From: Bradyrhizobium oligotrophicum S58
GTDB taxonomy: Bacteria; Pseudomonadota; Alphaproteobacteria; Rhizobiales; Xanthobacteraceae
Length of the DNA stretch: 64,000 nucleotides
Assembly: GCF_000344805.1 (NCBI RefSeq)
Contig: NC_020453.1
Span: 4,435,001 to 4,499,000, forward strand
Reading direction: 5' to 3'
The position numbers were made by a program, and so were the translations under genes. The notes under the pieces were generated by a model. It did no database searches. It worked only from the letters and a program-made list of their open reading frames with translations, and was not told where the DNA came from. Shown here one piece after another: positions 1-64,000 of the stretch (its first letter is position 1; the number at the start of each line of letters is the position of its first letter).

Positions 1-1151
1 TGATCGGCTGCGACGGCGGCCGCTCGGTGGTGCGCAAGCTGATCGGCTCGCGGCTCAGCGGCACTGATGTGGTGCAGCGGGTGCAGTCCACCTACATCCA
101 CGCGCCCGCGCTCAAGGAGCTCATCACCCAGAAGCCGGCGTGGATGACGATGTCGCTCAATCCGCGGCGCTGCGGCACCACCGTCTCCATCGACGGCCGC
201 GACAATTGGCTGATCCACAATCACCTCGCAGCGGAGGAAGTGGAATTCGACAGCGTCGACCGCGACTGGGCGCTGCGCACCATCCTCGGTGTCGACGAGC
301 GTTTCCGGTACGAGATCATCAGCAAGGAGGATTGGATCGGCCGCCGCCTTGTCGCTGATCGCTTCCGCGATCGCCGCGCCTTCATCTGTGGCGATGCCGC
401 GCATCTGTGGATTCCCTATGCCGGCTACGGCATGAATGCCGGAATCGCCGATGCGGTCGACCTGTGCTGGATGCTCGCCGGCGTCATCAACGGCTGGGCC
501 GCCCCTGCCCTGCTCGACGCCTATGAAGCCGAGCGGCAGCCGATCACCGAGCAGGTGTCACACTTCGCGATGAACCACGCGCTCGCCGTGATGAGCCAGC
601 GGCGCGCCGTGCCCGCCGAGGTCGAGATGGATGGTCCAGTCGGTGACGCGGCGCGGGACAAGGTCGGCAAGGCCGCCTACGATCTCAACGTGCAGCAATA
701 TTGCTGTGCCGGCTTGAACTTCGGTTATTACTACGACCGGTCGCCCGCCATTTCCTATGATGGCGAGACGCCGCCGCCCTACGGCATGGGCCATTTCACG
801 GCGTCGACCGTGCCCGGCGCACGCGCACCGCATGTCTGGCTGTCCGACGGCCGCTCGCTGCTGGATGCGCTCGGCCCGGCCTACACGCTGGTCCGGTTCG
901 ATCCAGCTATCGATGTCGCGTCCCTGATCGAGGCCGCAGCCGGGCAACGCGTGCCTTTGACGCTCGTGGACGCCGAACGCGCCAAGGCGGGCTATGGCTT
1001 CGCGGAAAGCCTGCTGCTGGTGCGGCCGGACTCGCACATCGCCTGGCGCGGCATGACTGCACCGCACGAGCCCGACCAACTGTTCGATCGCCTGCGTGGC
1101 ATCGCAACGCAGCCGGAGGCCATGCGCCGTGACGATGCCGTCGTCGCCTGA
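1..1151 (+). CDS. FAD-dependent aromatic-ring monooxygenase, 5' truncated by window edge
   Basis: The reading frame is open from base 3 and begins mid-protein with GCDGGRSVVRK, the DG motif of class A flavoprotein hydroxylases, so the N-terminal FAD Rossmann fold lies outside the window. The second FAD motif follows (GDAAHLWIPYAGYGMNAGI, the usual GDAAH...G.G.N). The last 120 or so residues (PHVWLSDGRSLLDALG and onward) match the thioredoxin-like C-terminal domain of the PheA/MhpA group. By family it should hydroxylate a phenolic or related aromatic with NAD(P)H and O2 in the cytoplasm; the substrate cannot be read from sequence. The stop lies 16 bp before the start chosen for the ThDP enzyme, so the two are probably one operon. 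Confidence 0.85.
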   Translation, partial: IGCDGGRSVVRKLIGSRLSGTDVVQRVQSTYIHAPALKELITQKPAWMTMSLNPRRCGTTVSIDGRDNWLIHNHLAAEEVEFDSVDRDWALRTILGVDERFRYEIISKEDWIGRRLVADRFRDRRAFICGDAAHLWIPYAGYGMNAGIADAVDLCWMLAGVINGWAAPALLDAYEAERQPITEQVSHFAMNHALAVMSQRRAVPAEVEMDGPVGDAARDKVGKAAYDLNVQQYCCAGLNFGYYYDRSPAISYDGETPPPYGMGHFTASTVPGARAPHVWLSDGRSLLDALGPAYTLVRFDPAIDVASLIEAAAGQRVPLTLVDAERAKAGYGFAESLLLVRPDSHIAWRGMTAPHEPDQLFDRLRGIATQPEAMRRDDAVVA

Positions 1152-1167
1152 TCCGCATCACCGCGCC

Positions 1168-2901
1168 ATGACCAGCCACAGCACCGCCCACTACTTCCTC
1201 GAGGCGCTCGTCGACCTCGGCATCGACTACATCTTTGCCAATCTCGGCACCGACCATGTGTCGCTGATCGAGGAAATCGCGCGCTGGGACAGCGAAGGCA
1301 GGCCGCATCCCGAGGTGATCCTGTGTCCTCACGAGGTGGTGGCGGTGCACATGGCGGCGGGTTATGCGATGACGACCGGTCGCGGCCAGGCCGTGTTCGT
1401 CCACGTCGACGCCGGCACGGCGAACGCGTGCATGGCCATCCAGAACGCCTTTCGCTACCGGCTTCCTGTGCTGCTGTTTGCGGGACGGGCGCCCTTCGCG
1501 GTGCATGGCGAGCTGGCGGGAGGACGCGATACCTACGTCCATTTCGTGCAGGACAGTTTCGACCAGGCCAGCGTCATCAGGCCCTACGTGAAATGGGACT
1601 ACACGTTGCCGTCGGGCGTGGTCGTCAAGGAGGCGCTGGCCCGCGCGGCCGCGTTCATGCACAGCGATCCGCCCGGCCCCGTCTACATGATGCTGCCGCG
1701 CGAAACCCTCGCCGAGACCTGGGAACACGAGGCGATGCCGGCCTACCCGCCTGCGCGCTATGGCAGCGTCAAGGCCGGCGGCATCGAGCCGGAGCGCGCG
1801 CAGGCGATAGCAGACGCGCTGATGAAGGCGGACAACCCGATCGCCTTGACTGCTTACCTCGGACGCAACGCCGAGGCCGTCTCGGTGCTGGAGCGATTGG
1901 CGCTGGTCTGCGGCATCCGTGTCGCCGAGTTCAATCCGGTCACGATGAACATCTGCCAGGACTCGCCCTGCTTTGCCGGCTCCGACCCGGCCGCACTGGT
2001 CGCCGGCGCCGATCTCGGACTGCTGATCGACATCGACGTTCCCTTCATTCCGCAGATGCTGAAATCAGCCGATCGTATCAGCTGGATCCAGATTGATCTC
2101 GATGCCTTGAAGGCGGACATTCCGATGTGGGGATTTGCCACCGACCTTCGCATCCAGGGTAATTCAGCGGTCATCCTTCGGCAGGTGTTGGAGTGCGTCG
2201 TCGCCCGTGGTGACGACGCATACTTGCGGAAAGTGCGCGAGCGGATCACGAGCTGGCAGCCGGCACGCGAGGCTGCGCAGGCGAAACGCACGTCCGCGGC
2301 AGCACAGAAAGGCGCGCCTGGCGCGATCAACCCCGCCTATCTGTTTGCACGGCTGCAGGCGCTGCTGTCCGAGGACGACATCGTGGTCAACGAGGCCGTC
2401 CGCAATGCGCCCATCCTGCAGCAGCAGCTTCGCCGCACCAAGCCGATGACCTATGTGGGCCTGGCCGGCGGCGGCCTCGGCTTCAGCGGCGGCATGGCGC
2501 TCGGGCTCAAGCTGGCCAACCCCGCACGCCGCGTGGTGCAGATCGTCGGCGACGGCGCCTACCATTTCGCCGCGCCGGATTCGGTCTACGCCGTCTCGCA
2601 GCAGTATCAGCTGCCGATCCTCACCGTGATCCTCGACAACAATGGCTGGCAGGCGGTGAAGGCGTCGGTGCAACGGGTCTATCCGGAGGGCGCCGCGCAG
2701 CGGACGAATTCCTTTCTTTCACGACTGACGACGGGGCGTCAGGATGAGCAGCGGCGTCTCGCCGACATCGCCTGCGCGTTCGGCGCCTACGGCGAGCGCG
2801 TCGACGATCCCGATGCCCTCGATACGGCGATCGAACGCTGCCTTGCGGCCGTCGACGGCGGTCGCGCCGCAGTGCTGCACGTCGACATTACGCCGTTGTA
2901 G
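1168..2901 (+). CDS. Thiamine-diphosphate-dependent enzyme, acetolactate synthase/decarboxylase superfamily
   Basis: A 577-aa protein with the three-domain layout of ThDP enzymes. The N-terminal pyrimidine-binding domain has the cofactor-activating Glu near residue 56 (CPHEVVAVHMAAGYA). A central domain follows. The C-terminal pyrophosphate domain has GDG at about 461-463 and the closing NN at 491-492 (GDGAYHF...LDNNGWQ). The start at 1168 gives MTSHSTAHYFLEAL, which resembles other family N termini; an upstream ATG at 1135 would overlap the monooxygenase and has no better ribosome-binding site. The family includes acetolactate synthases, benzoylformate decarboxylases and oxalyl-CoA decarboxylases, and nothing here decides among them. 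Linkage to an aromatic hydroxylase suggests carboligation or decarboxylation of an aromatic or 2-oxo acid intermediate (inference). Confidence 0.85.
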   Translation: MTSHSTAHYFLEALVDLGIDYIFANLGTDHVSLIEEIARWDSEGRPHPEVILCPHEVVAVHMAAGYAMTTGRGQAVFVHVDAGTANACMAIQNAFRYRLPVLLFAGRAPFAVHGELAGGRDTYVHFVQDSFDQASVIRPYVKWDYTLPSGVVVKEALARAAAFMHSDPPGPVYMMLPRETLAETWEHEAMPAYPPARYGSVKAGGIEPERAQAIADALMKADNPIALTAYLGRNAEAVSVLERLALVCGIRVAEFNPVTMNICQDSPCFAGSDPAALVAGADLGLLIDIDVPFIPQMLKSADRISWIQIDLDALKADIPMWGFATDLRIQGNSAVILRQVLECVVARGDDAYLRKVRERITSWQPAREAAQAKRTSAAAQKGAPGAINPAYLFARLQALLSEDDIVVNEAVRNAPILQQQLRRTKPMTYVGLAGGGLGFSGGMALGLKLANPARRVVQIVGDGAYHFAAPDSVYAVSQQYQLPILTVILDNNGWQAVKASVQRVYPEGAAQRTNSFLSRLTTGRQDEQRRLADIACAFGAYGERVDDPDALDTAIERCLAAVDGGRAAVLHVDITPL

Positions 2902-3339
2902 CGGGATCGCCCGATGGCCGACGGCGTTGGCGGCAGCTCATGCTGAAGCGCGTAAGACGAATGGAGCTACGTCAGTCTCGGCATACCGTGAGAGCATCCG
3001 ACCAGTATGCCGCGCTTGCTGGCGTTGACGCGCGCCGTCATCTCCTGGAGCTTGCGGTGCATCTCTGACGTTGGACGCTGGCGCAATTTAAGGCAGATTC
3101 AATTCTGGATTTCCATCGAGAGATGAATCAATATTATGCCGTTCCGGTGGAGCGCGGCAGCCTTCAGCCGTTGGTGCATCGCGGATTTGACGGGATACCA
3201 CCCAGGGAGAGCGCGTTCGTGCATCTCGCTATCTGGCTTCTGCTCGGATCTTTTCTCGTTCTGCCTTACGCGACCGGGCAGCACATCCGAATTGCCCTTT
3301 TGCCGTCATGAACATGCCCCGTACACTTGGGGCCGTAAG
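2902..3339. other. Gene-poor stretch, possible decayed coding sequence
   Basis: No ORF here has convincing coding character. Short frames exist on both strands, including a plus-strand one at 3123-3311 and a minus-strand one at 3099-3284, but they overlap each other and lack the third-position GC bias of neighbouring genes. A hairpin GCCCC-N8-GGGGC lies at about 3316-3333, just before the terminator-like structure. This may be the scar of a lost gene at the left edge of the island that holds the 708-aa membrane protein. Confidence 0.3.
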
Positions 3340-3361
3340 GCGCGGCCTGGCGCGCTTTTTT
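3340..3361 (+). terminator. Terminator-like hairpin just upstream of the membrane-protein gene
   Basis: GCGCG (3340-3344), a 6-nt loop and CGCGC (3351-3355) are followed directly by six T residues (3356-3361). It reads as an intrinsic terminator on the plus strand. It lies 29 bp before the start codon of the 708-aa protein gene. A preceding hairpin and an alternative GGCCG/CGGCC pairing across it make an attenuator possible. Confidence 0.45.
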
Positions 3362-3390
3362 CCTCAGCATCGAGAAGCAGAGGTTCATTG

Positions 3391-5517
3391 ATGTATTTGT
3401 TTGTTTGGTTTCTGCTGGGCGCGTCGTTCGCTTGGTCGCTTGCCGCGACTTGGACCGCGATCCGCTCTTTCTTTTTCGGCTATTCAGGGATTCCGGCCGA
3501 AATACGGTGGTCAATCGCGTTGATTGGACTATGTAGTTTGGCCGCGCTCGCGATTGCTTCGGACAACGCAATGCTTAGCCAGGATTTCCTCGATCTGAGA
3601 TCTCATTTCCTGGGGCCTCGGTTCGAAGTTCTTCTGCTCGGATTCATCATCGGCGTGATCACGTTTGGATACCGTTGGGCGCTCCATGCCGGCCTGAAGC
3701 GATTGGGGTCGGCGATCCTGGGCGACAAGGACAGCACAGCCTGGGCGTTTCAAAGCGCGATTGCTCTGGTGATGGTGGCATTTGTCGTGTTCGCCGTTCG
3801 ACCCGACTTTCTCGATTACCTTAGGTCTTTCAAGATTGGCGGCTTCGAAGCGACGTTCGCCGAGCCGTCAAGCAGCGCCATCCGTGATACCAATCTGCAC
3901 CTGAACGATCAGCGAGAGGCGTTGACCGTTGTGCAATTTAAAGACTTTGAGGCTGAATTCATTGATCCGACTTCCCCGCGGGGGTTCGCGAGACGCTTGT
4001 TTGCGCCTGCCGAACTTATCGATCAGACCGACCCCATAACCGTATTGCTGGTCGACGGCTATCTTCGGCCCGTTACGGCGTCCCTGAACTGCCTCTACGA
4101 AGCCCATCAGCTAGACATTGTCTCCAGGGACGACGACATTGCGTCCTTTGTCTATGCGTGGCAGGGCTTCTTGCTGGCGGTCCATCAAGGTGAGGTTTGG
4201 AAAGACGGTGAGGATCAAACGTCACGCAGGGAGGCTGTGACGTCCATATTGGCGCGTCTTTTGAAACATCAACTCAGCATTGTGCGACATGCTAACCAGA
4301 TTTCGCGAGATTGCGTCTCCCGGGACAGAGGGCCCAAGGACGCCATGCGGTTCGAATCAAAGTGTCTGCTTTCGCGGGCGGGGCCGGACTCACTTTGTCT
4401 TGCGCCCAAGATGTCTCTTGTTGATCTGATCGAGAGCTACGATGCGGCGAAATCGAAAGATAATTCTGACGGGACTCAGTGGATCGCCGCACATGCTGCC
4501 CGCGATTTCGAGTGCCTCGATGCGCATTTTCGGGCGGCTCAGACGGTCTTGAAGAGCAAAGGTCAGAACCCACACCAGATCATCTCTCTGATGGTTATGG
4601 ACGCCTACCTCGCTGGCGCCGTCGCCGATCTCATAGCGCTAGTCTCCGGACAACAGAAAGATAAGGCAGTTTTCCTGACTACCATGTTGGATGGCTTTCC
4701 CCAATCGCAGGAATTTGCGACCCCGGGAACAATCAACGTATTTTACCAGCTAAGTGACGCTAGGTGGAAAACATTGGATTCGTGGCCTCTGGAGCAGACT
4801 CTTTCCGATTTCAGGTTTGCGTTCGATGGCGTCAAGGCGATGATGAACCCGCGGCCCGACCAATTGATAATGGCACTCGGAAAAAGGGTGACCTCAAACC
4901 AAAGCGGCCCAGACCCAGATCAGATGGCACGCTGCGACGCCGAGATCACAAAACTGGCGGAGACGTACCGAGATAAAGTTTATGACATCTACCTAAGAAA
5001 TGCGCTCATTATTTCGACGACGGAAGTCCAGCTATTTAATCAGTTCGAACTATCTAACAGGTATATCTCCGAGGGACTGCATCAGCAGTGGGCCGGAGCC
5101 TTGGGGAATCTATTAGTTCAACTCAAAGGGCACTTGAGATGGACCGTCGCAGTCCCAGAGACCATTCGGCTTCCAGAACTGGACGAAAGGCAGCGGAAAG
5201 GCCTACCCAATTTGGATCTGGACGACTATCCTGATGTCCTCGTTGAGGCGGAGCTGGCCGCGGCTTTAGGCACAATTCTGACGGATGGACACGGGACGCG
5301 TCCTTCTGCGAAGGCATGCAACCTGTCGCTCTTCTTGGTGAACTACGCCGACCGCTCCACTGGCAAAATCAAGCTCAAGTTAAACCTTGAGCGATCTCAG
5401 CAAATACGCTGGAAACAGCTTGTTGCCGTTGTCGCCGAACGAGTTGCAAGCAGCTGCTCATGGACAGACCGCCGGGCCGGGAAACAAGATGTTCCCGAAA
5501 CGGCGGTTTCAGACTAG
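3391..5517 (+). CDS. Large membrane protein of unknown family, four N-terminal TM segments
   Basis: A 708-aa protein starting MYLFVWFLLGASFAW. The frame stays open further upstream to 3136, but that extension crosses a terminator-like hairpin and reads as non-coding. Four hydrophobic segments occupy roughly residues 3-30, 37-55, 80-105 and 125-145. A soluble region of some 550 residues follows, mostly polar and apparently helical, with no motif I recognise: no Walker box, nuclease or kinase signature. Base composition and codon use are clearly less GC-rich than in the flanking genes (many TTG, GAT, AAA and ATT codons), pointing to horizontal acquisition. It stands alone, between the ThDP enzyme and hflX. 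A membrane-anchored sensor or defence-type effector is conceivable, but nothing in the sequence shows it. Confidence 0.75.
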   Translation: MYLFVWFLLGASFAWSLAATWTAIRSFFFGYSGIPAEIRWSIALIGLCSLAALAIASDNAMLSQDFLDLRSHFLGPRFEVLLLGFIIGVITFGYRWALHAGLKRLGSAILGDKDSTAWAFQSAIALVMVAFVVFAVRPDFLDYLRSFKIGGFEATFAEPSSSAIRDTNLHLNDQREALTVVQFKDFEAEFIDPTSPRGFARRLFAPAELIDQTDPITVLLVDGYLRPVTASLNCLYEAHQLDIVSRDDDIASFVYAWQGFLLAVHQGEVWKDGEDQTSRREAVTSILARLLKHQLSIVRHANQISRDCVSRDRGPKDAMRFESKCLLSRAGPDSLCLAPKMSLVDLIESYDAAKSKDNSDGTQWIAAHAARDFECLDAHFRAAQTVLKSKGQNPHQIISLMVMDAYLAGAVADLIALVSGQQKDKAVFLTTMLDGFPQSQEFATPGTINVFYQLSDARWKTLDSWPLEQTLSDFRFAFDGVKAMMNPRPDQLIMALGKRVTSNQSGPDPDQMARCDAEITKLAETYRDKVYDIYLRNALIISTTEVQLFNQFELSNRYISEGLHQQWAGALGNLLVQLKGHLRWTVAVPETIRLPELDERQRKGLPNLDLDDYPDVLVEAELAAALGTILTDGHGTRPSAKACNLSLFLVNYADRSTGKIKLKLNLERSQQIRWKQLVAVVAERVASSCSWTDRRAGKQDVPETAVSD

Positions 5518-5587
5518 TAGCAGAACGACACGAAAGCAGGCGAGTGATCGCCTAACCAGCAATTGAACGTGGCCCAATCAGGCTCGC

Positions 5588-5668
5588 TCAGATCGCCCGG
5601 GCCAAAGCAACCTCTGCGAAAGCGAGAGATGCGAGCGTCAGGGCAATGCTCCAGTGGAAGATCTTCAT
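5588..5668 (-). CDS. Small signal-peptide-like ORF, 26 aa, possibly a frameshifted secreted protein
   Basis: On the minus strand an ATG at 5668 has a good ribosome-binding site (GGAG, 7-nt spacer) and encodes MKIFHWSIALTLASLAFAEV, then ALARAI, then TGA. This is a textbook signal peptide: Lys at position 2, a hydrophobic core and an Ala-rich end. Another frame continues past the stop with GDLSEPDWATFNCWLGDHSP and a terminal FCY, ending near 5518, so one frameshift would give a secreted peptide of about 50 residues. It is either an intact tiny secreted peptide or a frameshifted gene. It lies downstream of hflX on the same strand, 120 bp after the hflX stop. Confidence 0.4.
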   Translation of the reverse strand: MKIFHWSIALTLASLAFAEVALARAI

Positions 5669-5788
5669 GTTTGCACTCCGGAGTAACCTCACCAGAACCT
5701 ATATTCTTCAGAGATATTTTCAAGAGGCCGGACGCGGGAAGAAATGAACATCCGTTCAGCGCGTCATTACTTTGTTTTCCTGCCGTCT

Positions 5789-7168
5789 TTACGCCACCCG
5801 CGGCACGCCGTGATAGCGCTCCACCACGATGTCGCGCTTGGTGGCGTCGACACGGACGGTCATGTCGTAGTGGCCTTCGTGCAGCTCCTTGGCGAGCACC
5901 TCGGCATTGCGATGCAGCCAGCTGATGCCGGCGCCGTCGGCGGCGTCGATGGTCAGATCGAGCGTCGTCCGCGCCGCGGCGAGCCTGTCCTCGATCGCCT
6001 GCAGCAGCGCCTCGACGCCCTCCCCGGTCTCGGCCGAGACCAGGAAGCACGGCCGCTCCGGCGGCCGTCGGCTTGCGATATTGGCGAGGTTCTCGCGCGC
6101 CGCCTCGTCGAGACGGTCGATCTTGTTCCAGACCTCGATGATGGTGTCGGTGGCCTCGGGATCGATGCCGAGCTGGCTCAGCACCAGCTCGACGTCGTGC
6201 TGCTGCGCCTCGGCATCTTCATGCGACATGTCGCGGACGTGCAGGATCACGTCGGCCTCGAGCACCTCCTCCAGCGTGGCGCGAAAGGCAGCAACGAGTT
6301 GCGTCGGCAGGTTGGAGATGAAGCCGACGGTGTCGGACAGCATCGCCTTGCCGCCGTGGGGCAACGCGATCGCGCGCAGGGTCGGATCAAGCGTCGCGAA
6401 CAGCATGTCGGCCGCCTGCACGTCGGCGCGAGTCAGGCGATTGAACAGGGTCGACTTGCCCGCATTGGTGTAGCCGACCAGCGCCACCACGCGATAGGGC
6501 ACGCGCTGGCGGCCGGCGCGGTGCAGCCGCCGCGTCGCCTGGACCTTCTTGATCTCGTTCTCGAGCCGGGTGATGCGGTCGCCGATCAGCCGGCGGTCGG
6601 CCTCGATCTGGGTCTCGCCAGGACCGCCCATGAAGCCGAAGCCGCCGCGCTGGCGCTCGAGATGGGTCCAGGAGCGCACCAGGCGGCTGCGCTGATAGTT
6701 GAGATGCGCGAGCTCGACCTGCAGCGAGCCCTCCTTGGTCTTGGCGCGGCGGCCAAAGATCTCCAGGATCAGGCCGGTGCGGTCGAGCACCTTCGTATTC
6801 CAAGCCTTCTCGAGGTTGCGCTGCTGGATCGGCGACAGCGCGCAATCCATCACGACGAGCTCGACCCCGTGGCTCGCGATCACGCCTCCGATCTCGTCGA
6901 CCTTGCCCTTGCCGAGATAGGTCGCGGGACGAATCTGCTGGATCGGTGCGAGGATCGCTTCGGCCACCGTCAGGTCGATGGCGCGCGCCAGCCCTGCGGC
7001 CTCATCGATCCGCGCCTCGCTGTCACGCATGTCGGAATGACCAGCTTGCGCGCCGTCGTCACCACGGCGCGCTCGCAAGTAAGGGCCGATCACGATGACC
7101 AGCCCTGTCGTCTTGACGTCATCCGGCCTCGAAAGGCCGATGCCCCCTTCGCGATCGCGGGGTTCCAA
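5789..7168 (-). CDS. hflX: GTPase HflX
   Basis: A 459-aa member of the HflX family of ribosome-associated GTPases, which split or rescue stalled ribosomes. The N-terminal HflX domain includes ATYLGKGKVDEI (the GTP-binding-protein middle motif) and the Gly-rich GFGFMGGPGETQIEADRR. The G domain has the P-loop GYTNAGKS, switch FATLDPT, DTVGF and NKID. An in-frame TGA directly precedes the TTG at 7168, so TTG is the most upstream possible start; an internal GTG is an alternative. The gene sits 25 bp after hfq, the classical hfq-hflX pairing, so the two are probably co-transcribed. Confidence 0.93.
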   Translation of the reverse strand: MEPRDREGGIGLSRPDDVKTTGLVIVIGPYLRARRGDDGAQAGHSDMRDSEARIDEAAGLARAIDLTVAEAILAPIQQIRPATYLGKGKVDEIGGVIASHGVELVVMDCALSPIQQRNLEKAWNTKVLDRTGLILEIFGRRAKTKEGSLQVELAHLNYQRSRLVRSWTHLERQRGGFGFMGGPGETQIEADRRLIGDRITRLENEIKKVQATRRLHRAGRQRVPYRVVALVGYTNAGKSTLFNRLTRADVQAADMLFATLDPTLRAIALPHGGKAMLSDTVGFISNLPTQLVAAFRATLEEVLEADVILHVRDMSHEDAEAQQHDVELVLSQLGIDPEATDTIIEVWNKIDRLDEAARENLANIASRRPPERPCFLVSAETGEGVEALLQAIEDRLAAARTTLDLTIDAADGAGISWLHRNAEVLAKELHEGHYDMTVRVDATKRDIVVERYHGVPRVA

Positions 7169-7193
7169 TCAGGTCACTCTCACGTCAGGTCAC

Positions 7194-7442
7194 TCACGCA
7201 GACGCGTCCTCGCCACCCTCGAACAGCTGGATCGGGGCGCCGGGCATAATGGTGGAGATCGCATGCTTGTAGACGAGCTGCGAGTGACCGTCGCGCCGGA
7301 GCAGCAGGCAGAAATTGTCGAACCATGTGACAATCCCCTGCAGTTTTACGCCATTGACCAGGAAGATCGTGAGCGGCGTCTTGGTTTTGCGGACATGGTT
7401 GAGAAAGGTGTCTTGTAGGTTTTGTGCGCGGTCTGCCGCCAT
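7194..7442 (-). CDS. hfq: RNA chaperone Hfq
   Basis: An 82-aa protein with the Sm fold signature: an N-terminal helix ([20 protein letters not shown]), Sm1 ([20 protein letters not shown]) and Sm2 ([12 protein letters not shown]), followed by a short acidic tail. Hfq forms hexamers that pair sRNAs with mRNAs, and in rhizobia it affects nitrogen regulation through NifA. The length is typical of alphaproteobacterial Hfq. The gene lies between ntrX upstream and hflX downstream, all on the minus strand. The 273-bp gap to ntrX with two hairpins suggests that hfq has its own promoter. Confidence 0.97.
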
Positions 7443-7612
7443 TGTTGTTATCTCGCAGTCTTGTGCTTTTTCTTATTGAACCTTCGGCGGCCCGATTGCA
7501 GCTCTCGGACTCGACGTGGTGTCCCATGATCCATTGAGATCCCCCTCGAGGGACCATGGAATGCCGGATTAGAAGACAGGCGAGCATTTTAGGCAAGCCG
7601 ATTGCATGAACA

Positions 7613-7683
7613 CCGGTTCCAAAAGAACCGGATTCGTCCGTAAAAGTCCGGGATTGGACGAATTTTCCAATGTAAATTCGTCC
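7613..7683 (-). terminator. Pair of inverted repeats between ntrX and hfq
   Basis: Two perfect hairpins follow ntrX on the minus strand. One pairs GGACGAATTT (7656-7665) with AAATTCGTCC (7674-7683) across an 8-nt loop. The other pairs CCGGTTC (7613-7619) with GAACCGG (7625-7631) across a 5-nt loop. Neither has a T run, so they may be factor-dependent 3' ends, RNA-stabilising structures or elements of the hfq leader. The short sequence GGATTCGTCC at 7631-7640 partly repeats the first arm. Confidence 0.4.
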
Positions 7684-7715
7684 AGTGGTGCCAACCCGGG
7701 TCCAGGTCGGCAATT

Positions 7716-9086
7716 TCAGCCGACCCCGAGTGCCTTCAGCTTGCGATGCAGAGCCGATCGCTCCATCCCGACGAACTCGGCCGTGCGCGAGATGTTGCCC
7801 GAAAAGCGGCTGATCTGGGCGATCAGATAATCGCGCTCGAACACCTCGCGGGCCTCGCGCAACGGCAGGCCCATGATGTGCTCGCCATTGTTGCTGGTCG
7901 GCATCGCCGGCACCATCGATCCGACGTCCGGAGGCAACATGTCGGCAGTGATGATCACCTCCGGGCCGCCAGCGGCGAGAATCATCACGCGCTCGACGTT
8001 GTTGCGAAGTTGGCGGACATTGCCCGGCCACACATGCGACTGCAGCACGGCCATCGCGTCCTGCCCGATCTGCCGTTTCGGCAGGCCCGTCGTCACCGAA
8101 ATCTGGTCCATGAAATAGTCGATCAGCTCGGGAATGTCCTCGCGCCGCTCGGATAGCGGCGGCACGCGGATCGGAACCACCGACAGCCGGTGATAGAGAT
8201 CCTCGCGGAAGCGCCCGGCGGCGATCTCCTCCTCGAGGTTCCGCGCGGTCGACGAGATGATACGCACGTCAACGTGCACCTTGGTGGTGCCACCGGCGCG
8301 CTGGAAGGTCTGATCGACCAGGACGCGAAGAATCTTGTTCTGCGTCTCGCGCGGCATGTCGGCGATCTCGTCGACGAACAGCGTGCCGCCATGAGCCTCT
8401 TCGAGCGCGCCGGTCTTGCGCGACTGCTCGCCGTTGGACTGCTCGATGCCGAACAGCTCCTCCTCCATCCGCTCCGGCGTGATCGCCGCGGCGTTGATGA
8501 CGACGAACGGCCCGTCGGCGCGCGGCGACTGGATATGCAGCGTGCGGGCAGCTAGCTCCTTGCCCGATCCGGGAGGTCCGACGATCAGGATGCGGCTGTT
8601 GGCCTTGGCGGCGCGCTCGATGGTCTGGCGCAGCTGATTCATCGATGGCGAGCGGCCGGTCATGTTGCTTGCGGTCGGCGCGAGCTGCTTGAGCTCGCGC
8701 ACCTCGCGCTTCAGCCGCGAAGTCTCCAGCGCCCGCGTCGCCACAAGAATCAGTCGGTCCGACTTGAACGGCTTCTCGATGAAGTCGTAGGCGCCACGCT
8801 TGATGGCGGCGACCGCCGTCTCGATGTTGCCGTGACCGGAGATCATGACGACCGGCAGATCGGGATGGTCCTTCTTGATCTGCTCCAGGAGCTGCAAGCC
8901 ATCGAGCTTGGAGCCCTGCAGCCAGATGTCGAGGAACACCAGGTTCGGGCGGCGGCTCGCGATCTCGCCAAGCGCCGAATCGCTGTCGCGGGCGGTTCGC
9001 GTCGTGAAGCCCTCGTCATCCAGGATGCCGGCTACCAGCTCCCGGATATCGGCTTCATCGTCGACAATCAGAATATCACTCGCCAT
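7716..9086 (-). CDS. ntrX: Response regulator NtrX
   Basis: A 456-aa regulator with a receiver domain (phospho-acceptor D53 in LVFLDIWLQGS), an AAA+ domain (Walker A GPPGSGKE, Walker B GGTLFVDEIADM) and a C-terminal Fis-type helix-turn-helix (ISRTAEFVGMERSALHRKLK). It is the partner of the membrane kinase NtrY. The GAFTGA loop that contacts sigma-54 is absent: the corresponding place reads ELFGIEQSNGEQSRKTGALE. This agrees with what I recall of several alphaproteobacterial NtrX proteins that are not classical sigma-54 activators. The gene starts 17 bp after the ntrY stop. Confidence 0.95.
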   Translation of the reverse strand: MASDILIVDDEADIRELVAGILDDEGFTTRTARDSDSALGEIASRRPNLVFLDIWLQGSKLDGLQLLEQIKKDHPDLPVVMISGHGNIETAVAAIKRGAYDFIEKPFKSDRLILVATRALETSRLKREVRELKQLAPTASNMTGRSPSMNQLRQTIERAAKANSRILIVGPPGSGKELAARTLHIQSPRADGPFVVINAAAITPERMEEELFGIEQSNGEQSRKTGALEEAHGGTLFVDEIADMPRETQNKILRVLVDQTFQRAGGTTKVHVDVRIISSTARNLEEEIAAGRFREDLYHRLSVVPIRVPPLSERREDIPELIDYFMDQISVTTGLPKRQIGQDAMAVLQSHVWPGNVRQLRNNVERVMILAAGGPEVIITADMLPPDVGSMVPAMPTSNNGEHIMGLPLREAREVFERDYLIAQISRFSGNISRTAEFVGMERSALHRKLKALGVG

Positions 9087-9103
9087 GGGTCACGCCTGTC
9101 TCG

Positions 9104-11443
9104 TCAGCTGCCGGTTGCGGCTTGGATTTTTGGTTGGTCATTGGTCGTTTGAACCGTGCTCGCGGTTTCCCCGCTCGCCTCGGTCTTCTGCACATTGTCC
9201 GTCGCAGCCGCCTGCTCCTTGCCCCCCGGCATGGCGGCCTGGCCGGACACGGCAAAGCGCAGCCGCATCCAGGCGCCGCGCTGGCCGGCACGGAAATCAG
9301 AGGCGTCCTTGAGCTCCAGCTTGCCGCCATGGTCTTCCAGCACGCGGCCGACGATCGCGAGCCCGAGGCCGGTGCCCTTGGCGCGCGTCGTGACATAGGG
9401 CTCGAGCAGCCGCTGCCGCGCCACCTTGGGCAGGCCGATGCCGTTGTCGATCACGTCGATCAGCACGTCGTCGCCTTCACGCGAGGCCACGACGTCGATG
9501 CGGCCCTTGCCCAGTTCCTCCGGCGGCACCACCTCGATCGCCTCGGTGGCGTTCTTGATGATGTTGGTCAGCGCTTGCGAGATCAGCCGGCGGTCGAACT
9601 GCGCGCGCAGCGGATCCTGCTTGATGTCGGTCTCGATATCGATCTCGGGATGCGCGACCTTCATCAGGAACACCGCCTGCCGTACCGCGTCGGCAACGTC
9701 CTCGCCTTCCATCACGGGCTTCGGCATCCGCGCGAATCGCGAGAACTCGTCGACCATTCGCCTGATGTCGTCGACCTGCCGCACGATCGTCTCGGTACAT
9801 TGCTCAAATATGGCCTTGTCCTCGGTGATGACCTTGCCGAATTTGCGGCGAATGCGCTCTGCGGACAGCTGAATTGGCGTCAGCGGATTCTTGATCTCGT
9901 GCGCGATGCGGCGCGCGACGTCGCCCCAGGCCGAGGTGCGCTGCGCCGACACCAGCTCGGTGATGTCGTCGAGCGTGATGATGTAGCTGTCACGCGCCTG
10001 GTTGGTCTGCTCGGCGGTGACGCGCACCGAGAGATTGCGCTCGTTGCCGTCGCGCTGGATCGTGACCTGTCCCTGTACCAGCCGCTGCTTGCCTTCGCGC
10101 GCCGTCTTCATCATGTCGTCGAGCTCGGGCAGCACGTCCGACAGCGGATGATCGAGCGTCTCGGATTCGGCGTGCCCGATCAGCTTCTCGGCCGAACGAT
10201 TGAGGATGGCGACGCTGCCCGAGGCGTCGACGCCGATGATGCCGGCGGAGGCCGACGACAGCACCGCCTCGATGAAGCGGCGCCTGCTGTCGATCAGCTC
10301 GCTGGCGCTGACCAGCTCGTCGCGCTGCGTGCGCAGCTCCTGCGTCATCTTGTTGAAGGTCTGGCCGAGCTGGGCGAGATCGCCTTCCGATCTGTGCACC
10401 GAGACCTGGACGTTGAGATCGCCGGTCGCCACCGTGTGCGCGGCATTCATCAGTTGCCGGATCGGCGACACCAGCCAGTTGGCGAAGTTCAATCCGATCA
10501 GCACGGAGGCCATCAGGATGGTCAGCGCGATCACCGCGAACATCAGCGCGAAGGCGACCTGGATGCCGAGCCGGCGCGACTCGACCTGGGCGTATTCGGC
10601 GACCGAGGTCTCGGTCTGCTTGAGCTGCGCGATCACGCGCGGATCGAGCAGCCGGGCGACGTAGAGGAAGGTGTCGTTGAAGGCGCGCAGGCGGATCACG
10701 GCCGCGACGTAATTGGCGTCGGGAAACACCGCGATCTGCGGCTCGGTCTCGTTGATGTTGCTGAGGAAGTCCGCCGGCGGCGTCTGGAAGCTCTGCTGGA
10801 TGCCGGTCTCCGCCGTCTCCAGCACGGTGCGATCCTTGTCGATCAGCATCGCGCCCGGCAGGTTGCGCGAGGCGGCGCTGGCCGTCAGCAGCTCGCGGAA
10901 CGTGCCGCGGTCCTGGTCGTAGAGCGGCCGTGCATGGGCGATGTCGTTGGCCATGCCGAGGATGTCGCCGCGGATCAGCTGGGCGTGCTCATAGGTGTAG
11001 GCGCGGGCCACCGTCAGCGAGTTCTGGATCGCCTCCTTGGCAGGTCCCGAGAACAACCGGTCGAGGCCGCGGTCGATGGTGACGTTGGCGACCAGCGACA
11101 CCAGCACCGCCGGCAGCACCGCGATGATCGAGAACAGGCTGACGATCTGGACGTGCAGCCGCGCCGCGGCCCTGCCCCGCCGCCGCGCCTGGACCATCTG
11201 CCAGACCTCGCGGATGATGATCCCGACCAGGATCAGGATCGTTCCGGCGTCGATCAGCAGGAAGGTGCTGACGACCTCGGGCGTCGGCTCGATCGGGCTC
11301 AAGCCCACCAGCACGATGAAGGTGAGGAAGGACGACAACAGGGCGAGCCCGACCGCGACCGGCGCAAGCCAGGTGCGCCAGGTCCAGCGCCGGCTGTCAG
11401 CGGACGAATCGAAGGGGGTAGCCGAGGTCTCTGCGCTGGTCAT
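9104..11443 (-). CDS. ntrY: Membrane sensor histidine kinase NtrY
   Basis: A 779-aa kinase. Two N-terminal TM segments come first (around residues 30-70), then another near 90-115, a periplasmic sensor region, a TM near 290-310, HAMP, a PAS domain (ASAGIIGVDASGSVAILNRS), HisKA with the phospho-accepting His near residue 515 ([16 protein letters not shown]), and HATPase_c with N (NIIKNATEAIE), G1 (DVIDNGIGLP) and G2 (TRAKGTGLGLAIV) boxes. The C-terminal 50 or so residues are Ala/Gln/Thr-rich and poorly conserved in style. It phosphorylates NtrX in response to an envelope, nitrogen or redox cue. It heads the ntrYX operon. Confidence 0.95.
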   Translation of the reverse strand: MTSAETSATPFDSSADSRRWTWRTWLAPVAVGLALLSSFLTFIVLVGLSPIEPTPEVVSTFLLIDAGTILILVGIIIREVWQMVQARRRGRAAARLHVQIVSLFSIIAVLPAVLVSLVANVTIDRGLDRLFSGPAKEAIQNSLTVARAYTYEHAQLIRGDILGMANDIAHARPLYDQDRGTFRELLTASAASRNLPGAMLIDKDRTVLETAETGIQQSFQTPPADFLSNINETEPQIAVFPDANYVAAVIRLRAFNDTFLYVARLLDPRVIAQLKQTETSVAEYAQVESRRLGIQVAFALMFAVIALTILMASVLIGLNFANWLVSPIRQLMNAAHTVATGDLNVQVSVHRSEGDLAQLGQTFNKMTQELRTQRDELVSASELIDSRRRFIEAVLSSASAGIIGVDASGSVAILNRSAEKLIGHAESETLDHPLSDVLPELDDMMKTAREGKQRLVQGQVTIQRDGNERNLSVRVTAEQTNQARDSYIITLDDITELVSAQRTSAWGDVARRIAHEIKNPLTPIQLSAERIRRKFGKVITEDKAIFEQCTETIVRQVDDIRRMVDEFSRFARMPKPVMEGEDVADAVRQAVFLMKVAHPEIDIETDIKQDPLRAQFDRRLISQALTNIIKNATEAIEVVPPEELGKGRIDVVASREGDDVLIDVIDNGIGLPKVARQRLLEPYVTTRAKGTGLGLAIVGRVLEDHGGKLELKDASDFRAGQRGAWMRLRFAVSGQAAMPGGKEQAAATDNVQKTEASGETASTVQTTNDQPKIQAATGS

Positions 11444-11598
11444 TCCGGCAAGGTGGGTGATGCTGAACGCGGCACGTCCGGGAATCGGACTGATGCATTC
11501 CTACCACGCTGTTGCCAAATTGCGACAAATCCGCGGCGGGAGGGGAGAGCGCAGGCTAGTTTGTATGCATTTTGCGCCCTCGGGCGATGTGGATTAGG

Positions 11599-11610
11599 GT
11601 ATTTAAATAC
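11599..11610. promoter_or_regulatory. Perfect 12-bp palindrome upstream of ntrY
   Basis: GTATTTAAATAC is a perfect palindrome in a short AT-rich patch, 156 bp upstream of the ntrY start and 91 bp beyond the 3' end of the IclR gene. It is the only AT-rich dyad in this intergenic region and could be an operator or part of a promoter for ntrYX. No protein can be assigned to it from sequence. Confidence 0.3.
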
Positions 11611-11700
11611 TTATACGATGAATCCGAGCCAATATTTCTGTTCGCCAAGCGAATAACGTCAACGCAGTCGTTGGACGCAGAAGCGAGCACGCGCTGCGCG

Positions 11701-12420
11701 CTAACCACCGCACGCCGTCGTCAAGTCGACACCGGCAGTCCTCAATTGTGGACGGATCTCGTCGGCGCGCGCGGCAGTCAACCGGGTCACCGGACCCGAC
11801 AGCGCGAGGGCGCCGAGCAAGGCGCCACTCGGTCCGAACACGGGGGTCGCGAGCGCCGCAGAATGGGGATCTGTCACTCCGCTGGTGAAGATCGGCGTTT
11901 CGATCGCGGCCGCTGCTCGACCGCGATCGAAGTGTCTCAGCACCTGGGCGATCGCCGATTTGTCCATCGGGCGCAGGTCGCCGGGCTGGACATGCATGCG
12001 GATCTGATTGGCGCTTTCGACCCGAAACAGGCAGAGGCGTTGTTCGCCCCGCCGCGTGTAGAATGACGCGGTTTCACCGGTGGAGCGCGCCAGCTGCTCC
12101 AGCACGGGCGTCACGTGATCGGCAAGACCGAACGCGTGCTGGTAGCAGGCAGCAAGGCGCATCACCTCGGCATCCAGCCGGTAGCCGCCATCGTCCACGC
12201 GCCGGATCAGACCGAAACTCTCTAATGAAAGCGCCATGCGCATGACCGTCGTCTTCACGAGACCGGTGCGCTTGGTCAATTCGGCAAGACTGACCTCGCT
12301 GTCGCCGCGTTGAAATGCGGTGAGGATGCTCAACGCGCGATCGACGGCAGAGACGCCCTTGAGTCCCGAGGACTTCTCCGGCTTGACCGTCTTGCGGGGT
12401 TTGCTCGATTTCTTGGCCAC
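11701..12420 (-). CDS. IclR-family transcriptional regulator
   Basis: A 239-aa regulator with an N-terminal winged helix-turn-helix (AVDRALSILTAFQRGDSEVS, then LAELTKRTGLVKTTVMRM) and a C-terminal effector domain (GETASFYTRRGEQRLCLFRV through PLATPVFGPSG-like strands). The GTG at 12420 (VAKKSSKPRK) is preferred; the frame extends to a TTG at 12504, but that extension looks unlike family members and has no ribosome-binding site. It lies immediately downstream of the RraA-like gene on the same strand. IclR proteins usually control neighbouring catabolic genes, and a dyad found at two promoters in this cluster fits an IclR-type site (inference). Confidence 0.88.
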   Translation of the reverse strand: MAKKSSKPRKTVKPEKSSGLKGVSAVDRALSILTAFQRGDSEVSLAELTKRTGLVKTTVMRMALSLESFGLIRRVDDGGYRLDAEVMRLAACYQHAFGLADHVTPVLEQLARSTGETASFYTRRGEQRLCLFRVESANQIRMHVQPGDLRPMDKSAIAQVLRHFDRGRAAAAIETPIFTSGVTDPHSAALATPVFGPSGALLGALALSGPVTRLTAARADEIRPQLRTAGVDLTTACGG

Positions 12421-12510
12421 GTCCTCAATCCCGAACAGGCCGCGATCAGGCGACCATTTCGGGACGGTATACACACCCCCGAGCCGAAGTTCACGGCCCG
12501 GCAAGGGATG

Positions 12511-13191
12511 TTAGCCCATATATTCAACGCCCCGTTTCTTCAGCTCCTCGTCGACCCATGAACGGTCGTTGCGTCCCGCGCTGATGGCTTCGAGCTGCGC
12601 GGTCTCGGCGTCATGCTTCTTCTTCGTGGCGGCATAGATCGCCTCCGCGTCGGCGAGCGGGACGCACACGAGCCCGTCGTCGTCACCGAGAATGAGATCG
12701 CCGGGCTTGATGACCATGCCATCGATCGCGATTTGAACGTTGATCTCGCCGGGACCGTCCTTGTAGGGACCGCGATGAGTGACGCCTGCCGCAAAGATCG
12801 GGAATTTGCCGGCGCGGACCGAGGCCGCGTCCCGGATCGCGCCGTTGATGACGACGCCGCCGAGGCCACGGCGCACCGCATGTGCGATCATCAATTCTCC
12901 GATCAGCGCATTGGTGAGATCCCCGCCGGCATCGACCACGACGATGTCGCCGGGCTCTGCCACGTCGAGCGCCTTGTGAAGCATGAGATTGTCGCCGGGG
13001 CGCGATTTCACGGTGATCGCAGGGCCAGCAAGAACGCCGCCGCCGTGCATCGGACGCAGGCGGGGACCCGCCGCACTCATTCGCGACATGCTGTCGCTCA
13101 CATTGGCGACCGGTAGCTTGCGATAGCGATCGACGAGCTCCGGCGAGGCCTTCTGCTTCGGGTTTGGATAGATGCGAAAACCGGCGGTCAT
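12511..13191 (-). CDS. RraA-like / 4-hydroxy-4-methyl-2-oxoglutarate aldolase family protein
   Basis: A 226-aa protein of the RraA/HMG-aldolase fold. The diagnostic stretch is GGVVINGAIRDAASVR, with the Arg-Asp pair used by class II pyruvate aldolases, and GDDDGLVCVPLADAEAIY near residue 180 is the conserved C-terminal strand. Enzymes of this type cleave 4-hydroxy-4-methyl- or 4-carboxy-4-hydroxy-2-oxo acids to pyruvate plus oxaloacetate or pyruvate; E. coli RraA itself inhibits RNase E. The catabolic context favours the aldolase role. The start is supported by GGGAG 7 nt upstream. The IclR gene follows it, and a candidate operator lies 85 bp upstream. Confidence 0.85.
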   Translation of the reverse strand: MTAGFRIYPNPKQKASPELVDRYRKLPVANVSDSMSRMSAAGPRLRPMHGGGVLAGPAITVKSRPGDNLMLHKALDVAEPGDIVVVDAGGDLTNALIGELMIAHAVRRGLGGVVINGAIRDAASVRAGKFPIFAAGVTHRGPYKDGPGEINVQIAIDGMVIKPGDLILGDDDGLVCVPLADAEAIYAATKKKHDAETAQLEAISAGRNDRSWVDEELKKRGVEYMG

Positions 13192-13275
13192 GGCGAGCTC
13201 CCTGGTGTGACGTCCCTGCGGCCCGGCCGATCGGCGGTTGACAAAACGAGCCAGCGGCGCGATACGTACAAAAAA

Positions 13276-13300
13276 TGCAACGCCGTTTCAATTTTAAAAT
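13276..13300. promoter_or_regulatory. Candidate IclR operator in the rraA-like / dehydrogenase divergent promoter
   Basis: TGCAACGCCGTTTCA (13276-13290) is an imperfect dyad of the form TGnAACG-n-CGTTnCA, followed by the perfect palindrome ATTTTAAAAT (13291-13300). The same motif with a similar AT-rich flank occurs at 19972, upstream of the second MFS transporter gene. The site is 85 bp from the RraA-like start and 135 bp from the dehydrogenase start, so it could control both directions. Confidence 0.6.
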
Positions 13301-13425
13301 GACGGTGTGGGAAACGGTCAGCGTCCCGTCGAAGACGGGTCGGGCGGCACGATTGCCGCAGGATTCGGCCATGCGTGACATCGCACGATGGCCGGGGCGT
13401 TGCCGCCAGACGCGAAGGCAGCGAC

Positions 13426-14406
13426 ATGCGCTACAAGATTCTGATCACCGGCCCCGCCCTGACCTCAGAGGCGACCGATCTCGCCGCACGGCGCGGCGCC
13501 GCGCTCGTCCCCCATCCGCATTACGTAAGCTCTGAGGAGCTGGCCAAGGTCGCCGCCGCCGAGCAGCCCGACGCGATCATCGTGCGTCAGGGCAAGATCG
13601 ACGATCGGGTGATGGCCGCGTCGGCGAACATCAAGGCGATCGCCAAGCACGGTGTCGGCTACGACAACATCGACGTCGACGCCGCCGATCGCCGCGGAAT
13701 CCCTGTTTTCGTCGCGCGCGGCGCCAATTCGCAATCGGTCGCCGAGCTCGCTCTCGCCTTGATGTTTGCAGTGGCGCGCGAGATCCCGCGTCTCGACGCC
13801 CGCATCAAGTCCGGGCATTGGGACAAGGCGACCACCAAGGGCGTCCAGTTGTTGGGCCGCAGCCTCGGCGTGATCGGGTTCGGCGAGATCGGCCGCATCC
13901 TGGCCGGTCTGGTTCAGCCGCTGCAGATGCAGGTGCGCGTCTTCGATCCCTACATGCCAGCTGACATCAGCATCGAGGCTGCGGAGCGCGTCGGCAGCCT
14001 CGACGAAGTGCTGGCGACGAGCGACGTGATCAGCCTGCACTGCCCGTTGACGCCGCAGACGCGCAACATGATCGGCGCCGAGCAGATCGCGCGCATGCGG
14101 CGTCACTGCATCCTGATCAACACCGCGCGCGGCGGCTTGATCGACGAGACAGCACTGTTCGAAGCGTTGCGCGACGGTGTCATCGCGGGCGCCGGACTCG
14201 ATTCCTTCGCCGAGGAGCCGGCCAGGCCCGATCTTCCGCTGCTGACGCTGCCCAACGTGGTCGTCACGCCGCATGCCGGCGCCAGCACCCAGGCGGCCCG
14301 CGAGGCCATGGGCGTCATCGCCGTCAATCACGTGATGGACGTCCTGGAAGGCAAGACCATCGACCTGCGTGCGATGGTCAACAAGAAGCAGCTTCGCGTC
14401 GCTTGA
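13426..14406 (+). CDS. D-isomer-specific 2-hydroxyacid dehydrogenase
   Basis: A 326-aa NAD-dependent dehydrogenase of the phosphoglycerate/D-2-hydroxyacid family. The substrate domain carries KHGVGYDNIDVDAADRRGIP. The NAD domain has the Rossmann GxGxxG motif (SLGVIGFGEIGRILAGL). The catalytic Arg (LINTARGGLIDE), Glu (GLDSFAEEPARPD) and His (VVVTPHAGASTQAARE) are all present. ATG 13426 (MRYKILITGP) has GAAGG 7 nt upstream; a longer frame from 13375 is less likely. In its setting it probably oxidises or reduces a 2-hydroxy/2-oxo acid made by the neighbouring lactonase, hydrolases or aldolase rather than serving serine synthesis (inference). Confidence 0.88.
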   Translation: MRYKILITGPALTSEATDLAARRGAALVPHPHYVSSEELAKVAAAEQPDAIIVRQGKIDDRVMAASANIKAIAKHGVGYDNIDVDAADRRGIPVFVARGANSQSVAELALALMFAVAREIPRLDARIKSGHWDKATTKGVQLLGRSLGVIGFGEIGRILAGLVQPLQMQVRVFDPYMPADISIEAAERVGSLDEVLATSDVISLHCPLTPQTRNMIGAEQIARMRRHCILINTARGGLIDETALFEALRDGVIAGAGLDSFAEEPARPDLPLLTLPNVVVTPHAGASTQAAREAMGVIAVNHVMDVLEGKTIDLRAMVNKKQLRVA

Positions 14407-14438
14407 ACGGCGCGCATGATAAAAAATCGGAGGAGACA

Positions 14439-15776
14439 ATGGCAGAAGCCAAGACGGCGCCAAGCGCGCTGGAGCAGACGACCATGCGCCGAGTAACCTG
14501 GCGCATCATGCCGTTCATGATGATCTGCTACCTGTTCGCGATCCTCGATCGCGGCAATGTCGGCATGGCATCCCTGCAGATGGTGCAGGATCTCGGGATG
14601 TCGAAGGCGGTGTTCGGCTTCGGCGCGAGCCTGTTCTTCTTCTCCTACTTCCTGATGGAAGTGCCGAGCAACCTCGCTTTGCAGCGCTTCGGCGCGCGGC
14701 GCTGGATCGCCCGCATCATGATCACATGGGGCATCATTTCGGCCGGGATGGCATTCGTGCAGGGGCAGAACTCGTTCTACGTGATGCGCTTCATTCTCGG
14801 CGCCGCGGAAGCCGGCTTCTTTCCCGGTGTCCTGCTGTATCTGACCTACTGGCTGCCGGCCAATTATCGCGGCCGCCTGATCGCCCTGTTCGGCATCTCG
14901 ATCCCGGCCGCGACCTTCATCGGTTCTCCGCTCGGCGGACTGCTGCTGAGTCTCGACGGCCTGCTCGGTCTGCGCGGCTGGCAGTGGCTCTTCATCGTCG
15001 AGGGCGTTCCCACGGTGCTGCTCGGCCTGGTCTGCCTGTCGATCCTGACTGACAGGCCCGATCAGGCGCGCTGGTTGCGCGATGACGAGCGGGCCTGGCT
15101 GTGCGCCGAGCTCGATCGGGAAAAGGCGAGCCGACCGTCGGCGACGGAAAGGACCGGCTGGGGCTCCTTCGTACAGCTGCTGAGCAACCCCTATGTCTGG
15201 GCGATGGCGCTCGCCTGCTCCGGCGCTTCGGCGGCCGGATCGGTCCTCGGCGTCTGGCAGCCGCAGTTCCTCAAATCATTCGGGCTCACCAACCTGGAGA
15301 CCGGGTTGATCAACTCGATTCCTTATGGCGTCGCCTGCGTGCTGATGGTGCTGTGGGGGCGTCACTCGGACAAGACCGGAGAACGGCGCTGGCACACCGC
15401 GCTGACGCTGATCCTGATCTCGCTCGGTTTCCTCGGCGTCTTCGTCATCCATTCCCTGATCGGAACGGTCATTCTGCTCAGCCTGGTTCTGGTCGGCGCC
15501 TACGCGTTCAAGGGGCCGTTCTGGGCGCTGACGTCGGGCTGGCTTGGCGCCGGATCGGTGGCGGCCGGCCTTGCCATGATCAACGCCGTGTCGAACCTGA
15601 TCGGCGGCGGCCTGATGGTGAACGTCTACGGCAGCGTGCTGGAGGCGACGGGAAATCACGGGTTGGCGTTGCTGCCGATCGCGATGGTGACCATGGTCGG
15701 GGCCTCGCTGATCCTGGTCATCAGCCGGCCACGGAACGCCGAGACGTTGAGCCCTGTCATCGTGAAGGGAGCCTGA
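14439..15776 (+). CDS. MFS transporter, anion:cation symporter (ACS) family
   Basis: A 445-aa permease with 12 predicted TM helices and the hallmarks of the ACS family (tartrate, phthalate and glucarate-type uptake): CYLFAILDRGNVGMASLQM in TM1, MEVPSNLALQRFGARRWIAR after TM2, GAAEAGFFPGVLLYLTYWLP in TM4-5 and GWQWLFIVEGVPTVLLG in TM6. The ATG at 14439 has a strong Shine-Dalgarno (GGAGGAG). It is expected to import an organic acid by proton symport at the inner membrane. It lies between the dehydrogenase (33-bp gap) and a hydrolase (1-bp gap), consistent with one operon. Confidence 0.9.
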   Translation: MAEAKTAPSALEQTTMRRVTWRIMPFMMICYLFAILDRGNVGMASLQMVQDLGMSKAVFGFGASLFFFSYFLMEVPSNLALQRFGARRWIARIMITWGIISAGMAFVQGQNSFYVMRFILGAAEAGFFPGVLLYLTYWLPANYRGRLIALFGISIPAATFIGSPLGGLLLSLDGLLGLRGWQWLFIVEGVPTVLLGLVCLSILTDRPDQARWLRDDERAWLCAELDREKASRPSATERTGWGSFVQLLSNPYVWAMALACSGASAAGSVLGVWQPQFLKSFGLTNLETGLINSIPYGVACVLMVLWGRHSDKTGERRWHTALTLILISLGFLGVFVIHSLIGTVILLSLVLVGAYAFKGPFWALTSGWLGAGSVAAGLAMINAVSNLIGGGLMVNVYGSVLEATGNHGLALLPIAMVTMVGASLILVISRPRNAETLSPVIVKGA

Positions 15777-15777
15777 C

Positions 15778-16719
15778 ATGGCGAGACCCGGCACCATCAC
15801 ACGCCGCAGCTTGCTGATCGGCGCCGCGGCGACCGCAGCACTGCCCGGGGTCGCAACGGCTCAGTCACGCGAGGCCGTCCGCTGGTCGGCAGGAACGGCG
15901 AGGCCTGCCGCGAAGGCGCCGCCGAACGCGACCGACTGTCACTTCCATACCTACGATTCCAAATACCCCACGGCGCCCGGCGCGACGCTCACCCCGCCCG
16001 ACGCTTCGCCGGATGACTACAAGGCCCTGCAGCGGCGCATCGGCACCACACGCGGCGTGCTCGTGACGCCGTCGACCTATGGCACCGACAACAGCCTGCA
16101 ACTGGCCTCGATGAAGGCGCTCGGTCCGGACAATTTCAGGATGGTGGCGGTGGTCGCTGAGGACGTCTCCGATGCCGAGCTCAAGCGGCTCGACTCGCTC
16201 GGTGTCCGCGGCGTGCGCTTCAACCTGCCCTTCCCCGGTCCGCTCTCGGTCGCATCGCTCGAGAAACTGTCACCGCGATTTGCGGCACTCGGCTGGCATT
16301 GCGAGATCAACATGCGACCGCAACAGCTCGAAGCGGCGCAGGACATGCTCCTGGGCCTGCCGTCGCGAATCGTCATCGACCATCTCGGCGCGCTGCCTGC
16401 CGAGGGATTGAAGAGCCCGTCCTACGCCATCATTCGCAGGCTGCTCGACAAGGGCAACACCTGGGTCAAGCTGTCCGGCGCCTATCTGACCAGCAGGTCG
16501 CCCTATGTCGAAAGCGCTGGGATCACCGCGGCCTATGTCCGCGCCGCTCCGGAGCGCGTGGTCTGGGGCAGTGACTGGCCGCATCCGACCCGCAAGGCGG
16601 AGGACAAGCCCGATGATGCGGAGCTGTTCGACCTGATGGCGAACGCGATGCCGGACCAGGCCACGCTGCAGCGGGTGCTGGTCGACGCGCCTGCGGAGCT
16701 GTATGGGTTTGCGCCATGA
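15778..16719 (+). CDS. Tat-exported TIM-barrel amidohydrolase, 2-pyrone-dicarboxylate hydrolase-like
   Basis: A 313-aa protein with a Tat signal at residues 8-30 (TRRSLLIGAAATAALPG, then AQS) and an amidohydrolase-2 domain. The metal-site motif near the N terminus is DCHFHTYDSKYP, followed by PSTYGTDN, DHLG and a C-terminal WGSDWPHPT carrying the catalytic Asp. The family includes LigI, which opens 2-pyrone-4,6-dicarboxylate, and sugar-lactone hydrolases. The Tat signal predicts a periplasmic location, upstream of uptake by the adjacent MFS permease. The ribosome-binding site AAGGGAG lies within the MFS stop region. It is clearly paralogous to the hydrolase at 17651-18580. Confidence 0.85.
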   Translation: MARPGTITRRSLLIGAAATAALPGVATAQSREAVRWSAGTARPAAKAPPNATDCHFHTYDSKYPTAPGATLTPPDASPDDYKALQRRIGTTRGVLVTPSTYGTDNSLQLASMKALGPDNFRMVAVVAEDVSDAELKRLDSLGVRGVRFNLPFPGPLSVASLEKLSPRFAALGWHCEINMRPQQLEAAQDMLLGLPSRIVIDHLGALPAEGLKSPSYAIIRRLLDKGNTWVKLSGAYLTSRSPYVESAGITAAYVRAAPERVVWGSDWPHPTRKAEDKPDDAELFDLMANAMPDQATLQRVLVDAPAELYGFAP

Positions 16720-17636
16720 GCTGGTTCGCCCCGCCACGCCGCATCGACACGCAAGTCTTCGCCAGGCTGCCGGATCACTTCCGCAACGCCAGGCGCAGCG
16801 CCTGGGCCGACGCCAACCAGGGTGGCCGCGCGATCGACAGCTTTCTCGAAGGCCCGTCCTTCGACCGTGACGGCCGGCTCTACGTCACTGATATTCCCTT
16901 CGGGCGGATCTTTCGGATTGATCCGGACGGCGAATGGACTCTGATCGCCGAGTATGACGGCTGGCCCAACGGCCTGAAGATCCACGCCGACGGCCGCATC
17001 TTCATCACCGACTACAAGCGCGGCCTGATGCTGCTCGAGCCCGGAAGCGGCCAAGTCACGCCGTTTCTGGAGACGGTCGCGACCGAGAGCTTCAAGGGCG
17101 TCAACGACCTGGTGTTCGGACGCTCTGGCACGCTCTATTTCACCGACCAGGGCCAGACCGGCATGCACGATCCGACCGGCCGCGTCTGGCGGCTCGGCAG
17201 CGACGGCCGCCTGACCTGCCTGGTCGACACGGTCCCCAGTCCGAACGGCATCGTGGTCGATCCCGAGGAGAGTTTTCTTCTGGTCGCCGTGACCCGTGCC
17301 AACCAGGTCTGGCGCATTCCGCTGCCTGCGAGCGGCATCACCACCAAGGTCGGGGTGTTCGTGAACCTGCATGGCGGTCCCGGCGGACCCGACGGCCTTG
17401 CGCTTGACCGCGACGGCAATCTCCTGATCTGCCACACCGGCTTCGGCTCGGTGTGGCGCGTGTCGCCCGTGGCCGAACCGCTCGACCGCATCGTCTCATG
17501 CGCCGGCGTTGGCACCACCAACCTCGCCTTCGGTGGCCCCGACAACCGCAGCCTGTTCATCACCGAGAGCCGGACCGGCTCGATCCTGCGCGCCGAGCTC
17601 GAGACACCGGGCCTTGCGATGTATTCGCACGCCTGA
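16716..17636 (+). CDS. SMP-30/gluconolactonase-like lactonase
   Basis: A 306-aa six-bladed beta-propeller of the SMP-30/gluconolactonase/LRE family. Metal-binding positions are recognisable: Glu in FLEGPSFDRDG, Asn in FKGVNDLVFG, Asn in SPNGIVVDPEE and Asp in GPDGLALDRDG. Such enzymes hydrolyse sugar or other lactones to hydroxy acids. No signal peptide is visible, so it is probably cytoplasmic, unlike its Tat-exported neighbour. The start overlaps the preceding stop by 4 nt (ATGA), indicating translational coupling. It is the last gene of the plus-strand operon and converges with the minus-strand hydrolase 14 bp away. Confidence 0.88.
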   Translation: MSWFAPPRRIDTQVFARLPDHFRNARRSAWADANQGGRAIDSFLEGPSFDRDGRLYVTDIPFGRIFRIDPDGEWTLIAEYDGWPNGLKIHADGRIFITDYKRGLMLLEPGSGQVTPFLETVATESFKGVNDLVFGRSGTLYFTDQGQTGMHDPTGRVWRLGSDGRLTCLVDTVPSPNGIVVDPEESFLLVAVTRANQVWRIPLPASGITTKVGVFVNLHGGPGGPDGLALDRDGNLLICHTGFGSVWRVSPVAEPLDRIVSCAGVGTTNLAFGGPDNRSLFITESRTGSILRAELETPGLAMYSHA

Positions 17637-17650
17637 GACGCTCCGTGCCG

Positions 17651-18580
17651 TCAGGCGAAGCCGAACAGCTTCGCCGGATTGGCGACGAGGATCTTGTCGC
17701 GGATCGCAGGATCCGGCGCCCAGTCGGACGACAGATCGAACAGGACGGCGTCGTCCGGCTTCTCCTTCTCGGTCGGATGCGGCCAGTCGCTGCCCCAGAT
17801 CACACGGTCGGGCGCGGCCAGGACACAGCCGCGCGCGAGCGCGCTGGTGTCCGGATAGTCCGGAGGACCGACCTTGGTGTCGGCATAGGGCTCGGACAGC
17901 TTGATCCAGCCGCGGCCCTTTTCAGCGACGCGCAGCATGGCCTGCGCGCCGGGATGGGCAAGCCCCGCGGGCTGCGGAATCCGCCCGAGGTGATCGAATA
18001 CGACCGCCACTGGAAGTCGCGCCAGCACCGCCTCGTGCTGGGCGATCTGGTCGCCCGACATCAGCACCTGAACGTGCCATCCGAGTGGCGCGATCCGCTT
18101 CGCGGTCTGCTCGAGGCGCTCAGCCGTCGTGATGCCCCAGGATTGCGACGTCAGGAAATTGACGCGGACTCCGCGCACGCCGAGCCCATCCATCCGCTTC
18201 AACTCATCGTCGCCAATGGTCTCATCGATGACGACGATGCCCCGCGCCTCGGCGCCGAACTGTTCGAGCGCGTCCAGCAGGCACCTGTTATCGACGCCAT
18301 AGGTCGATGGCTGCACGATCACGTGGCGCGTGACGCCGAGCCGCTTCTGCAGCAGGCGATAGTCGGCGACGGTCGCACCGTCCGGCCGGCCGCCACGCCA
18401 GTGCGGCGAGACCGGAAACCGCGCATCGTAGATGTGGTGATGGCTGTCGCAGGCATTGGCCGGCGCCTTCAGCTTCGGCGCTTCCGTGCCTGCGGAGTTC
18501 GGGACGGAGCCCGCTGCCGCGGTCGTGCCGCCTGCCAGGACGAGGGCACTGGCCGCCAATAGGCTACGACGGCTGATCAT
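17651..18580 (-). CDS. Second Tat-exported TIM-barrel amidohydrolase, paralogue of 15778-16719
   Basis: A 309-aa protein with a Tat signal (ISRRSLLAASALVLAGG) and the same amidohydrolase-2 layout as its neighbour: DSHHHIYDARFP, QPSTYGVDN, GVRGVRVNF, DHLG and WGSDWPHPT. Shared motifs along the whole length show that the two are paralogues, yet they lie in opposite orientation, each paired with its own ACS-type MFS permease. This suggests two related substrates, such as different lactones or pyrones. It overlaps the MFS gene upstream by 4 nt (ATGA) and has GGAGG just before the start. Confidence 0.85.
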   Translation of the reverse strand: MISRRSLLAASALVLAGGTTAAAGSVPNSAGTEAPKLKAPANACDSHHHIYDARFPVSPHWRGGRPDGATVADYRLLQKRLGVTRHVIVQPSTYGVDNRCLLDALEQFGAEARGIVVIDETIGDDELKRMDGLGVRGVRVNFLTSQSWGITTAERLEQTAKRIAPLGWHVQVLMSGDQIAQHEAVLARLPVAVVFDHLGRIPQPAGLAHPGAQAMLRVAEKGRGWIKLSEPYADTKVGPPDYPDTSALARGCVLAAPDRVIWGSDWPHPTEKEKPDDAVLFDLSSDWAPDPAIRDKILVANPAKLFGFA

Positions 18581-19896
18581 GCGGCCTCCTTCGGGGCGGG
18601 TTTGTCATCGGCGGGATCGCCGAGCAGGAACATCACGGTCGCACCGACCAGCAGGATTGCCGAGAGGACGTAGAGCGGGGTCGAAAAGCTCTTCGTCGAT
18701 TCCCGGAGATAGCCGATCATGTAGGGGCCGACGAAGCCGCCGAGATTGCCGATCGACACGATCAGCGCGAGGCCGGCGGCGGCGGCGCGGCCGGTGAGGA
18801 ATCCGGACGGGATCGCCCAATAGGTCGCCTGGAACGACAGGATGCCGACCACCGTCACGGTCAATGCCAGCATCGCCGCCAGCGGCGCCATGAGGCTCGC
18901 GCTGATCGACAGCGCTATTCCGGCGGTCGCGAGTGCGCTGCAGACGAACCAGAGACGGTGCCGGGCCCGATTGGCGAGCCGCGCCCACAGCAGCATGCAG
19001 ATCGCGCCGAGCGCGTAGGGTGCTGCGGAAATGAAGCCGACCGCAACGTAGCTCACGCCGAAGCCGCGCACGATCTGCGGCAGCCAAAGACCAATGCCGA
19101 GCGAGCCGCAGATGCCGCAGAAATTGACCAGCGCCAGCACGAACACCTTTGGATTGGCGAACGCATCGCGCAGCGTGTTGCCGTGACGCGCCGCCAAGGT
19201 CGCCTGCTCCGCGGCCAGTCGCGCGCTGAGCTCGCGCCGCTCGTTCTGATCGAGCCATTTGGCGTCGTCCGGTCCGTCCGACAGCACGAACAGGCAGGCG
19301 ATGCCGAGCAGCACAGCCGGCAGCCCTTCGATGATCAGCAGCCACTGCCAGCCGGCAACGCCGCCGAAGCCGTCCATCGTCAGCAACGCGCCTGATATCG
19401 GCGAGCCGATCATGTTGGCGACGGGAATGCCGACCAGGAACGCCGCGGTCGCGCGGCCGCGCCAGGCGTCGGGAAACCAGTAGGTGAAATACAGATACAC
19501 ACCCGGCGTGAAGCCCGCTTCCGCCATTCCGAGCAGCAGCCGCATCACTGAGAAGCTCACCGGCCCGACGACGAGGCAGGTGAGGGTCGACAGCAGGCCC
19601 CAGCTGATCATGATGCGCGCGATCCAAAGCCGCGCGCCGACCCGCTGCATCATCAGGTTGCTGGGAATCTCGCAGAGGAAATAGCCGAGGAAGAACAACC
19701 CCGCCCCCCACCCGAACTGCGACGGCGTCAGGCCGAGATCGCGATTCATCTGCAGGCCGGCGAAGCCGACATTGATGCGGTCGAGATAGCTGACGACGTA
19801 GCAGGCGAAGATGAACGGGATGATGCGCCGCATCACCTTCGTCATCGTCGGCGTGATGTCGACCGCCGGCGCGACGCGAGCAGCCTCGCTCTCCAT
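18577..19896 (-). CDS. MFS transporter, ACS family, second copy
   Basis: A 439-aa, 12-TM permease with ACS-family signatures: CYVVSYLDRINVGFAGLQMN, CEIPSNLMMQRVGARLWIAR, GMAEAGFTPGVYLYFTYWFP and GWQWLLIIEGLPAVLLG. It is similar in plan to the transporter at 14439-15776 but clearly diverged. The start has GGGAGGAA 6 nt upstream. A candidate IclR-type operator lies 76 bp upstream (19972-19986), at nearly the same distance as the copy before the RraA-like gene. It probably imports the product or substrate of the co-transcribed Tat hydrolase. Confidence 0.9.
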   Translation of the reverse strand: MESEAARVAPAVDITPTMTKVMRRIIPFIFACYVVSYLDRINVGFAGLQMNRDLGLTPSQFGWGAGLFFLGYFLCEIPSNLMMQRVGARLWIARIMISWGLLSTLTCLVVGPVSFSVMRLLLGMAEAGFTPGVYLYFTYWFPDAWRGRATAAFLVGIPVANMIGSPISGALLTMDGFGGVAGWQWLLIIEGLPAVLLGIACLFVLSDGPDDAKWLDQNERRELSARLAAEQATLAARHGNTLRDAFANPKVFVLALVNFCGICGSLGIGLWLPQIVRGFGVSYVAVGFISAAPYALGAICMLLWARLANRARHRLWFVCSALATAGIALSISASLMAPLAAMLALTVTVVGILSFQATYWAIPSGFLTGRAAAAGLALIVSIGNLGGFVGPYMIGYLRESTKSFSTPLYVLSAILLVGATVMFLLGDPADDKPAPKEAA

Positions 19897-19971
19897 TCTG
19901 TTCCTCCCTGGTGCCTTGTTGGGCCGTTTTCCGGCCAGCTTGGGGGCACCATAAAAGGCACAAACAAATAA

Positions 19972-19986
19972 TGCAACGATGTTTCA
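19972..19986. promoter_or_regulatory. Second candidate IclR operator, upstream of the MFS/hydrolase operon
   Basis: TGCAACGATGTTTCA matches the dyad at 13276-13290 at 13 of 15 positions and is likewise followed by an AT-rich patch (TTTTAGAAAAT). On the minus strand TTGCAT overlaps this site and could be a -35 element, so binding would affect promoter access. The rest of the 19897-20272 gap holds only the ntrC-side hairpin and no supportable gene. Confidence 0.6.
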
Positions 19987-20235
19987 TTTTAGAAAATATC
20001 GATTGCTGGACGCCGATCAATCCGACGAGCCGCGCGCGCCACCGCGAAGCGCCGTCGCGGCAGCCCTGAAGGCTGCCGGCACGCACTGAGATCAACAGGA
20101 AATGATTTCAACGGGGCGCGTTATGGCCCCTCATGATCTGCGGAAAGGTGACGCGGCTTCGCGCATGCGGCGCGGCCTTGGCCGTCGCCTCGCACCCTCG
20201 CATGTGCAGATGATCGCGGACGCCGCAGGCGGTCT

Positions 20236-20257
20236 CCCCCCGCGCAGTGCCGGGGGG
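20236..20257 (-). terminator. Hairpin after ntrC
   Basis: CCCCCCG (20236-20242) pairs with CGGGGGG (20251-20257) across an 8-nt loop, starting 16 bp beyond the ntrC stop on the minus strand. The stem is strong, but no T run follows, so termination here would be weak or factor-assisted. Confidence 0.45.
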
Positions 20258-20272
20258 CTCGCAGGCAGCGAG

Positions 20273-21715
20273 CTAACCGCCGCTGCGATAGACCTGGATG
20301 TCGAGGTCGCGGATCTTCTTGCGCAGCGTGTTGCGGTTGAGGCCGAGCAGATCGGCGGCGCGGATCTGGTTGCCACGGGTCGCGGCCAGCGCGGCCGTGA
20401 GCAACGGGATCTCGATCTCCTTGAGGATGCGGTGATACAGGCCCGGCGGCGGCACGCCGTTCGGGAAGCCCTGGAAGTGCGACGACAGATAGGCCTCGAC
20501 GGCGCCGCCGAGATTGTCGATCGAGGTCGGCGCGTTGGAGCCGGTGGTCACCGCCGGCGGCGCCAGCTCGCCGTCGATCACCGAGGCCGTGATGACGTCC
20601 TGCGGATACAGCGCGGCAAGGCGCCGGGCGAGGTTTTCCAGCTCGCGGACATTGCCCGGCCAGCGGTGCTGCTTGAGCCGCTCGAGCGCGGCGGCATCGA
20701 GCTTCTTCGGCGGCAGCCCGTCCTTCTCGGCCAGCGCGAAGAAGTGCCGAATCAGATCCGGCAGGTCCTCGATACGCTCGCGCAACGGCGGTAGCCGCAG
20801 CGGCACGACGTTGAGGCGGAAGAACAAATCTTCGCGGAACAGCCCCTGCTGGATCAGGATGCGCAGATCCTTGTTGGAGGCCGCGACGATGCGCACGTCG
20901 GTCTTGATCGGGGTGCGGCCGCCGACCGTGGTGTATTCGCCTTGCTGCAAGACGCGCAAAAGCCGCGTCTGCGCCTCCATCGGCATGTCGCCGATCTCGT
21001 CCAGGAACAAGGTGCCGCCCTCGGCCTGCTCGAAGCGGCCCGAGGCGCGGGTGTTGGCGCCGGTGAAGGCGCCGCGCTCATGGCCGAACAATTCCGACTC
21101 GATCAGGTCGCGCGGGATCGCCGCCATGTTGACCGCGACGAACGGACCATTCCGGCGCTTGCCGTAATCGTGCAGCGCGCGCGCCACCAGTTCCTTGCCG
21201 GTGCCGCTCTCGCCGGAGATCATCACGGTGAGATCGGTCTGCATCAGCCGCGCCAGCACGCGGTAGATCTCCTGCATCGCCGGCGAGCGGCCGACCAGCG
21301 GGATCGATTCGAACTCGCTGTCGTCAGGCTGGCTCGCCGCCCGCTCCTTGGGCTCGGCGAGTGCGCGGCCGACGATCGCGATCAGCTCCTTCAGGTCGAA
21401 CGGTTTTGGCAGATATTCGTAGGCGCCGCGCTCCGACGCGCGGATCGCGGTCATGAACGTATTCTGCGCGCTCATGACGATGACCGGCAGATTCGGCCGC
21501 ATCTTCTTGATCCGCGGCAGCAGGTCGAACGCGTTCTCGTCCGGCATCACCACGTCGGTGATGACGAGATCGCCCTCGCCCTGGCTGACCCAGCGCCACA
21601 GGGTGGCGGCGTTGCCGGTCAGCCGCACCTCATAGCCGGCGCGTGACAGCGCCTGGTTCAGGACCGTGCGGATGGCCGTATCGTCGTCGGCAACGAGAAT
21701 GCTACCTGCAGGCAT
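20273..21715 (-). CDS. ntrC: Nitrogen regulator NtrC
   Basis: A 480-aa sigma-54 activator. The receiver has phospho-acceptor D54 ([12 protein letters not shown]). The AAA+ domain has Walker A GESGTGKE, the sigma-54-contact GAFTGA loop ([19 protein letters not shown]) and Walker [15 protein letters not shown] Fis-type helix-turn-helix ends the protein ([20 protein letters not shown]). It activates genes for nitrogen scavenging when phosphorylated by NtrB. It is last in the dusB-ntrB-ntrC operon, 9 bp after ntrB. The intact GAFTGA contrasts with its loss in NtrX in the same window. Confidence 0.97.
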
Positions 21716-21724
21716 AGGTGGTCC

Positions 21725-22912
21725 TCAATTTGATCCCTGTGAGGCATGCAACGGCGTCCCCGAAACGTCGTCGCCAATGCTGTTTTTTGGGCCGTGATCG
21801 TGTTGCTTGGTTGCGCTGTACATCGGCATCAGCACCCGGAAGGTCGTCTTGCGCGGCTGCGACTCGCACTCGATGATCCCGCCATGGTCGCCGATGATCT
21901 TCGCGACCAATGCAAGTCCGAGGCCGCTTCCGGTCGGCTTGGTGGTCACGAACGGATCGAACAGATTGGGCATCAGGTCTTCCGGCACGCCGGGGCCGTT
22001 GTCCTTGACGCAGAATTCCAGCGGCAGCGACACCCGCGACTTCTTGCCGGGCACCGACAGCCGCACGCCCGGGCGGAACGCTGTCGTGAGCTGGATCTCG
22101 GCATCCGTGCCGAGGTCGACGACGGCTTCGGCCGCGTTCTTGACCAGGTTCAGGAACACCTGGATCAGCTGGTCCTGGTTGGCGAGCACCGGCGGCAGCG
22201 ACGGGTCGTAGTCCTCGACGAAGCGGATGTTGCGGGCGAAGCCCGACTGCGCCAGCCGCTTCACGTGATCGAGCACCGAGTGGATGTTGACCGGCCCGCG
22301 CGCCACCGGGCGATCGTCGCCGAACACCTCCATGCGGTCGACCAAGGTGACGATGCGGTCGGCCTCGTCGCAGATCAGTCTGGTCAGCATGCGGTCCTCG
22401 GAGGAGGCCTGCTGCTCCAGGAGCTGCGCGGCACCGCGGATACCCGACAGCGGGTTCTTGATCTCATGCGCCAGCATCGCGGCCAGCGCGATCACCGAGC
22501 GCGCGGCGCTGCGATGGGTGAGCTGACGGTCCATCTTGTCGGCGATGGTGCGCTCCTGCAGCATCACCACGATGTGCCCGGCCCGCTCCGGCAGCGGCGC
22601 GACGTGGAGGTCGACCAGCCGATCGGCGCCGGTGCGCGGCGTGCCGAGATCAACCTTGTACTCGTTGACCGGCGCGCTGGTGGTGCGGACCTGGTCGATC
22701 AGCGCCAGCAAGGGGCTTCCGAACGGCACCAGCTTCTTCAGCGACTGCCGTTGCAGAAACTGCGTCGAGGAATCGAAGAACGATTCCGCCGCCATGTTGG
22801 CGTCCATGATCATGCCGTCCGGGCCGATGACCAGGACCGGATTCGGCAGGGCGTTGAGGATGGCATCGCCATCGGACGGAAGGCGCTTGCGCTGTTCTGC
22901 GGCTGAACTCAT
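21725..22912 (-). CDS. ntrB: Nitrogen sensor kinase/phosphatase NtrB
   Basis: A 395-aa soluble histidine kinase without TM segments. It has a PAS-like N-terminal domain ([20 protein letters not shown]), HisKA with H149 in [20 protein letters not shown], and an ATP-binding domain with the N box ([12 protein letters not shown]), G1 ([10 protein letters not shown]) and G2 ([13 protein letters not shown]). It phosphorylates or dephosphorylates NtrC under control of PII proteins. Its start overlaps the dusB stop by 4 nt (ATGA), so translation is coupled. The C-terminal 30 or so residues are unusually polar and family-variable. Confidence 0.96.
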
Positions 22913-23943
22913 GCGGCTGCACTCCAGGCAAAATCGTCGAAAGCTTCACGCAGCGCCCGATGCACCTCGGACGGCTGCTCGGAGGTCAGGATATTTTCAC
23001 GCCAGGCCTTCAGTTTTTCAGCCGGCGCGTTGGCGTGCTGGGCGGCGACATCGAGCCCCCAGCCGAGATGCTTGCGGGCATGGCGCAGGCCGACCCGCGC
23101 GCCATAGTGGCGGCAGATCTCGTCATAGAGCGCAGTGAGAAAAGCGAGCTGCTGAGACAGCTCCGGCGCGGCCTCCTCCGCCCCGCCGTCGAGACGACGG
23201 CCGATCTGCCCGGGCAGCCAGGGGGCGCCTTGCGCGCCGCGGCCGATCATCACGGCGTCGGCGCCGGAGGCGTCGAGCGCCTCGCGTGCATCCTCGTAGG
23301 TCGTGATGTCGCCGTTGACGACGACCGGCAGATCGACGGCGTCCTTGACCGCGCGCACCGCGCTCCAGTCGGCCTCGCCCTTGTAGAACTGCTGCCGGGT
23401 GCGGCCATGCACGGTGATCAGCTGCACGCCGGCCGCTTCCGCGCGGCGCGCCAGCTCCGGCGCATTGAGGCTGCGCTCGTCCCAGCCGAGCCGCATCTTC
23501 AGCGTCACGGGCACGTCGACGGCGTCCACCGTCGCCTCGATCAGGGTCAGCGCATGATCGAGGTCGCGCATCAGCGCCGAGCCGGATTGGCCGCCGGTGA
23601 CGTGCCGTGCCGGGCAGCCCATGTTGATGTCGATGATATCGGCGCCGCCGTCCTCGGCGACCCTTGCGCCTTCGGCCATCCAATGCGCCTCGCAGCCGGC
23701 GAGCTGCACCACATGCGGCCCGATGCCGCTGGCCTCGCAGCGCAACCGGGATATCCACCGCCCGCGCACGAGATCGTCGCTCGCGGTCATCTCGGAAACC
23801 ACCAGCCCGGCGCCCAGCTCGGCCGCGAGTCGGCGGAACGGCGCGTCGGTGATCCCCGACATCGGCGCGAGAACGGCCCGGTTGGCGAGCGAAACGCCGC
23901 CTATCTTCAATTGTTTGGCAGGTGTATTGGCCGGACCGGTCAC
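22909..23943 (-). CDS. dusB: tRNA-dihydrouridine synthase DusB (NifR3)
   Basis: A 344-aa FMN-dependent TIM-barrel enzyme that reduces uridines in the tRNA D-loop. Key motifs are the N-terminal [16 protein letters not shown], the catalytic C110 in [12 protein letters not shown], and the FMN/tRNA segment [11 protein letters not shown], with phosphate-binding [10 protein letters not shown] near the end of the barrel. In alphaproteobacteria the gene was originally called nifR3 because it heads the ntrBC operon, the arrangement seen here. It diverges from ispDF across a 370-bp gap. Confidence 0.96.
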
Positions 23944-24313
23944 GAACGACTCTTCAAGCTCATCGACGCATCATTGCGTCTGCCCTGCACTCTCAAGCAC
24001 AATTCTTGGGCAGTCAAGCGCCATGCCTACACTTTAGCCAAGCTGATCAGCATTTCAAGTGCAGTGCAGCAAAATATGCTTGTTCGGCAGTCATGGTAAA
24101 CCCTTGAGCCGCCGGATTTTTGCATGGCTCCACGGCGGTTCGCGGCGTCGAATCGGCCTTCGCAGGTGCTTCACGGCACCCTTACGAACGCGTCGCGATC
24201 GCAGTCGCCGCTCGAGTCATGTGTGATCCTGCTCGCTTAACACCCTCTGCAGATGTAAGAAGCCGGCAAATCTCTTCACCCTCGTCTTTCATCAGCATCG
24301 ATATCCTGTTCCC
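23944..24313. other. Divergent promoter region of dusB-ntrBC and ispDF
   Basis: A 370-bp gap between divergent genes. Short frames on both strands lack coding character. The stretch around 24000-24110 is AT-richer than its surroundings and is the likely promoter zone. I found no convincing -24/-12 sigma-54 element or long inverted repeat. Confidence 0.4.
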
Positions 24314-25495
24314 ATGACGACTTCTCAGCGGACTGCAGCCATCCTCGTCGCGGCCGGGCGCGGCCTGCGCGCCGGTGCCGGCGGTCCGAAGCAATACCGC
24401 ACCATCGGCGGCCGCACTGTCATCCATCGCGCGCTCGCGGCCTTCGCCGAGCATCCCGAGGTGGCCGTCGTGCAGCCGGTGGTGAACCCCGACGACATCG
24501 ACATCTTCAATGCCGCCGTGAGCGGCCTGCGCCACGAGGTGCCCGCGCATGGCGGCGCAACGCGTCAGGCCTCGGTGCTGGCAGGCCTGGAAGCGCTGGC
24601 GCCGCACAAGCCCGACATCGTGCTGATCCACGATGCCGCGCGTCCGTTCGTCACGCCGGCCGTGATCTCGCGCGCGATTGTCGCGGCCGGCAAGACCGGT
24701 GCGGCGATTCCCGTCGTGCCGGTGACCGACACCATCAAGGAAGTCGGAACGGGCGGCGACATCACCGCGACGCCGGAGCGCGCGCGCTTACGCATCGCGC
24801 AGACGCCACAGACCTTCAGGTTCGAGACGATCCTCGAGGCGCATCGCCGCGCGGCGCGCGAGGGCCTCACCGAGTTCACAGATGATGCGGCGATCGCCGA
24901 ATGGGCGGGATTGACCGTCGCGACCTTTGAGGGCGATGTTGCCAACATGAAGCTCACCACACCGGAAGATTTCGTGCGCGAGGAAGCGCGCCTTGCAGCA
25001 ACGCTCGGCGACATCAGGACCGGCACCGGCTACGACGTCCACGCGTTCGGCGAAGGCGACCATGTCTGGCTGTGCGGCCTGCGTGTGCCGCATAGCAAGG
25101 GGTTCCTTGCCCACTCGGACGGCGACGTCGGTTTGCACGCTCTGGTTGATGCAATTTTGGGCGCCCTGGCCGATGGCGACATCGGTTCGCACTTCCCCCC
25201 CTCCGACATGAAGTGGAAGGGCGCCTCCTCCGACCAGTTCCTGAAATACGCCATCGAGCGGGTCACCGCGCGCGGCGGCCGCGTTGCCAATCTCGAGGTG
25301 ACGATGATCTGCGAGCGCCCGAAGATCGGCCCCCTGCGCGACCAGATGCGCGCGCGCATCGCCGAGATTTCCGGCGTCGACATCTCGCGCATCGCGGTCA
25401 AGGCGACCACCAGCGAGCGCCTCGGCTTCACCGGCCGCGAAGAAGGCATCGCGGCAACGGCGAGCGCGACGATCCGGCTGCCGTGGAGTGTGTAG
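24314..25495 (+). CDS. ispDF: Bifunctional IspD/IspF of the MEP isoprenoid pathway
   Basis: A 393-aa fusion. Residues 1-230 are the MEP cytidylyltransferase IspD: the nucleotide-binding [18 protein letters not shown], the substrate strand [13 protein letters not shown], and TPQTFRF. From about residue 233 the protein is 2-C-methyl-D-erythritol 2,4-cyclodiphosphate synthase IspF, starting [20 protein letters not shown] with metal ligands in YDVHAF and the HSDGD motif, then [10 protein letters not shown]. The fusion catalyses steps 3 and 5 of the pathway and is common in alphaproteobacteria. It is monocistronic as far as can be seen. Confidence 0.97.
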
Positions 25496-25604
25496 ATAGG
25501 TGAGATTGGATTGATCTGATCGTAGACCTCCACCTCTGTCATCGAGCTACGAGATTGATCCCATCTCAAAGTTGGACTCGCGCTTGCGCCGCAACGACGG
25601 CGCG

Positions 25605-25772
25605 TCCCCTCGCCCCGTTCTTACGGGGAGAGGGTTGGGGTGAGGGGCAGCCGCACGGGTAGTGCGTGCGGATAGACCTGTACCCCCTCGCTTGGATTGC
25701 ATCTCACGATGCAATCCGACCTCTCCCCGCCCTAGCGAAGCTGCGCTTCGCCCTGGCGGGGCGAGGTCGAAA
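25605..25772. repeat. Composite palindromic intergenic repeat
   Basis: Three nested dyads fill most of the ispDF-pncC gap. CCTCgCCCCG pairs with CGGGGaGAGG (about 25608-25633). GATTGCAT pairs with ATGCAATC (25694-25715). The segment CCTCTCCCCGCC (25720s) pairs with GGCGGGGCGAGG (25756-25767). The style matches repeats I remember as abundant between genes in Bradyrhizobium (recall, not searched). No gene is supportable in 25496-25859. Confidence 0.6.
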
Positions 25773-25859
25773 CCGCGGCGGCGCTTCGGGCTCATCGAAC
25801 GCATCCATCTTCGGCGCGGTACATGTTGAAGTTTTGATCGGTTCGAGGAAACGCTGTTC

Positions 25860-26474
25860 ATGGCGAGCGAACGTCAAATCGGCTCTACCAGCGCGCTGGC
25901 CCGCTCGCTGCTCGACATCTGCCGGTCGCGCAAGCTGATGATCGCGACCGCCGAGTCCTGCACCGGCGGGCTCGTCGCCGCAGCCTTGACCGAAATCCCC
26001 GGCTCGTCCGACGTCATCGACCGCGGCTTCGTCACCTATTCGAACGAGGCCAAGCGCGCGATGCTCGGCGTCGAGGCCTCGACTTTGCAGACCTTCGGCG
26101 CCGTCTCCAAGGAGACCGCGATCCAGATGGCGGTCGGCGCCCTGGAGCGCGCCGACGTCGATCTTGCCGTCGCCATCACCGGCATCGCCGGCCCCGGCGG
26201 CGCCACCCCCGGCAAGCCCGTCGGCCTGGTCCATTTCGCCGTCGCCGCCCGCGACGGCCGCATCACCCACCGCGAACACCGCTTCGGCGCGATCGGCCGC
26301 AGCACCGTGCGTACGCGCTCCGTGCTCGAGGCTCTGCGCATGCTGATGGAGTTGGCGCGGCCGCAGGTCGCCGTGAAGCCGAAGCGGGCCGCCGCGACGC
26401 GCCTCCGCCCTCGCGTGGCGCGAGCGCCACGGCTGCATCCGGTCAAGCGGCCGCCACGGCGGCCGCGGACGTAG
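25860..26474 (+). CDS. pncC: Nicotinamide-nucleotide amidase (CinA C-terminal domain family)
   Basis: A 204-aa protein. Residues 10-165 form the CinA C-terminal (PncC) domain with TAESCTGGLVAAALTEIPGS, FVTYSNEAKRAMLGV and AVAITGIAGPGGATPGKPVG. PncC deamidates NMN to NaMN in pyridine-nucleotide recycling. The N-terminal competence-damage domain of full CinA is absent, as is common. The last 35-40 residues form an Arg/Pro/Ala-rich basic tail (RPRVARAPRLHPVKRPPRR) not normally part of the domain and ending close to repeat-rich DNA. The start is preceded by GAGGAA at a slightly long spacing. Confidence 0.9.
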   Translation: MASERQIGSTSALARSLLDICRSRKLMIATAESCTGGLVAAALTEIPGSSDVIDRGFVTYSNEAKRAMLGVEASTLQTFGAVSKETAIQMAVGALERADVDLAVAITGIAGPGGATPGKPVGLVHFAVAARDGRITHREHRFGAIGRSTVRTRSVLEALRMLMELARPQVAVKPKRAAATRLRPRVARAPRLHPVKRPPRRPRT

Positions 26475-26790
26475 GCACTCGTGATGCGCCCTGCCCTCGC
26501 CACGCCGTCATCGCGAGCGCGGCGACGCGATCCAGTGTTTGCTAGGACAACGGTGATAGATTCGTCTGTGCGACCTCATCCCTCAATGATCGAGTAACCG
26601 ATCATGGAGCGTAGGCGGGTTGGTGTCGCGTTAGCCGCACGCTTAACGGGAACATAAGACCGGCAAGCGATAAGCGGGAAGTCTTCCATCGCGCGCGGCT
26701 GTGCGGGCGTGGCTGGATTTTGCGCTACGGCTAACAAACATCAACGACCTGCTTTGCCTACCCTCGCCAGGATGAGGCGACGCTGCCGCC
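26475..26790. other. Non-coding, repeat-derived stretch
   Basis: No gene is supportable. Near 26506-26535 a segment CGTCATCGCGAGCGCGGCGA continuing to GCGATCCAG resembles one arm of the repeat found at 32519-32599, so it is probably a degenerate half copy. The remainder (26540-26790) shows no coding character on either strand. Confidence 0.4.
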
Positions 26791-26908
26791 TCACCCTCGG
26801 TCGTCATCCCCGCGAAGGCGGGGATCCATAGCCACAGGATCCCGGGTCGGCGCCTCCACGGCGCTTTGCGCCGTTCCGGCTTGCCCGGGATGACAGCTGT
26901 GGGTGGGC
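26791..26908. repeat. Palindromic repeat, copy 1
   Basis: The segment begins TCACCCTCGGTCGTCATCCC, contains the hairpin ATCCCCGCgaaggCGGGGAT, CCACAGGATCCCGGGTCGGC and GGCGCctccacGGCGC, and ends GCCCGGGATGACAGCTGTGG. The reverse complement of the same element, with an internal insertion of roughly 65 bp, occurs at 30107-30280. Its inner ends abut the DUF1127 gene here and the chemoreceptor side there. Confidence 0.7.
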
Positions 26909-26936
26909 CGACGCGTCCGTCTCAGCCCAAAACTCC

Positions 26937-27284
26937 TCATGCGCGCCAGAACGGTCGTCGGCACCACCGCCGCGCCTCATCGCGCGTGAGGCCGTAGTCC
27001 TCCAGCACTTCGTCGGCGAGCCAAGGTAGTTCCCTGGCGAAGCGGCGGCGCTCGCGCCAGCGTGCCCACCAGAGCCGCAGCAATGACACTGGCTCGGGCT
27101 CGGCGCAGCCTTGATCAGACGCCGGTCGCGCCAAGTAGTAGATCTTGGCGCCGGGCTTGGGCGAGATGGGATGGCGCGACGAGGAATCACGACGGCGTTC
27201 GAATAGCCCCGATGATCGCGAGGCGTCACGGACCTCGTGCACCTCGATAGCGCTGACGCTCGGATCGTCTTTCGTGCTCGGCAT
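26937..27284 (-). CDS. DUF1127-domain small protein
   Basis: A 115-aa protein. The N-terminal 65 residues are polar and low in identity to anything I know. The C-terminal 48 residues (LRLWWARWRERRRFARELPW, then LADEVLEDYGLTRDEARRW) match DUF1127, an Arg-rich helical domain usually ending in a D-x-G-L-T motif. DUF1127 proteins are common in Rhizobiales and, from what is known of a few, influence RNA metabolism and stress or phosphate responses. ATG 27284 has AAGGGGAG 8 nt upstream, which decides against the TTG at 27305. A strong terminator-like hairpin lies 38 bp upstream of the start in the same orientation. Confidence 0.8.
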   Translation of the reverse strand: MPSTKDDPSVSAIEVHEVRDASRSSGLFERRRDSSSRHPISPKPGAKIYYLARPASDQGCAEPEPVSLLRLWWARWRERRRFARELPWLADEVLEDYGLTRDEARRWCRRPFWRA

Positions 27285-27321
27285 GGCGGGCTCCCCTTCA
27301 AACAAAGAACCTGCCGGCGAT

Positions 27322-27350
27322 AAAAAAAGCCGCCAGGGTCCCTGGCGGCT
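27322..27350 (-). terminator. Strong intrinsic terminator upstream of the DUF1127 gene
   Basis: On the minus strand AGCCGCCAGGG pairs perfectly with CCCTGGCGGCT around a single A, followed by a run of seven T residues (plus-strand coordinates 27322-27328). It is the best intrinsic terminator in the window. It precedes the DUF1127 gene instead of following a recognised gene, so it must end a short RNA or act as an attenuator. Confidence 0.8.
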
Positions 27351-27430
27351 GTTCGGATCACGTGCTGCAATATCTCAGATTGAGCGCGATCCTCCCGCCG
27401 CCAGCGAGCTACGGTGCGTAAAGCGACCAA
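27322..27430 (-). ncRNA. Candidate small RNA or 5' leader of the DUF1127 gene
   Basis: The strong terminator at 27322-27350 needs a transcript, and no credible gene ends there. The DNA from about 27430 down to the terminator is a plausible RNA of roughly 80-110 nt that could be either an independent sRNA or the attenuated leader of the DUF1127 mRNA. An ATG-less frame beginning with GTG at 27430 (VALRTVARWRRED) runs across it and could be a leader peptide. The 5' end is a guess. Confidence 0.4.
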
Positions 27431-27438
27431 AACGATGA

Positions 27439-27666
27439 GTGGCGACGGTGATCATGGCAGGCTCTATAGCTGATCGCTCTGAGGTTGTCATCATCGAATC
27501 CGGCCGACGGCCATCCGGTGTATTGATGAAGCAGCCGAGATCCTGGATATCGGAGGCCGCGAATGGGCGTTGGCAATTGTACGCGTCCGCCTATGATCGC
27601 CAGGAAGGTCGGACGGCCTTCTGTCTGGACTGCGTTCGCAACCTCGGCTTGAGCCTCGATCCATGA
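27439..27666 (+). CDS. Small hypothetical protein, 75 aa
   Basis: A 75-aa frame starting GTG, or ATG at 27454, with no strong ribosome-binding site. The core (SWISEAANGRWQLYASAYDR) and the end (FCLDCVRNLGLSLDP, including a C-x-x-C pair) look like a compact domain, but no family is recognised. Its stop overlaps the start of the next small gene by 4 nt (ATGA), which supports both as a translated pair. It starts beside the candidate sRNA promoter on the opposite strand. Confidence 0.5.
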   Translation: MATVIMAGSIADRSEVVIIESGRRPSGVLMKQPRSWISEAANGRWQLYASAYDRQEGRTAFCLDCVRNLGLSLDP

Positions 27667-27926
27667 TCCGCGTTTTGCCGAGATGGCAGCTCTGGCCGCG
27701 ATGGAAGAAGGTTGTACTCAGCACCTACCTTACCGGCGCGGTCGCATCCGGTCTTTGGTTTGTCTGGACCACGTACGACAATGGGGGCTTCAGCCGACCA
27801 CATGAGCCAATGGACATTCTGTTGATCGGCAGCATCTATCTCGCATTGACCGTGCTCTGGCCGCTGTTTTGGAGCTATGGCCTCATCGTGATCCTGCTCA
27901 TCTGGCTTGGCATCAATCCGCGATAG
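27663..27926 (+). CDS. Small two-TM membrane protein, 87 aa
   Basis: An 87-aa protein beginning MIRVLPRWQLWPRWKK, basic and Trp-rich. It has two hydrophobic segments: VVLSTYLTGAVASGLWFVW (about 17-35) and a long C-terminal one starting ILLIGSIYLALTVLWPLFW (about 52-83). No family is recognised. It overlaps the preceding small gene by 4 nt, so the two are probably a coupled operon. The paired soluble CxxC-containing and membrane components are suggestive but do not define a function. Confidence 0.55.
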   Translation: MIRVLPRWQLWPRWKKVVLSTYLTGAVASGLWFVWTTYDNGGFSRPHEPMDILLIGSIYLALTVLWPLFWSYGLIVILLIWLGINPR

Positions 27927-28330
27927 GTGTCTGAGGCATGGTCAGCCCGCGCGCTCGTCGGGCAAATCATGGCCTCTCCAGGGGTGTTGACATAGACTAC
28001 CGAGCGTATCGTCTGCTTCGCAACGCCTGCGCCAGAACGCGATTTTCATTAGATCTTTCAACGCTCGACTCAGTGTCCAGTCCTCCGCGCAAAAATATTT
28101 GTCTTTCGTCTTTCCAGAATTCATGTTTCCCTCCCCTCATCCCGCCTCGACACGAGGGGCGTATCGCGATCGTCACGAGACGCGAGGTGGGGAGGCGATG
28201 GCCGCTGGTTGCCGTAGCGCGTCTTTGACGTGCGGACGAACGGCAGTTGGCGGACGTGAAGTCGCAGCGTCCTGGCACCCCGATGCTGGTGTCACGCCGG
28301 TGGTGATGATGATCCGCCGGTCACGGGGGC

Positions 28331-28515
28331 AAGACAGCCGGTCCCCGGGGAGACTGCGTATAAGCGTGAAGACCGTCGCGCGGGGAATGCCGGGATGTCT
28401 CGGCTGCACCTGTGGTACCTGCCGCCTGCATTTTTTTCGCAGGCGGGCCATGGGGGCGGCGAGCTCCCGGCATTCCCTGCGCCCTCGTGATTTCAGAGGG
28501 GCGATCGAGATGCAT
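28331..28515. repeat. Structured intergenic element with nested long inverted repeats
   Basis: A perfect 13-bp outer stem, GGGAATGCCGGGA (28383-28395) with TCCCGGCATTCCC (28465-28477), encloses a perfect 8-bp inner stem, CCGCCTGC (28422-28429) with GCAGGCGG (28439-28446), whose loop holds seven T. A third imperfect dyad (GCCCTC...GAGGGGC) follows at about 28481-28503. The flank AGACAGCCGGTCCCCGGGGA at 28331-28351 matches the beginning of a repeated element I remember from Bradyrhizobium and Rhodopseudomonas genomes. The rest of 27927-28691 holds no supportable gene. Confidence 0.6.
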
Positions 28516-28691
28516 GGCCCGGGCGTGATTGCGCCGCGGAGGATGCGGCTGCGTGCCCGCTGGACCGTCCCCGCATCATCCGGATCGCGATGGCCGACGA
28601 TGATCGCCCGCGCCACCCGACCGAAAGGTTTTGGTTAATTTTGTCCTGCTACCTCTCGCTCATTGTTCTCTGACAGTGGATTCGGGACCCC

Positions 28692-29954
28692 ATGGCTTTC
28701 TTCTCCGGCAAGTCGGCTGATCGCACACATAACCTTTTGATGTCCGAGCTGTTCGAACGCCATCGCGACGCCATCCTGGTGATGTCCGAGGGCAAGATCA
28801 TCGCCTGCAACGAATCGGCGGTCCGCTTCGGCGGCTTCCGCAGCAAGCAGGACCTGCTGTCGCGCTCGCCGGCGGCGATGGCGCCTGACGTCCAGCCGAA
28901 CGGCAAGAAGTCCGCCGACGTCGTGCGCGAGATGGATGCCAAGGCCAAGCGCGAGGGTCACGCGACGTTCGAGTGGACCACCAAGCGCGCAGACGGCAGC
29001 CCGGCGCTGGTGCAGATCACGCTGGTGCCGACCCAGGTCGAGGGCAAGACCTACGTCATGAGCTTCCGCCGCGACCTCTCCGACCTCGTCGCCGCGCGCG
29101 AGGAGAAGAAGCGCGCGCTCGACCGGATCGCCAAGGATTTCGAGACCTCGGTCGGCGCGATCGCCAATGCGATCTCCGGCGCCTCGCGCGAGGTCGAGAC
29201 CACGGCGGCGTCCCTGACCACGACGGCGGACCAGGCCGCCCAGCGCGTCGCGCTGGTGGCATCGGCGTCGAGCTCGGCATCGTCCAACGTGCAGTCGGTG
29301 GCCGGCGCGACCGAGGAGCTGTCGAGCTCGGTCAGCGAGATCAACCGCCAGGTCGCGACCTCCTCGACCATTGCCGCCGAAGCCGTCGAAGCCTCCGCAC
29401 GCACCAACGACCTCGTGAACAGCCTGGCGGATGCCGCCGCCAAGATCGGCGCTGTCACCGACATGATCAATGCGATCGCGAGTCAGACCAATCTGCTGGC
29501 GCTGAACGCGACCATCGAGGCCGCGCGCGCCGGTGACGCCGGCCGCGGCTTTGCGGTGGTGGCCTCGGAGGTGAAGAGCCTGTCGAGCCAGACCGCGAAG
29601 GCGACCGACGAGATCTCAGCCCACATCAGCGCGATGCAGCGCGCCACCAGCGACACCGTGGCCGCAATCCAGGGCATCGGCGGCACCATCGGCCACATCA
29701 GCGAGATCGCCAAGACGATTGCCACCGCCGTCGACCAGCAGGGCCACGCGACGCAGGAGATCGCCCGCTCGGTCAGCCAGGCCGCCAGCGGCACCCGCGA
29801 GGTCGCCACCAACATCGGCTCGGTCAGCCAGACGGTGGAATCGGCCGGCGGCGCCGCCCGGCAGATGCTGGGTGCGGCCGGCCAGCTCGCCAAGCACGCC
29901 GACGAACTGCGCGGCAAGGTGAAGGACTTTTTGAACGCCGTGCAGGCGGCTTAG
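28692..29954 (+). CDS. Soluble PAS-domain methyl-accepting chemotaxis protein
   Basis: A 420-aa chemoreceptor with no TM segment or signal peptide, so it should be cytoplasmic. Residues 10-130 form a PAS domain ([20 protein letters not shown], ending [15 protein letters not shown]). A long coiled-coil signalling domain follows, with the conserved kinase-contact tip [20 protein letters not shown] and [20 protein letters not shown]. Ala/Ser/Thr/Gln-rich heptads around 150-240 and 330-400 are the methylation-type helices. It may sense a metabolic or redox cue and signal to a CheA kinase encoded elsewhere. It is isolated from other che genes here. Confidence 0.88.
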
Positions 29955-30106
29955 GGTTGGATCGCAGACGGCTACGTCGGCGATCAGGACGGCTCCGCGA
30001 CGATCTCGCGGAGCAGCTGTTTGAAGACGTGGATAAGGTTTTTGGAACGACGCCATTGGCGGGGCGCCGTCTTGCTGTGAGTTGGCATACCGCCAGCCCA
30101 GCCCTC

Positions 30107-30280
30107 CGCTGTCGTCCCGGGCAAGCCGCAGCGGCGCAACGCGCCGCGGAGGCGCCGACCCGGGACCCATCACTCCGCGGCGGATGTGGTGAGACGAGAT
30201 CGGAGTTACCTGCCTGCCGCCACAAACAATCCTGTGGTTATGGATCCCCGCTTTCGCGGGGATGACGACTGAGGGTGGGG
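30107..30280. repeat. Palindromic repeat, copy 2, inverted and with an insertion
   Basis: This is the reverse complement of the element at 26791-26908: CGTCCCGGGCAAGCCG, GGCGCCGACCCGGGA, CCTGTGGTTATGGATCCCCG and CGCGGGGATGACGACTGAGG. About 65 bp starting CATCACTCCGCGGCGG separates the CCCGGGA and CCTGTGG parts and is absent from copy 1. It fills most of the gap between the chemoreceptor and ratA (29955-30320), where no gene is supportable. Confidence 0.7.
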
Positions 30281-30320
30281 CGCCCTCTGTGGTCTGCCAC
30301 TGGAAGGCAAGGGGAAAGAC

Positions 30321-30794
30321 TTAAGTCGACGACACCGCCGGCTTGCGGCCGTAGATCGCGTCGGCGCGCTTTTCGAACGCGGCCGACATGCGCGCGAACA
30401 CGGTGTCGAACATCGAGCCCATCAGCATCGCCAGCATGCGGCTCTTGAATTCATAGCTGATGAAGAACGTCACCTCGCAGGCGCCCTGCTCTGTTGGCTC
30501 GAAGCTCCAGCGGTTCTCCAGGTTGGAGAACGGCCCGCTGACATATTCGACCAGGATCTTGCGCCCAGCGCGATCGAGCGTGACGCGGCTGGTGAAGGTC
30601 TCCTTGACGAGCTTGAACGACACCGTCATGTCGGCGACGATCACCTCGATGCCGTCGGGCTTCTGGCTGCGCTGGCGCACCACCAGCGAGTGGCACAGCG
30701 GCACGAATTCGGGATAGCGCTCGACATCGGCGACGAGGTCGAACATCTGGTCAGCCGTATGCGCGACGCGGCGCTTGTTGGAAAATCTCGGCAT
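30321..30794 (-). CDS. RatA/Coq10-type START-domain protein
   Basis: A 157-aa protein with the polyketide cyclase/START fold characteristic of Coq10 and RatA (RRVAHTADQMFDLVADVERY, PEFVPLC, and GPFSNLENRWSFEP with a C-terminal amphipathic helix). Eukaryotic Coq10 binds ubiquinone; E. coli RatA is described as an inhibitor of 70S formation, though the bacterial role is debated. A ubiquinone-chaperone function is equally possible here. It starts 10 bp after lipA on the same strand, so it is co-transcribed with lipoate synthesis. Confidence 0.88.
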   Translation of the reverse strand: MPRFSNKRRVAHTADQMFDLVADVERYPEFVPLCHSLVVRQRSQKPDGIEVIVADMTVSFKLVKETFTSRVTLDRAGRKILVEYVSGPFSNLENRWSFEPTEQGACEVTFFISYEFKSRMLAMLMGSMFDTVFARMSAAFEKRADAIYGRKPAVSST

Positions 30795-30804
30795 CTGGTC
30801 TCGA

Positions 30805-31764
30805 TCAGCGCGCGATGGCTTCGCGCGCGGCCTTCAGCTTGGCGAAATCCTCGCCCGCATGGTGCGAGGAGCGCGTGAGCGGGCTCGCCGACACCATCAG
30901 AAAACCCTTGGTGTAGGCGACAGTCTCGTAGCCGGAGAATTCCTCGGGCGTGACGAAAGCCATCACCGCGTGGTGCTTTTTCGTCGGCTGCAGATACTGG
31001 CCGATGGTGAGGAAATCGACCTCGGCCGAGCGCAGATCGTCCATCACCTGCAGCACCTCGTGGCGCTGCTCGCCGAGACCGACCATGATGCCGGACTTGG
31101 TGAAGATGGTGGGATCGATCTCCTTGACCCGCTGCAGCAGCCGGATCGAGTGGAAGTAGCGAGCGCCGGGACGAACGGAGAGATAGCGCGACGGCACGGT
31201 CTCGAGATTGTGGTTGAAGACGTCGGGCTTGGCCGCGACGACCTGCTCCAGCGCTCCGTCCTTGCGCAGGAAGTCGGGCGTCAGCACCTCGATCGTGGTG
31301 GTCGGGCATTTCGCGCGGATGGCGCGGATGGTCGCTGCGATATGGCCGGCGCCGCCGTCGGTAAGATCGTCGCGGTCGACCGAGGTGACGACGACATGGG
31401 CGAGGCCGAGCTTGAAGGTGGCTTCCGCGACATGCTCGGGCTCGCCTGCGTCGAGCGCCTGCGGCAAGCCGGTCTTGACGTTGCAGAAGGCGCAGGCCCG
31501 CGTGCAGGTATCGCCCATGATCATGAAGGTGGCGTGCTTCTTGTCCCAGCACTCGCCGATGTTCGGGCAGCCGGCCTCCTCGCACACCGTCACGAGACCG
31601 TTCTCGCGCACGATGTTGCGGGTGTCGGCATAGCCGCGGGTGGTCGGCGCCTTGACCCGGATCCAGGCGGGCTTGGCCGGCGAAACGGAATCCGGCCGGT
31701 TTGCCTTCTCGGGATGGCGGGGGCGCAGCGGCGTGTTCGAGTTGATGTCGACGATGGTGACCAT
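30805..31764 (-). CDS. lipA: Lipoyl synthase LipA
   Basis: A 319-aa radical-SAM enzyme that inserts two sulfurs into protein-bound octanoyl groups. Both clusters are visible: the auxiliary cluster Cys set in [20 protein letters not shown] and the radical-SAM CxxxCxxC in [16 protein letters not shown]. The C terminus has the conserved [14 protein letters not shown], which provides the Arg-Ser-Ser-His motif. Length and ends are typical. It lies upstream of the RatA/Coq10 gene and supports pyruvate and 2-oxoglutarate dehydrogenases. Confidence 0.97.
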
Positions 31765-31899
31765 GGGATTCGCGCAAACCTCTGTTGCGCCCTAGCTATT
31801 CCGTAGCAAGGCGCGCCGCAACCGGCTGGCCGAGGATACCAGGGCATGGCAGATATGGGCAGCGCGGAACAGCGCTGATCACGGCGGATTTTCTCCATA

Positions 31900-32538
31900 A
31901 TGGCGCAGAAACCGGCAAAAGCCCCCGGGGTTTCACGGCTCCGGCGCAATGGTGCCGCCAAGCGGCTGACGCGGGCATTTTTCGCCCGCGATGTGCTCAC
32001 GGTGGCGCCGGACCTGATCGGGGCGACGTTCCTGGTCGACGGTGTCGGCGGGATCATCGTCGAGGTCGAGGCGTATCACCACACCGACCCGGCGGCGCAT
32101 TCGTTCCGCGGACCGACGCCGCGCAACCAGGTGATGTTCGGCCCGCCGGGCTTCGTCTACGTCTACCGCTCCTACGGCATCCACTGGTGCGTGAACTTCG
32201 TCTGCGAGCCGGCGGGGTCGGCGAGCGCGGTGCTGATCCGCGCGATCGAGCCGACCTTCGGGATCGAAGAGATGAAGCGGCGGCGCGGGCTGGAGGATAT
32301 CAGGACGCTGTGCTCGGGCCCGGGCAAGCTGACGGAGGCGATGGGCATCACGATCGCCCATAACGGGCTGGCGCTGGATGCCCAGCCGATCGAGCTGTTC
32401 GCCCGGCCCTCGGACGTCGAGGTCGTCACCGGCGTCCGCATCGGCATCACCAAGGCGGTGGAGTTGCCCTGGCGCTTCGGGCTGAAGGGCTCGCAATTCC
32501 TGAGCAAGCCGTTCGCACCGTCATCGCGAGGAGCGTAG
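31900..32538 (+). CDS. 3-methyladenine DNA glycosylase (Mpg/AAG family)
   Basis: A 212-aa monofunctional DNA glycosylase of the AAG fold. Motifs seen are [20 protein letters not shown] (catalytic Glu within VEVEAY), [20 protein letters not shown] (substrate pocket) and [14 protein letters not shown]. It excises alkylated purines such as 3-methyladenine and hypoxanthine. The start at 31900 is preceded by a region without a strong Shine-Dalgarno. The last six residues (PSSRGA) and the stop codon lie inside the palindromic repeat that follows, suggesting that repeat insertion redefined the C terminus. Confidence 0.92.
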
Positions 32539-32599
32539 CGACGAAGCGATCCAGGGCTGCCCGAGGACTCTGGATTGCTTCGCTGCGCTCGCAATGACG
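32519..32599. repeat. Palindromic repeat overlapping the glycosylase 3' end
   Basis: Two arms, CGTCATCGCGAGGAGCGTAG continuing to GCGATCCAG (32519-32554) and CTGGATTGCTTCGCTGCGCT continuing to CAATGACG (32570-32599), are near-perfect inverted copies around a 15-bp centre. The left arm supplies the last codons and the stop of the upstream glycosylase gene. A degenerate single arm is seen near 26506. The element lies 15 bp from the end of valS and may form a bidirectional hairpin. Confidence 0.75.
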
Positions 32600-32613
32600 G
32601 AGAGAGCGTCGTG

Positions 32614-35478
32614 TCAGACGCCCTGCAGCCGCGACAGCGCGTCCTGGAACTTGGCCTTGCGAGCCAGCGCCGCTTCGCGCTTCTCCTTCTCCTCCTCGAC
32701 GAGCTCCTCCGGCGCGTTGGCGACGAACTTCTCGTTGCCGAGCTTCTTGTCGACGCGCTCGATGTCGGCCTCGGCCTTGGCGATCTCCTTCGCCAGACGG
32801 GTGCGCTCGGCGGCGAGATCGACGACGCCCTCGAGCGGCAGCGCCGCGACCTCGCCGCGCACGACGAGCTGCGCGGAGCTCCCGGGAGCGGTGTCGGCGA
32901 AGGAGATGTCGGCGACGCGCGCCATGCGCTTGATGGCCTCCAGCCAGCGCGGCGCACGCGCCTTGGTCTCGGCCGAGGCGCCGACGAGCACGAGCGGGAT
33001 CAGGGTCGCGGGCGGGATGTTCATCTCGGCCCTGACGGAGCGGATCGAGGTCATGAGATCGACGACCCAGCCGATCTCAGCTTCGGCCACCTCGTCCTTG
33101 AAGCTGGCGGCGTCGAACGACACCAGCATCGGCGGCACCAACGGATCGCCGAAGCTCGCCGCGGACAGCGCGGCGATCTCGGCGACCGTCGGCGTGTCCA
33201 CGCGGTGCGGCCACGGCGACAAGGTCAGCAGGCCGTCGCGCTTGGCCGTGGTCTCCCACAGCGCCTCGGTGATGAAGGGCATGAAGGGATGCAGCAGCTT
33301 GAGGATCTCGTCGCGTGCCCAGGCCACCATGGCGCGGGTCTCCGCCTTGGCGGGGCCGTCCTCGCCAAGCAGCGTCGGCTTGGAGAGCTCGACATACCAG
33401 TCGCAATAGACGTCCCAGACGAAGCGGTAGATCGCGTTGGCCGCGTCGTTGAAGCGATAGGCCTCCAACGCTTCGGTCACCTCGCGCGTGGCGGCGGCCG
33501 CCTCGTGGGCGATCCAGCGGTTCAGCGTCTCCTTCGCCGAGGCCGGATCGAATCCCTCCGGCACCGCACAGCCGTTCATCTCGGCGAAGCGGCTGGCATT
33601 CCAGAGCTTGTTGGCGAACTTGCGATAGCCCTCGACGCGCTGGGTCGACAGCTTGATGTCGCGGCCCTGGGCCGCCATTGCAGCCAGGGTGAAGCGCAGC
33701 GCATCGGCGCCGTGCTCGTCGATCAGCGCCAGGGGATCGATGACGTTGCCCTTCGACTTCGACATCTTGGCGCCCTTCTCGTCGCGGACGAGCGCATGGA
33801 TGTAGACGGTCGAAAACGGCACCTCCTTCATGAAGTGCAGGCCCATCATCATCATGCGGGCGACCCAGAAGAAGATGATGTCGAAGCCGGTGACCAGCAC
33901 GTTGGTCGGGTAATAGCGCTTCACCTCGGGCGCATCTTCGGGCCAGCCGAGCGTCGAGAACGGCCACAGCGCCGAGGAGAACCAGGTGTCGAGCACGTCC
34001 TCGTCGCGGGTGATGAAGCCTTCGCGCTTGTTGCGGTCGAGCGCCATCTCGCGGCCCTGCTCCGCCGTGATGACCTCCTGCTCGACGTAGTAACCGATAG
34101 CGTGGCCGACGGCCTCCTCCTCGGTCTCGGCGACGAACACCTTGCCGTCCGGGCCGTACCAGGCCGGGATCTGATGGCCCCACCACAGCTGGCGCGAGAT
34201 GCACCAGGGCTGGATGTTCTCCATCCAGTCAAAATAGGTCTTCTCCCAATTTCGCGGCACGAACGTCGTCGCGCCCGAGCGGACGGCGGCGATCGCCGGC
34301 TGCGCCAGGGTCTTGGCGTCGACATACCACTGGTCGGTCAGATACGGCTCGATGACGACGCCGGAGCGGTCGCCATGGGGCACCATATGCGTGTTCGGCT
34401 CGACGCGCTCGAGGAAGCCGAACGCCTCCAACCGCTCCAGGATCTTCTTGCGCGCGGCGAAGCGCTCGACGCCGTGGAACTCCCTGGCGAACTCCTCCGA
34501 GCCCTCGGGAAGGCCGTGCAGATAGTCCTCGTTGTCGACCAGCGCGATGCAGCCTTCGCGGTCGAGGATGCTGATCTGCCGCAGACCGTGGCGCCGGCCC
34601 ACCTCGAAGTCGTTGAAGTCATGCGCCGGGGTGATCTTGACCGCGCCGGTGCCCTTCTCCGGATCGGAATAGGTATCGGCCACGATCGGAATCTCGCGGC
34701 CGACCAGCGGCAGGATCACGCGCTTGCCGACCAGGTGCTGATAGCGCTCGTCGTCGGGATGCACGGCGACCGCGCTGTCACCGAGCATGGTCTCAGGACG
34801 CGTGGTGGCGACGACGATGAAGCTCGCGGGGTCCTCGGGGCTGAACGTCGTGCCCTCGATCGGATAGCGCAGGTACCAGAGGTTGCCCTTGACCTCGATC
34901 TGCTGCACCTCGAGGTCCGAGATCGCCGTCAGCAGCTTCGGGTCCCAGTTGACCAGCCGCTTGTCCTTGTAGATCAGGCCGGCGCGATGCAGCTCGACGA
35001 ACACCTTCACGACGGCCTTGGACAGACCCTCGTCCATGGTGAAGCGCTCGCGGCCCCAGTCGCAAGAGGCGCCGAGGCGCTTGAGCTGGTTGATGATGGT
35101 GCCGCCGCTCTCGTCCTTCCACTGCCAGACACGCGCGAGGAACTTCTCACGGCCCATCTCGCGGCGGCCGGGCTGCTGGCGCTCCATCAGCTGGCGCTCG
35201 ACCACCATCTGGGTGGCGATGCCGGCATGGTCGGTGCCCGGCTGCCACAGCACGTCGCGGCCACGCATGCGCTCGAACCGGCACAGGATGTCCTGCAGCG
35301 TGTTGTTGAGCGCGTGCCCCATGTGCAGCGAGCCGGTCACGTTCGGCGGCGGGATCACGATGGTGAAGGGATCGGCGTCGCGGCGGTCGGGACGCCCGGC
35401 GGAGAACGCGCGGGCATCCTCCCAGATCAGGGACATGCGACCTTCGAGGTCGGCGGGCTGATAATTCTTTTCGATCAT
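32614..35478 (-). CDS. valS: Valine--tRNA ligase
   Basis: A 954-aa class I aminoacyl-tRNA synthetase. The HIGH motif reads [15 protein letters not shown] near residue 50, and the KMSKS motif reads [17 protein letters not shown] near residue 565. The large CP1 editing domain lies between them ([20 protein letters not shown], the editing TTRPET). The C-terminal 60-70 residues form the Lys/Glu-rich coiled coil that contacts tRNA ([20 protein letters not shown]). Length is normal. It follows the PopZ-like gene on the minus strand. Confidence 0.98.
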
Positions 35479-35791
35479 GACATTTCAGCTGGCGCGGAGC
35501 CGGCTGTCCAATTCGGGATGTCGCGGAACTTATTCCCGGTCTTTGATCGCGACCTGAAAAAGCTCGCGCAAGCTGTTGGTGCCTGGGCTCTTTTCGGACT
35601 GACTTCCGGCCGCGGAAGGCACTCTCGGGGAGGCTTCCCCGATCGGCCAGGCCGGTATCAGCTTGAACGGGCTAGAAAGCCGCCGCCGGCCGCCAAGTCA
35701 ACAGCGGCGGCAAACATTGATTGCAACTGGGAAGAAGCAGCACCGGGTGCAGGTAAATGCCCGCGAAGCCGCACGATGCAGCCGCTGGGCA
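35479..35791. other. Gap between the popZ-like gene and valS
   Basis: A 313-bp stretch with no supportable gene. Sequence near 35600-35670 is rich in short GC dyads (CGGCCGCGG, GGCCAGGCC) but has no T-run terminator. It probably holds the valS promoter and the 3' end of the upstream transcript. Confidence 0.35.
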
Positions 35792-36550
35792 CTACCGGCC
35801 GCGCGAGACCCGCTCGATCTCCGCCTTGACGATCCGCTCGACCAACGCCGGGAGGTTGTCGTCCAGCCAGGATTTGAGCATCGGGCGCAGCATCTCCTTG
35901 ACGAGATCCTCGAGCGTCCGGGCGTTGTTGCTCAGCACCGTGTTGGCCAGCGCATTGAAGGCCGATTCCACGGCGTTGACGGTGGTCGGCGCCAAGATCG
36001 GCTGCTTCGGCGTGGCCTGCTCGAACGACGATTCGAAACTCGGGGCCTTGTGGTTCAGCCGCCCGGACTCGATGAACTCGATGTCGTCCTGCGGATCCAC
36101 CTTCCGGAAGGATGAAGCGGGGGGAATCGGGGCTGGAGCTGGGGTCGGTGGTGCCACTGCCATGTCGTCCGTCAACTCGAGTACTTCTGGTTCGGGTTCT
36201 GGCTCAGGTTGCGCAGGCCGAGCCTCTGCGACCGGAGTCGTTTCATCCAAACCCGCCAGCAATGCGTCAATGTCGTCCTGGTTGTTGCTCGCGGCTGCCG
36301 CAGGCGCTGGCGGCGGTGCCGGAGGGGGTGGCGCAGGCTTGGGCGCAGCCGCCGCAATCTTCGACGGCGGGATGTCGTTCATAGCCGGCTTGGGCGCGGG
36401 CGCTGCAGCAGGCTTCTCCGCCTTCACAGGCTCGGGAGCTGCGGCCTTCTCGGCTGCCGGCGGCTTGGCTTCGTCATCGGCAATGATCCGCCGGATCGAC
36501 GCCAGAATCTCCTCCATCGAGGGTTCTTGGACCTTTGCAGGCTGCGTCAT
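35792..36550 (-). CDS. PopZ-like polar organising protein (DUF2497 family)
   Basis: A 252-aa protein with the PopZ architecture. The N-terminal helix is short and conserved (EPSMEEILASIRRIIADDE). A long Pro/Ala/Glu-rich disordered linker spans about residues 25-165, including PPPPAPPPAPAAAA and EPEPEPEVLE. The C-terminal helical oligomerisation region is LEDLVKEMLRPMLKSWLDDN then LPALVERIVKAEIERV. In Caulobacter PopZ anchors the centromere and recruits polar factors. ATG 36550 has GGAG 7 nt upstream, better than the frame start at 36562. The neighbours tolC and valS are the usual alphaproteobacterial context. Confidence 0.85.
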   Translation of the reverse strand: MTQPAKVQEPSMEEILASIRRIIADDEAKPPAAEKAAAPEPVKAEKPAAAPAPKPAMNDIPPSKIAAAAPKPAPPPPAPPPAPAAAASNNQDDIDALLAGLDETTPVAEARPAQPEPEPEPEVLELTDDMAVAPPTPAPAPIPPASSFRKVDPQDDIEFIESGRLNHKAPSFESSFEQATPKQPILAPTTVNAVESAFNALANTVLSNNARTLEDLVKEMLRPMLKSWLDDNLPALVERIVKAEIERVSRGR

Positions 36551-36876
36551 TTCCGACTCCAAATCAGCAACGCCGCCGTACGAATCGGCTTAGCGCAATA
36601 GTCCCGGGCGCCGGATCCAAGGGGCTTGGACTTCTCAACGGACATGCCGACTTGTCTCCAGACGAGGCCTGATCGATGTAAAACAACGGAACGATACTGG
36701 CCAAGTCGAAGTCTATTCTTGGAAGAACATCCGACGCAGTGCGAATCGTTCCGCGGCCATTTTGAGGCTATGTCATGGCAACAAATGAATGCAAGCAACG
36801 CCGGCCGCGAACCCGGTGGAGCACGGAGGTCGCCGGTCAAGCGTCGCCCATTCATCACAACTACAGCATGTGCCAC

Positions 36877-36907
36877 AAAAAAATCCCCCGGCCAAGGACC
36901 GAGGGAT
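36877..36907 (-). terminator. Intrinsic terminator of tolC
   Basis: Reading the minus strand, ATCCCTCGG (36907-36899) pairs with CCGGGGGAT (36891-36883) across a 7-nt loop and is followed by a run of T residues (36883-36877). It begins 22 bp after the tolC stop. The remainder of the 36551-36929 gap is the upstream region of the popZ-like gene, with no gene seen. Confidence 0.8.
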
Positions 36908-36929
36908 CAGGGTCGATATTAAGAATGTA

Positions 36930-38330
36930 CTAACGACCGTCCGGCGTCCGTACACCCGCCCAATTGTCCCGGACCTGCTGGTAGTGCACGCTGGGATCGT
37001 AGGTGCTCGTCGGCAGGTTCAGCACCTGGGGCGAAAGCCGACCGACGGTCTGCAGCACCGAATAGGAGGCCACCACGCGGTCGTGCTGAGCGGTCACCAG
37101 GGACACCCGCGCATTGACCAGCGCCTGCTGGGCATTGAGAACGTCAAGCGTGGTGCGCTGGCCGGCCTTGGCCTCTTCGCGGACGCCATTCAGGGCGATC
37201 TCCGAGGCTGAGACCTGTGCCTGTGCCGACTGCACCTGGGCCTTGCCCGCAAGCAGCTTGCCCCAGGCGGATACCACGTCGGAGCGAGCCTGATCGCGCG
37301 TCTGCTCCAGGACCAGACGCTGCTGCGACAGCGACTCCTTGGACTGACGGATAAGCGCGTATTCCGCGCCTCCGTTGTAGATCGGGACGTTCACCGAGGC
37401 GACCGCCGAAGCGCTGAACCCACGATAGGATTGTATGCTCGACTCGTAGCTTTGCTGGGCCTGGGCCTGCAGATTGACGGTCGGCAGCAGCGCACCTTCG
37501 TTGATCCTGACCTGCAGGTATTGGACGTCGATGCCGTACATCGCCGAGGTCACGCTCGGGCTTTCCGTCAGTGCCGTTTCGATCGACTGCTGGAGAGTCG
37601 AGGGCAGGTACCGGTCGACGGGAGAGCCCGGCGCCAAGTTCTCGGGATCGTTGCCAATGATGCGGCGAAAGTTCGAGCGCGTTGCGGTCAGGTTGGCCTC
37701 GGCCGTGAGCTGCTGGGTACGGCCAGCGGCAAGCTGCGCCTCGGACTGTGCGACGTCGGTGCGGGTGACTTCGCCGACGTTGAAACGGTCGCGGGTCTGC
37801 TTGAGCGTCTGCTCGAGCACGCGCGTGTTGCTGCGCTGGACCTCGACAATCGCCGCATCGCGCAGATAGTCCATGTAGATGGTGGCCGCCTGCAGCAGCA
37901 CCTGCTGCTCGAGCAAGCGGAGAGCCTCGCGTTGCGCCGACACGTTTGCTTCGGCCTTGCGGACGCCGTTTGCCGTCTGCTGACCGTTGTAGAGATTCTG
38001 GTTGACCGTCAAACCGACGCTTCGCGGCCTCTGCACGCCGTTCACAGCTGGGGTAGCGGGTGCCGCTTGCAAGTCCGTATACTGAATGCCCGCCGTCGCA
38101 TTCAGATTGACCTTCGGCCGATATCCCGAGAGAGCCTGCGGGACGCCTTCGTCGACTGCACGAGACTGCGCCCGCGATGCGTTCAGCTGCGGGTTGTTCT
38201 GATAGGCGCGTACCAACGCAGCCTCGATCGTGTCGGCGAGCGCAGGCGTCGGGCCTGCACAAGCCATCACGAGAACCACGGCCGCCGCCGCGGTGACGAG
38301 CTTCACCCCAAACATCCCTGTTCCATTCAT
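36930..38330 (-). CDS. tolC: TolC-family outer-membrane efflux protein
   Basis: A 466-aa protein with a Sec signal peptide (MFGVKLVTAAAAVVLVMACA to ALA) and two TolC repeats of long alpha-helices. Typical segments are TIEAALVRAYQNNPQLNASR, VGLTVNQNLYNGQQT, TRTDVAQSEAQLAAGR and, in the second half, VNVPIYNGGAEYA and QRTTLDVLNAQQALVNARVS. It forms the outer-membrane channel of type I secretion and efflux systems. The ATG at 38330 (MNGTGMFG) is preferred to a GTG at 38390. It lies between pcm and the popZ-like gene with its own terminator. It is distinct from the NodT-type factor at 55140. Confidence 0.93.
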   Translation of the reverse strand: MNGTGMFGVKLVTAAAAVVLVMACAGPTPALADTIEAALVRAYQNNPQLNASRAQSRAVDEGVPQALSGYRPKVNLNATAGIQYTDLQAAPATPAVNGVQRPRSVGLTVNQNLYNGQQTANGVRKAEANVSAQREALRLLEQQVLLQAATIYMDYLRDAAIVEVQRSNTRVLEQTLKQTRDRFNVGEVTRTDVAQSEAQLAAGRTQQLTAEANLTATRSNFRRIIGNDPENLAPGSPVDRYLPSTLQQSIETALTESPSVTSAMYGIDVQYLQVRINEGALLPTVNLQAQAQQSYESSIQSYRGFSASAVASVNVPIYNGGAEYALIRQSKESLSQQRLVLEQTRDQARSDVVSAWGKLLAGKAQVQSAQAQVSASEIALNGVREEAKAGQRTTLDVLNAQQALVNARVSLVTAQHDRVVASYSVLQTVGRLSPQVLNLPTSTYDPSVHYQQVRDNWAGVRTPDGR

Positions 38331-38600
38331 TTTGTTACCGGCTCGAACGCCAGAGCCGGGCCGTAACCTGTTGAAGAGACTCCCGCGCACCTCGCACCTT
38401 ATTCTTCATGCAAGCGCAACGGAACCACCCACCCCTGGAACCGCTGCGGAAATCTCCTGACGTGCAGCATCCGGGCCACACTCCTGATTTGAAACAGAAT
38501 TTCGCCTGTCCGAAGCCTCGAAACCGACTCAACGAAATCCCATTGCGCGACGGGATTGCCGCGCGCTCGACAGAGTCCACAGGGAACTTCGTAGGACGCC

Positions 38601-39266
38601 TTAAAACTCGAACTCGGGGATCCGTTCGAGACCGGGAATAACCGGTGCCGCGGCATCGAACAGGACCCTACTGCCGATATCACCATGCGATCGCGTAAAG
38701 ATCATGGCGCGAGCGGGCCTGGTCTTGGCGAACACGCCAACGAGTCGGCCGCCCTCCTTGAGCTGGCGACACAGGCCATCCACGGCGACTTCGGTCGCCC
38801 CGTTCAGGAGAATCACATCGAATCGGCCGTCGGCCGGGTCGCCCTGCGCAGCGGGTGCGACCCTAAGCGTGACCGGGCCACCTTCGGCGCCCGCCAGCAA
38901 CTGCTTGGCCCGTCCCTCCAGCGCCGCATCGACCTCGGTCGCGGTCACGCTTGCGGCAAGCTTCGCGGCCAGCGCGGCGAGATAGCCGGTTGCACAGCCC
39001 ACGACGAGGACGCTGTCAGTCGGCTTGATCTCGGCCGCCTGCAGCAATTTTCCCGTCAGCATCGGCTTGATCAGATAGCGTTTCGCGGCCGGGGCTTCGG
39101 AGACGTCGAGGTCCTGATCGAGATAGGCCAGCGACTGAAGGCCAGCGGGAACGTAGGCTTCCCGTGGCACGGTCAACAATGCATCCAGCACGCGGTGATC
39201 GGTGACGTCGTTGGTCCGTACCTGACCATCGACCATTTTCTGGCGCGCCGTCGCGAATGAAGACAT
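38601..39266 (-). CDS. pcm: Protein-L-isoaspartate O-methyltransferase family
   Basis: A 221-aa SAM-dependent methyltransferase of the Pcm family. It starts MSSFATARQKMVDGQVRTND, the usual N terminus in this subgroup. The SAM-binding glycine motif reads VLVVGCATGYLAALAAKLAA, and the loop YVPAGLQSLAYLDQDLDVSE corresponds to the substrate region. Canonical Pcm has GxGSGYxxA; the CATGY variant is normal for the alphaproteobacterial tolC-linked copies. It may repair isoaspartyl residues, though this shorter branch has little direct biochemistry. A TTG-type extension to 39326 is not supported. Confidence 0.85.
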   Translation of the reverse strand: MSSFATARQKMVDGQVRTNDVTDHRVLDALLTVPREAYVPAGLQSLAYLDQDLDVSEAPAAKRYLIKPMLTGKLLQAAEIKPTDSVLVVGCATGYLAALAAKLAASVTATEVDAALEGRAKQLLAGAEGGPVTLRVAPAAQGDPADGRFDVILLNGATEVAVDGLCRQLKEGGRLVGVFAKTRPARAMIFTRSHGDIGSRVLFDAAAPVIPGLERIPEFEF

Positions 39267-39412
39267 GGGCAGACCTGCAAGCAAAGCGGAGGAACCGCGA
39301 ACGATCTGCGCAATCTTTTGGTACAAGGCTCCCGAAAAGGCAACACGCGGGTTCTAACGGATGTGCCCCGATCCCCGATCGCGGCCACAGCCCCCGGCCC
39401 AGCGAGGCAGGA

Positions 39413-39598
39413 CTACTCGATCACCACGACAAGACGACCGATCAACTGCACGATCTCGTCGAGATGCTCGGAATCACCGCGCGTCACCGCGTCGGCCAAT
39501 CGCGTGAGGCATTCGTCGTCGCTGAGACGCTCGACCGGATCGGGAATCAGCGAGGGCGCGGTGACGGCTTGGGTGAATTGGACGATGGTGTTCGGCAT
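39413..39598 (-). CDS. Small conserved-looking protein, 61 aa
   Basis: A 61-aa acidic protein, MPNTIVQFTQAVTAPSLIPD followed by a helical segment (LSDDECLTRLADAVTRGDSE). GGGAG lies 10 nt upstream of the ATG. Codon bias fits the genome, and no longer frame overlaps it convincingly. No family is recognised. It lies 146 bp upstream of pcm on the same strand and could be co-transcribed. Confidence 0.55.
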   Translation of the reverse strand: MPNTIVQFTQAVTAPSLIPDPVERLSDDECLTRLADAVTRGDSEHLDEIVQLIGRLVVVIE

Positions 39599-39853
39599 CT
39601 GACAACGCTCCCTGACCTCGGCACTGGCAAGTTCCGTGAACTATCGGTGGCGATTTGCTCCCTTCCAAGTGAAATTCCTGTCATCCAACTGTGGGCGGCG
39701 GTTGCCCAGCAAGCGTTCAAAATCGTCGCAACCAACTGAATCTTCATACATTTGCCGGAGAACTCGCAATCGTCGTCGCGGTGCGATTTCGTTCTATGCA
39801 AGGCGAAAAGGCTTTGTTATACGCAGCCGCGTCGCGAACGTTGCTTCGCTTGT

Positions 39854-39928
39854 TCCTCGGTAGCTCAGCGGTAGAGCATTCGACTGTTAATCGAATGGTC
39901 GCTGGTTCGAATCCAGCCCGGGGAGCCA
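39854..39928 (+). tRNA. tRNA-Asn (GTT)
   Basis: A 75-nt cloverleaf with encoded CCA. The acceptor stem is TCCTCGG/CCGGGGA, the D arm contains GCTCAGCGGTAGAGC, the anticodon stem is TTCGA/TCGAA with the loop CTGTTAA and anticodon GTT at 39886-39888, and the T arm contains GGTTCGAATCC. All stems pair. A hairpin with a T-rich tail follows immediately. Confidence 0.97.
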
Positions 39929-39957
39929 TTCTGGCCCATGCCGAATGGTTCTTCTTC
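39926..39957 (+). terminator. Terminator of tRNA-Asn
   Basis: CCATTC (39926-39931) pairs with GAATGG (39943-39948), extended inward by GGC/GCC after a single bulged T, and is followed by TTCTTCTTCC. The 5' arm begins with the CCA end of the tRNA, so the mature 3' end is part of the stem. Confidence 0.6.
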
Positions 39958-40138
39958 CCTCAGATTCCCTTCTTTTGACCGATCCTGGTTTTGACCGATC
40001 CTGGCGCCCATGCGGCCGACCGTGGTCGGGCGGTCGAAATGGACGCGCCTCGACCGAACGGCGGCGCGGACCGGCTGCCTTGACGGCGCTTGAGGGCTCG
40101 GGCAAGCGAGGCCCACCCTCCAGCAAGCGGCGACCGCG

Positions 40139-40642
40139 ATGCCGATTTCCGATCATCTCAGAGCCGTCCGCAGCAAGATCGGGCATGATCTGCTGGCGAC
40201 CACGGCTGTCTCCATCTCTGTATTCGACGATACCGGCCGCATCCTGCTGGGGCGCGACGCAGAAACGGATCTGTGGACCCTGCCGGGCGGCGCCGTCGAT
40301 CCGAACGAGCATCCGGCCGACGCGGCCGCCCGCGAATGCTTCGAAGAGACCGGTCTCGTGGTTCGGCCGCAGCGCCTGCTCGGCGTTTTCGGCGGCCCCG
40401 AGTTTCTCATCCGTTATCCCAACGGCGATCTGACCTACTACACGGTGATCGCGTTCGAAGCCGCGATCATCGGCGGTGCGCTCGCGCCGGACGGCGAGGA
40501 GATCGCGAGCCTGCGATTCGTCGATCGGCCGGAATGGGAACGGCTCGCGGTGTCGCCATCGAGCCGAGTCATCTCCCAGCAGGCGTTCGCTCACCACCCG
40601 GCCCCCTACTTCGCCGCAGCGACCTGGCGGCCCGAGAGCTGA
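40139..40642 (+). CDS. NUDIX hydrolase
   Basis: A 167-aa NUDIX-fold protein. The Nudix box GX5EX7REUXEEXGU is complete: GAVDPNEHPADAAARECFEE followed by TGL. Preceding strands (SISVFDDTGRILLGRD and LWTLPGG) are typical. It hydrolyses a nucleoside diphosphate linked to another moiety; the substrate class cannot be read from the box. It lies 18 bp upstream of the EamA transporter and is probably co-transcribed with it. Confidence 0.9.
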   Translation: MPISDHLRAVRSKIGHDLLATTAVSISVFDDTGRILLGRDAETDLWTLPGGAVDPNEHPADAAARECFEETGLVVRPQRLLGVFGGPEFLIRYPNGDLTYYTVIAFEAAIIGGALAPDGEEIASLRFVDRPEWERLAVSPSSRVISQQAFAHHPAPYFAAATWRPES

Positions 40643-40660
40643 TCGCCGAGACGCTGCACC

Positions 40661-41506
40661 TTGGACCCCCTTGCCGCTTTCCTGATGCTGCTGGCCGGTC
40701 TGCTTCACGCGACTTGGCATGCCATCGTCAAGACCGGCAGCGGTCTTTCCATCCTGGCCGGCATGGGTCTCGTGAGCGGCGTGCTCACCCTGCCCTTCAT
40801 GTTCTTCGTCCCAGTTCCGTCTGCATCGACCTGGCCGATCATTCTGGCCTCTCTCGCCCTGCACGCCGGATACAAGGCGAGCCTTGCGATCGCCTATCGC
40901 TCTGCCGACCTTGGGCGCTCCTATCCGATCGCCCGCGGCACGGTGCCGCTGTTCGCAACGCTGTTCGCCTATCTCGGTCTGCATCAACTGCCTCAACCGG
41001 GACAGTTCGTCGGCATTGCCATCATCGTGCTCGGCATTCTCGGCCTCGCACGTGACCGAATCCACGGACCCATCGACCGCCGCGCCTTGTGGGCCGCGGT
41101 CTGTGCTGCTGCAATGGTCGCTGCCTATTCGGTCGTCGATGCGGCCGGCACCCGGCAGCCCGAGGGCTGGGCCTCGTTCACGGTCTGGCTGATCGTGCTC
41201 GACAGTACCGTGTTCTTTATCGTCGCGACGACTCAAAGAGGGCCAGCGATTCTGTCGGACATTCGAGAAGCCGCAGTCCCAGTGCTCATCGCGGGACTGC
41301 TCGGCCTCACGTCGTTCGCCGTGTTCCTCTGGGCACTGAGCCGAAATCCGATCGCGAGCGTGGTGGCTTTTCGCGAATGCAGCATCCTCTTTGCGACACT
41401 GATCGGAGTGTTCTTCCTGAAGGAGCGCGCGACACCGCGCCGACTTTGCTGTGCCGGGTTTGTCGCAGTCGGCCTCGTCGCCATCGCGTTGCTCAAGCCG
41501 ACGTAG
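40661..41506 (+). CDS. EamA/DMT-superfamily transporter
   Basis: A 281-aa membrane protein with about ten TM helices arranged as two EamA repeats. The first starts AFLMLLAGLLHATWHAIVK, and the second, around residues 140-280, ends FLKERATPRRLCCAGFVAVG. The conserved SVVAFRECSILFATLIGVFF near the end of repeat 2 is typical of drug/metabolite exporters. The start is TTG at 40661 in this reading; an ATG at 40685 is the alternative. The exported metabolite is unknown. Confidence 0.85.
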   Translation: MDPLAAFLMLLAGLLHATWHAIVKTGSGLSILAGMGLVSGVLTLPFMFFVPVPSASTWPIILASLALHAGYKASLAIAYRSADLGRSYPIARGTVPLFATLFAYLGLHQLPQPGQFVGIAIIVLGILGLARDRIHGPIDRRALWAAVCAAAMVAAYSVVDAAGTRQPEGWASFTVWLIVLDSTVFFIVATTQRGPAILSDIREAAVPVLIAGLLGLTSFAVFLWALSRNPIASVVAFRECSILFATLIGVFFLKERATPRRLCCAGFVAVGLVAIALLKPT

Positions 41507-41729
41507 TCATTGCAACAGCTGATTACCGCTCGCTGCGCATGTCATAGTTCCATGTTCATCGCATAGTGCACAACATCTGCGACCGCGAGGAAAGAGTGAG
41601 TTCCGTAAAACTCCTGGTTGCAATATTGAAACAACTAATTCAGTGTTAACTACTTTGTCATTTGTGAGTCTAAGACCATTGTCCTTGTAGCGTGAGCGTC
41701 CTTCAGTCCAGCTGATACTGAGGTGGCCC

Positions 41730-42188
41730 ATGCCTACTGTTCTCATTATCGATGATGATTATGCCACGCGCGCTGCGCTGGAAACGTTATTGAAGAAGAA
41801 GCGATTTTGCGTGTTTCTTGCGCCGGACGGACCGACAGGTATCCGGCTGATCGGCAGTGTCTCGTTCGATGCGGTCGTGATCGACATGTTCATGCCGGGC
41901 ATGGATGGGATCGCGACGATCCGCGAACTCATCAAGATCGATCCCACCGTGCCGTTCATCGCGATCTCCGGCTACGCGTTCACCGACAAGAAGCAAGGAG
42001 CGCCTGACTTCCTCGGTATGGCAATCAAGCTCGGAGCTACGGCTGCGCTGCAGAAGCCGTTCGACATGCTCGATCTGCTCGAAGCCGTCGACCGCGCGAT
42101 CGAGGTCCGTCAACGCCTGCTGGCCGAGTCCCGGCGACCGTATCCACATCTGTCAGGAATGCCTCATGACGAACATCCTGGTCGTTGA
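41730..42188 (+). CDS. Orphan receiver-only response regulator 1
   Basis: A 152-aa protein that is a single receiver domain: acidic triad DDD at residues 8-10, phospho-acceptor D52 (FDAVVIDMFMPGMDG), Ser in the AISGY region and the conserved Lys in ALQKPFD. A 25-residue tail has no output domain. GAGG lies 7 nt upstream of the ATG. Between beta4 and alpha4 it carries an insertion containing GAPDFLG that is also seen, as GTPDFHG, in the next receiver, so the two are paralogues. No histidine kinase gene is adjacent. Its frame overlaps the next gene by 23 nt. Confidence 0.88.
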   Translation: MPTVLIIDDDYATRAALETLLKKKRFCVFLAPDGPTGIRLIGSVSFDAVVIDMFMPGMDGIATIRELIKIDPTVPFIAISGYAFTDKKQGAPDFLGMAIKLGATAALQKPFDMLDLLEAVDRAIEVRQRLLAESRRPYPHLSGMPHDEHPGR

Positions 42189-42582
42189 TGACGAAGTTGG
42201 CGTCTGCTGTGTCATCCAGCATCTTCTGGTACGCGACGGATACGCTGTCACCGCGGTCACTGACGGCCGGCTGGCGGTGGACGCCGTCGCCCGCGACGAT
42301 TTCGCCGCGGCCCTGATTGATCTCAACCTGGCCGACATGGACGGCAACGATGTCATCCGGGCGGCGCGGGCGGCCCGGCCGCACATGCCGATCGTGATGA
42401 TGTCGGGCATGGTGCTGGAATCCGGACGCGGGACGCCCGACTTTCACGGCCTCTCGGCCCGGGTGGTCGGCCTGCACCGGTTGGCCAAACCGTTCAAGCC
42501 GCGGGACCTGTCGCAGTTGATGCGCGACATTCTCGCGCAGGAGACCTGGCCGCTCGCCGTCGCGACGATGACCCCGCAATGA
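42166..42582 (+). CDS. Orphan receiver-only response regulator 2
   Basis: A 138-aa receiver domain starting MTNILVVDDEVGVCCVIQHL, with D52 in AALIDLNLADMDGND, MSGM in the Thr/Ser position and LAKPFKP with the conserved Lys. It has no output domain. It starts inside the end of receiver 1 (23-nt overlap, different frame), indicating coupled translation. The shared PDF insertion before alpha4 suggests tandem duplication, and divergence elsewhere is large. Possible roles are phosphorelay shuttle or competing phosphate sink. Confidence 0.85.
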   Translation: MTNILVVDDEVGVCCVIQHLLVRDGYAVTAVTDGRLAVDAVARDDFAAALIDLNLADMDGNDVIRAARAARPHMPIVMMSGMVLESGRGTPDFHGLSARVVGLHRLAKPFKPRDLSQLMRDILAQETWPLAVATMTPQ

Positions 42583-42994
42583 ATCGATCATGCATGCGGC
42601 GGCTCTGACATTTGCAATGTCGGATCCGAGGCGCGATTGGCGCGAAGGCGGCCACAGACTTGCTCACGCTCGATCTGCGCGTTGCCTCGTCATCCCCGCG
42701 CGACAGTGGCTCGCCTGGTCCGACGTCGCCTGACGAAGGCGAGAAGGAGCAGGTCCAGAAGGAGCTTGAGCGTCGAGCCCGGCGAGGCTCGGCAACCCAC
42801 GGCAAACCGTCGACGGAATCGCGGCTTCATCTTCTGCATCCCTCGATCAAGGCGCCTGCAAGGCGCAGTGTGATCGCGCCATTGGAGAACGATTAAGTCC
42901 TGGGGGATGTGACCTCGTTCACACCGAGGCTGCGGATACTGCGGTACCGTCATTGGAACGAAAGGCAGCGGTAACCAATTAGGCCTTTCATCCT
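42583..42994. other. Non-coding stretch
   Basis: No gene is supportable. A plus-strand frame at 42612-42896 and long minus-strand frames crossing this region have poor amino-acid composition and mirror the GC bias. Nothing structured was noticed apart from the hairpin that follows. Confidence 0.35.
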
Positions 42995-43018
42995 GGATCG
43001 TTAGAATTTGAACGATCC
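42995..43018. promoter_or_regulatory. Perfect inverted repeat upstream of a small ORF
   Basis: GGATCGTT (42995-43002) and AACGATCC (43011-43018) form a perfect 8-bp dyad with an 8-nt AT-rich centre, 59 bp upstream of the small ORF at 43078. It sits in a locally AT-rich promoter-like zone, and there is no T run, so an operator is more likely than a terminator. Confidence 0.4.
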
Positions 43019-43077
43019 GCTCAATTTGAACAAAGTGGAGTTTTGCGATCGTCGCTCGCAGTTTGCGCGAGGGCACG

Positions 43078-43257
43078 ATGAGCGAAGCCGAATACGAATT
43101 GTTGCTGGACGTCGTAAGAACGGCTATTGCGCCTGAGCCTGAGACCGATTCCATGGCCCGCTTGTTTTCAATCTCGCATCTCCCCAAGGCTGCCAACGAC
43201 AACCATGGCGCTTGGCCGCTGATCCCCTTCCCTGATGGCTGGTTCGCGGCTTGCTGA
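43078..43257 (+). CDS. Small hypothetical protein, 59 aa
   Basis: A 59-aa frame, MSEAEYELLLDVVRTAIAPE continuing to a C terminus with ANDNHGAWPLIPF. The ATG has GAGGG 5 nt upstream. The amino-acid composition is plausible (an acidic helix, then an aromatic tail). No family is recognised. An inverted repeat 59 bp upstream may be its operator. It converges with the PQQ dehydrogenase gene. Confidence 0.45.
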   Translation: MSEAEYELLLDVVRTAIAPEPETDSMARLFSISHLPKAANDNHGAWPLIPFPDGWFAAC

Positions 43258-43278
43258 CGCGATCGGTGATTCGCGCGC

Positions 43279-43300
43279 GGCGACGGCGCAAGCCGCCGCC
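43279..43300 (-). terminator. Hairpin after the PQQ dehydrogenase gene
   Basis: GGCGACGGC (43279-43287) and GCCGCCGCC (43292-43300) pair over nine positions with one G-U pair and a 4-nt loop, 18 bp beyond the dehydrogenase stop on the minus strand. No T run follows, so termination is uncertain. Confidence 0.4.
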
Positions 43301-43317
43301 ACGCAGGATCAATCCGG

Positions 43318-45075
43318 CTACTTCTTGACGGCGAACACCCAGACCACACCGCCTTGCGGAACGTTGTCTTCGAGCCCGATGTTGCCCTTGGCGAGGGCAT
43401 CCTGGATGCGCTGCGCGTCGACGCCCCAGCCGGACTGCACCGCGATGTATTGCGTGCCGTCGACCTCATAGGCGACCGGCATGCCCATGATTCCCGAGTT
43501 GGTCTTCTGCTCCCACAACAGCTCTCCGGTCTTGGCATGGAAGGCTCGGAGCATGCGGTCGTTGGTGCCGCCGACCAGAACGAGGTCACCGGCCGTCGCC
43601 GTCACCGAACCGAACAGCTGCGACTTCGGGAAATTGTGCGCCCACACTTTCTTGCCCGTTGCCGGATCCCACGCCTGCAGCTCGCCGAAATGATCCGCGC
43701 CCGGCCGCACCGTCAGCCCGATATCCTCGGGCTTGGTGCCGAGCCAGAGCTGTCCGGGAACCAGCGGCACCTTCTCGCCCGTGAAGCCGCCGCAGAAATT
43801 CTCGTTCGCCGGCACGTAGACGAAGCGGGTATTCTGGCTGTAGGCGGCCGACGGCCAATCCTTGCCGCCCCACAGCGATGGACAGAAATCGACGCGCTTG
43901 CCCAGCGTCGGCTTGTGCTCGGGATCGACGATCGGCCGTCCAGTCTCGGGCTCGATGCCCTTCCACACGTCGGTGTGGACGAAATTCCAGCCATTGACAT
44001 AGTTGATCCGCTCCGGCGTCCGCTCGAGCACCCAGAAGATCGCGTCACGGCCGGGATGAATCAGGCTCTTGAAGCTGCGGCCGTCACGCTGCAGGTCGAC
44101 CAGCATCGGCGCATCGACCTCGTCCCAGTCCCATGAGTCGTTCTGGTGATACTGGAAATGCGTCTTGATCTTGCCGGTCGCCGGATCGAGCGCGATCACC
44201 GAGCTGGTGTAGAGATTGTCGCCGGGATGCATCCCGCCGGGCCAGGGTGCGGCGTTGCCGACGCCCCAATAGACCGTCTTGGTGTCCTTGTCGTAGGTGC
44301 CGGTCATCCAGGCCGAGCCGCCGCCAGACTTCCAGTCGTCGCCGCTCCAGGTGTCATGCCCCGGCTCGCCTTCGCCCGGAATGGTGAACGTGCGCCACAG
44401 CTCCTTGCCGTCCTCGGCGTCGTAGGCGACGACATAGCCGCGCACGCCGAACTCGCCGCCGGAGCCGCCGACCATCACCTTGCCGTCGACGATGAGCGGC
44501 ATCAGTGTCAGATACTGCCCCTTCTTGTAGTCCTGGACCTTCTTGTCCCACAGCACCTTTCCGGTCTTGGCGTCGAGCGCGACCAGATGATCGTCCGTCG
44601 TGGCAAGATACAGCTTGTCCTGCCACAGGCCGACGCCGCGATTGGTCGGATGCAGCTGGAACAGATCCTCAGGCAGCTCCCGCTTGTAGCGCCAGTACTG
44701 ATCGCCGGTCTTGGCGTTGAGCGCGATCACCTGCCCCATCGGCGTGGTGATGAACATGACGCCGTTGTTGACCAGCGGCGGCGCCTCATGGCCCTCGATC
44801 ACGCCGGTGGCGAAGGTCCATGCCGGCACCATGTTCTTGACGTTCGTGGTATTGATCTGATTGAGCGGGCTGTAGCCTTGGCCATCATAAGTCCGGCGAT
44901 ACAGCATCCAGTTGCCGGGCTCCGGATTTTCGAGCCGCGCAGGCGTGACCGGACTGTAGTTCTCGATCGGGCCGGCGACGGCAGCGGGTGCGGTGAGACA
45001 GGTGAACGCGACGGTGCTCGAGAGCAGCCATTTCTTGACGGCACATGTCTTGACGGCGGTGGACGTGATGGTCAT
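43318..45075 (-). CDS. PQQ-dependent alcohol/methanol-type dehydrogenase, atypical
   Basis: A 585-aa periplasmic quinoprotein with a signal peptide (KKWLLSSTVAFTCLTAPAAV) and eight-bladed propeller repeats with the W motif (GQVIALNAKTGDQYWRY, HLVALDAKTGKVLWDK, YVVAYDAEDGKELWRT). The active-site strand HQNDSWDWDEVDAPM carries D316 and D318; the second Asp is the extra metal ligand typical of lanthanide-dependent XoxF/ExaF/PedH enzymes. The vicinal Cys pair usual in methanol/ethanol dehydrogenases is missing: where family members read CCDVVNRG, this protein reads LHPTNRG. ATG 45075 has GGGGAGG 8 nt upstream. It lies 92 bp downstream of a Rieske protein gene and has no adjacent cytochrome c. Confidence 0.9.
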   Translation of the reverse strand: MTITSTAVKTCAVKKWLLSSTVAFTCLTAPAAVAGPIENYSPVTPARLENPEPGNWMLYRRTYDGQGYSPLNQINTTNVKNMVPAWTFATGVIEGHEAPPLVNNGVMFITTPMGQVIALNAKTGDQYWRYKRELPEDLFQLHPTNRGVGLWQDKLYLATTDDHLVALDAKTGKVLWDKKVQDYKKGQYLTLMPLIVDGKVMVGGSGGEFGVRGYVVAYDAEDGKELWRTFTIPGEGEPGHDTWSGDDWKSGGGSAWMTGTYDKDTKTVYWGVGNAAPWPGGMHPGDNLYTSSVIALDPATGKIKTHFQYHQNDSWDWDEVDAPMLVDLQRDGRSFKSLIHPGRDAIFWVLERTPERINYVNGWNFVHTDVWKGIEPETGRPIVDPEHKPTLGKRVDFCPSLWGGKDWPSAAYSQNTRFVYVPANENFCGGFTGEKVPLVPGQLWLGTKPEDIGLTVRPGADHFGELQAWDPATGKKVWAHNFPKSQLFGSVTATAGDLVLVGGTNDRMLRAFHAKTGELLWEQKTNSGIMGMPVAYEVDGTQYIAVQSGWGVDAQRIQDALAKGNIGLEDNVPQGGVVWVFAVKK

Positions 45076-45167
45076 GGACAAACCTCCCCTGCTTACGTTT
45101 TCGCTTGATTGATTGTCGTGACATTTCGTCGTGACGATGCGAGTTCCGGTAGGCATGCGCGTTCTCG

Positions 45168-45743
45168 TCAGCCCTGCTGGCCACCTACCTTTCCGATGAA
45201 AGGCGCAGCGATGACGAGCGCACCGTCTCTGATCACCAGGGGCAGCGCGGCAAGCCGCCGCGGTGCGGGGCCGAACACGACCTGAGCGCCGCGCCGAGGG
45301 TCGTATTCGGAGTTGTGGCACATGCACTTGAAGACATCGTCGTTGCCCTCCGTGGCCTTGATCCAGGCCGTGACCGGGCATCCCGCATGCGAGCAGATCG
45401 CCGAGTAAGCAACGATGCCGTCCGCCGCGCGCGGAAGCGTGTCCTCATCGAGCTCGCGCGGATCGAGCCTGATGACCAGCACCTCGTTCAGCCGCGATCC
45501 GTCGCGGACGATCGCGTTCGCAGCATCCTTCGGCCACGCATGAATCGGCGGCTCGCCGATTTTCAAATCGTTCGGCGTGATTGTCTGTCCTTCGCGCTCC
45601 CCTTCCGAGAACACGAGCAGGTCACCTTTTTGCGGCCGCTTCTCCTTGCGCGGATCATCGTCATCAGCCGCAGCGCTCGCGACCGACGCGCAGGCAGCAA
45701 GCGTGCCGAAAACCACCGAGCGCCGTGTCGGGTGATCGTGCAT
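45168..45743 (-). CDS. Tat-exported Rieske [2Fe-2S] protein
   Basis: A 191-aa protein with a Tat-like signal (TRRSVVFGTLAACASVASAA) and a Rieske domain. Cluster ligands are C117 and H119 (AICSHAGCPV) and C140 and H143 (FKCMCHNSEYDP); C122 and C142 can form the stabilising disulfide. The ligand spacing resembles bc1-type Rieske proteins, but there is no cytochrome b neighbour. Encoded directly upstream of the PQQ dehydrogenase and probably co-transcribed, it is a candidate periplasmic electron acceptor or relay for it (inference). Confidence 0.87.
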   Translation of the reverse strand: MHDHPTRRSVVFGTLAACASVASAAADDDDPRKEKRPQKGDLLVFSEGEREGQTITPNDLKIGEPPIHAWPKDAANAIVRDGSRLNEVLVIRLDPRELDEDTLPRAADGIVAYSAICSHAGCPVTAWIKATEGNDDVFKCMCHNSEYDPRRGAQVVFGPAPRRLAALPLVIRDGALVIAAPFIGKVGGQQG

Positions 45744-46301
45744 GTGAGATCTTTGCGTGTGACGTTGTGTGAATCGCCGGAGTGCTGCTCTTCAGCCAAC
45801 GTCCCGCAGCACACGCTGACATAGAGTAATTAGAACAACACAACCTGACGAAATCAAGGCGCGCAGCGCGATTTCGCCGCGATGTTTTCAACTATCGTCG
45901 CTGCTGCGCGTCATTGCTGACGCGAGAGACGCTCGCACGCAGCATGGTTTCTTGCGTCAGAGAGCCGTCGTCTGCTCAGGTGATCCATCATGGAACAGTA
46001 TTGTTCATGTTCATCCGTGGGTTCGGCATGTGCGGGATCTTAATCCGCGGACTACCAGCGCAGGCGGTGTCCACATCGAGAGCTGTTGGCGGCAGAGTGT
46101 CCGAATGTGGCGCGCCAGCCGCGATCGCGACAGATCGAGCGGACCGACGGGCGCCAGCGTCTGCTGTGGCGGATCGGCCGTTGAAGCAGAGGTGGCGCCG
46201 GCTGGATCGCGTTTCCGGCAACGGTCCGCTGCGCGCGATCACCGGCTGCGCGAGCGTTCAAGACCGTTCCGCAAGACGTGTGCACCCCCTGACGAGAGTG
46301 G
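45744..46301. other. Gene-poor stretch upstream of the Rieske gene
   Basis: About 560 bp without a supportable gene. Several plus-strand frames (for example 45914-46309) have Cys/Arg/Ser-rich nonsense composition and no ribosome-binding site. The AT-richer part near 45810-45900 probably contains the promoter of the Rieske-PQQ dehydrogenase operon. Confidence 0.35.
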
Positions 46302-46328
46302 TTGCCTAAGCGCGGGATTGCCTATAAT
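46302..46328 (+). promoter_or_regulatory. Promoter of tRNA-Cys
   Basis: TTGCCT (46302-46307) and a perfect TATAAT (46323-46328) with a 15-nt spacer lie 14 bp before the tRNA-Cys 5' end. The -10 hexamer matches consensus exactly, and the context (GC-rich discriminator TGCTCCGC) fits a stable-RNA promoter. Confidence 0.65.
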
Positions 46329-46342
46329 GCTCCGCACACAGG

Positions 46343-46416
46343 GGCCACGTGGCGGAGTGGTTACGCAGCGGTCTGCAAAACCGTTTACACCAGTTCAATT
46401 CTGGTCGTGGCCTCCA
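46343..46416 (+). tRNA. tRNA-Cys (GCA)
   Basis: A 74-nt cloverleaf with encoded CCA. The acceptor stem is GGCCACG/CGTGGCC, followed by discriminator T and CCA. The anticodon loop reads CTGCAAA with GCA at 46375-46377. The T arm contains AGTTCAATTCT flanked by CC and GG. A near-consensus promoter precedes it. Confidence 0.97.
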
Positions 46417-46464
46417 CTCAATCAAATCAAGCGGTTGGACCACTCGTCGCGCGCGATATCGGCG

Positions 46465-46647
46465 CTAGATGGGCAGATCGTCGATGCCGCCGGGATAGCT
46501 GACCTGGGCGCGCGGCCAGGTCAGAACCGACCCCCGCTCACCGGCCGAGACACCGGCCCGATCGGAACCGGACCTTCCGGCCAGCCGGGGCGCGTAATCG
46601 CGAAACTGCACCACATTGGACTTTTCTGCTTCCTGCATGGCTCTCAT
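46465..46647 (-). CDS. Small hypothetical protein, about 60 aa
   Basis: A 60-aa frame from ATG 46647 (or 57 aa from ATG 46638, which has GAGG 9 nt upstream). The N-terminal part EKSNVVQFRDYAPRLAG looks like a short conserved motif of small rhizobial proteins, from memory only. The rest is polar, ending YPGGIDDLPI. It is convergent with tRNA-Cys and 40 bp downstream of the DTW-domain gene on the same strand. Confidence 0.5.
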   Translation of the reverse strand: MRAMQEAEKSNVVQFRDYAPRLAGRSGSDRAGVSAGERGSVLTWPRAQVSYPGGIDDLPI

Positions 46648-46688
46648 CCTCGTTCCATGCTGCAATGCAAGAAGCGTACCCCCGGTTC

Positions 46689-47429
46689 CTAAACCCGGCG
46701 TTTACGGCCGCGCCAATCCGGCTTGCGGGACTTGGGCTTAGGCGTCAGCTCGGGCTGATCCTTTTCCACCTCCCGATACCGCGCCAGCATGCGCTCGAAG
46801 CTCGCATCGAGGCTTGAGGCGATCTCCGGCCGGCGTTCCAGCGCGGCCATCAGCAGGCCTGCCGCCTCGATCGTCGACAGCCCGTCCCGGCGCGGCTCCC
46901 GGCGCAGCCGGCCGTAGCGCGAGGGCTGGCGCGGTCCGAGGATGACGCGCTGGCATTTCAGCATCCACGGATTGCGCCACCACAGCGCCTTGGCTTGGCT
47001 CCAGGTGCCGTCGAGCAGAATCACGCCTTCGATGGATTTGAGGATGGCGCGCTGGTTGTCGGCCACTTCGCCCTTGCGGGTCAGCGCGAGCACCTCGCTC
47101 TCCGGATCCAGCTCGGCCGCCTTGGCCGAGCCAAGATAGAGAATCGCCCAGCGTGCGGGATCGGCGACCGGCCGTCCCAGCGCCTTGGCGAGGCTCGGCC
47201 AGGACAGCCCGACCTTGACCACGGTGTTCTTGAAATGCTGCGCGGCGAGCCGCGCAGTGCCGAGCGCGCGGTCCTGCTCCTGCGGGTGCTGCAGGATCAG
47301 GAGTCCCAGCCGGCTCTCCAGCGGCGTCACGCTGTCGCAGATGCAGAGCGGCAGCGGCTTCTGGCAGCGCGGGCAGTCGGGAGGCGCCTCGGTGGCGAGC
47401 GGCGGGTGATCGTGTGGCAGGTCTGACAT
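46689..47429 (-). CDS. DTW-domain tRNA-uridine aminocarboxypropyltransferase
   Basis: A 246-aa protein with an N-terminal zinc-like Cys cluster (DCPRCQKPLPLCICDS) and the DTW domain. Signature segments are LGLLILQHPQEQDRALGTAR and LLDGTWSQAKALWWRNPWM, where the D-G-T-W element is the family hallmark. Homologues (TapT/TuaA) install acp3U in the tRNA variable loop or D-loop using SAM. The C-terminal 25 residues are Lys/Arg-rich. It is an apparently monocistronic housekeeping gene. Confidence 0.88.
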   Translation of the reverse strand: MSDLPHDHPPLATEAPPDCPRCQKPLPLCICDSVTPLESRLGLLILQHPQEQDRALGTARLAAQHFKNTVVKVGLSWPSLAKALGRPVADPARWAILYLGSAKAAELDPESEVLALTRKGEVADNQRAILKSIEGVILLDGTWSQAKALWWRNPWMLKCQRVILGPRQPSRYGRLRREPRRDGLSTIEAAGLLMAALERRPEIASSLDASFERMLARYREVEKDQPELTPKPKSRKPDWRGRKRRV

Positions 47430-47468
47430 GGCGCGGCTATACGCGCCCGCGGACAGCCCGACAACGGC

Positions 47469-50400
47469 TCATTCGGCCGGGGCTGCGAGCGGCTCCGGCG
47501 CCGGGCGGCGGCGCAGCCGGTCGATCAGCAGGTAGATCACGGGCGTGGTGTAGAGGGTGAGGATCTGCGACACCAGCAACCCGCCGATGATCGTGATACC
47601 TAGAGGCCGGCGCAGCTCGGTGCCGGGACCGGTTGCGATCACCAGCGGCAGGCCGGCGAACAGCGCGGCGAGCGTCGTCATCAGGATCGGGCGGAAGCGC
47701 ACCCGGCAGGCCTCGAAGATCGCGTCCGCCGAGGACATCCCGCGCTGGCGCTCGGCCTCGAGCGCGAAGTCGACCAGCATGATGCCGTTCTTCTTGACGA
47801 TGCCGATCAGCAGGATGATGCCGACGAAGGCGATCACGGTCAGCGGCGTATTGGTGACCTGCAAAGCGAGCAGCGCGCCGAGCCCGGCCGACGGCAGGGT
47901 CGAGATGATGGTCAGCGGATGCGCCAGGCTCTCATAGAGCACGCCGAGCACGATATACATCGCGACCAGCGCGAACAAAATCAGCAGCGGCTGACGCCCG
48001 CTGCTCTTGTTGAAATCGCCCGCGTTGCCGTCGAAGCTGCCGCGGATGCCCTCGGGCATGTGCAGCTCGTCGACCGCACGCTGGATGTTGGCGGTCGCGG
48101 CCTGCAGCGGCACGTCCGGCAGCAGGTTGAACGACACGGTGGTCGAAGGGAACGATTGTGAGTGATACACCGCGAGCGGCGACAGGCCGCGCTCGGCCTT
48201 GACCAGCGCCGACAGCGGGACCTGCGCGTCACCTGCTCCGGCCACGTAGATGCGTTCGAGGTTCGAGGGATCAGTCTGGAATTTCGGATCGATCTCCAGC
48301 ACCACCATGTACTGGTTGCGCTGGCTGTAGACGATCGAGATCTGGCGCTGCGCGAACGCGTTGTTCAGCGCGTTGTCGATGTCCTGGACGCGGACACCGA
48401 GGCTCGCCGCCTTCTGCCGGTCGATCCTGAGCGCAAGCTGCAAGCCCCCGGGATCGCGGTCGCTGGAAATGTCGGTGATGCCCTCGACGGTCTCCAGCCG
48501 CTTGGCGACGATGGGCGCCCATTTCTGCAGCAGATCGAGATCGGGGCTGCTCAGTGTGTACTGATAGTCGGAATCGCTCTGCCGGCCGCCGGCGCGGACG
48601 TCCTGCGCGGCGAACATGAAGAGACGGATACCCGGCACCATTGCGAGGTTGCGCCTGAGACGGTCGATCACGGCCTGGGTCGAGACGCCCTCGCGCTCCG
48701 CGGGCGGCTTGAGGTTGATGAACATGGTGCCGCGGTTCGACGTGGCGCCGCCCGGCCCGCCCCCGCCGCCGATGGTCGAGCCGATCCCGGCCACGGCCGG
48801 ATCGGCCATCACGATGTCGGCGAGCCGCTGCTGCAGCCCCAGCATCGACTGGAACGAGATGTCGGCCGAGGCGCGGGTCGCGCCGATGACGAAGCCGGAA
48901 TCGTCGGTCGGGAAATAGCCCTTGGGCACCTTGATGTAGAGCGTCACCGTCAGCGCGATGGTGGCGAAGAACACGACCAGGGTCAGGAACGGGAAGACCA
49001 GCACCGCGCGCAAGGTCCAGGCGTAGAAGCGCACCATGCGCGACAGCGCGCCTTCGACGATCCGGTCGAACCAGGTGGCACGATCGGAGATCGCCTCCTT
49101 GACGTAGTGCGCGCAGATCATCGGCGTCACCGTCAGCGACACCAATGTCGACACCACGATCGCAAAGGTCAGCGTCAGCGAGAACTCGCGCAGCAGCCGC
49201 CCGACCACGCCATCCATGAAGATCAGTGGCACGAAGGCCGCAACCAGCGACAGGCTGATCGACAATACCGTGAAGCCGATCTGACGCGCGCCGTCGAGCG
49301 CGGCCCGCATCGGCGGCAAGCCATGCTCGAGATTGCGGTACATGTTCTCGATCATGACGATGGCGTCGTCGACGACAAAGCCGACGGAGATCGCCAGCGC
49401 CATCAGCGACAGGTTGTCGATCGAGAAGCCGGCGATCCACATCGCAGCGCATGTGCCCGCGAGCGCCAGCGGCACCGAGACGCCCGCCGCGACCGTCGGC
49501 ACCAGACGGCGCAGGAACACGAACACCACGACCATGACCAGCACCGCAGTCGCGAGCAAGGTCCATTGCATGTCCTCGACCGAGGCCCTGATCGTGCCGG
49601 TGCGGTCGACCAGGGTTGCGATCTCGATGCCGACCGGAATCCACTGTTTGAGCTCGGGGATCAGCGCCTTCACGCGATCGACGGTCTCGATGACGTTGGC
49701 ATCGCCCTGCTTGGCGATCTGGATCAGCACCGCCGGCTGCTTGTTGAACCATGCGATCGAGCGCACGTTGCGCACGGAATCCTCGACATCGGCGACATCC
49801 GACAGCCGGACGAAGCTGCCATTGTTGCTCTTGATCAGGATGTTGCGGAATTCGGCCGCGGTCCGCATCTGCCGGTTGATGGCGATGGTCTCGCTCTGCC
49901 GTCCGCCTTCGAAGATGCCGACCGGCCCGATCGGATTGGCATTGATGATCGCGGTCCTGACGTCGTCGGTCGCAATGCCGGCATTGGCGAGCGACACCGG
50001 ATTGAGCGCGATGCGCACCGCCGGCTGGTCGGCACCGCTCACCGTGACGTTGCCGACGCCGGGCACCTGGAACAGCCGCTGCGCCAGCACAGTGTCGGCG
50101 ACGTCATACATCGCGCTCGGTGTCATCGTCTTCGAGGTCAGGGCCAGAACGAACACGGGAGCAGCGGCCGTGTTTGCCTTGCGGAAGCGCGGCAACGCCG
50201 GCAGGTCACTCGGAAGATCCGACAGCGAGGCGTTGATGGCGGCCTGGACGTCACGCGCCGCCTTGTCGATGTCGCGGCCAATCGAGAACTGGATCTGGAT
50301 GTTGGTCGTGCCGAGCGAGCTCGTCGAGGTGATCTGGTCGACGCCCGCGATCTCGCCCAGCCGCCGCTCCAGCGGCGCCGCAACGGTGCCGGCCATGACG

Positions 50401-50573
50401 GAGGGATCGGCGCCCGGCCGCGATGCGCTGACGAAGATCGACGGAAAATCGACGTTCGGCACCGGCGCAACGGGAAGGAAGATGTAGGCGACGATCCCGA
50501 CCAGGAACAGGCCGATCGAGAGCAGCGTGGTGCCGACCGGCCGACGAATGAACGGCTCGGAGATCGAGGCCAT
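47469..50573 (-). CDS. RND efflux permease, MdtC/MuxC-like (second permease)
   Basis: A 1034-aa inner-membrane proton-antiport pump of the HAE1 RND family. ATG 50573 gives MASISEPFIRRPVGTTLLSI, the standard RND start; the frame extends much further upstream but overlaps the first permease. TM4 carries the proton-relay region VGFVVDDAIVMIENMYRN, and the conserved end is PLGITIIGGLLVSQILTLYT. The TGATG junction with the upstream permease overlaps by 1 nt. As in MdtABC/MuxABC, two different permeases probably form a heterotrimer. Confidence 0.93.
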   Translation of the reverse strand: MASISEPFIRRPVGTTLLSIGLFLVGIVAYIFLPVAPVPNVDFPSIFVSASRPGADPSVMAGTVAAPLERRLGEIAGVDQITSTSSLGTTNIQIQFSIGRDIDKAARDVQAAINASLSDLPSDLPALPRFRKANTAAAPVFVLALTSKTMTPSAMYDVADTVLAQRLFQVPGVGNVTVSGADQPAVRIALNPVSLANAGIATDDVRTAIINANPIGPVGIFEGGRQSETIAINRQMRTAAEFRNILIKSNNGSFVRLSDVADVEDSVRNVRSIAWFNKQPAVLIQIAKQGDANVIETVDRVKALIPELKQWIPVGIEIATLVDRTGTIRASVEDMQWTLLATAVLVMVVVFVFLRRLVPTVAAGVSVPLALAGTCAAMWIAGFSIDNLSLMALAISVGFVVDDAIVMIENMYRNLEHGLPPMRAALDGARQIGFTVLSISLSLVAAFVPLIFMDGVVGRLLREFSLTLTFAIVVSTLVSLTVTPMICAHYVKEAISDRATWFDRIVEGALSRMVRFYAWTLRAVLVFPFLTLVVFFATIALTVTLYIKVPKGYFPTDDSGFVIGATRASADISFQSMLGLQQRLADIVMADPAVAGIGSTIGGGGGPGGATSNRGTMFINLKPPAEREGVSTQAVIDRLRRNLAMVPGIRLFMFAAQDVRAGGRQSDSDYQYTLSSPDLDLLQKWAPIVAKRLETVEGITDISSDRDPGGLQLALRIDRQKAASLGVRVQDIDNALNNAFAQRQISIVYSQRNQYMVVLEIDPKFQTDPSNLERIYVAGAGDAQVPLSALVKAERGLSPLAVYHSQSFPSTTVSFNLLPDVPLQAATANIQRAVDELHMPEGIRGSFDGNAGDFNKSSGRQPLLILFALVAMYIVLGVLYESLAHPLTIISTLPSAGLGALLALQVTNTPLTVIAFVGIILLIGIVKKNGIMLVDFALEAERQRGMSSADAIFEACRVRFRPILMTTLAALFAGLPLVIATGPGTELRRPLGITIIGGLLVSQILTLYTTPVIYLLIDRLRRRPAPEPLAAPAE

Positions 50574-53500
50574 CACTGGATGCCTTCGGTCGCACCCGCA
50601 ATCGGCGGCGACGGCAGGTCGGGCGCCGGCGGCACGGCGGCTTCGAGGCGGCGATTGATGCGGTCGAGCGCGAGATAGATCACCGGGGTCGTGTACAACG
50701 TCAGCAACTGGCTGAGCAGCAGGCCGCCGATGATGGAGATGCCCAGCGGGAAGCGCAGCTCGGAGCCGGTGCCGCTCTCGATCGCCAGCGGCAGCGCGCC
50801 GAACAGCGCGGCCAAGGTCGTCATCATGATCGGGCGGAAGCGCAACAGGCACGCCTGGACGATGGCGTCATAGGGCGTGCGGCTCTCGTGCCGCTCGGCC
50901 TCCAGCGCGAAGTCGATCATCATGATCGCGTTCTTCTTGACGATACCCATCAGCAGAATGATGCCGATCAGTCCGATCACCGAGAGATCCTGGCCGAACA
51001 GCATCAGCGCGAGGATGGCGCCGACGCCGGCCGACGGCAGCGTCGACAGGATCGTGATCGGATGGATGTAGCTCTCATAGAGCACGCCGAGCACGATGTA
51101 GATCGTGATGACGGCGGCCAGCAGCAGCCAGGGCTGTCCGGCCAGCGACTTGGCGAATTCCGCGGCATCGCCCGAGTACACGCCGATGATGCTGCCGGGC
51201 ATGCCGATGCGATTCTCGGTGGCGTGGAGCGCGTCGACGGCCTCGCTCAGCGCGACGCCGGGCGCGAGGTTGAAGCTGAGCGACACTGCCGGGAACTGCG
51301 CCTGATGCGAGATCGCGAGCGGCGCGGTGGTGCGCTTCAGGCTCGCGACGGCCGAGAGCGGCACCTGGCCGCCGGCGCCCGGCAGGTAGAGTTTCGACAG
51401 GATCGAGGGATCGCGCTGATACATCGGCAGCGCCTCCAGCACCACGCGGTACTGGTTGGCCTGGCCGTAGATCGTCGAGATCTGCCGTTGCGCGAAGGCG
51501 TCGTTGAGGGTGTCGGTGACGCCCTGCAGGCTGACACCGAGCTGGCCGGCCCGCTGGCGGTCGATCGTCAGCTCGGCGCGCAGGCCGCCGTCCTGGGCCT
51601 CCGACGAAACGTCGCGGAACAGCGGATCGCGCCGCATCTCCGCCACCAGCTGGCCCGCCCATTTCGACACCTCGCCGGCATCGGCGCCGGTCAGCGTGTA
51701 CTGATATTGCGAACGGCTCGCCTGGGTCGAGATCTGCACGTCCTGGACCGGCTGGAAATACACGGTCATGCCGGGCACGCCGGACGTCTTCTGCTTCAGC
51801 CGGTTGATGACCTCGGCGACGCCGTGCTGCCGCTCTCCGAGCGGCTTCAACGTCATGACAAGCCGGCCGACATTGGTGGTCGGATTGACCGATCCGGCGC
51901 CGATCACCGAGACCACGCCGACCACGTCGGGGTCTGCCTGGATTGCCGCCGCCACCTCGGCCTGACGCTTCGTCATCTCTGCAAACGACACATCCGGGCC
52001 GGCTTCTGTCACCGCCGTGATCGAGCCCGTGTCCTGCAGCGGCAGGAATCCCTTCGGCGCGACGACGTAGAGCGCGAGCGTCGCCGCCAAGGTCGCGAAG
52101 GTCACGACCAGGGTCTCGGTCTGCCGGTCCAGCACCCAGAGCAGGCTGCGGTGATAGAGCGCGACGGTGCGATCGATGAAGCGGCTGATCGCGTTCAGCC
52201 CCGGCAGCACCCATTCCTCGCTGGCATGCTTCAACAGCCGCGAGCACATCATCGGCGTCAGGGTCAGCGACACCACCGCCGACGTCACCACCGCGATCGT
52301 CAGGGTCAAGGCGAATTCGCGGAACATGCGGCCGACGAGCCCCGACATGAACAGCAGCGGGATGAACACGGCGATCAGCGACACCGTCAGCGAGATCACG
52401 GTGAAGCCTATCTCCCGGGCGCCGCGCAGCGAGGCGTTCATCGCGCTCTCGCCCTCCTCCATGTGGCGCACGATGTTCTCGATCATGACGATCGCATCGT
52501 CGACGACGAATCCGGTGCCGATCGTGAGCGCCATCAGCGACAGATTATCCAGGCTGAAGCCGGCGAAATACATCACGCCGAAGCTCGTGATCAGCGACAG
52601 CGGCAACGCCACCCCGGCGATGATCGTGGCGCGGAGCGAGCGCAGGAACAGCAGCACGACCAAGGTCACCAGCACCACGCTCAGCACCAGCGTGAACTGC
52701 ACGTCGTGCACCGAGGCGCGGATCGTCACGGTGCGGTCGCTGACGATGTTGAGCTTGACGCCCGCCGGGATCGTGCGCTGCAGCTTGGGAATTTCCTCGC
52801 GGATCTGGCGCACGACGTCGATGACGTTGGCGCCGGGCTGGCGCTGGATATCCAGGATCACGGCCGGCACGCCCTGGTACCAGCCACCGGTGCGGTCGTT
52901 CTCCAGTCCATCCACGATGGTGGCGACATCGCCGATCGTGACCGGCGAGCCGTTGCGGTAGGCGATGATGATCGGCCTGTAGGCGTCGGCTGCGGCGATC
53001 TGGTCGTTGGCCGTGATCAGATAGGACTGCTGCGCCCCGTCCAGCGAGCCCTTGGGACCGGAAACGTTGGCGCCCGCTATGGCGCTGCGCAGATCCTCCA
53101 TCGAGATGCCGTAGGCGGCGAGCCGCGCCAGATCGGCCTGCACCCGCACCGCCGGCTTGAGCCCGCCGAGCACCGACACGCGACCGACGCCGGCGACCTG
53201 GCTCAGCCGCTGCGCCATGATCGTGTCGGCCAAGTCGCTCATCGCGCGCAGCGAGATCGTGTCCGACGTCAGCGCGAGCGTCATCACCGGGGCATCCGCC
53301 GGATTGACCTTGGCGTAGGTCGGCGGATAGGGCAGCGACTTCGGCAGCACGCCGGCGGCGGCATTGATGGCGGCCTGCACGTCCTGCGTCGCACCGTCGA
53401 TGTCACGTCCGAGATCGAACTGCAGCGAGATCTGGCTGACGCCGAACGAGCTCGTCGAGTTCATGGCCGAGAGCGATGGGATCTGCCCGAGCTGGCGCTC

Positions 53501-53701
53501 CAGCGGCGCGGTGATCAACGAGGCGATCACGTCGGGGCTCGCCCCCGGCAGTTGCGTCGTCACCTGCACGGTCGGGAAGTCGACCTGCGGCAGCGCCGAG
53601 ACCGGCAGCGCGAGATAGCCGAGCAGGCCGCCGATCAGGAGCGCGACGCCGAGCAGCGACGTTGCGATGGGACGGCGGATGAAGGGTTCGGAGACGCTCA
53701 T
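50573..53701 (-). CDS. RND efflux permease, MdtB/MuxB-like (first permease)
   Basis: A 1042-aa RND permease starting MSVSEPFIRRPIATSLLGVA, with two large periplasmic loops after TM1 and TM7. TM4 has FVVDDAIVMIENIVRHMEEG with the paired Asp residues of the proton path. The C terminus has PLGISIIGGLLLSQLLTLYT followed by a short Pro-rich tail. It differs from the downstream permease throughout but shares the plan, consistent with the heteromeric MdtB/MdtC type. It follows the adaptor gene by 30 bp. Confidence 0.93.
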   Translation of the reverse strand: MSVSEPFIRRPIATSLLGVALLIGGLLGYLALPVSALPQVDFPTVQVTTQLPGASPDVIASLITAPLERQLGQIPSLSAMNSTSSFGVSQISLQFDLGRDIDGATQDVQAAINAAAGVLPKSLPYPPTYAKVNPADAPVMTLALTSDTISLRAMSDLADTIMAQRLSQVAGVGRVSVLGGLKPAVRVQADLARLAAYGISMEDLRSAIAGANVSGPKGSLDGAQQSYLITANDQIAAADAYRPIIIAYRNGSPVTIGDVATIVDGLENDRTGGWYQGVPAVILDIQRQPGANVIDVVRQIREEIPKLQRTIPAGVKLNIVSDRTVTIRASVHDVQFTLVLSVVLVTLVVLLFLRSLRATIIAGVALPLSLITSFGVMYFAGFSLDNLSLMALTIGTGFVVDDAIVMIENIVRHMEEGESAMNASLRGAREIGFTVISLTVSLIAVFIPLLFMSGLVGRMFREFALTLTIAVVTSAVVSLTLTPMMCSRLLKHASEEWVLPGLNAISRFIDRTVALYHRSLLWVLDRQTETLVVTFATLAATLALYVVAPKGFLPLQDTGSITAVTEAGPDVSFAEMTKRQAEVAAAIQADPDVVGVVSVIGAGSVNPTTNVGRLVMTLKPLGERQHGVAEVINRLKQKTSGVPGMTVYFQPVQDVQISTQASRSQYQYTLTGADAGEVSKWAGQLVAEMRRDPLFRDVSSEAQDGGLRAELTIDRQRAGQLGVSLQGVTDTLNDAFAQRQISTIYGQANQYRVVLEALPMYQRDPSILSKLYLPGAGGQVPLSAVASLKRTTAPLAISHQAQFPAVSLSFNLAPGVALSEAVDALHATENRIGMPGSIIGVYSGDAAEFAKSLAGQPWLLLAAVITIYIVLGVLYESYIHPITILSTLPSAGVGAILALMLFGQDLSVIGLIGIILLMGIVKKNAIMMIDFALEAERHESRTPYDAIVQACLLRFRPIMMTTLAALFGALPLAIESGTGSELRFPLGISIIGGLLLSQLLTLYTTPVIYLALDRINRRLEAAVPPAPDLPSPPIAGATEGIQ

Positions 53702-53731
53702 CGCAACCTGCTCGTCACTCTCTAGGTCGCG

Positions 53732-55114
53732 TCATGGCTGCGCTTTCGCGCCGCGACCTGCCTCATTACCTCCCTGGGGCGCCGCGGCGCCGGCATCCGT
53801 CGCGCCTTCGGCCTGCGGTCGGCGACGCCGTTCGCCATCCTTCGGCGCGCCCTCGGGCGGTGCACCTCCCTCCTTCGCCTGATCCTTGCTCTGTTCCTTG
53901 CCTTGGTCCTTTCCTTGCGGATTGCGGCCGCGCTTGCGTGGCGCCAGATCGGCCTGCGGCGTCTGCTCGGCGCGTCCGACCACCACTTTGACGCCGTCGG
54001 CGAGGTTAGCAAAACCGGTCGTCACCACGCGGTCCGAGGGGCTCAAGCCGCTGGCGATCACGGCCTCGCTCTCGTTCTGCTGCACGACCGTCACCGGATG
54101 CGCCGAAGCGATGTCGCCCTCGCCGATCACGTAGCTGAAGGTGCCCGCGGGCCCGCGCTGCACGGCCGAGGTCGGCACCGTGACCGCCTGCGACAAGGTC
54201 TCGACCTTGAGGCGGACATTGACGAACTGGCCGGGCCAGAGCTGGAATTTGGCATTCGGGAATTCCGCCTTCAGCTTCAGCGTGCCGGTCGTCTGGTCGA
54301 CCTGGTTGTCGATCCCCCGCAGCGTGCCGGTGTCGATCACCGTCACGCCGTCATTGCCGAACACGTCGACCGTCAGCGATCCCTTGGCCGCCGCCGCGTT
54401 GACGCGCATGATCTGTTGCTGAGGCAGGCTGAACTGCACGGCGATCGGCTGCAGCTGGGTGACGACGACGACGCCGGTCGCGTCGGAGGCATGAACGATG
54501 TTGCCCTGGTCGACCTGGCGCAGCCCCGCACGACCGGCGAGCGGCGCCACGATCTTGGTGTAGCTCAGCGTCGCCGCCGCGTTGTCGATGGCGGCCTGGT
54601 CGGCCTTGATCAGCGCCTGCTGCTGCGCCACGACAGCGCGCTGCGTGTCGGCCTGCTGCTTGGAGCCGGCATTGCTGGCGGCGAGCTGCTCGTAGCGGGC
54701 GAGGTCGAGCTTCTGGTTGGCAAGCTGCGCCTCGTCCTGCGCCTTCTTGGCGACGGCCTGATCGTACTGCGCCTGATAGATTGCCGGATCGATCTCGGCG
54801 AGCACGTCGCCCTTCTTGACGTCCTGGCCTTCGACGAAATTGACCGCGATCAGCTTGCCGTCAACCTGCGAGCGCACCGTCACCGTGTTGAGTGCGCGCA
54901 CCGAGCCGACGCCGTCGAGATAGACCGGCACGTCCTTGACGGCCGGCGCGGCGGCGAGCACGGGGACGGGAAGATCGGGCCGGGCGAAGCGGTTGTTGGC
55001 CTGCTGCTTCTGCTGCATCGCCGACCAGCCGATATAGCCGAGGCCGCCCAGGATCAGCAGTGTGATCGTGATCGACACCAGCCGCCGTGCCACGCTGGAC
55101 CGCGCCCGCTTCAC
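53732..55114 (-). CDS. Periplasmic adaptor (membrane fusion protein) of RND pump, MdtA-like
   Basis: A 460-aa adaptor. The N-terminal TM anchor is SITITLLILGGLGYIGWSAM. The biotinyl-lipoyl-like halves are VTVRSQVDGKLIAVNFVEGQ and APLAGRAGLRQVDQGNIVHA around a coiled-coil hairpin rich in Ala/Gln/Lys, and a beta-barrel follows. The last 75 residues form a Lys/Glu/Gly/Arg-rich low-complexity tail (GKDQGKEQSKDQAKEGGAPP) that is unusual in length. GTG 55114 has AAGGGAG 8 nt upstream and is preferred to the ATG at 55150 that overlaps the upstream gene. Confidence 0.9.
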   Translation of the reverse strand: MKRARSSVARRLVSITITLLILGGLGYIGWSAMQQKQQANNRFARPDLPVPVLAAAPAVKDVPVYLDGVGSVRALNTVTVRSQVDGKLIAVNFVEGQDVKKGDVLAEIDPAIYQAQYDQAVAKKAQDEAQLANQKLDLARYEQLAASNAGSKQQADTQRAVVAQQQALIKADQAAIDNAAATLSYTKIVAPLAGRAGLRQVDQGNIVHASDATGVVVVTQLQPIAVQFSLPQQQIMRVNAAAAKGSLTVDVFGNDGVTVIDTGTLRGIDNQVDQTTGTLKLKAEFPNAKFQLWPGQFVNVRLKVETLSQAVTVPTSAVQRGPAGTFSYVIGEGDIASAHPVTVVQQNESEAVIASGLSPSDRVVTTGFANLADGVKVVVGRAEQTPQADLAPRKRGRNPQGKDQGKEQSKDQAKEGGAPPEGAPKDGERRRRPQAEGATDAGAAAPQGGNEAGRGAKAQP

Positions 55115-55139
55115 TGCCGCTGCTCCCTTCTCGTCCGGT

Positions 55140-56663
55140 TTAAAGAGCATCGGCCGACTTCTCCATGCGCGGCTCCCAGCCGCCGCCGAGCGCCTGGTAG
55201 AGGCTCACGAACGCCTGCAGGCGCGCGAGCTGCGCCTGCCATAGCGCGTCCTCCGCCTGGAACAGCGTCAATTGCGTGTTCAAGACGGTCACGATGTCGG
55301 CAGTTCCTGCGCGCAGTTGCTGCTCGGAGAGCTGGAAGGCGCGGCGCGAGGCGGCAACGACGTCCCGCTGCAATTGCAACTTGATCGTGGTCTGCTTGAT
55401 CGAGAACAGCGCGTTGTTGACGTCGGTGAACGACTGGATGACCGTCTTGCGATAGGTCTGCAGCAGCTCGTCCTGGCGGGCCTTGGCGTTCTCGAAATTG
55501 CCCAAAATCCTGCCGCCATCGAAGATCGGCTGGGTCAGGCTGCCCGCGAGGCTGAAGAACGCCGCATGCGGCTGAAACAACGACACCAGTGCGGCGCTCT
55601 GGTAGCCGCCATTGCTGGTCAGCTGGATGCTGGGAAAGAACTGCGCCCGCGCGCTGCCGACGTTGGCCGTGGCCGACGCCAGCTGCGCCTCCTGACGGCG
55701 GATGTCGGGCCGTTGCGTGAGAAGCTCGGACGGCAGCCCCGGGGTCACGCGCGGGGTCCTGATCTGGTCGAGCGAGCCGCCGCTGACCCGGATGCCCTCG
55801 GGCGAGCGCGCCACCAGCACGGCCAAGGCATTGACGTTCTGGTCCAGCGTCTGGCGCAGCGGCGGCACTGCCGCCTTCTGATTGGCCAGCACGCTCTCCT
55901 GCTGGGCCACATCGAGATCATTGCCCGTGCCTGCCGCCCGGCGCTCCCGGATCGCATCGAGCACGCGCGTGGCGCTGGCGATGTTGCGCTCGGCGGTGCG
56001 AATCCGATCCTGCGCGGCCAGAACCTGGAAATAGGCGTTGGCGACGGTGGCGAGCGTCGTCAGCTGGGTGACGTCGCGGTCGAAGCGGTCGGCCACCGCA
56101 GTCTCTTCGGCGGCCTGCAGCGCATCGCGGTTCTGGCCGAAGAAGTCGAGCTGATAGCTGGCCGCGAGCGAGGCCTGATAATTGACCACCTCGCGGCCAC
56201 CATTGGTGAGCCCGCTCGAGCTCGAGCCGGAGGTGCGCGAATAGGTCTCCTGCCCCGTGGCCGACAGGCTCGGCAGCAGCGCGGCACCGGCCTGCCGCGC
56301 CAGCGCGTCGGCCTGCCTGAACCTTGCCACCGACGCGGCGATATCGAGGTTCACGGTCTGCGCTTCTTCCATCAACTGGGTGAGCTCGCGCGAGCCGAAG
56401 CCCCGCCACCAGTCCAGGGTCGGCGGTGCCGCCATATCGGCCCCCGATGCCGCCTTGTAGCGCCGGGGCATATCGAGGGCGGGATCTGGGATATCCTGTG
56501 TCAGCAGGCAGCCGGCCGAGCTTGCCGCCAATCCGATCGCTGCCATCCAGCGGGCGAAGCGCCGAAGGATCGCCGGAGCACGACTCTCCTGGCTCCCGGC
56601 GACGATCCGCGTGTCAGCGGACGCGCGGCAAGGCTCGTCGACGGCGATCGGCACGATGGACAC
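55140..56663 (-). CDS. NodT-family outer-membrane lipoprotein of RND pump
   Basis: A 507-aa outer-membrane factor. It carries a lipobox (GLAASSAGC, Cys 52 after a long basic N-region) and two efflux repeats: YQLDFFGQNRDALQAAEETA in the first half, and FSLAGSLTQPIFDGGRILGN and FLSEQQLRAGTADIV-type segments in the second. NodT/OprM-type channels complete tripartite RND pumps. Being first in the operon (OMF, adaptor, permease, permease) is common for such systems in rhizobia. A shorter start is possible given the long leader before the lipobox. Confidence 0.9.
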   Translation of the reverse strand: MSIVPIAVDEPCRASADTRIVAGSQESRAPAILRRFARWMAAIGLAASSAGCLLTQDIPDPALDMPRRYKAASGADMAAPPTLDWWRGFGSRELTQLMEEAQTVNLDIAASVARFRQADALARQAGAALLPSLSATGQETYSRTSGSSSSGLTNGGREVVNYQASLAASYQLDFFGQNRDALQAAEETAVADRFDRDVTQLTTLATVANAYFQVLAAQDRIRTAERNIASATRVLDAIRERRAAGTGNDLDVAQQESVLANQKAAVPPLRQTLDQNVNALAVLVARSPEGIRVSGGSLDQIRTPRVTPGLPSELLTQRPDIRRQEAQLASATANVGSARAQFFPSIQLTSNGGYQSAALVSLFQPHAAFFSLAGSLTQPIFDGGRILGNFENAKARQDELLQTYRKTVIQSFTDVNNALFSIKQTTIKLQLQRDVVAASRRAFQLSEQQLRAGTADIVTVLNTQLTLFQAEDALWQAQLARLQAFVSLYQALGGGWEPRMEKSADAL

Positions 56664-56674
56664 TGGCGTGATGC

Positions 56675-56693
56675 TTCCCTGTATTATTGGGAA
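56675..56693. promoter_or_regulatory. Inverted repeat at the RND operon start
   Basis: TTCCC (56675-56679) and GGGAA (56689-56693) flank a 9-nt AT-rich centre (TGTATTATT), 11-30 bp upstream of the NodT-type start codon. It could be an operator overlapping the promoter or leader. No regulator gene is adjacent. The remaining DNA up to 56960 holds no gene. Confidence 0.35.
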
Positions 56694-56960
56694 TCATTCT
56701 AGCCCCAGCCCACAGCGCCGCACAGCCCCGCAGGCCCCCTGTCCCCCGTCGTCGGCGGTCCCGACAAAGACCTCGGAATTGACGAATCTCCCGTGATTCA
56801 GCGGGTTTTTACGTGGACAAGGCCGCAGGAGTCCGGCTGCAGCCTTACCAAGATTTCATCTGTCGACCGCCATTTTGGGCCGGGTGTGACGCCGGAAGCG
56901 CGCTGTGAAACCCTTCGACCCCGGCTCCGTAACTTGCATGTGAGCTTCAGGGGGGCATCT

Positions 56961-58274
56961 ATGCGAGTTGCAGTGGTCGGAACGGGTATTGCGGGGAATG
57001 CCGCAGCCTGGTCCTTGGCGAAGCGTTATCCGATCACCGTCTACGAGCGCGATCTCCGCCCTGGCGGCCATAGCCACACCGTGACGATCGATTATGAGGG
57101 CGTCCCGGTTTCGGTGGATATCGGCTTCATTGTCTACAACGAGCTGAACTATCCCGAACTGACGGCGCTGTTCGATCACCTCGGGGTCGAGACGGTCGAG
57201 AGCAGCATGAGCTTCGCCGTCACGGCGGATGCCGGCCGCTTCGAGTGGAAGGGCGGCGGCGACAGCTGGTTCGACACCGCGAAAGGGCTTTTCGCCCAGC
57301 CGAGCAACCTGCTGTCGACGTCCTATCTCTGGATGCTCAGGGACATCCTGACCTTCAACGAGCAGAGCACCGCCGACTTCAAGGCCGGCCGTCTCGAGGG
57401 CCTCACGCTCGGCGACTATTTCCGCCGCAACCATTTCGCCCCAAGGCTCCTCACCGATTATCTGGCGCCGATGGGGGCCGCGATCTGGTCGGCGCCTGCG
57501 TCCGAGATGCTGGACTTTCCGGCCGAGAACTTCGTCGCCTTCTTCAGCAACCATCGGTTGCTGCAGTATGATCGCCCGGTCTGGCGCACCGTCAAGGGCG
57601 GCAGCCGCCGCTACGTCGAGAAGCTGACATCCAGCTTTCGCAGCCACGTCAGGCTCGGCAGCGCCGTCACCCGTATCGAACGCACGGCCCATGGCGTCGT
57701 CGTCCAGGACAGCAGCGGCCACCGCGACACCTACGATCACGTCGTGATCGCCGCACATAGCGACCAGGCCTTGTCGATGCTCGCCGACGCGGATGCGCAC
57801 GAGCGCAGCGTCCTCGGCGCAATCAAGTATTCGCCCAACACGATTTATCTGCATCGCGACAGCAGGCTGATGCCGAAGCGCCGCCGCGCCTGGGCCTCAT
57901 GGAATTTCCTGCGCTGGCAGCGCGAGGGCACTCCGATGAACGACGTTGCCGTGACCTATTGGATGAACAATCTGCAGGGCATCGACCACGACAAGCCGCT
58001 GTTCGTGAGCCTCAACCCACCCTTCGCTCCGTCTCCGGAGCTGACCTTCGGCAAATATGTCTGTGAGCATCCGCAATACAACGCTGCCGCCTTTGCGGCG
58101 CAGAAGCGTCTGGCAGCGATTCAGGGGCAGCGCCACACCTGGTTCTGCGGGGCCTGGACCGGCTATGGTTTCCACGAGGACGGGCTGCGCTCGGGCCTCG
58201 CTGTGGCGGAGGCGCTCGGCGCCAGCGTACCGTGGCGCGGGCTTGCCCCCGAACTCGCCGAGGCTGCGGAATAG
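56961..58274 (+). CDS. FAD-dependent oxidoreductase of the amine-oxidase/desaturase-like fold
   Basis: A 437-aa flavoprotein. The N-terminal Rossmann motif reads MRVAVVGTGIAGNAAAWSLA, followed by a second dinucleotide contact (YERDLRPGGHSHTV). The C terminus has the FAD-capping FCGAWTGYGFHEDGLRSGLA. The protein belongs to the NAD/FAD-binding group often linked to cyclopropane-fatty-acid-synthase-like genes. ATG 56961 has an AGGGGGG stretch 6 nt upstream; the frame to 56793 is not supported. It starts a three-gene operon with DUF1365 and a CFA-type methyltransferase, so a fatty-acyl or lipid substrate is inferred. Confidence 0.88.
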   Translation: MRVAVVGTGIAGNAAAWSLAKRYPITVYERDLRPGGHSHTVTIDYEGVPVSVDIGFIVYNELNYPELTALFDHLGVETVESSMSFAVTADAGRFEWKGGGDSWFDTAKGLFAQPSNLLSTSYLWMLRDILTFNEQSTADFKAGRLEGLTLGDYFRRNHFAPRLLTDYLAPMGAAIWSAPASEMLDFPAENFVAFFSNHRLLQYDRPVWRTVKGGSRRYVEKLTSSFRSHVRLGSAVTRIERTAHGVVVQDSSGHRDTYDHVVIAAHSDQALSMLADADAHERSVLGAIKYSPNTIYLHRDSRLMPKRRRAWASWNFLRWQREGTPMNDVAVTYWMNNLQGIDHDKPLFVSLNPPFAPSPELTFGKYVCEHPQYNAAAFAAQKRLAAIQGQRHTWFCGAWTGYGFHEDGLRSGLAVAEALGASVPWRGLAPELAEAAE

Positions 58275-58281
58275 ACGCGAC

Positions 58282-59127
58282 ATGGACATGGACAACTCGG
58301 GACAAAGCGATCGAACGGCGGCCGCCGCTCTCTATGTCGGCGACGTCATGCACGCGCGCATGCGCCCCACCGCGCATCGTTTTCAGTATCGCGTGATGAG
58401 CCTGTTGATCGACCTCGGCCGGCTCGACCAGGCGGATCGGCAATCACCGCTGTTCGGGGTCAACCGCCGCGCGCTCTACAGCTTTCACGAGCGCGACCAT
58501 GGCCGGCGCGACGGATCGTCGCTGCTTGCCTATGCACAGGCCTGCGCGGCGGAGCACGGCGTCGATCTCACCGGCGGATGCGTCCTGCTGCTGTGCTACC
58601 CGCGGCTGCTCGGTTATGCGTTCAATCCCCTGTCGGTGTACTTCTGCCACCGTAGCGACGGAACCCTGGCGCTGATGATCTACGAGGTCCGCAACACCTT
58701 CGGCGAGATCAAGCCCTACGTGCTGCCGGTCAAGCCGGGTGAGCTGTCAGCGGCCGGGTTACGCCAGGAGCAGGACAAGACCTTCTATGTCTCGCCATTC
58801 ATCGACATGGCGATGCGCTACCATTTCCGGGTCATGCCGCCCGGCGACAATGTGAAGTTGCGGATTCTCGAAACCGGCGGCGACGGCCCCCTGCTCGCCG
58901 CAACCTTCTTCGGCCGCCGGCGCAGGCTGACCTCGCGCTCCCTGCTGGCGGCTTTCGCCTCGCTTCCGCTCGTCTCGTTCAAGATCTTCGGCGCCATTCA
59001 TTGGGAGGCGCTGCGGCTCTGGATGAAGGGCATTCGCCTCGTCCCGCGCGGCGAAATCACCGCAAGTCGCGGATCAGATACCGGCTTGGCGGGAAACGAC
59101 GGCCACGCTTATATATCTCGACGCTGA
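58282..59127 (+). CDS. DUF1365 protein
   Basis: A 281-aa protein starting MDMDNSGQSD; a second ATG two codons later is equally possible. DUF1365 features are LYVGDVMHARMRPTAHRFQY, ending of the first block MSLLIDL, then LLCYPRLLGYAFNPLSVYFC and KTFYVSPFIDMAMRYHFRV. The biochemical role of DUF1365 is not established, but it is repeatedly found between an FAD oxidoreductase and a CFA-like methyltransferase in proteobacteria. It lies 7 bp after the oxidoreductase stop. Confidence 0.88.
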   Translation: MDMDNSGQSDRTAAAALYVGDVMHARMRPTAHRFQYRVMSLLIDLGRLDQADRQSPLFGVNRRALYSFHERDHGRRDGSSLLAYAQACAAEHGVDLTGGCVLLLCYPRLLGYAFNPLSVYFCHRSDGTLALMIYEVRNTFGEIKPYVLPVKPGELSAAGLRQEQDKTFYVSPFIDMAMRYHFRVMPPGDNVKLRILETGGDGPLLAATFFGRRRRLTSRSLLAAFASLPLVSFKIFGAIHWEALRLWMKGIRLVPRGEITASRGSDTGLAGNDGHAYISRR

Positions 59128-59226
59128 CCGGAAACGGCCGGCGCGCTCTGCTTCCGTCATCCCCGCCCGATCAGGTGCCACACGGCATCCCGCGGGAGAG
59201 AGGTGGGCGCTGAGCCGTTTGCGTGA

Positions 59227-60471
59227 ATGGACCTGCCAATGCCGGACGTCATCCCAGTCACTCCTGACACCATCGACAAGGTGCTTGCCGATCTTCCCCG
59301 CCTGCCCCGCCTCGCTTTGGGCTTCGGCTCGCGCTTGCGGAAAGGCACGCTCGACGTGACCCTGCCGGACGGACGGGTGGTCCGGCTCGGCGGCGTCGAG
59401 CCCGGGCCGGCCGCCGCAATGATCCTGGCCAATTACGGCTTCGCATCGCGCCTGCTCAACGGCGGCGACATCGGCATCGCCGAGGCCTATCTGAACGGCG
59501 ACTGGGATACGCCGGACCTGACGCAGTTTCTCTATCTGTTCTGTGTCAATCAGCATCTCCTACAGTCGATGCTGGAGGACAAGCCGCTGATCCGGTTTGC
59601 GCAGCTGGTGCGGCACTGGTTCAACCGCAACACCAGGCGGCAGGCACGGCGCAACATCTACGCCCATTACGACATCGGCAACGCGTTCTATTCGGCCTGG
59701 CTCGATCCCAGCATGACCTACTCGTCGGCGCTGTTCGAGGAGAACACCACGGACCTGACGGCCGCGCAGACCAACAAATACAAGCGGCTCGCCGAGGCGA
59801 TCGATCTCAAATCCGGCCAGACCCTGCTCGAGATCGGCTGCGGCTGGGGCGGCTTCGCCGAATATGCCGCCAAGACCTTCGGCGCCAAGGTCGTCGGCCT
59901 GACGATCAGCGAGCAGCAGCGTGACTTCGCGCAACGCCGCATCCAGGAGGCCGGGCTCACCGAGAAGGTCGAGATCCGCCTGCAGGACTATCGCGACGAG
60001 CGCGACCGCTACGACCGCATCGCCTCGATCGAGATGATCGAGGCGGTCGGCGAACAGTTCTGGCCGAGATATTTCTCGCAGTTGCGAGACCGCCTGCTGC
60101 CTGGCGGCCTGGCTGGCGTCCAGGCGATCACCATCCAGGACAGCCTGTTCCAGCACTATCGCCGTGAGGTCGACTTCATTCAGCGCTACGTCTTCCCCGG
60201 CGGCATGCTGCCGACGCCGCAGATCTTGAAGTCGCTCGGCGAGCGGTTTGGCATACCCGTCATCCGCGAGCGCATCTTCGGGGAAGATTATGCCAAGACG
60301 CTCGCGATCTGGCGAAGCAATTTCCGGGAGGCGTGGCCGGACCTCACACCGTCCGGATTCGACGAGCGCTTCCGGCGGCTGTGGGAATATTATCTGTCCT
60401 ATTGCGAGGCAGGTTTCCTCTCAGGGAACATCGACGTCAGGCAGGTCGTTTTCGCCAAGTCAGGATCGTGA
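59227..60471 (+). CDS. Cyclopropane-fatty-acid-synthase-like SAM methyltransferase
   Basis: A 414-aa CFAS-family enzyme. The N-terminal 130 residues form the lipid-binding region (GDIGIAEAYLNGDWDTPDLT). The SAM-binding core has LLEIGCGWGGFAEYAAKTFG, preceded by AHYDIGNAFYSAWLDPSMTY, and the active-site region has SIEMIEAVGEQFWPRYF. CFA synthases methylenate unsaturated acyl chains of membrane phospholipids using SAM; relatives make 10-methyl or methyl-branched acyl chains. Together with the upstream oxidoreductase and DUF1365 protein it probably makes a modified membrane fatty acid. A 99-bp gap separates it from the DUF1365 gene. Confidence 0.92.
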   Translation: MDLPMPDVIPVTPDTIDKVLADLPRLPRLALGFGSRLRKGTLDVTLPDGRVVRLGGVEPGPAAAMILANYGFASRLLNGGDIGIAEAYLNGDWDTPDLTQFLYLFCVNQHLLQSMLEDKPLIRFAQLVRHWFNRNTRRQARRNIYAHYDIGNAFYSAWLDPSMTYSSALFEENTTDLTAAQTNKYKRLAEAIDLKSGQTLLEIGCGWGGFAEYAAKTFGAKVVGLTISEQQRDFAQRRIQEAGLTEKVEIRLQDYRDERDRYDRIASIEMIEAVGEQFWPRYFSQLRDRLLPGGLAGVQAITIQDSLFQHYRREVDFIQRYVFPGGMLPTPQILKSLGERFGIPVIRERIFGEDYAKTLAIWRSNFREAWPDLTPSGFDERFRRLWEYYLSYCEAGFLSGNIDVRQVVFAKSGS

Positions 60472-60550
60472 CGCCGCGGCTTACACTCCTCTGGATATCG
60501 GGCTAGGGTCCTCTTAAGTCTGGCTGAGGAAACACTACGGTATCTGCACA

Positions 60551-61585
60551 ATGACCATTCATAACGACGTCGTCGCGGCGATCGGCAATACGCCCCTGAT
60601 CAAACTGAAGCGCGCCTCGGAAGCGACCGGCTGCACCATTCTCGGCAAGGCCGAGTTCATGAACCCGGGACAGTCGGTCAAGGATCGCGCCGGCAAGTGG
60701 ATGATCCTGGAGGCCGAGAAGCGTGGCGATCTCAAGCCGGGCGGTCTCGTGGTGGAAGCCACCGCCGGCAACACCGGCATCGGTCTCGCGGTCGTCGCCA
60801 GCGCGCGCGGCTATCGCACGCTGATCGTGATTCCGGACAGTCAGAGTCAGGAGAAGAAGGACACGCTGCGGCTCTGCGGCGCCGAGCTCGTCGAAGTCCC
60901 CGTGCTGCCCTTCAGCAATCCGAACAACTATCAGCATGTCGGCCGCCGCCTCGCTGATGAGCTGCGCAAGACCGAGCCGAATGGCGTGCTGTTCGCCGAC
61001 CAGTGGAACAACCTCGACAACGCCAAGGCTCACTACGAATCGACGGGGCCGGAGATCTGGCAGCAGACCGACGGCAAGGTCGACGGCTTCATCTGCGCGC
61101 TCGGCACCGGCGGCACGATCGCCGGGACGAGCCGCTATCTGAAGGAGAAGAACAAGAACATCGTCACGGCCTGCGCCGATCCGCACGGCTTTGCGATGTA
61201 CGAATGGTTCAAGAACGGCGTCGTCAAATCCACGCCCGGCGATTCCATCACTGAGGGCATTGGCATCGGGCGCGTGACCCCGGTCATCGAGACAGCGAAG
61301 GTCGACACCGCGTTCCTGGTCTCCGACGAGGACGCCGTCAACACCATCTATGACCTGTTGCAGCACGAAGGCCTGTGCCTGGGCGGATCGACCGGCGTCA
61401 ACGTTGCCGGCGCAGTGCAGCTGGCAAAGCAGCTCGGCCCGGGCCATACGATCGTGACCATCCTGTGCGACTCCGGCAATCGCTATCAGTCGAAGCTGTA
61501 CAACCCCGAATTCATGCGTTCGAAGAATCTGCCGGTGCCGACCTGGCTGGAGCGGCGCAGCGGCATCAAGCCGCCGTTCGTGTGA
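60551..61585 (+). CDS. cysK: Cysteine synthase A
   Basis: A 344-aa PLP enzyme of the O-acetylserine sulfhydrylase family. The PLP lysine is K44 in NPGQSVKDRAG. The substrate loop is EATAGNTGIGLAVV, and the phosphate-binding segment is ALGTGGTIAGTSRYLK. It makes cysteine from O-acetylserine and sulfide. At 344 residues, with a C-terminal extension ending KPPFV, it belongs to the longer CysK branch. It is monocistronic and convergent with the aapP gene. Confidence 0.93.
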   Translation: MTIHNDVVAAIGNTPLIKLKRASEATGCTILGKAEFMNPGQSVKDRAGKWMILEAEKRGDLKPGGLVVEATAGNTGIGLAVVASARGYRTLIVIPDSQSQEKKDTLRLCGAELVEVPVLPFSNPNNYQHVGRRLADELRKTEPNGVLFADQWNNLDNAKAHYESTGPEIWQQTDGKVDGFICALGTGGTIAGTSRYLKEKNKNIVTACADPHGFAMYEWFKNGVVKSTPGDSITEGIGIGRVTPVIETAKVDTAFLVSDEDAVNTIYDLLQHEGLCLGGSTGVNVAGAVQLAKQLGPGHTIVTILCDSGNRYQSKLYNPEFMRSKNLPVPTWLERRSGIKPPFV

Positions 61586-61594
61586 GGGCAAATA

Positions 61595-61620
61595 GCGAAT
61601 AAGGCTTCGTCCCTATTCGC
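61595..61620. terminator. Hairpin between convergent cysK and aapP
   Basis: GCGAATA (61595-61601) pairs with TATTCGC (61614-61620) across a 12-nt loop, 10 bp after the cysK stop, and related copies of TATTCGC follow at about 61628-61634. It could serve both convergent transcripts; T runs are absent. Confidence 0.4.
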
Positions 61621-61641
61621 AACTCGCTATTCGCTCGTTCG

Positions 61642-62385
61642 TCAGTGCCGCAAGATTTGGCTCAAGAACAGCTTGCTGCGTGCATGCTGCGGGTTGGCGA
61701 AGAATTCCTGCGGCGTGTTGGATTCGATGATCTGACCGGCGTCCATGAACACGACGCGGTTGGCGACCTCGCGCGCGAAGCCCATTTCGTGGGTGACGAC
61801 GAGCATCGTCATGCCCTCCTTGGCGAGGTCGACCATGGTATCGAGCACCTCTTTCACCATCTCGGGATCGAGCGCCGAGGTCGGCTCGTCGAACAGCATG
61901 ACCTTGGGGTTCATCGTCAATGCGCGGGCGATGGCGACGCGCTGCTGCTGACCGCCGGACATCTGCCCCGGGTATTTCTGCGCCTGATGCGGGATCTTGA
62001 CCCGCTCCAGGAACTTCATCGCGGTCGCCTCGGCCTCCTTCTGCGGCATGTTGCGCACCCAGATCGGCGCCAGCGTGCAATTCTCCAGCACGGTGAGGTG
62101 CGGAAACAGGTTGAAGCTCTGGAACACCATGCCGACCTCGCGGCGGACCTCGTCGACCCGCTTAAGGTTCGGGCCAAGATCGATGCCGTCGACATTGATC
62201 TCGCCCTCCTGGAATTCCTCCAGCGCGTTGATGCAGCGGATCAGGGTCGACTTGCCCGAGCCCGAGGGACCGCAGATCACGATGCGCTCACCCTTGGCGA
62301 CCGACAAGTTGATGTCACGCAACACATGGAATTCGCCGTACCATTTGTTCAGGGCGGCAATGCTGACGATCGAATTTGCAGTCAT
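61642..62385 (-). CDS. aapP: General amino-acid ABC transporter ATPase
   Basis: A 247-aa ABC ATPase of the polar amino-acid (GlnQ/AapP) type. It has Walker [10 protein letters not shown], the Q-loop [10 protein letters not shown], signature MSGGQQQR, Walker [14 protein letters not shown] and H-loop VVTHEMG. It powers the permeases encoded upstream and probably a periplasmic binding protein outside the window. It starts 22 bp after the aapM stop, so it is the last gene of the operon. It converges with cysK. Confidence 0.95.
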
Positions 62386-62407
62386 GGATCTCTCGATGAT
62401 CTCTGGC

Positions 62408-63928
62408 TCAATTGCGCCGGTGCGCGTTCAGGCGGCGCTCGACCAGCAGGGAGTAGCGTGACATGCCGAAGCAGAAGGCGAAGTAGATCATTCCCGTGAA
62501 GGCAAAGCCGGTGAAGGCGGTGGTCGGCGTCGCCCACACCGGATCGGCGAACGAGGCCTTGAGGCTGCCCAAGAGATCGAACAGCGCTACGATCGAGACC
62601 AGCGACGTGTCCTTGAACAGCGAGATGAAGCTGTTGACGATACCGGGAATGACGTGGCGCAACGCCTGCGGCAGCACGATGAAGCTCGTGGTCTTCCACC
62701 AGGACAGGCCGAGCGCGCTCGCCGCCTCCGCCTGGCCCCGCGGAATGGCCTGCAGGCCGCCGCGGATCACCTCGGCCATGTAGGCGCCGGAGAACAGCGC
62801 GACGCCGATCAGCGCCCGCACCAGGCCGTCCACCCGTACATTGCCCGGCAAAAACAGCGGCAACATGTAGGTCGCGAAGAACAGCACGGTGATCAGCGGC
62901 ACGCCGCGCACCAGCTCGATGAAGGCGATCGAGAAGACGCGGATCAGCGGGATGGTCGAGCGCCGGCCGAGCGCCAGCGCAATGCCGATCGGCATCGAGG
63001 CGACGATGCCGATCACAGAAACGACCAGCGTCACCAGCATGCCGCCCCACAGCCTGGTGTCGACGATCGCAAGGCCGTGCCGGTCGAGGCCCATGATCGC
63101 AATGACGATCGCGATGCCGGCGAAGGTTGCGGCCGTCGCGATCACGCTGCGCAGCGCCCTCGCCCCGCCGCCGGCAACGAACACCAGGGCGGTGACCACG
63201 ATCGCGGTGAGTGCGAGGTCATTCCATACGGGCTGATGCGATGCCTGCAGCTCATTGCGGACCCAGACCAGCGGCCAGATCACCAGCGACACCAGCATTC
63301 CGATCAGCACGACCAGCTTGCCCAGCAGCCACAACAGCATGCCGATGACGGGCACGCCGTCGCCGGCGCGAACCAGCGCGTTACCCGCCGTGTCGATGCT
63401 CTCGGCGAACAGCTGCAGCGTGCCGGTGGTCCAGCTCACGCCGAAGCCCTCCAGGCCGCCGCCATAGAGCAGAAAGAACGCGACCACCGGGAGGGCAAAG
63501 AAGAACAGGCCCGCGTTCAACCCCTTGGCCGGCAGGCGCGGGATCAGCAGCGGCACCAGCAGCACCACCGCCAGACCATAAGTCAGGTTGACGCGCCAGC
63601 GCTCGGCGTCCGGATAGAAGCCGTACATGAACTGGCCGAACTTCGCCGAAATGTACGGCCAGCAGGCGCCGACCGGATGGCCCGCGTTCTGCGCCAGGCA
63701 CGCCTCGCGATCCTGGCCGACCCACACTGCGTCGACCAGCAGGAACTTCAGCGCCGGGATCACGGTGAACCAGATCAACAGGGCACTCACCAAAGTGAGC
63801 AGAATGTTGGTCGGCGAGTTCAACAATCGCGTGCGGACGAAACCGACGAAGCCTGTCGTCTTGACCGGCGCCGGGCGCTCCCCGGCCAAATCCTGGCGAA
63901 TGAAGGTCGAAGCGGTAATGTCGGTCAT
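62408..63928 (-). CDS. aapM: General amino-acid ABC transporter permease AapM/BztC-type
   Basis: A 506-aa permease. The N-terminal third has two or more extra TM segments and a periplasmic loop with paired Cys ([20 protein letters not shown]), typical of AapM/BztC. The C-terminal 220 residues are the HisM-type core with the EAA loop ([20 protein letters not shown]) and end [18 protein letters not shown]. It is longer than typical members. ATG 63928 (MTDITASTF) is preferred; a TTG at 63952 lies in tandem-repeat DNA. Its start codon belongs to the last of three tandem ATGA junctions. Confidence 0.93.
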
Positions 63929-63976
63929 GCGCCCAATCTCGTCATGCGCCAAGTCTCTTCATGCGCCAAGTCTCTT
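63926..63976 (-). repeat. Three tandem 17-bp repeats at the aapQ-aapM stop/start junction
   Basis: On the minus strand, AAGAGACTTGGCGCATG is present twice exactly (63976-63960 and 63959-63943), and a third diverged copy, ACGAGATTGGGCGCATG, lies at 63942-63926. Each copy ends in ATG, and each ATG overlaps a TGA (ATGA). The first TGA closes the upstream frame, the next two close six-codon ORFs (MKRLGA, MTRLGA), and the third ATG starts aapM. Confidence 0.85.
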
Positions 63977-64000
63977 GCCAAGCCGCCAGCTGTAGAAGCT
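63959..64000 (-). CDS. aapQ: Upstream permease (AapQ-type), last 13 residues only
   Basis: In the frame ending at TGA 63961-63959 the final residues are SFYSWRLGKRLGA. Aligned with the AapM end [13 protein letters not shown] they share the S-x-Y-S-x3-x-[RK]-R-L-x-A pattern, as expected for the other HisM-type permease of the operon. The other two minus-strand frames are also open here, so the identification rests on that tail similarity and on operon order. The rest of the gene lies beyond the window. Confidence 0.6.
   Translation of the reverse strand, partial: SFYSWRLGKRLGA

Follow-up and report, generated by a model that had tools for sequence, protein, structure and literature searches.

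The two dyads at positions 13276–13290 and 19972–19986 of the window (the whole 64,000-nucleotide stretch of DNA analysed here) are very probably operators of the IclR-family protein encoded at 11701–12504, which is the best overall explanation of what sequence comparison reveals. Binding of this protein to both sites is close to certain on the same comparison, and its action is probably mainly repression. Predicted operator 1 fronts not only RraA-IclR, and through it the regulator's own gene, but also the divergent DHDH-MFS1-AH1-SMP30 unit, and operator 2 precedes MFS2-AH2; thus two sites would govern eight genes. The sequence-only reading had assigned both halves of the cluster to one IclR regulon. 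The locus comparison supports this assignment, but the extent had been understated, since the position of site 1 between divergent operons went unnoticed, and with it that the two sites would reach three likely units comprising the full set of eight genes. The gene order is seen directly, and the spacing and overlaps of the genes suggest that each unit would be co-transcribed. All eight genes could respond to a single chemical signal. The features are as follows.

11701–12504, minus strand: IclR-family regulator (PF09339 and PF01614)
12511–13191, minus strand: RraA-like aldolase-family protein (RraA), above the cut-off for the PRK06201 subfamily, with a weaker LigK/PcmE match
13276–13290, no strand: predicted operator 1, TGCAACGCCGTTTCA, in the gap separating RraA-IclR from the divergent DHDH-MFS1-AH1-SMP30 unit
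13426–14406, plus strand: D-2-hydroxyacid dehydrogenase (DHDH; PF02826, PF00389)
14439–15776, plus strand: MFS transporter 1 (MFS1), HpaX/D-galactonate-transporter-like, matches below cut-offs
15778–16719, plus strand: amidohydrolase 1 (AH1), LigI-like (PF04909; LigI and 4mup relatives; Tat-type signal by eye)
16716–17636, plus strand: SMP-30/gluconolactonase-like protein (SMP30; PF08450)
17651–18580, minus strand: amidohydrolase 2 (AH2), LigI-like (PF04909; Tat-type signal by eye)
18577–19896, minus strand: MFS transporter 2 (MFS2), HpaX/D-galactonate-transporter-like, matches below cut-offs
19972–19986, no strand: predicted operator 2, TGCAACGATGTTTCA, upstream of MFS2-AH2

The regulator belongs to the IclR family, with scores of 46.1 for PF09339 (cut-off 22) and 51 for PF01614 (cut-off 24). 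Domain and family profile matches agree with the earlier claim that it is the sole regulator among the eight cluster genes.

Form and rarity of the dyads

Exact dyads stand at both places and are identical at 13 of 15 positions, as first counted. The flanks are also alike, as had been observed, with AAAAAA/AAATAA before the dyads and ATTTTA/TTTTAG after them; the two regions share 40 of 75 bases when each dyad is taken together with 30 bases on either side. The operators are spaced 6.7 kb apart. The reported distances of 85 and 76 bp to RraA and MFS2 were counted to the start codon and correspond to 84 and 75 intervening bases, and DHDH, on the divergent side, starts 135 bases downstream of operator 1, a point omitted earlier.

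The window holds two matches to the exact form TGNAACNNNGTTNCA; 100 dinucleotide shuffles average 0.02, and none of them reaches two. With one mismatch allowed there are still two matches, an unremarkable number that 20 of the 100 shuffles reach, and TGCAACGNNGTTTCA at two mismatches gives three matches, one being the second strand of site 1, a count equalled by 12 of 100 shuffles. These looser counts are what one would expect if two AT-rich upstream stretches were alike by chance; however, the count of the exact form speaks against this, as do the dyads themselves, which are near-invariant while their flanks drift (8 and 7 aligned loci). Chance or composition, rejected on the exact-form shuffles together with the leave-out matrices described below, is hardly credible.

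Throughout the 8.26-Mb genome the exact form occurs at five places (two in the reversed control), two of which are operators 1 and 2. Two of the other three form a tandem pair, flanked by a TetR-family gene on one side and the divergent gene of an FAD-binding protein on the other, and the fifth lies inside a PhyR-type gene. Since the exact form is also found at a TetR-family promoter, symmetry by itself does not point to IclR in particular; it is the comparison of orthologues that does so. A genome-wide scan with one mismatch gave 12 places against 10 in the reversed control, and a longer pattern matched operator 1 only. Three of the ten further one-mismatch places were examined (L053, within an open reading frame, and the tandem pair on the TetR side) and gave no sign of distant targets.

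Conservation of the sites across orthologous loci

Twenty-six distinct loci with an IclR orthologue were examined, window included, and every one carries a site before cluster genes with a score of at least 28.0. Several Bradyrhizobium and one Azospirillum carry the cluster. Fifteen orthologue loci (285,148 bases) hold 15 exact and 31 one-mismatch sites, with shuffle means of 0.13 and 3.59, respectively; the exact form is found in 12 of these loci, the remaining three carrying variants only. When the matrix is built solely from rearranged clusters that are 58–65% identical, the window operators rank first and second (41.4 and 38.1, the next score being 4.6). A matrix from L038–L050 alone likewise places them first and second in the 64 kb (43.4 and 38.1, followed by −2.4).

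RraA is preceded by a site of its own in 8/8 loci in which it is flipped, but in 0/5 in which it follows the operon co-directionally. At L038, TctC/TctA are inserted before RraA and the operator remains at the divergent promoter. The sites track the starts of transcription units through inversion and insertion. The rearranged group shows no strong site before IclR itself.

It might be argued that the sites belong to another regulator, of the TetR type or from elsewhere in the IclR family, and that their linkage to iclR is coincidental, given that a TetR-family gene adjoins two of the three remaining exact matches in the genome and that the genome holds nine matches to the window IclR protein. 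Against this, the sites accompany the orthologue in all 26 loci, in Azospirillum as well as through rearrangements, and six of six related stretches that have an SMP30 homologue and no IclR hit are without the motif (score at most 3.7; two of the six are short, and one stops 1.6 kb beyond SMP30). We regard a different owner of the sites as very improbable. Around other IclR-family genes (L008–L035, with about 1.5 kb of flank) all 28 loci score at most 6.7. At the helix-turn-helix position corresponding to window residue 83, 17 of 17 sampled orthologues have V or I, and six sampled homologues of 35–42% identity have Y (five) or A (one). It had also been asked whether the motif is common and unrelated to IclR-linked genes; the assignment to IclR withstood the corresponding scan of 15 orthologue-bearing genomes, with 11 of 16 places at the IclR locus.

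L051 and L052 (31% and 29% IclR matches) were excluded from matrices and counts, and so were L099, L103 and L118, taken as duplicates of L037, L036 and L041 because their contigs are equally long. The 26-locus matrices omit the one-mismatch place of L036 at 15058, which lies beyond the cluster. All one-mismatch places in its loci entered the 40-site matrix, and at least one of these falls outside the high-scoring set. Five of the 16 places in the orthologue-bearing genomes are off-locus; the one examined, L059, lies inside an open reading frame.

Predicted promoters and mode of regulation

Two promoters can be predicted next to the operators.

13238–13266, plus strand: predicted DHDH promoter, TTGACA at 13238–13243, 17 bp, GATACG at 13261–13266; operator 1 begins 9 bp later
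19948–19976, minus strand: predicted MFS2 promoter, TTGCAT at 19976–19971 overlapping operator 2, 17 bp, TATGGT at 19953–19948

In all eight window-type loci TTGACA precedes the dyad by 38 bases (39 in L039), and TTGACA-17-NATANN with the operator just downstream is kept at DHDH in the same eight, the −10 element and spacing being judged by eye. At MFS2, TATNGT lies 18 bases past the dyad in 7/7 loci (counted by eye). A strict sigma-70 consensus scan returned no promoter in the DHDH or MFS2 region. Since the operator is situated past the DHDH −10 element and over the MFS2 −35 box, and both arrangements are conserved, repression is favoured. By analogy with the family, an IclR dimer would read each inverted TGMAAC half-site, and from the conserved positions the repressor would cover the DHDH start point and the MFS2 −35 box.

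An alternative interpretation is that IclR acts at both sites as an activator, or in a dual manner, activating the catabolic units and repressing its own. PobR and PcaU are activators or dual-role regulators. Activators, repressors and dual regulators are all known in the IclR family (PMC8222616), and the authors of the BhcR report propose a dual role for that protein (PMC11323563). The site that precedes AH1 in the rearranged group is upstream of the likely −35 element and centred near −51, a place more usual for activators, and operator 2 is centred near −38 (all by eye). Nevertheless, the operator starts 9–10 bp after the predicted DHDH −10 element in 8/8 loci, where bound protein should block transcription, and the same layout, TTGACA-17-GATAAC and then the operator, recurs at the flipped RraA promoters of L113 and L114 (spacings by eye). 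Activation or a dual role at both sites is therefore unlikely, and repression remains the preferred reading.

Comparison with known IclR systems

The operators fit the known IclR group-2 kind, and the regulon is of a solid but ordinary type. The group-2 operator is given as TGRAACA-N1-2-TGTTYCA (Suvorova & Gelfand 2021, PMC8222616). Symmetrised counts over 55 sites give TGMAAC-N3-GTTKCA here, and in the window and window-type loci the sites stand before adjacent operons and before the regulator's own unit, both as in group 2. Shared features are thus a 15-bp dyad, a TGRAAC-type half-site, a three-base centre and an adjacent regulator; in addition, COG3618 (the LigI group) is listed in PMC8222616 among genes often associated with regulons, and LigI-like genes occur here too. 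In contrast, the centre is mostly GNC rather than ANT, the window half-sites have A or C at their third base, and tandem pairs in relatives have a spacing of 23 bp where 18–22 is reported (PMC8222616).

The KdgR operator, RWWGAAACGNCGTTTCAKKA (PMC8222616), has a core, GAAACGNCGTTTCA, and AT-rich flanks that match the consensus found here, whereas the gene content differs. A KdgR orthologue was rejected at 49 bits for NF011671 against an equivalog cut-off of 275. PcaR/PcaU/PobR was likewise rejected (TIGR02431, 72.7 bits; cut-off 284.75). BhcR is the best NCBIfam match of the window IclR, and orthology was rejected at 91.1 bits for NF045644 against a cut-off of 350. The gene content is unlike that of BhcR, which comprises beta-hydroxyaspartate cycle enzymes. 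The likeness to BhcR of Paracoccus lies in the family and in a regulator beside a divergent promoter region (PMC11323563). A literature search over titles and abstract openings found no paper on the cluster; the supplement of PMC8222616 may list the orthologue group.

Gene products and the proposed pathway

The gene set is likely to serve catabolism of carboxylic-acid lactones and hydroxy acids. A single substrate was rejected as an assignment, since the LigI, 4mup (which we take to be D-galactarolactone isomerase) and gluconolactonase relatives point to differing compounds. Both amidohydrolases fall below the cut-off of 500 for 4-sulfomuconolactone hydrolase (NF042924; 143.6 and 151.4 bits). 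RraA exceeds the cut-off of the RraA-like Pfam family and falls below that of LigK/PcmE (TIGR02798; 144 versus 304.5 bits). LigI and LigK carry out lactone and aldol steps of protocatechuate 4,5-cleavage, which the cluster resembles in its two LigI-like amidohydrolases and one LigK-like protein. It differs from that pathway in the LigK score, in that no LigJ-type gene is annotated among the eight, and in the extra dehydrogenase and SMP-30 protein.

We propose that lactonase-like proteins, two of them with export signals, and MFS uptake would be followed by oxidation by the 2-hydroxyacid dehydrogenase and aldol cleavage by the RraA-type aldolase. By analogy with the family, a substrate or intermediate of this pathway would release IclR. 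More tentatively, and with less than even confidence, we suggest that the regulator represents an uncharacterised, non-KdgR group of IclR orthologues with a KdgR-type operator and a lactone/hydroxy-acid pathway. Its regulon would have been repeatedly rewired in Bradyrhizobium, inverted or inserted units having their own operator, with a position varying by promoter (start point, −35 or upstream), such that a single protein may act as a repressor at some units and as an activator at others.

The exact predicted operators provide a testable regulon for this catabolic cluster. Since they stand before its units and no target elsewhere was seen, a direct way to the substrate would be to follow derepression in an iclR mutant or to screen ligands on the IclR protein. 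As for the regulator itself, its true start is likely the GTG at 12420, giving 239 amino acids, judging from the MAKK start of L036 and from 239-residue relatives, next to which relatives of other lengths also exist.

Gene organization and the two predicted operators

The genome holding the window is one contig of 8,264,165 bases, and its closest relatives among the named genomes are Bradyrhizobium. Eight genes lie between an NtrY-like and an NtrC-like gene, both named from sequence by eye, and the features are arranged as follows.

9104-11443, NtrY-like gene
11701-12504 (-), IclR-type regulator
12511-13191 (-), RraA/LigK-like protein (RraA)
13276-13290, operator 1 (predicted)
13426-14406 (+), D-2-hydroxyacid dehydrogenase (DHDH)
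14439-15776 (+), MFS transporter (MFS1)
15778-16719 (+), amidohydrolase (AH1)
16716-17636 (+), SMP-30 lactonase-like protein (SMP30)
17651-18580 (-), amidohydrolase (AH2)
18577-19896 (-), MFS transporter (MFS2)
19972-19986, operator 2 (predicted)
20273-21715, NtrC-like gene

RraA and then IclR follow each other on a common strand, neighbouring genes in the DHDH-SMP30 run overlap or are separated by no more than 32 bases, and AH2 overlaps MFS2. Given this spacing, overlap and strandedness, the cluster likely forms three transcription units with two upstream regions, a divergent one between RraA and DHDH and a single one ahead of MFS2. Each region contains one dyad, and the sequences and coordinates given for both by the sequence-only reading proved exact. 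The exact form, TGNAACNNNGTTNCA, matches twice in the window, versus 0.02 expected, and none of 100 shuffles reached two; mismatch-tolerant scans of the window alone were unconvincing. Genome-wide it occurs at five places, versus two for the reversed pattern. The remaining three places are a tandem pair between TetR-family and FAD-binding protein genes and one match inside a PhyR-type gene, and because of these the form is not IclR-specific. The tandem pair (G000:C1:4820123-4820162, TGGAACACCGTTCCA / TGGAACAGCGTTCCA, centres 25 bp apart, the FAD-binding protein gene being divergent) is probably a TetR operator with the same outline as the cluster dyads.

Conservation of the sites in orthologous loci

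Scanning the named genomes with the IclR protein gave 17 loci, of which L036-L050 (58-90% identity) contain a cluster of the same kind; L051 (31%) and L052 (29%) were left out. The window layout, whole or partial, is found in four of the 15 (L036, L037, L039 from Azospirillum lipoferum, and L038, a MAG), and the other 11, including the 3-kb piece L040, are rearranged. Across the 15 loci there are 15 exact sites and 31 with one mismatch, versus means of 0.13 and 3.59 in 200 shuffles. The exact form is absent from L040, L041 and L050, and one of the 31 one-mismatch sites (L036, 15058) falls outside the cluster. With the SMP30 protein as query, 186 of 265 genus genomes matched at 1e-60; 20 stretches were sampled from these, three of them duplicates (L099, L103, L118). 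A site scoring at least 28.0 is present in all 26 distinct IclR-orthologue loci (the window, L036-L050, L100-L102 and L111-L117).

Matrices built from one set of loci recovered the sites of another. With 26 sites from L038-L050 only, the window sites score 43.4 and 38.1, the next best in 64 kb being -2.4; with 40 sites from the 18 rearranged loci only, they score 41.4 and 38.1, followed by 4.6. Conversely, a matrix from the eight window-type loci (15 sites) gives a best site of at least 23.6 in every one of the 18 rearranged loci. Around other genes of the IclR family, the 28 loci L008-L035 (some 1.5 kb on either flank) do not exceed 6.7. In six stretches (L104-L106, L108-L110) an SMP30 homologue (59-76%) occurs but IclR gives no hit at 1e-15, and top scores are 1.8 or 3.7 in two scorings; two of them, L104 (11.7 kb) and L105 (9.5 kb), are short enough for an IclR gene to lie beyond their ends. 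L107, where a 40% IclR is divergent from a 61% RraA, has a weaker site, CGTAACGGCGTTCCA, scoring 14.1 and 15.4, and looks like a cousin system. This diverged dyad lies between the IclR/RraA pair (L107:10661-13927), and two aconitase-family genes follow RraA.

The 15 orthologue genomes (about 127 Mb) contain 16 matches to the stricter pattern TGNAACGNCGTTNCA, and 11 of these fall within the IclR loci (285,148 bases). The pattern is found at the locus in ten genomes, only off the locus in one (G065), and nowhere in four, whose own sites deviate from the stricter pattern or whose contig is short. Among 35 same-genus genomes tested, the sole orthologue carrier (G014) has a single place, at the locus, and the 34 without an orthologue (best IclR match at most 44%) have 18 places.

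The Azospirillum lipoferum locus retains all eight cluster genes and both predicted operators, its proteins being 74-89% identical to those of the window. Since this organism belongs to another order (Rhodospirillales), the cluster was likely transferred horizontally together with its control sites.

Rearrangements and insertions as natural experiments

RraA is flipped in L044, L045, L047 and L111-L115, and in all eight it has a site of its own, 38-41 or 133-134 bases ahead of the match start (the weakest, in L045, scoring 16.3); as the loci are related, the independent flips number fewer than eight. None of the five loci with co-directional RraA (L041-L043, L116, L117) has such a site; RraA is out of view in L040, L046 and L048-L050. 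Where AH1 is unmatched (L043-L045, L111), the site precedes SMP30 instead, and in L038, where TctC and TctA genes stand between the divergent promoter and RraA, the predicted operator remains at the promoter.

Upstream of MFS2, all ten loci L041-L050 carry a pair of dyads in tandem, a TGAAACGNCGTTTCA-like one followed by a TGCAACGNCGTTCTA-like one. Their 23-bp spacing slightly exceeds the 18-22 that PMC8222616 reports for the IclR family; L113 and L114 have a single dyad there.

Promoter geometry and mode of control

In an upstream alignment of four genomes, both dyads fall in blocks of strong conservation, and within each dyad one or two positions vary. On the DHDH side, TTGACA stands 38 bases (39 in L039) ahead of the dyad in 8/8 loci, with NATANN 17 bases after it by eye, a placement that would put the dyad over about +4 to +18. 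The flipped RraA promoter of L113 and L114 has the same layout. On the MFS2 side, TATNGT follows 18 bases past the dyad in 7/7 loci, and the dyad's own right-hand end, TTGCAT, would serve as the -35 element. From these positions, repression is favoured as the putative action of IclR. A strict promoter scan of both upstream regions found nothing, which we count against repression. IclR might rather be an activator or a dual regulator: AH1 sites in the relatives lie, by eye, upstream of the likely -35, and PMC8222616 describes both types in the family. Given the dyad positions at the DHDH and MFS2 promoters, repression remains the reading we favour.

Relation to known operators and possible pathway

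The window dyad has the form of the IclR group-2 operator as published in PMC8222616, and its core agrees with the KdgR consensus given there. Assignment of the protein itself as KdgR was rejected, its score falling below the curated cut-off. That the cluster operators belong to the known group-2 form is a well-supported prediction from sequence comparison.

Both amidohydrolases of the cluster are LigI-like and have, by eye, N-termini of the Tat type, and both MFS transporters are of the HpaX/D-galactonate type. The SMP-30 lactonase-like protein, the D-2-hydroxyacid dehydrogenase and the RraA/LigK-like protein complete the gene set. Further genes in the relatives encode TctC, TctA, an FAD-linked oxidase and a DUF1932 protein whose N-terminus, by eye, looks like that of a dehydrogenase. 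None of the equivalog cut-offs tied to a known substrate was reached; our guess is a hydroxy-dicarboxylic or sugar-acid lactone.

Chromosomal setting

The cluster sits between ntrC and ntrY (window 11443-20273). This junction was checked in 12 other genus genomes: in six (L124-L126, L128-L130) ntrC lies 0.2-0.5 kb before ntrY without the cluster, in four (L119-L122) IclR precedes ntrY as in the window, and in two (L123, L127) ntrC was not seen within the short flank. A search of the IclR-ntrY gap for a copy of the ntrC 3' end gave no match in the window, L037, L100 or L101 and only 23 bp in L102. In L036, a 216-bp copy (10837-11052), 97% identical to the 3' end of the ntrC at that locus, sits in the IclR-ntrY gap at the far junction and resembles a scar of cluster insertion.
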